28,479 bases of DNA, taken from the IMG/VR virus record IMGVR_UViG_3300020474_000078, positions 1-28,479 of that record; one strand, 5' to 3'. A program made the translations under genes and the position numbers. This DNA comes from a virus. Position 1 is the first letter of the stretch. Every line of letters starts with the position of its first letter. Shown piece after piece: positions 1 through 28,479 of the stretch. The notes below the pieces were generated by a model. That model did no database searches, had not been told where the DNA came from, and worked only from the letters and a program-made list of their open reading frames with translations.

Positions 1-2646
1 GTTGCATCTTATGATGGAACTTACTTAGGTGTAACTGGTAAGCAACTTGGATTTGAAGTTCTTAATGCTAGGACTGCTAAGTCTATAACATTTAATGATG
101 GTGCTCAGTTAGATACTACTGTTAAGAAATTTGGTAGTGCTGCACTTAAGTTAGATGGTAGTAATGATTCTATTAGTATTCCTTCTAGTGGAGATATTGG
201 ATTTGGAACTAATACAGACTTCACAATTGAATTCTGGGCATACTCAAATACAACTGGACTTTCTAGTGCAACTCTATTTGACTTAAGAGATAATGGATCT
301 GATACTAACGGTCTAAGTCTTGCATATCGTGCTGCTGGTGAAGTTGATTTAAGAGTTGGTACAACTACTGCTATCACTGGATCTGGTGCTGGTATTGCTA
401 CTGGAGTTTGGAAACACTTTGCAGTCGCAAGAGATGGTACAGATACAAGATTATTCGTTGATGGTACACAAAGAGGTATTAAAACTTCTGATACTACCGA
501 TTATGGTGCATCTAAAGGTATTGTATTTGGTGCAGACTTTGATGGAGCAAGCAATAATGTAACAGGTTGGATTGATGAAGTAAGAATCGAAAGAGGTGTT
601 GCTAAGTATACAGCAAACTTTACTGCTCCTACTACTGCACCAACAGGAGATAAAGATACAGTACTACTTCTCCACTTTGATGGTTCTACTGGTATTAAGA
701 CCACTACTGATGACACAATCCGTAATCAGGATATTCGTATCACACAAGCAGGTGGTGGAATTGGAACTGCTACTAAGGTGATTCTAGCAGATTATAGTCA
801 GTTTGGTGCTGACATGCGTTCTGTTGGTTGTGCTGTTGAATATGGTCAGAAGGGTGTTATTGCTGATGGTGATGGTGTTTCACTAAGAATGTTTGCACTC
901 AACTTCAACCATGTTGGTGCTGGTGGTGATATTACTAACGATCCTAACCTAGCAATACAAGCAAATGAAGTTACCGAGATAAACAACGGTGATGTATCTT
1001 ATGTAAGTATTGACCAGAAAGGAGACTTCAGAGTTGGTGAAGCATTCTATGTTGACCAAGAAAATGGTACAGTATCATTCTCACAACAAGTAACAAGTCT
1101 TCAGGCACTATCTTCACTAGTCATAACTGATGGCACTGATAGTAGTACAGTAACACCTACAAGTGGTACATTTGGTAACATCCAGATAGCTGGAAATAAC
1201 ATAGAATCGACTTCAGGAGATATTAACATTGATCCTGCTGGTTCAGGAGACATCAACATTACTGGTGATGTAAATGTCTTAGGTATCTTAACTGCTACTA
1301 CTATCCAACTGGATTCATTCCAGAAAGGTGATACTTCTGTTGCTCTTACTGATAGTGGTACTGATGGAACTATCCGTCTTTCTACAGATAATGTAGAAGC
1401 AATGCGTGTTGATGCCAATCAGAAAGTTGGTATTGGTACTGCTGCAGTTAGAGATAGATTAGATGTTCTAGACACTGCTAGATTTGAAAATATCAATGTA
1501 ACTGGTGTTGGTACATTTGCTGGTGCTCTTAATGTTGCTGGTATTATAACTTCTACTGGCGGAGACATCAACGGAAACTTAGATGTATCTGGTATTATAG
1601 ATTCTACTGGTATTGGCGTAACAGGAAACTTAGATGTATCTGGTGTTGGTACTATTACAACTTTCGATACAGAGACTGCAGATCTTAAAACTGTTAAGAT
1701 AACATCTGGTATTGCAACTGACTTGGTTGGTACTGCTGCAACTATTACTACTATCGATGTTACAGAGGGTGATATAGTTAACGCCAAAATAAATGCTGGT
1801 GTTATAACTTCTCTTACTCTAACAGATAGTCAGGTTAGTGGTATTGTAACTTATGCAGATAATGCTGCTGCACACTTTGGAGATGATGGAGATCTTAAGA
1901 TCTACCATAACCCATCCTTCGGATCTTACATTGATGATTCAGGAACTGGTGCTCTTGCAATTCGTTCTAATGAGATTCAGTTACAGAAGTATACTGGTGA
2001 AACTCTTGCTAACTTTACTGCTGATGGTTCGGTTAAATTATTCCATAATAACGGTCCTAGATTAGAAACTCTAGGTGCTGGTGTTAGTGTTAGTGGTGAA
2101 TTACAAACTGGACAATTATTAGTTGCTACTGATGCTGTTGTTAGTGCAGGAATGACTGTTGTTGGAATCACAACTTTCAACGATGATGTATTCATTGCAG
2201 GAAACTTAAATATTGTCGGTGACTTAGTATATGATGAAACAACTTCTAGAAATCTTAATGTTACTGGCATAGCAACAATTGCTGCCATGATCATTACTGG
2301 AGTAACAACCTCCAAGAATATTCAAATTGGTACTGCTACTTCTACTACTAAGATTACTACTACAAGTGGAAAATTAGTTCTTGAATCTTTTGAGGATCAA
2401 GTAGATGTTAATGATAACCTACAGGTTGTAGGATATGGTACATTTAGAGATGGTTTATATTATCCAGATTCCGCAAATGGTATTGGATATAGTGGTCCTA
2501 ATGGAATCGCATACTTCGACGCAACAGGTAAGATTGTTAGTGGCCTAAGTACTGTTGGATTCTTGACTGTTTCTGAGTATGTTCTTACCGTGAACTCAGC
2601 TGGAAACCCAACATGGTCTGAATCGATTGATGGAGGATTCTTCTAA
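1..2646 (+). CDS. Tail fibre-like structural protein with LamG domain, 5'-truncated
   Basis: The reading frame is open from base 1 to a TAA at 2644-2646, so 881 codons are visible and the true start lies upstream; the ATG at 778 is internal. Codons about 24-225 form a concanavalin A/LamG-type beta-sandwich, with the family signatures FTIEFW, GVWKHFAVARDG, RLFVDG, WIDEVRIERG and a closing LLLHFDG. After this come fibre-type segments: a NEVTEINNGDVSYVS/FRVGEAFYV block, a MRVDANQKVGIGT block, NLDVSG repeats, and a DLKIYHNPSFGSYIDD...IRSNEIQLQKYTGE block that I recognise from cyanophage structural proteins. It is rich in Thr, Ser, Gly and Ile. It ends one base into gp13. Its role is inferred to be a virion-surface fibre that may bind host glycans. 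Family and position support 'tail fibre or structural'; which fibre it is cannot be said. Confidence 0.8.
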   Translation, partial: VASYDGTYLGVTGKQLGFEVLNARTAKSITFNDGAQLDTTVKKFGSAALKLDGSNDSISIPSSGDIGFGTNTDFTIEFWAYSNTTGLSSATLFDLRDNGSDTNGLSLAYRAAGEVDLRVGTTTAITGSGAGIATGVWKHFAVARDGTDTRLFVDGTQRGIKTSDTTDYGASKGIVFGADFDGASNNVTGWIDEVRIERGVAKYTANFTAPTTAPTGDKDTVLLLHFDGSTGIKTTTDDTIRNQDIRITQAGGGIGTATKVILADYSQFGADMRSVGCAVEYGQKGVIADGDGVSLRMFALNFNHVGAGGDITNDPNLAIQANEVTEINNGDVSYVSIDQKGDFRVGEAFYVDQENGTVSFSQQVTSLQALSSLVITDGTDSSTVTPTSGTFGNIQIAGNNIESTSGDINIDPAGSGDINITGDVNVLGILTATTIQLDSFQKGDTSVALTDSGTDGTIRLSTDNVEAMRVDANQKVGIGTAAVRDRLDVLDTARFENINVTGVGTFAGALNVAGIITSTGGDINGNLDVSGIIDSTGIGVTGNLDVSGVGTITTFDTETADLKTVKITSGIATDLVGTAATITTIDVTEGDIVNAKINAGVITSLTLTDSQVSGIVTYADNAAAHFGDDGDLKIYHNPSFGSYIDDSGTGALAIRSNEIQLQKYTGETLANFTADGSVKLFHNNGPRLETLGAGVSVSGELQTGQLLVATDAVVSAGMTVVGITTFNDDVFIAGNLNIVGDLVYDETTSRNLNVTGIATIAAMIITGVTTSKNIQIGTATSTTKITTTSGKLVLESFEDQVDVNDNLQVVGYGTFRDGLYYPDSANGIGYSGPNGIAYFDATGKIVSGLSTVGFLTVSEYVLTVNSAGNPTWSESIDGGFF
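1573..1644 (+). repeat. Direct repeat of 21 bases, period 51
   Basis: An identical 21-base unit occurs at 1573-1593 and 1624-1644. It encodes GNLDVSG both times, each followed by a Gly-Thr/Ile-rich stretch. This is a recent-looking in-frame duplication in the fibre shaft and could support repeat-number change by slippage or recombination. Confidence 0.8.
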
Positions 2647-3497
2647 TGGCAAAACCAACCACAAGAGAGGAGTTGAAAGACTACGCTCTAAGACAACTTG
2701 GTGCTCCTGTATTAGAAATAAATGTCGCTGATGAGCAAGTTGAAGACGCACTTGACGATACTTTACAACTTTTTTATGAACGCCATTTTGATGGCGTTGA
2801 AAGAGTTTATTTAAAGTATAAAATTACTGCTGATGATATAAAGCGTGGTAGAGCAAGAGGTGCCTCAAATACTTTAGGTATTACTACAACAAGTACAACT
2901 ACTAATATCGTAGGTGCTGCTACTACAACTACTTTTAATTGGGAAGAAAATCAAAGTGAATTTCCATTACCAGATTCAATTATTGGTATAGAAAGAGTAT
3001 TTGTTTTTGATGCTAGTTTTATATCAAATAATATGTTCAGTTTCAAATATCAATTGTTCCTGAATGATGTTGCATTTAATCTTGGATATAGTGGACTTTT
3101 AAGTTATGCAATGACTAAGACCTATCTAGAGGACATCGATTTCCTACTATCTACAGAAAAACCAACTAGATTTAATAAGAGAAATGGAAAGTTATATCTT
3201 GATATTGATTGGGGATCAATGACAGAAGGTACATACATAATTTTAAATTGTTATCGAATTATGGATCCTGCTAATTATAGTGGAGTCTACAATGATTACT
3301 TCATCAAAAGATATTTTACTCAAACAGTTAAAAAACAATGGGGTACTAATTTAACCAAGTTTCAAGGGGTTAAACTTCCTGGTGGAATTGAATTAAATGG
3401 TAGACAAATATACGAAGATGCTGTTATGGAAATACAAAGGATAGAAGAAAAAATGATGACAGATTACGAATTACCTCCACTTGATATGATAGGATGA
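2646..3497 (+). CDS. 13: Neck protein gp13 (head completion)
   Basis: A 283 aa protein, slightly shorter than T4 gp13 (about 309 aa). The N-terminus is diagnostic: ELKDYALRQLGAP at residues 9-21, then a block near residues 26-58 with EDALDDTLQLFYERHFDGVERVY read in order, as in T4 gp13. In T4, gp13 with gp14 forms the neck that seals the filled head below the portal and offers the tail docking surface. The ATG overlaps the fibre stop codon by one base, and a GGAGG at 2632-2636 sits nine bases before it, which fixes the start. gp14 follows after one base. A Thr-rich stretch around residues 75-95 is probably a flexible loop. Confidence 0.93.
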   Translation: MAKPTTREELKDYALRQLGAPVLEINVADEQVEDALDDTLQLFYERHFDGVERVYLKYKITADDIKRGRARGASNTLGITTTSTTTNIVGAATTTTFNWEENQSEFPLPDSIIGIERVFVFDASFISNNMFSFKYQLFLNDVAFNLGYSGLLSYAMTKTYLEDIDFLLSTEKPTRFNKRNGKLYLDIDWGSMTEGTYIILNCYRIMDPANYSGVYNDYFIKRYFTQTVKKQWGTNLTKFQGVKLPGGIELNGRQIYEDAVMEIQRIEEKMMTDYELPPLDMIG

Positions 3498-3498
3498 T

Positions 3499-4926
3499 AT
3501 GGCACTTAATCCATTCTTTCTTCAAGGTTCGCCTAGTGAACAAAGACTTGTTCAAGAATTAATTGACGAGCACTTGAAAATATTTGGGATAGATGTTTAT
3601 TATCTACCCAGAAAAATGATTGAGACTGATGATGTACTTGGAGAAGTTCAATCATCTAAATTTAATGATGCTTATATTCTTGAAGCATACTTAAACAATT
3701 ATGAAGGGTATGCTAAGGGTAGTGATATCATGACTAAGTTTGGTGTTAATCTAGAAAATGAAATTACACTAACAGTATCACGAGAAAGATATGAGGATTT
3801 TATAGCACCATTTGTTGTCACACATGATCCAAAGAATGCTGGAACCGAGATCATGTTTGGTACTAGACCTAAAGAAGGAGATCTAATATATTTTCCATTA
3901 GGAGAAAGACTTTTTGAAATCAAACATGTAGAGTTTGAAAATCCTTTTTACCAACTTGGTAAGAATTATATCTACGAACTTCAGTGTGAACTATTCCGTT
4001 ATGAGGATGAGTACATTGACACTAATGTTGCTGTAATAGATCAAAGAGTTGATGATGAGGGAGAAGTAACTACAGTTGCTATGGCAGGTATTGGATCAAC
4101 TGCTATTGCAATAGTTGATTCCTTTGCCTCTCAAGGTGCCCTACAATTCATCACACTCAACAATGACGGATATAACTATACTTCCACACCCTCTGTCACA
4201 ATCGCACCCTCTCCTGCTGGTGTTACTTCAAGTAGAGCTGGTGCATTTGCCTTTACCACATCAAGGTCAAATCTATATTCTGTGGATTCTGTAGTAATAC
4301 AAAACCCAGGTTTTGCATACACAGAGTCACCAGCAATTTCTTTTGGTGGACCTGGCGTAGGTGCTGCTGCAACTGCATCTCTGACAAGTAGTGGTATTAC
4401 TTCTATTCGTATTACTTCTATTGGTAATAACTATATTCAACCACCTATTATTAGCATTCAACATCCAGAGAATGTTGCTATTGGAACTACAGGAACTGTA
4501 GGTAGTAAAGCAGGTCAAGTACAAGCAACTGCTATTGCTACTCTTGAAGGTGATAAGTTAAGTAGAATATATCTTAGCAATGCTGGTAGTGGTTATGAAG
4601 GTACTCCTATTATCACAATTGGTGCTCCAGTTTCTACTGGTATTGGTACATATTTCTATAATGAAAGAGTTCTTGGATCTATTTCTGGAACGGAAGCATA
4701 TGTTAAAGAATGGAATGTAGTGGAGAGAAAACTCAAGTTGTCAATAAATAATGGTGTATTCACTCCTGGTGAGTATATAACTGGAACTGCTTCTTCTGCT
4801 AGATACCAAGTTCTATCTCACACTGGTGTTGACACTACTAGTGCTTACACATCTAATGATGAGTTTGAATTTGAGGCAGATTCTATCATTGATTTTGCAG
4901 AGACTAATCCATTTGGTAATTATTAA
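3499..4926 (+). CDS. 14: Neck protein gp14 with a large repeat insertion
   Basis: A 475 aa protein, nearly twice T4 gp14 (about 256 aa). Residues 1-180 are the gp14 core: an N-terminal FFLQGSPSEQRLVQELIDEH, then YYLPRK, and LFEIKHVEFENPFYQLGKNYIYEL read in order near 138-161. The acidic C-terminus ending ETNPFGNY also looks gp14-like. Between them, residues about 195-380 carry four copies of a beta-type repeat with a G-Y-x-x-x-P-x-I/V-x-I pattern (near 224-235, 271-282, 310-320, 365-374). Residues 385-440 add another small domain that begins FYNERVLGSISG. gp14 completes the neck with gp13. The insertion could decorate the neck or hold whisker-like structures, which is inference. Similar repeats occur in other marine phage virion proteins. 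Confidence 0.9.
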   Translation: MALNPFFLQGSPSEQRLVQELIDEHLKIFGIDVYYLPRKMIETDDVLGEVQSSKFNDAYILEAYLNNYEGYAKGSDIMTKFGVNLENEITLTVSRERYEDFIAPFVVTHDPKNAGTEIMFGTRPKEGDLIYFPLGERLFEIKHVEFENPFYQLGKNYIYELQCELFRYEDEYIDTNVAVIDQRVDDEGEVTTVAMAGIGSTAIAIVDSFASQGALQFITLNNDGYNYTSTPSVTIAPSPAGVTSSRAGAFAFTTSRSNLYSVDSVVIQNPGFAYTESPAISFGGPGVGAAATASLTSSGITSIRITSIGNNYIQPPIISIQHPENVAIGTTGTVGSKAGQVQATAIATLEGDKLSRIYLSNAGSGYEGTPIITIGAPVSTGIGTYFYNERVLGSISGTEAYVKEWNVVERKLKLSINNGVFTPGEYITGTASSARYQVLSHTGVDTTSAYTSNDEFEFEADSIIDFAETNPFGNY

Positions 4927-5726
4927 TGTTAGGTACCTATTTTTATCACGAAATATTACGAAGGACTGTCATATCCTTCGGGACACTTTTTAATGAAATT
5001 CATGTTCAAAAACAGGACAAGGATGGAAAAGTAATTAGTGATCTTAATGTTCCTTTGGCATATGGTCCTAGAGGAAAGTTTCTTGCACGATTAGAACAGT
5101 TACAGGAATTAAACAAACCAACTGCAATATCATTACCAAGAATGTCATTTGAAATGACTGACTTGTCATATGATTCAACAAGAAAAACTTCTGTTACTAA
5201 AACTTATAAAGCACTTGATAACAATGATAAAGTAAAAAAAGTTTATCTTCCTGTTCCATATAATATAGGTTTTGAACTTAACATTATGTGTAAATTAAAT
5301 GATGATGCATTGCAGATCGTAGAACAAATTCTTCCCTTCTTTCAACCTGCATTTAATATTACAGTTGACTTAGTAAGTTCTATTGGTGAAAAACGAGATA
5401 TACCAGTTGTTCTGGAAAATATATCTTTTACTGATGAATACGAAGGAGACTTTACTACTCGTAGAGTATTGATGTATACTATGACATTTAGTGCAAAGAC
5501 CTATCTATTCGGTCCTATTGCAGAATCTACAGATGGAATCATCCGTAAGGTTCAAGTTGATTACTATACAAATACTGATAAACAAAATGCGAAGCGTGAA
5601 ATGAGGTATACTGTTACTCCAGATCCTGTTAATGCAGAACCAGATGATGACTTTGGATTTAGTGAAGATTCTACTATGTTCTTCGATAGTAAAAAGTATA
5701 GTCCAACAAGAAGAGAGGATGTATGA
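4926..5726 (+). CDS. 15: Proximal tail sheath stabiliser / tail terminator gp15
   Basis: A 266 aa protein, close to T4 gp15 (272 aa). It starts MLGTYFYHEILRRTVISFGTLFN, the typical gp15 N-terminus, and keeps the central MSFEMTDLSYDSTRK segment (about residues 78-92). In T4, gp15 forms a hexameric ring on top of the tail that stabilises the sheath and binds the neck. The ATG overlaps the gp14 stop by one base. The C-terminal 40 residues are acidic and likely disordered. The next gene overlaps by four bases (ATGA), pointing to translational coupling. Confidence 0.93.
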   Translation: MLGTYFYHEILRRTVISFGTLFNEIHVQKQDKDGKVISDLNVPLAYGPRGKFLARLEQLQELNKPTAISLPRMSFEMTDLSYDSTRKTSVTKTYKALDNNDKVKKVYLPVPYNIGFELNIMCKLNDDALQIVEQILPFFQPAFNITVDLVSSIGEKRDIPVVLENISFTDEYEGDFTTRRVLMYTMTFSAKTYLFGPIAESTDGIIRKVQVDYYTNTDKQNAKREMRYTVTPDPVNAEPDDDFGFSEDSTMFFDSKKYSPTRREDV

Positions 5727-5971
5727 CCTATTTCGCACCTGCAAGAAAGGATGTTCCCTATGATGCTTGGTTCGATGATAAAATTAACCCCCTAGATCTT
5801 ATGCCTATTACAACACACGACCCTATCGATACTATGCCATGTGAGTATCAACCTCCTGGTGTAGACGAAGAAGATAATATAACTATACATGAGAAGATGT
5901 ATAGATTAGCCAGAGCAAAATATAATCCTTTTGCTGTTGGTGGATCAGAATCCCTTGGAGAAAAAAAATGA
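5723..5971 (+). CDS. Small conserved-context protein of unknown function (82 aa)
   Basis: No family is recognised. The 82 aa protein is acidic in its middle (GVDEEDN) and Pro-rich, with no membrane segment and no signal peptide. It is coupled by ATGA overlaps to gp15 upstream and to the next small gene downstream, which supports real translation. Its place directly after the tail terminator and before gp16 suggests a structural or assembly role, but nothing in the sequence proves it. Confidence 0.75.
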   Translation: MTYFAPARKDVPYDAWFDDKINPLDLMPITTHDPIDTMPCEYQPPGVDEEDNITIHEKMYRLARAKYNPFAVGGSESLGEKK

Positions 5972-6234
5972 CTTTTGATGAATTTATTACCGAAGCTAAA
6001 TCTGCTGCATGGCAGAGGAAAGAAGGTAAGAATAAATCAGGAGGATTAAATGAGAAAGGTAGAAAATCATATGAGAGAGAAAATCCTGGTTCTGATTTAA
6101 AAGCACCACAACCCGAAGGCGGACCTAGAAAGAGATCTTTCTGTGCTCGTATGGGTGGTGTAAAAGGACCTATGAAAAAACCTAATGGTGAACCCACTCG
6201 TAAAGCATTAGCACTTAGAAAGTGGAAGTGTTGA
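5968..6234 (+). CDS. Small basic DUF6321-like protein
   Basis: An 88 aa, strongly basic protein. The sequence runs KSGGLNEKGRKSYERENPGSDL, then FCARMGGVKGPMKKPNGEPTRK and LRKWKC, read in order from about residue 23 to the end. This is a highly conserved Gly/Arg/Lys pattern that I recall as the DUF6321 family, common in marine phages; the name is from memory. It has two Cys (about 58 and 88). The charge suggests nucleic-acid binding, which is inference. The start is fixed by a four-base overlap with the preceding gene. The position before the terminase genes may hint at a role in packaging or genome handling. Confidence 0.8.
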   Translation: MTFDEFITEAKSAAWQRKEGKNKSGGLNEKGRKSYERENPGSDLKAPQPEGGPRKRSFCARMGGVKGPMKKPNGEPTRKALALRKWKC

Positions 6235-6235
6235 C

Positions 6236-6658
6236 ATGAAAAAAGATTTTGGATCTATAGACAAAGCATTAAATACTAATAGTATTGATGTGGAAGTTAC
6301 TGCTACACCTGAAGTTAAACCAGAACTTCCAACAAGAGATGTTAGTAAAGAACTTGATAAGGATTATGAATATACCAGAGGTAATCTCTATTCTCTAATT
6401 GAGAAGGGACAGGAGACTCTTAATGGTATTATGGAGTTAGCAGACGAAACACAATCTCCAAGAGCATTTGAAGTTGCTGGACAGGTTCTTAAGAGTGTTG
6501 CTGATACAACTGATAAATTATTAGATCTACAAAAGAAATTAAAAGATATTGACGAGACAAAATCTTCAGCAACAACTAATGTAACAAACAACGCTATGTT
6601 CGTTGGTAGCACTGCAGAGTTGCAAAAAATGCTCAAAGAGATGGGAAACTCTAAATAA
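6236..6658 (+). CDS. 16: Terminase small subunit gp16
   Basis: A 140 aa protein (T4 gp16 is 164 aa). Residues 37-70 hold the conserved block beginning DVSKELDKDYEYTRGNLYSLI, followed by a Gln/Glu-rich helix pair (72-107) likely to form the coiled coil by which small terminases oligomerise. A Thr/Asn-rich linker and a short C-terminal helix (AELQKMLKEMG) complete it. In T4, gp16 forms rings that regulate gp17 cutting and packaging. Its place upstream of gp17 with an insertion of small genes is normal for marine T4-like phages. It begins one base after the previous stop. Confidence 0.88.
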   Translation: MKKDFGSIDKALNTNSIDVEVTATPEVKPELPTRDVSKELDKDYEYTRGNLYSLIEKGQETLNGIMELADETQSPRAFEVAGQVLKSVADTTDKLLDLQKKLKDIDETKSSATTNVTNNAMFVGSTAELQKMLKEMGNSK

Positions 6659-6679
6659 AAGTGCCTTCTAGAAGAAACC

Positions 6680-7072
6680 ATGACAGAAAAGAAAGAAGCA
6701 CCTAAAGGAATTATTGGTAAGATAAAAGAAAAAATATTACCAGATGAAGACGAACAAGCAGCGATCATCTCTACTTTTGTGAGACTTGGTGTATTAGTTT
6801 GGAGTGGTGGAATACTAACTTTAAATTATGTTGCTATACCAGGTGTACCACAACAAAAGATAGATCCAACTTTCATAGCTTCGGTTTTCACAGGAGTTTT
6901 AGCTAGTTTTGGAATTCAAACGGCTTCTAAGAAAGGCGATGGCACTATGAAAATGTCTGGTGCTAATGGCGTTGGTAAGAGTGGTGGTCCTACACAGACT
7001 ATTATTATAGAACAAGCACCATTAAAAATTATTGCTGAGTCACCTAAGAAGACAGAAAATTACAAAATGTAG
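6680..7072 (+). CDS. Small two-helix membrane protein, holin-like
   Basis: A 130 aa protein. A charged N-terminus (residues 1-27) is followed by a hydrophobic segment at about 29-53, a short Pro/Gln/Lys/Asp turn, a second hydrophobic segment at about 64-82 (FIASVFTGVLASFGIQ), and a Lys-rich hydrophilic tail. Two membrane passes with both ends on the cytoplasmic side and a charged tail are the layout of several holins, but no holin family is recognised, so this is a structural guess. It sits between the terminase subunits. An alternative is an inner-membrane anchor unrelated to lysis. Confidence 0.75.
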   Translation: MTEKKEAPKGIIGKIKEKILPDEDEQAAIISTFVRLGVLVWSGGILTLNYVAIPGVPQQKIDPTFIASVFTGVLASFGIQTASKKGDGTMKMSGANGVGKSGGPTQTIIIEQAPLKIIAESPKKTENYKM

Positions 7073-7102
7073 TATAATATATACAGTAGAAACATATTGT
7101 AT

Positions 7103-7327
7103 ATGAGAGAAACATTAATCAAAGCACTGCTGGCACATGCACAAGGAGATATCCAAAAGCATGTTGCTAATGTAGAAGTATATCTTACTAATCCTGCAGG
7201 TATTGGTGAGCACTCTGATATTACAGAGGCAATAGAAACTGAGTTAAATATTATTGCTAAGTATCAGGATCAAATTGAAGTCATAAACAAGTATTTCAAA
7301 ACATCTAAAAAGGAGATGCTAACTTGA
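7103..7327 (+). CDS. Small helical protein of unknown function (74 aa)
   Basis: The ATG at 7103 (MRETLIKALLAHAQ) is preferred to the in-frame TTG at 7097. The protein is mostly helix-forming, with an N-terminal amphipathic stretch (HAQGDIQKHVANVEVYL), the conserved-looking PAGIGEHSDITEAIE and a C-terminal YQDQIEVINKYF helix. I recall near-identical small proteins from cyanophage genomes next to gp16/gp17, without a known function. The stop overlaps the TTG start of the next small gene. Confidence 0.75.
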   Translation: MRETLIKALLAHAQGDIQKHVANVEVYLTNPAGIGEHSDITEAIETELNIIAKYQDQIEVINKYFKTSKKEMLT

Positions 7328-7482
7328 GGTTACCAGATATTACACAAAAATGGTTTGATAAGGCAACCGCATGGGATAGAGATCTTGCCAAAAAACTTCA
7401 AAATAAATTTAAACTAACTGACTATCAAATGCTTTGGTTAGCATTTGGTAAAGGTATTATTATTGGTGCTTTGATACTCTAA
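7324..7482 (+). CDS. 52 aa protein with TTG start and C-terminal membrane segment
   Basis: Translation from TTG at 7324 gives MRLPDITQKWFDKATAWD and onward, ending GKGIIIGALIL before TAA at 7480-7482. The start is supported by an AAGGAG at 7310-7315, eight bases upstream, and by overlap with the preceding TGA (TTGA). The first 40 residues are amphipathic and rich in Trp, Asp and Lys; the last 12 are strongly hydrophobic, as in a tail anchor. It is too short for normal ORF cut-offs. Function unknown. Confidence 0.65.
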   Translation: MRLPDITQKWFDKATAWDRDLAKKLQNKFKLTDYQMLWLAFGKGIIIGALIL

Positions 7483-7510
7483 CAATGTATCTAAAAATAC
7501 AGAGATTGTA

Positions 7511-7518
7511 GATAAATA
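7511..7518 (+). promoter_or_regulatory. Late promoter box GATAAATA
   Basis: Matches the NATAAATA box of T4-like marine phages (T4 late consensus TATAAATA). It ends 24 bases before the ATG at 7543, between the stop at 7482 and that gene. It would start a transcript covering the small genes, the nuclease and gp17. Confidence 0.6.
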
Positions 7519-7542
7519 TTGGGAAATGGAGTTGAAACTATC

Positions 7543-7701
7543 ATGTCCCATTATACGGTTGGTTATCACGATAACCTAGATAATCATTATGAAATCTGTG
7601 AGTATGCAAATGATGCATACAACGCTATAAAGCAAGCAAGGGAAGACCTAGAAGGTTTTAATAATCCACATGCTGCTGAATACTGTATTAAGGAGAATTA
7701 A
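7543..7701 (+). CDS. Small protein of unknown function (52 aa)
   Basis: The ATG at 7543 is preferred to the in-frame TTG at 7519, because a GGAG at 7528-7531 precedes it and the late-promoter box ends at 7518. The protein is MSHYTVGYHDNLDNHYEICE and onward, ending EYCIKEN. It is rich in Tyr, His, Asp and Asn, is soluble, and has two Cys. Its last bases carry the AGGAG used by the next gene. No family is recognised. Confidence 0.7.
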   Translation: MSHYTVGYHDNLDNHYEICEYANDAYNAIKQAREDLEGFNNPHAAEYCIKEN

Positions 7702-7702
7702 G

Positions 7703-7867
7703 ATGAATGGTAGATTAGATAAAGTTGCAATGACCAATAGACTTATGCAACTCAAAAGAGAATTGCATTATAAGTGTGAGATTGGAGAAAAAGGTCAATG
7801 GGAATGTAATGGAGCAAACGAATATCTCAACAAAACTTTTGATATATTAGATGAGTATTGGCAATGA
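7703..7867 (+). CDS. Small protein of unknown function (54 aa)
   Basis: The ATG at 7703 follows an AGGAG at 7691-7695 with seven bases of spacing, so the longer in-frame ATG at 7670 is unlikely. The protein MNGRLDKVAMTNRLMQLKRE and onward has a basic N-terminal helix, a central stretch with two Cys (YKCEIGEKGQWECNG) that could bind metal or form a disulphide, and an acidic Trp-ending tail. It overlaps the next tiny gene by four bases. Function unknown. Confidence 0.65.
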   Translation: MNGRLDKVAMTNRLMQLKRELHYKCEIGEKGQWECNGANEYLNKTFDILDEYWQ

Positions 7868-8025
7868 TTGTCTGGGGTGTAATCTGGATGATTGCCATAT
7901 TGCTTGTAGCAGTATCTTGGTATATCTACTATATACTTAGAATGGCTTATAAGGAGATGTCTGATGGGAGCAATGGTTCCACCGAGCAGGAAGAGCTGCT
8001 ACAACTTCAGAGTAACAGAGATTAA
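7864..8025 (+). CDS. 53 aa single-pass membrane protein
   Basis: ATG at 7864 overlaps the preceding TGA (ATGA). The translation starts MIVWGVIWMIAILLVAVSWY, a single strong hydrophobic segment (residues 2-27), followed by a polar Gln/Glu/Ser tail to the TAA at 8023-8025. It overlaps the nuclease gene in another frame by 62 bases, and its mid-part carries that gene's AAGGAG. Small one-helix proteins near terminase genes may be spanins or antiholins, but no lipobox or pairing partner is seen. Function unknown. Confidence 0.55.
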   Translation: MIVWGVIWMIAILLVAVSWYIYYILRMAYKEMSDGSNGSTEQEELLQLQSNRD

Positions 8026-8428
8026 CCGTGTTGTTGATGGCGATACTATTGATGTCACCATTGATCTTGGGTTTGACTTATACAAGAAAGAAAGAGTTAG
8101 AATTGCAGGAGTTGATACGCCAGAGAAAAGAACAAGAGATCTGGAAGAAAAAGCATTGGGATTAGATGCTACAAACTGGATGAAGAAAAACTTAGAGGAT
8201 ACAATCGAAGGAGATGAGGAACTTACTATTAGAACCGAACTTAAAGGTGGCGTGGGTAAGTACGGTAGGCTTCTTGGTTGGTTATATGTCGGCGATGATC
8301 CTGTATCACTCAACGAACAAATGATTGAAGAAGGATTTGCTTGGTCATATGATGGAGGCACAAAGCAAAAGAACTTCGAGGAACTACGAGAAATTCGTAG
8401 AGCAAAAGGTACGCTAGACGCAGGTTAA
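7964..8428 (+). CDS. Staphylococcal nuclease-like (thermonuclease) enzyme
   Basis: A 154 aa protein with a complete SNase core. VVDGDTID (residues 23-30) supplies the metal-binding Asp27; VRIAGVDTPE (45-54) supplies Arg46, Asp51, Thr52 and Glu54; GKYGRLLGWLYV (98-109) supplies Arg102. These match the Ca-binding and catalytic residues Asp21, Arg35, Asp40, Thr41, Glu43 and Arg87 of the staphylococcal enzyme. The reaction would be Ca-dependent hydrolysis of DNA and RNA to 3'-phosphates. No signal peptide is visible, so it acts inside the cell or is packaged. The start is set by AAGGAG at 7951-7956. It overlaps gp17 by one base, which ties it to the packaging operon. Host DNA breakdown or end trimming are both possible. 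Confidence 0.88.
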   Translation: MGAMVPPSRKSCYNFRVTEINRVVDGDTIDVTIDLGFDLYKKERVRIAGVDTPEKRTRDLEEKALGLDATNWMKKNLEDTIEGDEELTIRTELKGGVGKYGRLLGWLYVGDDPVSLNEQMIEEGFAWSYDGGTKQKNFEELREIRRAKGTLDAG

Positions 8429-10101
8429 TGGCAGTAGCAAAGGAAGAAATTTATCTAGGTAATCCTAATTTAAAAAAGGCAAATACCGAGATACAATTCT
8501 CACAAGAACAAGTAAAAGAATGGATCAAGTGTAAACGAGATCCAATTTACTTTGCGAAAAATTATGTAAAGATAGTATCACTAGATGAAGGTCTTGTTAA
8601 ATTTAAGATGTATCCTTTTCAGGAGAAATTAATTCAGAACTTTCATAATTCTAGATTTAACATATGCAAAATGCCTCGGCAGACTGGTAAGTCTACAACT
8701 GCTGTTTCTTACCTATTACATTACGCAGTATTTAATGATAGTGTAAACATTGGTATACTTGCTAACAAGGCAGCAACTGCTAGAGAACTATTAGGTAGAT
8801 TACAAACTGCATATGAGAACTTACCTAAATGGATGCAACAGGGTATTATATCTTGGAATAAAGGATCACTGGAGTTAGAAAATGGATCTAAAATACTTGC
8901 AGCATCTACCTCTGCATCTGCAGTTAGGGGTATGTCTTTCAACATTCTATTTTTGGATGAGTTTGCCTTTGTTCCTAATCATATTGCTGACGCATTCTTC
9001 AGCTCAGTATATCCTACTATTACTTCTGGTAAAACAACCAAAGTCATAATGGTTTCTACTCCTCATGGAATGAACCATTTTTATAGGTATTGGCATAATG
9101 CTCAGAGGGGTAAGAATGAATATACACCAACAGAAGTTCACTGGTCAGAAGTGCCAGGTAGAGATGCAAATTGGAAAGCACAAACTATATCAAACACATC
9201 AGAGCAGCAATTTAAAGTTGAGTTTGAATGTGAGTTCTTAGGATCTGTTGATACACTCATAGCAGTTGCTAAATTAAGAACATTAGTTTTTGAAGATCCT
9301 ATACAAGATAATGGTAAAGGATTAGTTGTATATGAAGCACCACAAAAAGATCACAACTATATCATAACTGTTGATACTGCTAGAGGTATAGATCATGACT
9401 ATTCTGCTTTTGTAGTATTTGATATTACTCAGTTTCCATATAAAACAGTAGCAAGATATAAGAACAATGAAATAAAACCTATGCTATTTCCTTCTATAAT
9501 TCAAGATATGTGTAATGCATATAATTATGCTTATGCTCTCATAGAAGTAAATGATATAGGAGAACAAGTTGCAACTATACTTCAATATGATTTGGAATAT
9601 GAAAATGTTCTTATGTGTTCTATGAGAGGTAGAGCAGGTCAAATTGTTGGGTCTGGGTTCTCTGGTAAGAAAACACAGATGGGAGTCAGGATGACTGCTG
9701 CTGTTAAGAAAACTGGATGCTCTAATTTAAAAGCATTAATTGAAGAAGATAAACTAGAAACTAAAGATTATGATATAATATCAGAGTTGACTACCTTCAT
9801 ACAAAAGAAACAATCATGGGAGGCAGAAGAAGGTTGCCACGATGACTTAGCAATGTGCTTAGTTATCTTTGCATGGTTAGTTGCTCAAGATTACTTCAGA
9901 GAAATGACGGACAATGATGTTCGTAAAAGAATCTATGAAGAACAGAAAGAGCAAATAGAACAAGATATGGCACCATTTGGATTCATTAGCGACGGATTAT
10001 CTGATGAAGATTTTGTTGATGATGAAGGAACTAAATGGACAGTTGATAAAGAGATGTCATCAACATATGGTGATATGTCTTATATGTGGGATTATTACTA
10101 A
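8428..10101 (+). CDS. 17: Terminase large subunit gp17
   Basis: A 557 aa packaging motor subunit (T4 gp17 is 610 aa). The ATPase domain has Walker A PRQTGKST (residues 83-90), Walker B ILFLDE (173-178) with catalytic Glu178, and the STP coupling motif (210-212). The RNase H-type nuclease domain has Asp316 in TVDTARG, Glu373 in LIEVND and Asp472/473 in HDDLAM, equivalent to the T4 catalytic triad. The N-terminal region contains the usual YPFQEKLIQNF adenine-side motif at 62-72. It docks on the portal gp20 and translocates and cuts concatemeric DNA. It overlaps the nuclease gene by one base and the following 35 aa ORF by one base. Confidence 0.97.
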   Translation: MAVAKEEIYLGNPNLKKANTEIQFSQEQVKEWIKCKRDPIYFAKNYVKIVSLDEGLVKFKMYPFQEKLIQNFHNSRFNICKMPRQTGKSTTAVSYLLHYAVFNDSVNIGILANKAATARELLGRLQTAYENLPKWMQQGIISWNKGSLELENGSKILAASTSASAVRGMSFNILFLDEFAFVPNHIADAFFSSVYPTITSGKTTKVIMVSTPHGMNHFYRYWHNAQRGKNEYTPTEVHWSEVPGRDANWKAQTISNTSEQQFKVEFECEFLGSVDTLIAVAKLRTLVFEDPIQDNGKGLVVYEAPQKDHNYIITVDTARGIDHDYSAFVVFDITQFPYKTVARYKNNEIKPMLFPSIIQDMCNAYNYAYALIEVNDIGEQVATILQYDLEYENVLMCSMRGRAGQIVGSGFSGKKTQMGVRMTAAVKKTGCSNLKALIEEDKLETKDYDIISELTTFIQKKQSWEAEEGCHDDLAMCLVIFAWLVAQDYFREMTDNDVRKRIYEEQKEQIEQDMAPFGFISDGLSDEDFVDDEGTKWTVDKEMSSTYGDMSYMWDYY

Positions 10102-10208
10102 TGTTTAAACATTTGAAACTAAAAAGATTATTACAAAAATCATTTCCAAAGAAAAAAATAACTATAATAGATAATAAAGACGGATCACAAACAATTTCAA
10201 TATTATGA
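10101..10208 (+). CDS. Possible 35 aa basic peptide
   Basis: ATG at 10101 overlaps the gp17 TAA by one base, and the TGA at 10206-10208 overlaps the next ATG (ATGA). This tight double coupling is the main evidence that the ORF is translated. The peptide begins MFKHLKLKRLLQKSFPKKK and is strongly basic, followed by a short ITIIDNKDGSQTISIL tail that could form a beta hairpin. It may only carry ribosomes from gp17 to the next gene. No family recognised. Confidence 0.5.
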   Translation: MFKHLKLKRLLQKSFPKKKITIIDNKDGSQTISIL

Positions 10209-10468
10209 TATTCGCATTCATACTTTCACTATTTGCAAATCACTTACCAGTAATGTATGTGCAAGTACCTCAGTGGGCAGATGACTGGGCAGTGTGTGCA
10301 GTAGATGTACCTGATGCAAAGTGTCATTGGTATGTCATGTCACCCGACAATACATTTGGTGAGGGTTTTGATTGGGAAGAAGCACCTTGGTTTGATGCAA
10401 ATGGATTGAATGATATTGCACCAATGCAAGCAAAGACAGTTGTAGAGAAATTGCAGGAACAAAAATGA
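10205..10468 (+). CDS. Small protein with N-terminal hydrophobic segment, unknown function
   Basis: An 87 aa protein. Residues 1-18 (MIFAFILSLFANHLPVMY) form a hydrophobic, signal- or anchor-like segment without a basic N-terminus or lipobox. The rest is acidic and Trp-rich (seven Trp), with Cys31 and Cys40 that could pair if exported. ATGA overlaps couple it to genes on both sides. An exported or periplasm-facing product is inferred; function unknown. Confidence 0.7.
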   Translation: MIFAFILSLFANHLPVMYVQVPQWADDWAVCAVDVPDAKCHWYVMSPDNTFGEGFDWEEAPWFDANGLNDIAPMQAKTVVEKLQEQK

Positions 10469-10905
10469 GAATAGTTATTGTTAGTGGTGGATTTGACCCT
10501 ATCCACAGTGGACATATTGAACATTTTAAAGAAGCAAAGAAGTTAGGAGATATCCTTATAGTAGGATTAAACTCTGATGAATGGTTAACTAGAAAGAAAG
10601 GTAAACCATTTATGCCTATCCAAGAAAGGTTGGCAGTTATTAGAGAATTGAGAATGGTTGATAGTGCTGTAGCATTTAATGATGATGACAACAGTTCTAT
10701 AGATCTTATTAAAAAAACTTTAGTGTTATTTGATGATGTTTTATTTGCTAATGGTGGAGATAGGACTCAAGACAATATACCTGAGATAGATGCATTTGAT
10801 AAAGATCCTAGAGTGCAATTTGCATTTGGGGTTGGTGGTACACACAAACAAAACTCTAGCAGTTGGATCTTAAAAGAATGGACTTCACCGAAGAATTCGA
10901 TCTAG
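10465..10905 (+). CDS. HxGH nucleotidyltransferase (cytidylyltransferase-like)
   Basis: A 146 aa Rossmann-like protein. SGGFDPIHSGHIEHF (residues 7-21) contains the HxGH nucleotide-binding motif (His14, His17). VGLNSDEWL at 33-41 and ERLAVIRELRMVD at 54-66 are typical of the glycerol-3-phosphate cytidylyltransferase/heptose-phosphate adenylyltransferase family, as is NGGDR at 96-100. The usual C-terminal ISSTxxR motif is degenerate, read as KQNSSSWIL at 128-136. It would transfer a nucleotidyl group from CTP or ATP to a phosphorylated small molecule; the substrate is unknown. Similar genes occur in marine T4-like phages near gp17/gp18. A role in modifying an envelope sugar or a cofactor is inference. 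Confidence 0.82.
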   Translation: MRIVIVSGGFDPIHSGHIEHFKEAKKLGDILIVGLNSDEWLTRKKGKPFMPIQERLAVIRELRMVDSAVAFNDDDNSSIDLIKKTLVLFDDVLFANGGDRTQDNIPEIDAFDKDPRVQFAFGVGGTHKQNSSSWILKEWTSPKNSI

Positions 10906-11105
10906 GTCATCTAGTTCTCCAAGAGAGAAAATGTAGATGCTGTAAAAAAGTAAAAGATTTACTAACAGAATTTTATAAGACTCATAAGGATAGAGGAAGC
11001 GTAGCATCTTCTTACTCGTATGAGTGTAAGGAATGTACTAAGAAAAGAATAAAATTAAAAAGAAAGAAATTAGATAATAATATTTGGATATATCCTGACT
11101 GGTAA
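10878..11105 (+). CDS. Small Cys4 zinc-ribbon protein
   Basis: ATG at 10878 (MDFTEEFDLGHLVLQ) is preferred to the in-frame TTG at 10863; it overlaps the nucleotidyltransferase gene by 28 bases. The 75 aa protein has CRCC at about residues 19-22 and CKEC at about 50-53, four cysteines spaced like the N-terminal zinc ribbon of endonuclease VII-type and HNH-type phage proteins (KxCxxCK...FYK...ECKEC). A very basic tail with runs of Lys and Arg follows. No His-Asn-His catalytic motif is present, so it is more likely a nucleic-acid-binding or regulatory protein than a nuclease. Confidence 0.72.
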   Translation: MDFTEEFDLGHLVLQERKCRCCKKVKDLLTEFYKTHKDRGSVASSYSYECKECTKKRIKLKRKKLDNNIWIYPDW

Positions 11106-11143
11106 TGTTCACCCAGTGTTTCCCCGATGAAAACACCCTAAAC

Positions 11144-11151
11144 AATAAATA
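11144..11151 (+). promoter_or_regulatory. Late promoter box AATAAATA upstream of gp18
   Basis: NATAAATA box in the 81-base gap before gp18, ending 35 bases before the ATG. A GAGGAG at 11175-11180 serves gp18 translation. The same gap has a weak 6-bp hairpin (GTGTTT/AAACAC) without a T run. Confidence 0.65.
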
Positions 11152-11186
11152 ATTACAGGAATTTAGAATTCACCGAGGAGAAAAAG

Positions 11187-13568
11187 ATGCCCCTGAATTT
11201 AGCATCTCCAGGAATAATTGTAAAAGAAGTTGACTTAACCAATGGTAGAGTAGATCCTACATCTACAAAGTCTGGTGGTTTAGTTGCTCCCTTTGCAAAA
11301 GGACCTGTAGAAAAACCAACCCTTATAGAAACAGAAGCGGATCTTCTCGATACCTTCGGTTCACCATATAGGGATAGCAATCACTACGAATACTGGTTAA
11401 CTGCTTCATCATATCTTGCATATGGTGGTGTGCTACAAGTTGTTCGTTCAAATGAATCTGGTTTGAAGAATGCCTTTGTTGGTACTGCTTCAAGCGTAGT
11501 TATTAAAAGTGGTGACGATTATGTAACTAAAGGATATGCAGAGAACAACATTTCTAATGTTGTGTTTGCTGCTAAGAATCCTGGTTCATGGGGTAACGGT
11601 CTTAAAGTAGCGATGATAGATGGTCTTGCTGATCAAATACTAACTGGTATTACTACTGTCTCTGTTTTAGGTTTCTCATCAACTGCTAACGGTGGTCTTG
11701 CTGCTGTCGCTGGATACGAAGACGGTTTAAGTCCAATAGATCTTACAGTTGGTCTCGGTGTAACACAAGCAATCCCTGCTAATACTGTGGTAGCAGGTGC
11801 TGGTTCAACATCAGTTCTCGATGGATATCTTAAAGGGGTAATCACTGAAGTTGGAACAGGTCAAGTCTCAGTTAAAGTAGTATCTCATGTTAGTGCTGCT
11901 GGTACTGAAACTTCAGTAGACTACACACCTGGTGGAGTTTACGCATTTACAGAAACAGGTAATGCAAGTGGTGGTATTCATCTTCATGTACAATCTGCTA
12001 TAGGTAGTGGCAAACATGGTTGGCAAGCAAGTACAGTTTCATACGGATCTAGTTTTGGTGCTGCTAACTTCTTAAGTGCTTTAACAGGTGCTGGTGTAAC
12101 TGTTGGTGATAATCGTTACCTTGCTGCACAAGAATTTGCTCCTGGTACTCTAGATTATACTGGAGAGAAAGATTGGTTTGATAGTCAATGGTTTACATTA
12201 AAAGGTGGAGAGAAAATTTACTGGAATAACTTAGCTGAAAGACCAGGAACTTCTAACTATGCAAAAGATAGAAACTCTAAGAACGATGAAGTTCATGTAG
12301 TTGTCTATGATGACTCAGGTAAGATTACTGGTAATGCAGGTACTCTTCTCGACAAGTTTACTACTACCTCTAAAGCAAAAGATGCCATCTACTCAGTAGG
12401 TAATGCACAATACTATAGAAAGGTTATTGAAATAGGTAGTCCTAATATATTTGCTGGTGGTGCTCCATCAGGAGTTATTACAACTGACCTTGATGCAGAT
12501 TTCAATCCTGTATCTGATGTAGCATGGGATCAGGATACTGAAAATATATCCTTCGCTGCAATTGGAAATTATGTATCATTACTTTCAGGTGGTACAGATT
12601 ACGGTGGAAAAACAACCATCGATACAACTGATGCTCTAAAAGTAACAGTCGGAGATCTTTCTACAGGATATGATCTTTTAGCAAATAAAGATGCTTACCC
12701 ACTAGATTTCCTTATCATGGGATCTGGTGCTCACGGTAAAGAGGAAACTCAAGCACTTGCTAATAAGTTAATTGCTGTTGCTGAAGTTAGAAAAGATTGC
12801 GTAGCATGTATTTCTCCTAACAGACAAGCATTTTTATCTTCCTCTGGAGATGGAGAAGATTTGACACTTAAGTCAGATACAGTTACTTCACAAATCATCA
12901 GTTTCTACTCAGCGATTACATCATCTTCTTATGCCATATTTGATAGTGGTTACAAGTACATGTATGATCGCTTTAGTAAGCAATTCCGCTATGTACCTCT
13001 AAACGGAGACATCGCAGGTATATGTGCTAGAAACGATATAAACAACTTCCCTTGGTTCTCACCAGGCGGAACACAAAGAGGATCAATCCTCAATGCTGTT
13101 AAGTTAGCATACAATCCAAGTCAAGTTGAAAGAGACAAACTTTACTCTTCTAGAGTAAACCCAGTCATCTTCTCACCTGGTGCTGGTATCATCTTATTTG
13201 GTGATAAAACAGGTCTTGGTAGAGCATCAGCATTCGATAGAATTAATGTTCGTCGTCTGTTTATCTTCTTAGAAAAAGCAATCGCTGCTGCTGCAAAAGA
13301 TCAACTATTTGAATTCAACGATGAGATCACAAGGATCAACTTTATTAATATCGTTGAACCTTTCTTAAGAGATGTACAATCCAAGAGAGGTATCACAGAC
13401 TTCGTTCTTGTTTGTGATGAAACAAATAACACTGCTGCAATCATTGACAGTAACGAATTCGTTGCTGACATCTATGTGAAACCAGCAAGATCTATCAACT
13501 TCATCGGTCTTACATTCGTTGCTACACGCACAGGTGTTAGCTTTGAAGAAGTTATTGGTCGAGTTTGA
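11187..13568 (+). CDS. 18: Tail sheath protein gp18
   Basis: A 793 aa protein, longer than T4 gp18 (659 aa). The N-terminus LASPGIIVKEVDLTNG and the C-terminal SINFIGLTFVATRTGVSFEEVIG are standard for myovirus sheath proteins; both ends form the interlocking strands between subunits. The conserved C-terminal half includes GDIAGICARND (about residues 610-620) and RLFIFLEKAI. The extra length lies in the middle and should form surface domains of the contractile sheath. The start is set by GAGGAG at 11175-11180, and a late-promoter box precedes it. gp19 follows after 35 bases. It polymerises around the gp19 tube and contracts at infection. Confidence 0.96.
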   Translation: MPLNLASPGIIVKEVDLTNGRVDPTSTKSGGLVAPFAKGPVEKPTLIETEADLLDTFGSPYRDSNHYEYWLTASSYLAYGGVLQVVRSNESGLKNAFVGTASSVVIKSGDDYVTKGYAENNISNVVFAAKNPGSWGNGLKVAMIDGLADQILTGITTVSVLGFSSTANGGLAAVAGYEDGLSPIDLTVGLGVTQAIPANTVVAGAGSTSVLDGYLKGVITEVGTGQVSVKVVSHVSAAGTETSVDYTPGGVYAFTETGNASGGIHLHVQSAIGSGKHGWQASTVSYGSSFGAANFLSALTGAGVTVGDNRYLAAQEFAPGTLDYTGEKDWFDSQWFTLKGGEKIYWNNLAERPGTSNYAKDRNSKNDEVHVVVYDDSGKITGNAGTLLDKFTTTSKAKDAIYSVGNAQYYRKVIEIGSPNIFAGGAPSGVITTDLDADFNPVSDVAWDQDTENISFAAIGNYVSLLSGGTDYGGKTTIDTTDALKVTVGDLSTGYDLLANKDAYPLDFLIMGSGAHGKEETQALANKLIAVAEVRKDCVACISPNRQAFLSSSGDGEDLTLKSDTVTSQIISFYSAITSSSYAIFDSGYKYMYDRFSKQFRYVPLNGDIAGICARNDINNFPWFSPGGTQRGSILNAVKLAYNPSQVERDKLYSSRVNPVIFSPGAGIILFGDKTGLGRASAFDRINVRRLFIFLEKAIAAAAKDQLFEFNDEITRINFINIVEPFLRDVQSKRGITDFVLVCDETNNTAAIIDSNEFVADIYVKPARSINFIGLTFVATRTGVSFEEVIGRV

Positions 13569-13603
13569 TCTAACTTTATTAAAATCCCAGAGGTAAACAT
13601 TAA

Positions 13604-14224
13604 ATGGCCATTACAAACCAAAACCCACCTAAGACCGCCGATAGGACAATTGACAAATTTAAGTCAAGGTTGTCAGGTGGTATCGCAAGACCTAACCTGT
13701 TTGAGGTTGTACTTGCATTCCCAGACGGAGTAGTTGATGCTAGTGTCAACGATCTAGATTCAAAAGCTAGATTCTTAGTTAAGTCTGCTGCACTTCCAGC
13801 ATCTAACATTGCTCCAATAGTAGTACCTTTCAGAGGTAGACAGTTAAAAATTGCAGGTGACAGAACATTCGATGAATGGCAAATCACTGTAATCAACGAT
13901 TCAGATTTTGCTATCCGTTCTTCTTTCGAGAGATGGATGAACTCAATGGCAAAAGTTTCAGATACATCTGGTAATACTAACCCAGAAGATTATACTAGAG
14001 ACGCTTATGTCTATCAGTTAGGTAGATCTGCTGTTACTCCAAACTCACAGGAGTCTGCATCAAATATGCCTATTCTTAGAACATATAAATTCTATAGTGT
14101 GTTCCCAACACAGGTATCTCAGTTGGATCTTTCATACGATAACTCTGATGCTGTTGAAGAATTTACAGTTAATCTCCAAGTACAGTGGTGGGAAGCTGCT
14201 GGAAATGGTGGAGATGTGGCCTGA
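13604..14224 (+). CDS. 19: Tail tube protein gp19
   Basis: A 206 aa protein (T4 gp19 is 163 aa). It shows the gp19 pattern: RPNLFEVVLAFP near residues 29-40, KSAALPASNIAPIVVPFRGRQ near 63-83, and GDRTFDEWQITVINDSDF near 86-103, ending with a beta segment VEEFTVNLQVQWWEA. Hexameric rings of this protein stack into the tail tube through which DNA passes. An AGAGG precedes the ATG by about 11 bases. The C-terminal 10 residues are a Gly-rich extension. Its stop codon lies at the start of the late-promoter box for gp20. Confidence 0.95.
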   Translation: MAITNQNPPKTADRTIDKFKSRLSGGIARPNLFEVVLAFPDGVVDASVNDLDSKARFLVKSAALPASNIAPIVVPFRGRQLKIAGDRTFDEWQITVINDSDFAIRSSFERWMNSMAKVSDTSGNTNPEDYTRDAYVYQLGRSAVTPNSQESASNMPILRTYKFYSVFPTQVSQLDLSYDNSDAVEEFTVNLQVQWWEAAGNGGDVA

Positions 14225-14230
14225 TAAATA
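14223..14230 (+). promoter_or_regulatory. Late promoter box GATAAATA upstream of gp20
   Basis: NATAAATA box that overlaps the gp19 TGA stop codon and ends 26 bases before the gp20 ATG. The 32-base gap holds nothing else and has no Shine-Dalgarno-like sequence. Confidence 0.65.
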
Positions 14231-14256
14231 ACAATATAAGTTAATAAAAACTAGTA

Positions 14257-15960
14257 ATGGCGAAACTATTTGGTTTCTCAATTGAGGATAAAGACGAAAA
14301 GAACGCCAAGGGTATAGTCAGCCCCATCCCACCGACAGGTGAGGCTGGGGTTGATTATTATATTCAGGGTGGTTTTTCTAGTCAGGTTGTAGATCTTGAG
14401 GGTATCTACAAGACAGAGCATGAACTTATAAGAAAGTATCGTGAGATGGCATTACACCCAGAGGTGGACAATGCTGTAGAAGATGTTGTAAACGAAGCAA
14501 TAGTATCTGATACTAATGATTCTCCTGTAGAAATAGACCTAGAGAATCTAAATGCAAGTGATGGTATTAAAAATATTATCCGCAAAGAATTTAAACATAT
14601 TAAAGATCTTCTTGACTTCGATACAAAAAGTCATGAGATTTTTAGAAACTGGTATGTTGACGGAAGATTATATTACAATAAAGTAATAGACATTAAGAAA
14701 CCAGAAGAGGGTTTACAAGAATTAAGATATATTGATCCTCTTAAAATGCGTTATGTGCGTAAGGAAAAGAAGAAAGATGATAAGGGGAATTTGTTTAACA
14801 TGCAGAATGTGCATGAGAATGATAAAGTATATTTCCCAGAAATAGAAGAGTATTTTCTATACACACCAAAAGCACAATACCCAACTAACATTGGTGTAGC
14901 AGGTGCAGGATCAGCATTGAAAGGTGTTAAACTTGCAAAAGATTCTGTTGCATATTGTACTGCTGGATTAGTAGATAGAAATAAAGGAACTGGATTATCT
15001 TATCTTCATAAAGCAATTAAGGCACTTAATCAATTAAGAATGATTGAGGATAGTCTTGTTATCTACAGATTATCAAGAGCACCTGAGAGAAGAATATTTT
15101 ATATTGATGTTGGTAATCTACCTAAAGTAAAAGCGGAACAATATCTCCGTGAAGTTATGATGCGTTATCGTAACAAGTTAGTATATGATTCTAATAGTGG
15201 TGAGATAAGAGACGACAAGAGAATGATGAGTATGCTAGAAGATTTCTGGTTGCCTCGTCGTGAAGGTGGTAGAGGAACTGAGATTACTACATTACCTGGT
15301 GGACAAAACTTAGGTGAACTAGCAGACATCGAATACTTCCAGAAAAAACTCTATAGATCATTAGCAATTCCTGAGTCTAGAATTGCTGGTTCTGGAGATG
15401 GATTTAATCTAGGTAGATCATCAGAGATATTAAGAGACGAACTTAAGTTCAGTAAGTTTGTTGGTAGATTGCGTAAGCGTTTTAGTAACTTACTATTAGA
15501 TCTACTAAGAACTCAACTACTTCTAAAAAATATTGTTACTCCTCAAGATTGGGAGACAATGAATGAGCATATACAGTTTGACTTCTTATATGATAATCAT
15601 TTTGCGGAACTTAAAGATAAGGAATTGATGGAAGGTCGTTTAGGACTTCTAGGAATGATTGAACCTTATGCTGGTCGTTACTATTCTACAGAGTATATTA
15701 GAAGACAAGTTCTTCGTCAAAGAGATCAAGAGATTGTAGAAATAGATCAACAAATAGAAGAAGAAATTGCTAAAGGTGTTTTACCTGATCCTAATCAGCA
15801 AATGCTAGAGTTTGAACAGCAAGCTGCGATGGGTATGGAACCTGGTGCTGAAGGTGGTGCGGAACAAGGTTTCGGTCCTGGCATGCCAGGTACACCAGAG
15901 CAACCACCTGGAATGCAAACACCTGCAAAATTACCTAAATCTGGAGAAGGGGAAATATAA
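14257..15960 (+). CDS. 20: Portal vertex protein gp20
   Basis: A 567 aa protein (T4 gp20 is 524 aa). Diagnostic portal segments include YREMALHPEVDNAVEDVVNE (about 62-81), YNKVIDIKKPEEGLQELRYI (about 139-158), LSRAPERRIFYIDVGNLPK (about 273-291), LPGGQNLGELADIEYFQKKL (about 348-367) and SRIAGSGDGFNLGRSSEILRDE. These are well-known gp20 marker regions used for marine myoviruses. The dodecamer forms the DNA channel, nucleates prohead assembly and binds gp17. The C-terminal 70 residues are Gln/Gly/Pro-rich and probably disordered. A late-promoter box lies 26 bases upstream; no clear ribosome-binding site is visible. Confidence 0.97.
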   Translation: MAKLFGFSIEDKDEKNAKGIVSPIPPTGEAGVDYYIQGGFSSQVVDLEGIYKTEHELIRKYREMALHPEVDNAVEDVVNEAIVSDTNDSPVEIDLENLNASDGIKNIIRKEFKHIKDLLDFDTKSHEIFRNWYVDGRLYYNKVIDIKKPEEGLQELRYIDPLKMRYVRKEKKKDDKGNLFNMQNVHENDKVYFPEIEEYFLYTPKAQYPTNIGVAGAGSALKGVKLAKDSVAYCTAGLVDRNKGTGLSYLHKAIKALNQLRMIEDSLVIYRLSRAPERRIFYIDVGNLPKVKAEQYLREVMMRYRNKLVYDSNSGEIRDDKRMMSMLEDFWLPRREGGRGTEITTLPGGQNLGELADIEYFQKKLYRSLAIPESRIAGSGDGFNLGRSSEILRDELKFSKFVGRLRKRFSNLLLDLLRTQLLLKNIVTPQDWETMNEHIQFDFLYDNHFAELKDKELMEGRLGLLGMIEPYAGRYYSTEYIRRQVLRQRDQEIVEIDQQIEEEIAKGVLPDPNQQMLEFEQQAAMGMEPGAEGGAEQGFGPGMPGTPEQPPGMQTPAKLPKSGEGEI

Positions 15961-15964
15961 TACT

Positions 15965-15972
15965 AATAAATA
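15965..15972 (+). promoter_or_regulatory. Late promoter box AATAAATA upstream of gp67
   Basis: NATAAATA box five bases after the gp20 stop and ending 24 bases before the ATG at 15997. It would drive the prohead core-protease genes. Confidence 0.65.
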
Positions 15973-15996
15973 AGTTTATAACTCTAATGTTTTATT

Positions 15997-16197
15997 ATGG
16001 AAGAACTAGTCAATATGATTGCTTCGGGCAATTCCGCAGCAGATATTAGCGACCAGATCAAAGACCTTTTATATGCAAAAGCCGCTGGTAAGGTAGACGA
16101 TACTCGTCCTGCTGCAGCAGCAAGTCTTTTTGGAAGCGTTGAAAGTGAAGAGTCCCCTGAAGTAGCAACAGCAGAAGAGGAGCCTAATGTCGAATAG
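15997..16197 (+). CDS. 67: Prohead core protein gp67
   Basis: A 66 aa protein (T4 gp67 is 80 aa). It starts MEELVNMIASGNSAADISDQ, with the helical N-terminus of gp67, then KVDDTRPAAAASLFG and an acidic Glu-rich tail. In T4, gp67 is an internal prohead core protein that gp21 degrades. The position between gp20 and gp21 supports the call. It overlaps the next gene by 11 bases, and its tail codons supply that gene's GAGGAG. Confidence 0.82.
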   Translation: MEELVNMIASGNSAADISDQIKDLLYAKAAGKVDDTRPAAAASLFGSVESEESPEVATAEEEPNVE

Positions 16198-16462
16198 ACT
16201 ATTACTACTCGGTTCAGACGAGGTTAGTGTACCAACTACGGCTGGTACTGGGGTAAGTTTTACCCAAGCAACTTGCGTTCGTCTTTACAATGGCAATGCT
16301 GCAGACAGAGTAATCACCGTTCAAGAAACTAGAGGCGGTACTGGAGTGGGTACATTCACACTCAAAGCAGGTACTACCGAAATTCTAGAAAAGAAACCAG
16401 CATTCACAGTATTTGCTAGTGGTGCTGATGTCAAAGGTGTAAAAGTAGGATTTACGAACTAA
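16187..16462 (+). CDS. Unknown protein in the gp68 position (91 aa)
   Basis: ATG at 16187 is preceded by GAGGAG at 16177-16182. The 91 aa product begins MSNRLLLLGSDEVSVPTTAG and is almost entirely beta-prone, with alternating hydrophobic residues and Gly/Thr turns. It looks like a small beta-sandwich, not like T4 gp68, which is helical. Its place among prohead genes suggests a head component such as a decoration or core protein; this is inference. No family recognised. Confidence 0.78.
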   Translation: MSNRLLLLGSDEVSVPTTAGTGVSFTQATCVRLYNGNAADRVITVQETRGGTGVGTFTLKAGTTEILEKKPAFTVFASGADVKGVKVGFTN

Positions 16463-16466
16463 ACCA

Positions 16467-17117
16467 ATGAAACTCATTACAGAAGAAATCGAAAATGTAG
16501 AAGTTATCGTCGAAGAGCGAGGCGGTAAAAAATCTATGTTTATTGAGGGTATCTTCCTTCAAGGAGACTTGAAGAATCGTAATGGACGCATGTATCCGAT
16601 GGACACACTCCGCAAGGAAGTTCAAAGATACAATGAAAGTTTTGTTGCTGGTGGTCGTGCTCTTGGCGAATTGGGTCATCCCGAAGGTCCAACCGTAAAT
16701 CTAGATAGGGTCTCTCATAAGATAACTTCTCTAAGAGAAAATGGTACAAATTTCATTGGCAAGGCTAAGATCCTTGATACACCAATGGGAAGGATTGCTA
16801 AGAATCTAATCGATGAGGGTGTCAAACTAGGAGTATCATCTCGTGGTCTTGGTACACTTACTACTAATAACGAAGGTGTTAAAATTGTTTCTGATGATTT
16901 TCATCTCGCAACTGCTGCTGATATTGTAGCTGATCCATCCGCACCTGATGCCTTTGTACAAGGTATTATGGAAGGAAAAGATTGGGTATGGGATGGCGGT
17001 ATAGTAAGAGAAAGGTTTGCAGCTAAGACATATAAAGCGGTCAATACTATGGTTGACCAAAAACAACTGGAGGAGAATAAGCTAGGATTGTTCCAAAACT
17101 TCCTATCAAATCTCTAA
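16467..17117 (+). CDS. 21: Prohead core maturation protease gp21
   Basis: A 216 aa serine protease, close to T4 gp21 (212 aa). GELGHP (68-72 region) gives the probable catalytic His71; GVSSRGLG (122-129) gives the catalytic Ser at 124 or 125; ADIVADPSAPDA (151-162) is the conserved Asp-containing stretch of the U9/HK97-type prohead proteases. It cleaves gp22, gp67 and gp23 after [L/I]xE motifs in the closed prohead. It begins four bases after the preceding stop. No strong ribosome-binding site is seen, so coupling is likely. Confidence 0.95.
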   Translation: MKLITEEIENVEVIVEERGGKKSMFIEGIFLQGDLKNRNGRMYPMDTLRKEVQRYNESFVAGGRALGELGHPEGPTVNLDRVSHKITSLRENGTNFIGKAKILDTPMGRIAKNLIDEGVKLGVSSRGLGTLTTNNEGVKIVSDDFHLATAADIVADPSAPDAFVQGIMEGKDWVWDGGIVRERFAAKTYKAVNTMVDQKQLEENKLGLFQNFLSNL

Positions 17118-17122
17118 CATTT

Positions 17123-17130
17123 TATAAATA
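17123..17130 (+). promoter_or_regulatory. Late promoter box TATAAATA upstream of gp22
   Basis: Exact match to the T4 late consensus TATAAATA, in the 52-base gap between gp21 and gp22, ending 39 bases before the gp22 ATG. It is the nearest recognisable promoter to gp23 and probably drives both. Confidence 0.75.
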
Positions 17131-17169
17131 AACATAGATTATAACAAGATCTAATCGGAGTGTTCACAA

Positions 17170-18240
17170 ATGTCCGCTAAGGAATTACAAGAAATGGAAA
17201 ATCCTGTAACAAGGGGTGCGAAGGCTGGCGACGGTATGAAGAAGGTTGATGATTCAACTTCTCCAGGAGCATCTGCGTCTTATGAAGATCTAGGAGGACC
17301 TACTCCTGAGAACTATAAGCCAGATAACGACTCAGCCAAGCTTAAAGAACCCAAAATTAAAACGGTATCTGATATCGTAAATAAAGGTGCTGGTAAAGCT
17401 GATGCAATGCAGTCTATCGGTACAGAAGTTCTTAAGCAAGGTGATGAGCCAGCTAAAGAAGAATCAGCAGAAGTAGTTGCTGAAACCCCATCCGAAGAGG
17501 AGACAACTCCAACTGTGGATGTCGAACAAGATCTTGCTGCTCTATTTGGTGGTGAAGAACTATCAGAAGAGTTTCAAGCAAAAGCTAAGACAATCTTCGA
17601 GGCAGCAGTAACTGAAAAAGTTAACGCTGTTAAAGAAGAGATGACAGCTGAGTTTGAAAAAACAATGTCTGAACAACTTGAGTCTACTAAGACAGACTTG
17701 ATCGAAAGAACTGACGCTTATTTGGAGTATGTCTCCTCTGAGTGGATGTCTGAGAACAAGATTGAAGTAGAGCATGGACTCAAAACAGAAATGACAGAAT
17801 CATTCCTTAGTGGAATGAAGAGTCTTTTTGAAGATCATTATGTATCAATCCCTGACGACAAATATGATGTATTGGAGAGTATGGTCTCCAAATTAGATGA
17901 AATGGAATCCAGACTTAACGAACAGATCGAAACAAACATTTCTCTCAACAAACGCCTAGGTGAATCTACAGCAGATGGAATTTTCCGTGAAGTAGCCGAA
18001 GGACTTGCTGAAACACAAAAAGAAAAGTTAGGATCGTTATCTGAGGGTGTTGAGTTTGAGAGTGAAAAAGCATACCGTGAGAAACTAGTTACACTTAGAG
18101 AATCTTATTTCCCTAGTGAAACAAAAAGTTCACCTAATAAAGTCGAAACTCTCTCAGAGGGTGTGACTGCCGAGGGTGCAGGAACAGAAGTTAGCGGCTC
18201 AATGAGCAACTATCTCAAGGCCCTTGGAATGGCCAAATAA
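17170..18240 (+). CDS. 22: Prohead core scaffold protein gp22
   Basis: A 356 aa acidic protein, longer than T4 gp22 (269 aa). Residues 1-110 are Pro/Gly/Ser-rich and likely disordered; about 115-300 is a long coiled-coil region rich in Glu, Lys and Leu. [L/V]xE sites that gp21 could cut occur near the C-terminus (VAEG, LSEGVE, LSEGVT). It forms the internal scaffold around which gp23 assembles and is then digested. CGGAG precedes the ATG by about 11 bases. gp23 follows after 31 bases. Confidence 0.9.
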   Translation: MSAKELQEMENPVTRGAKAGDGMKKVDDSTSPGASASYEDLGGPTPENYKPDNDSAKLKEPKIKTVSDIVNKGAGKADAMQSIGTEVLKQGDEPAKEESAEVVAETPSEEETTPTVDVEQDLAALFGGEELSEEFQAKAKTIFEAAVTEKVNAVKEEMTAEFEKTMSEQLESTKTDLIERTDAYLEYVSSEWMSENKIEVEHGLKTEMTESFLSGMKSLFEDHYVSIPDDKYDVLESMVSKLDEMESRLNEQIETNISLNKRLGESTADGIFREVAEGLAETQKEKLGSLSEGVEFESEKAYREKLVTLRESYFPSETKSSPNKVETLSEGVTAEGAGTEVSGSMSNYLKALGMAK

Positions 18241-18271
18241 CTCGCAAATTTAAACACTATTCCCCCGTACA

Positions 18272-19717
18272 ATGTACAACGCAGAACAACTAATGGAGAA
18301 GTGGGGTCCACTTCTCGATGCTGATGGGGTTGATCCTATTAAGGATTCCCACAGACGATCAACAACGGCGGTTCTCCTTGAAAACCAAGAGCGTTTTCTA
18401 AAAGAACAACAAGCATTTGAAACTGGCAACGGAATGCTTACTGAGGCAGCTCCTACAAACAGTGGTAACGCTGTAGGTGCTTCAGGTGCTTTCGGTGCAG
18501 GATCAGCAGACGCAGGTCCTACTGCAGGTTTCGACCCAGTACTAATTTCATTGATTAGAAGATCAATGCCTAACCTCGTTGCATACGAGTTAGCAGGTGT
18601 TCAACCAATGAATGGTCCTACTGGACTAATCTTCGCAATGAGATCCAGATACACAGATCAGTCTGGAACAGAATCATTCTTCAACGAACCAGAATCTGCA
18701 TTCTCAGCGAACAAAGCAGGAACTAACATTGGTCAAGCAACTCAGGGTGATTACACTGATGCTACTGACGATGATGGTACTGTTGGTTTCGGTTCTACTG
18801 GAACACAAAGAGGAACAAACCCTGCAATACTTGAAGGAACAGCATCTGATGCAGTTCAAGCACAGTATTCAGTTGGTCAAGGTATGGCAACTGGTGACTC
18901 TGAAGCATTAGGTGACGGTGCTAACGGTGACTTCAACGAGATGGCATTCTCCATCGAGAAAGTAACTGTTACTGCTAAGTCTAGAGCACTAAAGGCAGAG
19001 TACAGCATGGAACTTGCTCAAGACCTTCGTGCAATCCACGGATTGAACGCTGAGGCTGAGTTAGCAAACATACTTTCTTCTGAAATTCTTGCTGAGATTA
19101 ACAGAGAAGTTATTAGAACAATCTATAAGACTGCAGAAGCAGGATCACAAGTCAATGTTGCCAACGCTGGATTCTTTGATCTAGATGTTGACTCCAATGG
19201 TAGATGGTCAGTTGAGAAGTTCAAGGGTCTTCTGTTTAACATCGAAAGAGATGCTAACAGAATCGCACAAAGGACTCGTCGTGGAAAGGGTAACATCATC
19301 ATGACAAGTGCTGATGTAGCATCTGCTCTAACCATGGCTGGTGTACTTGATTACACTCCTGCTCTTAACGCTAACCTACAGGTTGACGATACTGGTAATA
19401 CATTTGCTGGTACTATCAACGGTAAGTACAGAGTTTATATCGATCCATTCTCAGCAAACAGTGCTCAGAACCAGTACTATGTTGTTGGTTATAAGGGAAC
19501 ATCTCCTTATGACGCTGGATTATTCTACTGCCCATATGTACCTCTACAAATGGTCAGAGCCGTGAACGACGGAACCTTCCAACCTAAAATTGGATTTAAG
19601 ACAAGATACGGTCTTGTTTCAAACCCATTTGCTGAAGGAACTGCTCAAGGTCTCGGTAGAATCACATCTAACAGCAACCGTTACTATCAGAGAACAGTTG
19701 TTAAGAACCTTATGTAA
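18272..19717 (+). CDS. 23: Major capsid protein gp23
   Basis: A 481 aa HK97-fold capsid protein (T4 gp23 is 521 aa). The N-terminal propeptide (1-58) ends MLTE, followed by AAPTNSGN; T4 gp23 is cut after FLTE, so cleavage after Glu58 is expected. Conserved blocks include RRSMPNLVAYELAGVQPMNG (about 91-110), SRALKAEYSMELAQDLRAIHG (about 235-255), GKYRVYIDP and GFKTRYGLVSNPFAEG near the C-terminus. There is no Shine-Dalgarno sequence and no late box in the 31-base leader; the start codon lies in an 11-base palindrome (18267-18277). A strong terminator follows the gene. Confidence 0.97.
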   Translation: MYNAEQLMEKWGPLLDADGVDPIKDSHRRSTTAVLLENQERFLKEQQAFETGNGMLTEAAPTNSGNAVGASGAFGAGSADAGPTAGFDPVLISLIRRSMPNLVAYELAGVQPMNGPTGLIFAMRSRYTDQSGTESFFNEPESAFSANKAGTNIGQATQGDYTDATDDDGTVGFGSTGTQRGTNPAILEGTASDAVQAQYSVGQGMATGDSEALGDGANGDFNEMAFSIEKVTVTAKSRALKAEYSMELAQDLRAIHGLNAEAELANILSSEILAEINREVIRTIYKTAEAGSQVNVANAGFFDLDVDSNGRWSVEKFKGLLFNIERDANRIAQRTRRGKGNIIMTSADVASALTMAGVLDYTPALNANLQVDDTGNTFAGTINGKYRVYIDPFSANSAQNQYYVVGYKGTSPYDAGLFYCPYVPLQMVRAVNDGTFQPKIGFKTRYGLVSNPFAEGTAQGLGRITSNSNRYYQRTVVKNLM

Positions 19718-19729
19718 GCGAGACGCTTA
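19715..19729 (+). other. Small hairpin at the gp23 stop codon
   Basis: TAAGCG at 19715-19720 and CGCTTA at 19724-19729 form a perfect 6-bp stem with a 3-base loop, beginning at the gp23 TAA. It lies 11 bases before the terminator stem and could protect the 3' end of the capsid mRNA. Confidence 0.5.
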
Positions 19730-19740
19730 TATATTTCTCA

Positions 19741-19768
19741 AGAGACTCCTCAGGGGGTCTCTTTTTTT
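19741..19768 (+). terminator. Intrinsic terminator after gp23
   Basis: A 9-bp stem (19741-19749 with 19754-19762, one G-T pair), a TCAG loop and seven T residues at 19762-19768. It closes the head-gene transcription unit and separates it from gp3 and the recombination genes. Confidence 0.92.
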
Positions 19769-19803
19769 ATCTAAATATAGAATATGGAGACCTGTCAGAA
19801 CTA

Positions 19804-20340
19804 ATGGCCAATTCGTTTTTTGCTAAACAAGTTACAAATAAAAATTATTTGTCTCCTGTTGGTTTTAAATTTAATATAGTTAAAACCCCTAAGGTTGATT
19901 TCTTTTCTAATAGTGCAAAGATACCTGGCATAACTCTACCTACACCTCAACTTGGCAACTATCTAAAAAAGATTGATTTACCTGGTGACAACATAGAATT
20001 TGAAGATTTAACTTTAGATTTTATTGTAGATGAAAACTTAGAAAATTATTTGGAAATTCATAACTGGATCTATGGTCTAGGTTATCCAGAAAGTATATCT
20101 GAGTTCCAAGACTTGATTACACAATCAGATGGTCAAAAAGATGTTAAAGAACAATTTAGTGACGGTACACTATCAATTCTGAATAGTAATTTTAATGTAA
20201 GTACTCGTGTAAAATTTAGAGATTTATTCCCAATATCATTGTCATCACTAGAATTTACTGCCACTGAAAACGATTATACATACTTTACAGCTACTGCAAC
20301 ATTTAAGTATCTGTTTTATACGATTGAAGTTGACACTTAA
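19804..20340 (+). CDS. 3: Tail completion and sheath stabiliser gp3
   Basis: A 178 aa protein, almost the same length as T4 gp3 (176 aa). GFKFNIVKTPKVDFFSNSAK, then IPGITLPTPQLGNYLKKIDLPGD and LTLDFIVDENLENYLEIHNW, read in order, form the tube-like fold shared by gp3, gp19 and gp54. In T4, gp3 caps the tail tube before head joining. A GGAG (about 19786) precedes the ATG. The location directly after gp23 and before uvsY is the marine T4-like order. gp54-like tube initiator is the main alternative, but size and context favour gp3. Confidence 0.82.
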   Translation: MANSFFAKQVTNKNYLSPVGFKFNIVKTPKVDFFSNSAKIPGITLPTPQLGNYLKKIDLPGDNIEFEDLTLDFIVDENLENYLEIHNWIYGLGYPESISEFQDLITQSDGQKDVKEQFSDGTLSILNSNFNVSTRVKFRDLFPISLSSLEFTATENDYTYFTATATFKYLFYTIEVDT

Positions 20341-20343
20341 TTT

Positions 20344-20769
20344 ATGAATCTTGAAACTATACAAAGTATGTGGTCGAAAGACGCACAGATTGATCAAGAC
20401 AATTTACATGACGAGGCAGCAAAGATACCATCTCTTCATGCAAAGTATTTTGACCTGTACAATAATATAAAATTACTTAGAGAGAGATCTATAACAGTAG
20501 ATAATAAGGTTCGTTTGGAAAGATGGAATTATTACTCAGGAAAATCTGACCCTGAAGTGTATCAGGCCGAACCTTTTCCTTATAAAGTTAGAGAGAAAGA
20601 TGCAATAAAAAGATATATGGATGCTGATGAGAAGGTGCAGCAGTCAACTTTAAAAATTAAATACTACGATGTAATGCTTACCTATCTTGAGGATATAATT
20701 AAACAAGTAGGGAACAGAAGTTATCAGTTAAAAAATATTATTGATTGGCACAACTTTAGATCTGGATAG
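20344..20769 (+). CDS. uvsY: Recombination mediator UvsY
   Basis: A 141 aa protein (T4 UvsY is 137 aa). It has the UvsY pattern: an N-terminal LETIQSMWSKDAQIDQDNL, then LERWNYYSGKSDPEVYQ, and an acidic C-terminal helix with DVMLTYLEDIIKQVGNRSYQ and NIIDWHNF. It loads the UvsX recombinase on ssDNA covered with gp32. The gene is three bases after gp3 and two bases before uvsW. The basic N-terminal half is the expected ssDNA-binding surface. UvsX itself is not in the window. Confidence 0.92.
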   Translation: MNLETIQSMWSKDAQIDQDNLHDEAAKIPSLHAKYFDLYNNIKLLRERSITVDNKVRLERWNYYSGKSDPEVYQAEPFPYKVREKDAIKRYMDADEKVQQSTLKIKYYDVMLTYLEDIIKQVGNRSYQLKNIIDWHNFRSG

Positions 20770-20771
20770 TC

Positions 20772-22238
20772 ATGAGCAAGGTTGTTATTTCTAAAAAGAA
20801 TGAAGTCTTTCTAAAGATTCAATCTGAACCGCATGTGTATCAGGAATTGTCGGATCATTTTTCATTCGACATAGAAGGAGCACAGTACATGAATCAGTAT
20901 CGGAAGCGATATTGGGATGGAAAGATTCGTTTGTTCTCAACTCATACCAGAGAGTTGTATGTTGGACTATTGGATAAACTAGTTTCTTTTTGTAAGAGAC
21001 ATGGGTATGAATATGAATTTATAGACAGCAAATTTTTTGGAACTCCTTATGAAGAGAATGAAATGATATCAATGGAGGGTGTTAAGGAATATATTAATCG
21101 TATCTCAAGTCATCGCCCAAGGAAATACCAAGTGGAGGGAGTATACGATGCTCTAAAACACAATAGAAGGTTAGTGATATCGCCCACTGCCTCTGGCAAG
21201 TCTTTGATGATTTACTCAGTAGTTCGTTACTTTGCAGAACGAAAGAAAAATATTCTGATAGTTGTTCCAACGACATCTCTGGTAGAGCAGATGCATAAAG
21301 ACTTCTCGGAATATGGATGGGACGCTGATTCATACTGTCAGAGGATTTACGCTGGAAGAGATAAAGAACCAAGTGCTCCAGTTGTTATTACTACCTGGCA
21401 ATCTATCTATAAGTTAGAGAGAAAGTACTTTGAAAGATTTGAAGTTGTAATAGGAGATGAAGCACATCTATTCAAAGCAAAATCTTTGACACAAATCATG
21501 ACAAAACTTCATTTAGCGAAATATAGATTTGGTTTTACTGGCACACTGAGTGGTACACAAACACATAAGTGGGTTCTTGAAGGCTTGTTTGGTCCTTCTT
21601 ACAAAGTAGTTCGTACCGATGAGTTAATGGATAAAGGTTATCTTGCAAAATTACAAGCAAAGATTCTTTTATTAAAACATGATGAGATAAAATTTTCTAA
21701 CTACCAAGATGAAATAGATTATTTAATTAGTAATGATCGTAGAAATAATTTTATTAAAAATCTAGCATTAGATCTAAAAGGAAACACTTTAATTCTTTTT
21801 GCTAGGGTAGAAAACCACGGACAAATACTTTTTGATAAGATAAATAATGACAAGGAAGAAACCCAAAAAGTTTTTTTCATACACGGAGGTGTAGATGTTG
21901 AAGAAAGGGAAGAAGTTCGTGAAATTGCAGAGACGGAAAGCAATGCAGTCATTGTTGCCTCTTACGGCACCTTCTCAACTGGAATTAACATTAAGAACCT
22001 TCACAATGTTATCTTTGCCTCACCGTCAAAATCAAGGATAAGAAACCTACAATCAATAGGTAGGGTTCTCCGTAAAGGACATAATAAATTTAGTGCAACT
22101 CTATATGATATAGCAGATGATTGCACTCATTTATCAAGTAGAAATTACACATTGAATCATCTCATTGAAAGAATTAAAATCTATAAAGAAGAAAATTTTA
22201 ACTATGATATGATAACCATTAACTTCAGGAGTAAATAA
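20772..22238 (+). CDS. uvsW: DNA helicase UvsW
   Basis: A 488 aa superfamily 2 helicase. Residues 1-110 match the small N-terminal domain of UvsW. Then come the Q-like RPRKYQVEGV (115-124), Walker A PTASGKS (138-144), ILIVVPTTSLVEQ (161-173), DEAH (229-232), GFTGTL (254-259), ASYGTFSTGINIKNL and QSIGRVLRKG (motif VI). In T4 it unwinds R-loops and regresses or migrates forks, switching replication from origin to recombination start. The gene couples to uvsY (two-base gap) and overlaps the next gene by one base. Confidence 0.95.
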   Translation: MSKVVISKKNEVFLKIQSEPHVYQELSDHFSFDIEGAQYMNQYRKRYWDGKIRLFSTHTRELYVGLLDKLVSFCKRHGYEYEFIDSKFFGTPYEENEMISMEGVKEYINRISSHRPRKYQVEGVYDALKHNRRLVISPTASGKSLMIYSVVRYFAERKKNILIVVPTTSLVEQMHKDFSEYGWDADSYCQRIYAGRDKEPSAPVVITTWQSIYKLERKYFERFEVVIGDEAHLFKAKSLTQIMTKLHLAKYRFGFTGTLSGTQTHKWVLEGLFGPSYKVVRTDELMDKGYLAKLQAKILLLKHDEIKFSNYQDEIDYLISNDRRNNFIKNLALDLKGNTLILFARVENHGQILFDKINNDKEETQKVFFIHGGVDVEEREEVREIAETESNAVIVASYGTFSTGINIKNLHNVIFASPSKSRIRNLQSIGRVLRKGHNKFSATLYDIADDCTHLSSRNYTLNHLIERIKIYKEENFNYDMITINFRSK

Positions 22239-22687
22239 TGGAAGACGAATTTTATAGTACAATTAAATTAGTTACTGGCGAGGAGATATTTGCCATAGTA
22301 ACTATAGATCCTGAGGCACCAGAAACATTAATACTACAAGATCCTGTTGTTATACAAGTCATTCACGGAGCGAGAGGCTCGTTTGTAAGAGTAGAACCTT
22401 GGTTACATATTCCTAATGATGATTTCTTCTTTGTAAATTACAACAAAGTTGTTACAATGACAGAGATTGATGAAGAACATGACATGATAGAATATTATTG
22501 TAACTACCTAGCAGAAAAATTAGAACAGAAGTACGGTCCTGTATTTAAAAGTAAAGGCAAAAAAATCCGCCCCTCGGAAAAAATGGGATACAAAGGGACT
22601 GTTAAAGATGCCAAGAAAAAATTAGAAAATATATTTGCCCTAGATTCTGGAGAAAACAAGTCAGTAGGAATAGCAACAGATACTTAG
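22238..22687 (+). CDS. Conserved unknown protein, possibly Sm-like beta barrel
   Basis: A 149 aa protein. The N-terminal 75 residues (STIKLVTGEEIFAIVTIDPE, then LILQDPVVIQV and VNYNKVVTMTEI) show the strand-turn pattern of Sm/Hfq-like barrels: a short 'LxTGEEI' strand pair, a central 'LxxPV' strand and a closing 'I/V-T' strand. The rest is a helical, Lys-rich tail. I recall this protein between uvsW and gp55 in cyanophages without a function. An RNA-related role is a weak guess from the fold pattern. It overlaps uvsW by one base. Confidence 0.75.
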   Translation: MEDEFYSTIKLVTGEEIFAIVTIDPEAPETLILQDPVVIQVIHGARGSFVRVEPWLHIPNDDFFFVNYNKVVTMTEIDEEHDMIEYYCNYLAEKLEQKYGPVFKSKGKKIRPSEKMGYKGTVKDAKKKLENIFALDSGENKSVGIATDT

Positions 22688-22701
22688 ATACAATCCTTCT
22701 G

Positions 22702-22716
22702 AACTTTGACAAAGTT
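22702..22716 (+). promoter_or_regulatory. Perfect 15-base palindrome upstream of gp55
   Basis: AACTTTG (22702-22708) and CAAAGTT (22710-22716) are exact reverse complements around one central A. It lies 14 bases before the -35 of the promoter for gp55. A partly related GAACTTTTGTCAAG follows at 22733-22746. It may be an operator, or a stem at the end of the upstream transcript. Confidence 0.5.
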
Positions 22717-22730
22717 ATTCTAATAGGGAT

Positions 22731-22758
22731 TTGAACTTTTGTCAAGCTGTGCTATAAT
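22731..22758 (+). promoter_or_regulatory. Sigma70-type promoter for gp55 operon
   Basis: TTGAAC at 22731-22736, a 16-base spacer, and TATAAT at 22753-22758, followed 21 bases later by the gp55 ATG. It lies in the 92-base gap after the unknown gene. It fits host RNA polymerase with its main sigma factor, so gp55, the methyltransferase, gp47 and gp46 would be made before late genes. Confidence 0.75.
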
Positions 22759-22779
22759 ATCCTTATACAGATAAGAACT

Positions 22780-23256
22780 ATGCCACGCAAAAGATCGGAT
22801 CACTATGTTAATAATAAAGAACTATTAGAGGCAATGGTAGTCTATAGAAACAAGTGTGCCATTGCAAAAGAGAAGGGTTTGGAACCACCATTAATTAGTA
22901 ATTACTTGGGTGATTGTTTTTTAAAGATCGCAACGCATTTGTCGTATAAACCGAACTTTGTAAATTACATGTTCCGAGAAGATATGATTGGCGATGGTAT
23001 AGAGAACTGCGTCCAATACATCCATAATTTCAATCCTGAGAAGTCTACTAACCCTTTTGCATACTTTACACAGATAATCTATTATGCCTTTCTGAGACGC
23101 ATACAGAAGGAGAAGAAGCAACTTGAGATAAAAACTAAGATAATAGAGAAGACAGGATTTGATCAGGTCATGGTTGTAGAAGAGGGTGCAAGTGGAAGTG
23201 CTTCAGACTATAATACAATTAAAGATAACATCCAGTATAGAAATTCTAATAGATGA
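22780..23256 (+). CDS. 55: Late-transcription sigma factor gp55
   Basis: A 158 aa protein (T4 gp55 is 185 aa). It shows the reduced sigma region 2 pattern: YLGDCFLKIATHLSYKPNF, then GDGIENCVQYIHNFNPEKSTNPFAYFTQIIYYAF read in order (about 71-104), where the aromatic-rich helix corresponds to the -10-binding part. It directs host RNA polymerase to the NATAAATA late promoters seen in this window. It is preceded by a sigma70-type promoter and followed by a methyltransferase with a four-base overlap. Region 4 is absent, as normal for gp55. Confidence 0.93.
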   Translation: MPRKRSDHYVNNKELLEAMVVYRNKCAIAKEKGLEPPLISNYLGDCFLKIATHLSYKPNFVNYMFREDMIGDGIENCVQYIHNFNPEKSTNPFAYFTQIIYYAFLRRIQKEKKQLEIKTKIIEKTGFDQVMVVEEGASGSASDYNTIKDNIQYRNSNR

Positions 23257-24182
23257 GAGACTTAGTTTTGTTTGGGGATTGTTTAGATACCCTTAAAGAA
23301 TTTGATGAGAAACCTAGGATGTGTGTTACTTCTCCCCCTTATTATGGTCTAAGAGACTATGGTGGCGAGGGCGATCAAATAGGATTGGAATCAACTCCAG
23401 AAGAATATATTCAAAAATTAGTAGAAATATTTCGAGAGGTAAGAAATATTCTAACAGATGATGGTACACTGTGGTTGAATATAGGAGACTCATACTATAA
23501 CTATAGACCTGGTACTGGAGGATTACCTAAGCAAACTGTTAGTAGAACTAATCAGGATCTACCAGAGAATTGTAATCGAAGAGCAAATAAACTAGAAGGA
23601 CTAAAAGAAAAGGATCTTATTGGTATTCCTTGGATGCTTGCATTTGCATTAAGAACTGATGGATGGTATCTTAGACAGGACATTATCTGGCACAAACCTA
23701 ATCCAATGCCAGAAAGTATGAAGGATAGATGTACTAAATCACACGAATACATTTTCCTTTTAAGTAAGAACAAAAAGTATTTTTATGACAATGAAGCAAT
23801 TAAAGAACCAGCAAAAGACTGGGGAACAAGGGATCGCACTAAAGGTAAGTACCATAATCCTGGTACTGGCTTGGTTCCTCATAGTGGGTTATCCAAGTCT
23901 TACCCTACAAAAAATAAACGGTCTGTTTGGTCAATAACTAACAAACCATATAAAGGAGCACACTTTGCTGTATTCCCACCTGACTTAATTGAACCATGTA
24001 TTCTTGCAGGAAGCGAGAAAGGTGACATTGTTCTTGATCCATTTATGGGATCTGGAACCACTGCTATGGTTGCTAAGAAACTAGGCAGAGATTACATAGG
24101 TTGCGAATTGCATGAGGGTTATGGTAGTCTAATACAAGACAGAGTAAATTCTAGACAAGGTACATTAGAGAGTTTTTTATGA
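23253..24182 (+). CDS. DNA methyltransferase (N4-cytosine or N6-adenine, beta class)
   Basis: A 309 aa amino-methyltransferase with motif order IV before I (beta class). TSPPYYGLRDY (residues 26-36) is the catalytic motif; the Ser before PPY is commoner in N4-cytosine enzymes, while DPPY is commoner in adenine ones. DPFMGSGTT (262-270) is the SAM-binding motif I and YIGCEL (281-286) its following strand. The middle, about 85-120 and 180-225, is the probable target-recognition part. No restriction partner is nearby, so it is an orphan enzyme, perhaps giving self-protection from host restriction. ATGA overlaps connect it to gp55 and gp47, so it is fully integrated in the operon. Confidence 0.9.
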   Translation: MRDLVLFGDCLDTLKEFDEKPRMCVTSPPYYGLRDYGGEGDQIGLESTPEEYIQKLVEIFREVRNILTDDGTLWLNIGDSYYNYRPGTGGLPKQTVSRTNQDLPENCNRRANKLEGLKEKDLIGIPWMLAFALRTDGWYLRQDIIWHKPNPMPESMKDRCTKSHEYIFLLSKNKKYFYDNEAIKEPAKDWGTRDRTKGKYHNPGTGLVPHSGLSKSYPTKNKRSVWSITNKPYKGAHFAVFPPDLIEPCILAGSEKGDIVLDPFMGSGTTAMVAKKLGRDYIGCELHEGYGSLIQDRVNSRQGTLESFL

Positions 24183-25231
24183 AGATAGCAATTATAACAG
24201 ATCAGCATTTCGGTGCTAGAAAAGGTAGTGTAGAGTTCCACCAGTATTTTCAAAAGTTTTATGAAGACATTTTTTTCCCTGCGATTGCTAGAGAAGGCAT
24301 CACAACTCTTATCGATATGGGAGACACTTTCGACAATAGGAGGAACATTGATCTCTGGTCTCTCAAATGGGCTAAAGAAAATTACTTCGATAGGTTGCAA
24401 GATATGGGAATTGCTGTATACTCTATTGTTGGGAATCACACTGCGTACTACAAAAATAATAACACAGTTAACACTATTGACTTATTATTACGAGAATATA
24501 ATAATATTATTCCTATCAGAGACTTTGCTGAGTATACAATTGGAGGCACCAAGTTTGCCTTCCTCGCTTGGATGAATAAAGAAAATGAAAAATCAATGCT
24601 AAGGAAAATCAAAGCATCTAAAGCAAAAGTTGCCTGTGGTCATCTAGAGTTAAATGGTTTCTCTCCATACAAAGGATTTGAACAAACAAGAGGACAAGAT
24701 ATAGAACACTTACAAAAATTTGATAGAGTCTTTAGTGGACATTATCATACTCGTAGTAATGATGGTCAGGTATTTTATCTTGGTAATCCATATGAAATGT
24801 ATTGGAATGATGTGGAAGATGATAGAGGATTCCATTTCTTTGATACTGAAACCTATGAACTAGAATCAGTTAATAATCCTTATCGTATGTTCTACAATGT
24901 TTATTATGATGATACACCTTATCAAACATTTGATAGTAGAGAACTAGAAGGAAAGATAGTCAAAGTAATTGTTCAGAAAAAAAGTGATGTTAAATCATTT
25001 GAAAGGTTTATCGATAAGATTCAATCTTCTAATGTTGAAGAATTAAAAATTGTCGAAAATTTTGATTACAATAATGGATGGTTACATGGCGATGATGATA
25101 TTGATGTGAGTGAGGAAAACACTCTGTCAATATTAAATACATATATTGACGAGTCAGAAGACACTCTAGATAAATCTAGAGCAAAAGACATGTTCAAAAA
25201 TTTATACACTAAGGCTTCAGAAGTGGAGTAA
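24179..25231 (+). CDS. 47: Recombination nuclease subunit gp47 (Mre11/SbcD-like)
   Basis: A 350 aa calcineurin-like phosphoesterase (T4 gp47 is 339 aa). Metal-binding motifs are in order: TDQH (Asp8, His10), MGDTFDNR (Asp49), VGNHTAY (Asn86, His87), CGHLELNG and FSGHYHTR. With gp46 it resects double-strand ends, supports recombination-dependent replication and, in T4, degrades host DNA. The first codon overlaps the methyltransferase stop by four bases, and the stop overlaps the next gene by one. Confidence 0.96.
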   Translation: MKIAIITDQHFGARKGSVEFHQYFQKFYEDIFFPAIAREGITTLIDMGDTFDNRRNIDLWSLKWAKENYFDRLQDMGIAVYSIVGNHTAYYKNNNTVNTIDLLLREYNNIIPIRDFAEYTIGGTKFAFLAWMNKENEKSMLRKIKASKAKVACGHLELNGFSPYKGFEQTRGQDIEHLQKFDRVFSGHYHTRSNDGQVFYLGNPYEMYWNDVEDDRGFHFFDTETYELESVNNPYRMFYNVYYDDTPYQTFDSRELEGKIVKVIVQKKSDVKSFERFIDKIQSSNVEELKIVENFDYNNGWLHGDDDIDVSEENTLSILNTYIDESEDTLDKSRAKDMFKNLYTKASEVE

Positions 25232-25503
25232 TGTATCTACTAACCTCAGAAAAACAAACAAAAGAAGGTGCTTATGCTGTAAAGGATAAGTCTGGAGATA
25301 AGGTCTTGTTCATTTTTGAAAAAGAAGATGATGCAGAAAGATACTCATCTCAGTTGTTTTCTGATCATGGAGTCCAAATGCAGGTTATAGAAATTGACGA
25401 GGGTGTTGCAATTTCTGCCTGTGAGATGTATAATTATAAGTACACAGTAATTACCCCTAACGATATCGTTGTACCGCCACCACTAGAGGATGATAAAATT
25501 TGA
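25231..25503 (+). CDS. DUF3110-like small protein between gp47 and gp46
   Basis: A 90 aa protein. VLFIFEKEDDAERYSSQL (residues 25-42), then a VQMQVIEIDE strand and YKYTVITPNDIVVPPPLEDD near the end, resembles the cyanobacterial/plant DUF3110 family, which has a 'FExEDDAxRYAxxLEAQ' core and a Pro-rich end; this is from memory. A ferredoxin-like alpha/beta fold is likely. Function is unknown for both. It overlaps gp47 by one base and gp46 by 14, so it is co-translated with the nuclease pair and may act with it. Confidence 0.78.
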   Translation: MYLLTSEKQTKEGAYAVKDKSGDKVLFIFEKEDDAERYSSQLFSDHGVQMQVIEIDEGVAISACEMYNYKYTVITPNDIVVPPPLEDDKI

Positions 25504-27220
25504 GAAAGTTCGTTGGAAAAATTTCCTGAGTACAGGAGACCAATGGACTAACATACAACTTGACAAGACTGGAACCACTCTTGTCGTAGGAAACAATGGT
25601 GCAGGAAAATCTACAATGTTAGATGCCCTGTGTTTTGTGCTATTCAATAAACCATACAGAAGAATAACAAAACTTCAAATGGTTAATAGTTCTAACGAGA
25701 AAGGAACCCTAGTAGAAGTTGAATTTAAAATAGGAACTAAAAATTATCTTGTTCGTCGTGGTATCAAACCAAATCTATTTGATATAGAAATCAACGGTGA
25801 GATGCGAAACAAAGAAGCAGATGATAGGATCAATCAAAAGATACTAGAAGATCATATATTAAAATTAAATTATAAATCATTTACACAAATTGTAATATTA
25901 GGTAGTAGTAATTTTATTCCTTTTATGCAACTATCTCTTTCTCATCGTAGAGAGGTGATTGAAGATCTATTGGATATTAAAATTTTCTCTGCAATGTGGA
26001 ATCTTGTTAAGGACAAGATCAAAGATATTAGAGATGAGATTAAGATACTGAATACAAAGAAAGATACTATAAAAGAAAAGATATTTATGCAAGAGGACTT
26101 CTTAAAAGAGTTGCAAGATAGGGGTGAAAAAAGTATAGAGAAAAATGAAGGAAAAATTACAAAAATTAATTTAGAAGTTGATAAATTACTTAATGAAAAT
26201 ATAGAAATTGAAGATCAAATTGTTACGAAAAATAAACAATTATTAGAGGTAAATGAATCTCCAAAAAGGTTGAAGACACTAGGAAATTTAAAGATCAAGT
26301 TAACTGAGAAAGTATCTGTTATTACAAAGGAACATAAGTTCTTTAACGATAATGTTACATGCCCTACATGCACCCAACCTATTGAAGAAAACTTTCGTCT
26401 AAATAAAATCGAAGACGCTCAAAATAGAGCAAAGGAACTCAGAGACGGCTATGTAAAGCTTGAGGAGTCGATAAAAGAAGAAACAGAGAGAGAGCGTCTT
26501 TTTCTCACACTTTCCAAGGAGATTACGAATCTAACACATGGCATTTCTCAGAACAATGTTCGCATTACTGGATACCAGAGACAAACAGGAGATTTACAAC
26601 AAGAAATTCAAACTCTTACCAAACAACTTCAAGGTAGAAATTCTGAACATGAGAAACTAAAAAGATTCGAGGATGATCTTCAACAAGTATTTGATGAACT
26701 CGTAGATAAAAAAGAAGATATAAAATATCAAGACTTTGCATTCTCTCTTCTTAGAGATGGTGGAGTGAAGTCTAAGATCATCAAGAAATATTTACCACTG
26801 ATTAATCAGCAAGTCAATCGTTACTTGCAGATGATGGATTTCTATATCAATTTTAAATTGGATGAAGAGTTTACTGAAACTGTTCAGAGTCCAGTTCATG
26901 ATAAATTTACATACTCATCTTTTTCAGAGGGTGAGAAAATGCGTATTGACCTAGCACTTCTCTTTGCTTGGAGAGAGGTTGCTAGGTTTAAAAATTCTGC
27001 AAATACAAATCTTCTTATACTTGATGAGGTGTTTGATTCATCACTAGATAGTGTAGGTACAGAAGAATTTAATAAGATTATTAAATATGTTATTGCAGAC
27101 TCAAATGTTTTTGTAATTTCTCATAAGATTGATATGTTAGATAAGTTCAATACTGTGATAGAATTTACTAAGAAAGGTGGGTTCTCTTATATGTCTAGTA
27201 AGTCTTTGGTTGAAGGTTAA
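25490..27220 (+). CDS. 46: Recombination nuclease subunit gp46 (Rad50/SbcC-like)
   Basis: A 576 aa SMC-type ATPase (T4 gp46 is 560 aa). Walker A GNNGAGKS (34-41), a long coiled coil (about 170-410) with a zinc-hook CPTC at 291-294, ABC signature FSEGEK (478-483) and Walker B LLILDEVFD (508-516) are all present. The gp46/gp47 complex processes DNA ends for recombination-dependent replication. ATG at 25490 follows an AGAGG and overlaps the previous gene by 14 bases. The coiled coil is short, as in other phage homologues. Confidence 0.96.
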   Translation: MIKFEKVRWKNFLSTGDQWTNIQLDKTGTTLVVGNNGAGKSTMLDALCFVLFNKPYRRITKLQMVNSSNEKGTLVEVEFKIGTKNYLVRRGIKPNLFDIEINGEMRNKEADDRINQKILEDHILKLNYKSFTQIVILGSSNFIPFMQLSLSHRREVIEDLLDIKIFSAMWNLVKDKIKDIRDEIKILNTKKDTIKEKIFMQEDFLKELQDRGEKSIEKNEGKITKINLEVDKLLNENIEIEDQIVTKNKQLLEVNESPKRLKTLGNLKIKLTEKVSVITKEHKFFNDNVTCPTCTQPIEENFRLNKIEDAQNRAKELRDGYVKLEESIKEETERERLFLTLSKEITNLTHGISQNNVRITGYQRQTGDLQQEIQTLTKQLQGRNSEHEKLKRFEDDLQQVFDELVDKKEDIKYQDFAFSLLRDGGVKSKIIKKYLPLINQQVNRYLQMMDFYINFKLDEEFTETVQSPVHDKFTYSSFSEGEKMRIDLALLFAWREVARFKNSANTNLLILDEVFDSSLDSVGTEEFNKIIKYVIADSNVFVISHKIDMLDKFNTVIEFTKKGGFSYMSSKSLVEG

Positions 27221-27222
27221 TT

Positions 27223-27762
27223 ATGAAAGAAGCATACATCGCTAAGAATGTTTTAGATTATACAGAGATCAAACAGGTCTATGATCATTTGATGAATAAT
27301 CCATGTTGGCATATCGGTGGTGGTTATGCTAATGCAGATAATCCAATACTAGCATACCCTAGATTTGTTGCAAAAGATCCTAATGGAATTCATTCAGAAT
27401 TTATTGCTGCATATATGATTGCAACGATGGTTAATGTTAAACAGAAGATCAGAGATAAATATGGTTTTGAACTACCTACACATGATGTAGAGTCTGTAGT
27501 TTTTAATGCCCAAAGAAAAGGCAACATACCTTGTTTCCATACTGATGGTACTGGTAGTAAAAAATATAGTTGGAGTATCATTGGATTCATGACTCCACAA
27601 TGGGATAAGTCTTGGGGTGGAGAATTGCAAATCCAAGAAGAGACTTTTACTTTTGAACCTGGTGATTTTATAGCATTCAAATCTACTGAACTACATGATG
27701 CTATGCCTATACTGGTAGACACACCATTTTACAGATTGACCTGTGCATGCATGATACCGTAA
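27223..27762 (+). CDS. 2-oxoglutarate/Fe(II) dioxygenase (prolyl 4-hydroxylase-like)
   Basis: A 179 aa protein. The iron-binding triad is FHTDGTG (His106, Asp108) and LHDAMPI (His158); Arg171 (FYRLTC) is at the 2-oxoglutarate-binding position. WGGELQIQEE (131-140) and FEPGDFIAFKS (144-154) are typical P4H double-stranded beta-helix strands. It would couple 2-oxoglutarate decarboxylation to hydroxylation of an unknown substrate, protein or nucleic acid. Such genes are frequent in marine T4-like phages. It starts two bases after gp46 and ends the unit before a terminator. Confidence 0.88.
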   Translation: MKEAYIAKNVLDYTEIKQVYDHLMNNPCWHIGGGYANADNPILAYPRFVAKDPNGIHSEFIAAYMIATMVNVKQKIRDKYGFELPTHDVESVVFNAQRKGNIPCFHTDGTGSKKYSWSIIGFMTPQWDKSWGGELQIQEETFTFEPGDFIAFKSTELHDAMPILVDTPFYRLTCACMIP

Positions 27763-27789
27763 TGTGACAGTATATTAAAGTGTCCACTT

Positions 27790-27814
27790 GAGGGTTTTTA
27801 CCCTCTATTTTTTT
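27790..27814 (+). terminator. Intrinsic terminator after the oxygenase gene
   Basis: GAGGGT (27790-27795) and ACCCTC (27800-27805) form a perfect 6-bp stem with a TTTT loop; after TA comes a run of seven T (27808-27814). It ends the gp55-gp46-oxygenase unit. Confidence 0.85.
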
Positions 27815-27816
27815 GT

Positions 27817-27831
27817 TATACTAGTAGTATA
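27817..27831 (+). promoter_or_regulatory. 15-base palindrome over a TATACT -10-like element
   Basis: TATACTA (27817-27823) and TAGTATA (27825-27831) are exact reverse complements around one G. TATACT (27817-27822) could be a -10 box, but no good -35 stands at the right distance. It lies 13 bases before the ATG at 27845, so an operator or a leader hairpin is possible. Confidence 0.45.
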
Positions 27832-27844
27832 CAAGACGAGACAA

Positions 27845-28479
27845 ATGCTTCACGAAATTAAAGGTAAACTTGCCAAACTCCTAGCAACAGAAAATTTGAT
27901 CATCGAGCATAGAGATGTGACTACTGCATCTTTCGATGTAGAGCGTAGAGTTCTTACTCTACCAATGTGGCAAATTAATTCTGAGGATGTATACGATCTT
28001 CTAGTAGCACATGAGGTAGGTCATGCACTTTATACTGACCCTCGCAACTGGTTCATGGAAGATGAGTACAAAGATCTTAATCCATCTTTAGTAAACATCA
28101 CAGAAGATGCTCGTATCGAGAAGTTAATGAAGAGAAGATATGCAGGTCTAAACAAAACATTCAGTAGAGGATATACACAATTAAATGAGGATGATTTCTT
28201 TGAGACTCAAGGTGAAGATCTTGCAACATATAGTTTCCCTGATCGTATCAACCTATGGTTCAAAGTAGGTGCATTCTTAAACATCAAGTTCTCTAACAAA
28301 GAGAAAGAGATTGTAGATCTTGTAGGTAAGTCTGAAACATTTGATGATGCATTAGTAGCAGCAAAAAGACTAAGTGCTTTTATCGAAGAGAACCAAACTA
28401 AAGATCTAGAGTTTGTAGAGAAATTAGTTTCAAAAGAAGGTGTTGCTCAAGGTGGTCTTGACAATCCTATGGATTTAGA
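27845..28479 (+). CDS. HExxH zinc metallopeptidase-like protein, 3'-truncated
   Basis: ATG at 27845 opens a frame with no stop to the window end (211 codons visible). HEVGH (residues 56-60) is a zinc-binding HExxH helix, preceded by a beta strand RRVLTLPMW as in gluzincins. NITEDARIEKLM (84-95) offers Glu87 as the likely third ligand, about 27 residues after the second His. I recall cyanophage proteins annotated as peptidases with this N-terminus and a von Willebrand A (CobT-like) C-terminus, next to a CobS/MoxR-like ATPase. The C-terminal part and neighbours lie outside the window, so this is a prediction. The visible C-terminal half is helical and charged. Confidence 0.85.
   Translation, partial: MLHEIKGKLAKLLATENLIIEHRDVTTASFDVERRVLTLPMWQINSEDVYDLLVAHEVGHALYTDPRNWFMEDEYKDLNPSLVNITEDARIEKLMKRRYAGLNKTFSRGYTQLNEDDFFETQGEDLATYSFPDRINLWFKVGAFLNIKFSNKEKEIVDLVGKSETFDDALVAAKRLSAFIEENQTKDLEFVEKLVSKEGVAQGGLDNPMDL

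Follow-up and report, generated by a model that had tools for sequence, protein, structure and literature searches.

A peptidase-VWA gene at the contig end and its ATPase neighbour

At 28,479 bases, the analysed window takes in a whole virus record, a marine phage contig, and its last gene (27845..28479, plus strand, 211 codons) runs from the ATG at 27845 in a frame that is still open at the contig end. This 5′ part matches the phage family phrog_459 / T4-GC146 (E = 9e-82). A first-pass annotation had described a truncated metallopeptidase gene with an HEVGH motif, starting a new unit after a terminator. The gene is confirmed, with HEVGH at residues 56–60 and NITEDARIE at residues 84–92, and its truncation is a contig-end effect because the contig ends inside it. 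The terminator was equally borne out: a sequence scan located an intrinsic-terminator-like hairpin, GAGGGTTTTTACCCTC (27790–27805), followed by the T run TATTTTTTTG (27790..27815 overall, plus strand; one found vs 0.1 expected), which separates the gene from its upstream neighbour. Ten relatives share a conserved start region, and the hairpin and T run persist in the closest of them. A putative −10-like box, TATACT (27817..27822, plus strand), lies 22 nt before the ATG; it is conserved in 10 of 10 upstream regions, reads TATAAT in other relatives and has no consensus −35 element. We infer from this conservation that TATACT may act as a promoter.

Upstream of the terminator, a 179-residue protein gene (27223..27762, plus strand) marks the boundary of the locus and is not part of the machine discussed below; its product has a weak match (E = 6e-7) to phrog_274, a family labelled DNA endonuclease V. 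The sequence is more suggestive of a 2OG-Fe(II) oxygenase-type protein, and L003, the near-identical contig described below, seems to encode several of these downstream as well. An imperfect palindrome (GACAGT..A..AAGTGTC, 27766–27784) sits between this gene and the terminator. Its core letters persist in ten relatives, but it was rejected as a repeated regulator site, since the window holds no good second copy. Further upstream is the recombination endonuclease subunit gp46 (25490..27220, plus strand), closest to cyanophage genes (65%). Other genes in the window, those for terminase, portal, major head, tail sheath, UvsW-type helicase and SbcD-type nuclease, mark the virus as a T4-like myovirus.

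We completed the gene with the IMG/VR contig L003, which encodes the same N-terminal part at 100% identity (tblastn, a rounded value; the printed translations differ at one residue). L003:530-2752 extends the product to 740 residues, which match the phrog_459 ‘peptidase’ profile from residue 3 to residue 740 (E = 9.2e-247). In order, the protein carries the N-terminal HEVGH...NITEDARIE domain, an acidic disordered linker (about 198–275), a helical region and a C-terminal VWA domain. Pfam searches returned no match for the window protein and only noise for the full-length protein (ribosomal L23), and sequence searches of the PDB found no relative. The N-terminal part is less than 60% identical to that of every isolate. 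By its sequence, the window gene is a new lineage within the known phrog_459 / T4-GC146 family.

The next gene in L003 (L003:2823-3908) begins 70 bp downstream and encodes a 361-residue CobS-like, MoxR-class AAA+ ATPase (phrog_249, E = 3e-136; PF07728, E = 1e-16). CobS lies downstream on the same strand in 68 of 71 relatives' contigs with enough sequence, and the three without it hold only 0.8–2.4 kb. The first-pass annotation had suggested an ATPase partner beyond the contig end and had mentioned cyanophage relatives joining a peptidase and a VWA domain near cobS; the latter correspond to the known core pair of T4-like cyanophages, ‘peptidase’ plus cobS. Relatives are encoded in 463 isolate records, and the peptidase and CobS record counts are equal for Synechococcus (365/365), Cyanophage (61/61), Prochlorococcus (24/24) and Pelagibacter phages (3/3). 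The pair lies between gp46 and gp45/gp44 in Syn1, S-SM2, S-SCSM1, HTVC008M and the much diverged Ochrobactrum phage OC, and the position of gp46 relative to the pair is the same in cyanophages, HTVC008M and OC. In Stenotrophomonas phage DLP6, the pair is outside the gp46–gp45 block, after primase/helicase (L105:45607-49732), and has its own reported promoter (PMC5349666). Our literature search found no cyanophage expression timing or virion proteomics for the peptidase-VWA/cobS pair.

An invariant metal site and a C-terminal MIDAS

The HEVGH motif (H56–H60, 28010..28024) forms the first metal-binding helix of a zincin-like domain, and NITEDARIE (N84–E92, 28094..28120) forms the second, both on the plus strand. 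A shuffled 211-residue sequence of the same composition contains HExxH with a probability of 0.0045. In the alignment of the window's family, H56, E57, H60, N84, E87 and D88 are invariant in all 86 relatives, and thus the motif is not a chance occurrence. An HExxH motif and a candidate third, acidic ligand in the following helix, as expected of zincin metallopeptidases, are both found here, as judged by invariance and by the modelled helices (residues 47–63 and 80–98). In known zincins, the glutamate of HExxH does not bind zinc but serves as the catalytic base.

The first-pass annotation had pointed to an HExxH helix and an EDARIE helix bearing Glu87; both helices are present, but Asp88 (28106–28108, plus strand) is a better candidate for the third metal ligand than Glu87 (28103–28105, plus strand). 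Asp88 is favoured because canonical cellular CobT proteins, which have no HExxH, keep the equivalent of Glu87 (81/82), together with Arg90 (81/82) and Glu92 (74/82), while the Asp position has become Gln or Thr in nearly all of them. DUF2201, a putative metallopeptidase family with an N-x-x-x-D pattern, had no copy in the genomes scanned.

At the other end of the protein, the VWA domain with a MIDAS motif anticipated by the first-pass annotation is in place. The letters DWSGSM occupy residues 433–438, and the complete set (D433-x-S435-x-S437, T543 and D575) is invariant in 86 of 86 aligned relatives. An AlphaFold2 model of the full-length protein (mean pLDDT 75.6) has a C-terminal half that matches VWA domains, among them NorD in the NorQD complex (9qhe, E = 1.7e-4) and the MDN1 MIDAS domain. 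A gene lacking both the VWA domain and a nearby AAA+ partner would have told against the proposed architecture; both were found.

The N-domain model (pLDDT 85.9) has zincins as its leading PDB matches, including selecase/minigluzincins, ArdC and PprI, although the matches are weak (best E = 0.095, prob 0.98, none below 0.001). Against a library of viral models, it retrieved further phage proteins named ‘Cobalamin biosynthesis protein’ or ‘VWFA domain’. An HExxH motif does not always mark an ordinary peptidase, ArdC being one exception. The presence of ArdC and PprI/IrrE among the fold matches raises the alternative that the AAA+/VWA module directs the zincin domain, as an agent of host takeover or anti-defence, at a host protein; the replication-module neighbourhood and the spread of the pair across unrelated phages and prophages are consistent with it. 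We regard this alternative as improbable, as the fold matches are weak and the near-universal presence of the pair among T4-like cyanophages points to a core function more than to defence.

Phage CobT and the cobaltochelatase branch

The first-pass suggestion of a CobT-like protein is supported by a chain of profile comparisons. One comparison aligns the metal-site region of the window's family with that of remote phage CobT (prob 98.2); a second aligns phage CobT with canonical cellular CobT along its whole length (E = 3e-76) and places the phage HEVAH against a non-metal segment. Homology between the window's family and CobT rests on this chain through remote phage CobT, as the direct comparison is weak alone (prob 30–50).

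All the remote phage CobT proteins from Rhizobium, E. coli, Roseobacter, Vibrio, Ochrobactrum, Stenotrophomonas and Pelagibacter phages carry HExxH; those of the Rhizobium, Roseobacter and Vibrio phages are annotated as CobT, and that of E. coli phage PhiR41_1 is unannotated. In alignments, every member of the window's family (86/86) and every remote phage or prophage CobT protein (18/18) has the H/E/H/N/D residues of the metal site, while HExxH is found in 0 of 82 canonical cellular CobT sequences, some of which are near-identical. A tree of the VWA domains unites canonical CobT in one clade (support 100/100) whose branch is flanked on either side by HExxH proteins, although the tree is midpoint-rooted and has several long branches, so its rooting is unsure. 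The simplest reading of these sequences is that the metal site was probably lost once, on the way to the chelatase. As far as the literature shows, such a clean split of the metal site between phage forms and the chelatase appears to be new.

Scanning genomes revealed two kinds of cellular CobT, one canonical and without HExxH, the other bearing HExxH and resembling phage elements, with CobS following and a sigma factor plus DnaE-type polymerase or an integrase nearby. HExxH-type CobT and CobS were seen in mobile elements of bacterial genomes (L106, L107, L112, L124, L125, L132 and L140) from alpha- and betaproteobacteria and one assembly labelled Phormidium; in most, a sigma factor and DnaE-type polymerase accompany them, arranged as in Rhizobium phage RHph_X66. 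A canonical CobT is present as well in four genomes that host HExxH-type elements. Plasmids queried with the Ochrobactrum phage CobT gave no match.

Two published readings of the pair are in conflict. Liu et al. 2021 (PMC8651126) considered the cyanophage protein to be a CobT ‘mistakenly annotated as a peptidase’ and proposed that it recruits CobN, while Iyer et al. 2021 (PMC7824862) described a jumbo-phage MoxR-VWA-metallopeptidase pair as an assembly chaperone for virions. According to the former, the viral CobST is a true cobaltochelatase that recruits host CobN, inserts cobalt and raises cobalamin during infection. The CobT homology through the profile chain, a match to phrog_5298 ‘cobalamin biosynthesis protein’ (E = 3e-4) and the CobS partner all agree with it, as does our Synechococcus elongatus control, which has a CobN-family gene and no CobT-family match. 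We nevertheless find a true chelatase quite unlikely, since the metal site is kept in 104/104 phage-type sequences and lost in 82/82 chelatase CobTs. In addition, the window-family protein matches neither TIGR01651 nor PF11775, leaving it without a match above the curated cut-off for CobT (TIGR01651 / PF06213 + PF11775), the family's CobS scores 54.7 bits against an equivalog cut-off of 558.55, and the pair also occurs where no CobN was found.

These occurrences come from the host genomes. No CobN-family gene was detected in the E. coli control, the host of PhiR41_1, which carries the pair, and neither CobN nor CbiC was detected in Parasutterella or in a betaproteobacterial bin, both with a prophage-like pair (genome completeness not given). 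The missing CobN in these three cases favours the metallopeptidase-type reading. It is not decisive for cyanophages, among whose hosts CobN-family genes can occur, as the S. elongatus control shows. Considered together, the invariance of Glu57 and the occurrence of remote forms where the host yielded no CobN speak for the MoxR-VWA-metallopeptidase reading over CobN recruitment.

Canonical CobT also seems to occur apart from the corrin pathway in cells. All 30 marine alphaproteobacterial single-cell genomes in one subset (within L108–L185; 1.0–1.6 Mb, 26–28% GC around the locus, e.g. L108:5970-7749) have canonical CobT without detectable CobN or CbiC, though the genomes are possibly incomplete. 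CobS adjoins CobT in nearly all of these loci, and the clade is tentatively SAR11-like. The Caulobacter control likewise has CobT and no CobN match. Such orphan CobST pairs suggest that the pair has another role in cells too.

Proposed mechanism and known systems

The domain order, the invariant metal site and MIDAS, the strict pairing with the ATPase, and homology to a CobT whose chelatase branch has lost that metal site are direct observations. On balance, we lean towards the pair being an ATP-driven remodelling machine that would unfold or present, and probably cleave, a specific protein as its putative target. Produced in the course of infection, this two-gene AAA+ machine would rely on the peptidase-VWA protein as the subunit that handles the substrate. 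By analogy to NorQD/CobST-type systems, the adjacent CobS-like MoxR-class ATPase would assemble into a hexameric ring, on which the C-terminal VWA domain would dock, gripping the target through its MIDAS metal and passing on ATP-driven motion. The N-terminal zincin-type domain, whose metal site is intact (His56, Glu57, His60 and probably Asp88), would hang from the acidic linker and may then cut or otherwise process the remodelled target. That target could be a phage assembly protein or a host protein. A virion-maturation target is not favoured, because the genes around the pair, gp46 to gp45/gp44, make up the replication/recombination block and not the structural one.

A related possibility is that the pair is a MoxR-VWA chaperone whose zincin-like domain binds metal or substrate without cutting, so that it acts as a co-chaperone remodelling phage or host complexes. 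Known MoxR-VWA systems such as NorQD and RavA-ViaA work without a peptidase, and the chelatase branch itself works with a dead version of the domain. However, Glu57 is invariant in 104 of 104 sequences, a level of conservation that suggests catalysis rather than structure, and we think a non-cutting chaperone rather unlikely.

A bolder reading is that the viral ‘CobST’ is an ATP-driven metallopeptidase machine and not a B12 enzyme, and that the cobaltochelatase subunit CobT descends, catalytically dead, from a peptidase-VWA protein of this type, with a single loss of the metal site on the branch to cellular CobT. We put this forward tentatively, as a serious possibility that falls a little short of probable. 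If it is true, the marine ‘cobS auxiliary metabolic gene’ is misnamed. Almost every marine T4-like cyanophage has cobS, which surveys routinely score as an auxiliary metabolic gene for vitamin B12; should the pair prove to be a remodelling protease, the ecological inference about B12 drawn from it is wrong. With the metal site kept in every phage form and lost in every chelatase form, the two published readings become directly testable.

Among known systems, the cyanophage core pair (phrog_459 + phrog_249; T4-GC146 + T4-GC150) is the closest: it has the same protein from end to end, the same neighbour and the same gp46–gp45 location, and the window protein differs from it in an N-terminal part below 60% identity to every isolate. 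The group 2.2 jumbo phage pair (PMC7824862), compared by its description, likewise places a VWA co-chaperone with an N-terminal metallopeptidase beside a MoxR ATPase. The CobS/CobT cobaltochelatase shares full-length homology through remote phage CobT, a VWA domain with MIDAS and a CobS-type ATPase, whereas HExxH is absent from all 82 cellular CobT sequences and the Asp is missing in nearly all, both of which the window protein keeps. NorQ/NorD is alike in its C-terminal VWA structure and adjacent MoxR ATPase, but NorD has no reported metal-peptidase domain and acts on a different target (PMC9976466, which also describes the NorQD mechanism). Selecase/minigluzincins, ArdC and IrrE/PprI resemble the window protein, weakly, in the zincin-like N-domain, and differ from it in having no AAA+/VWA partner.
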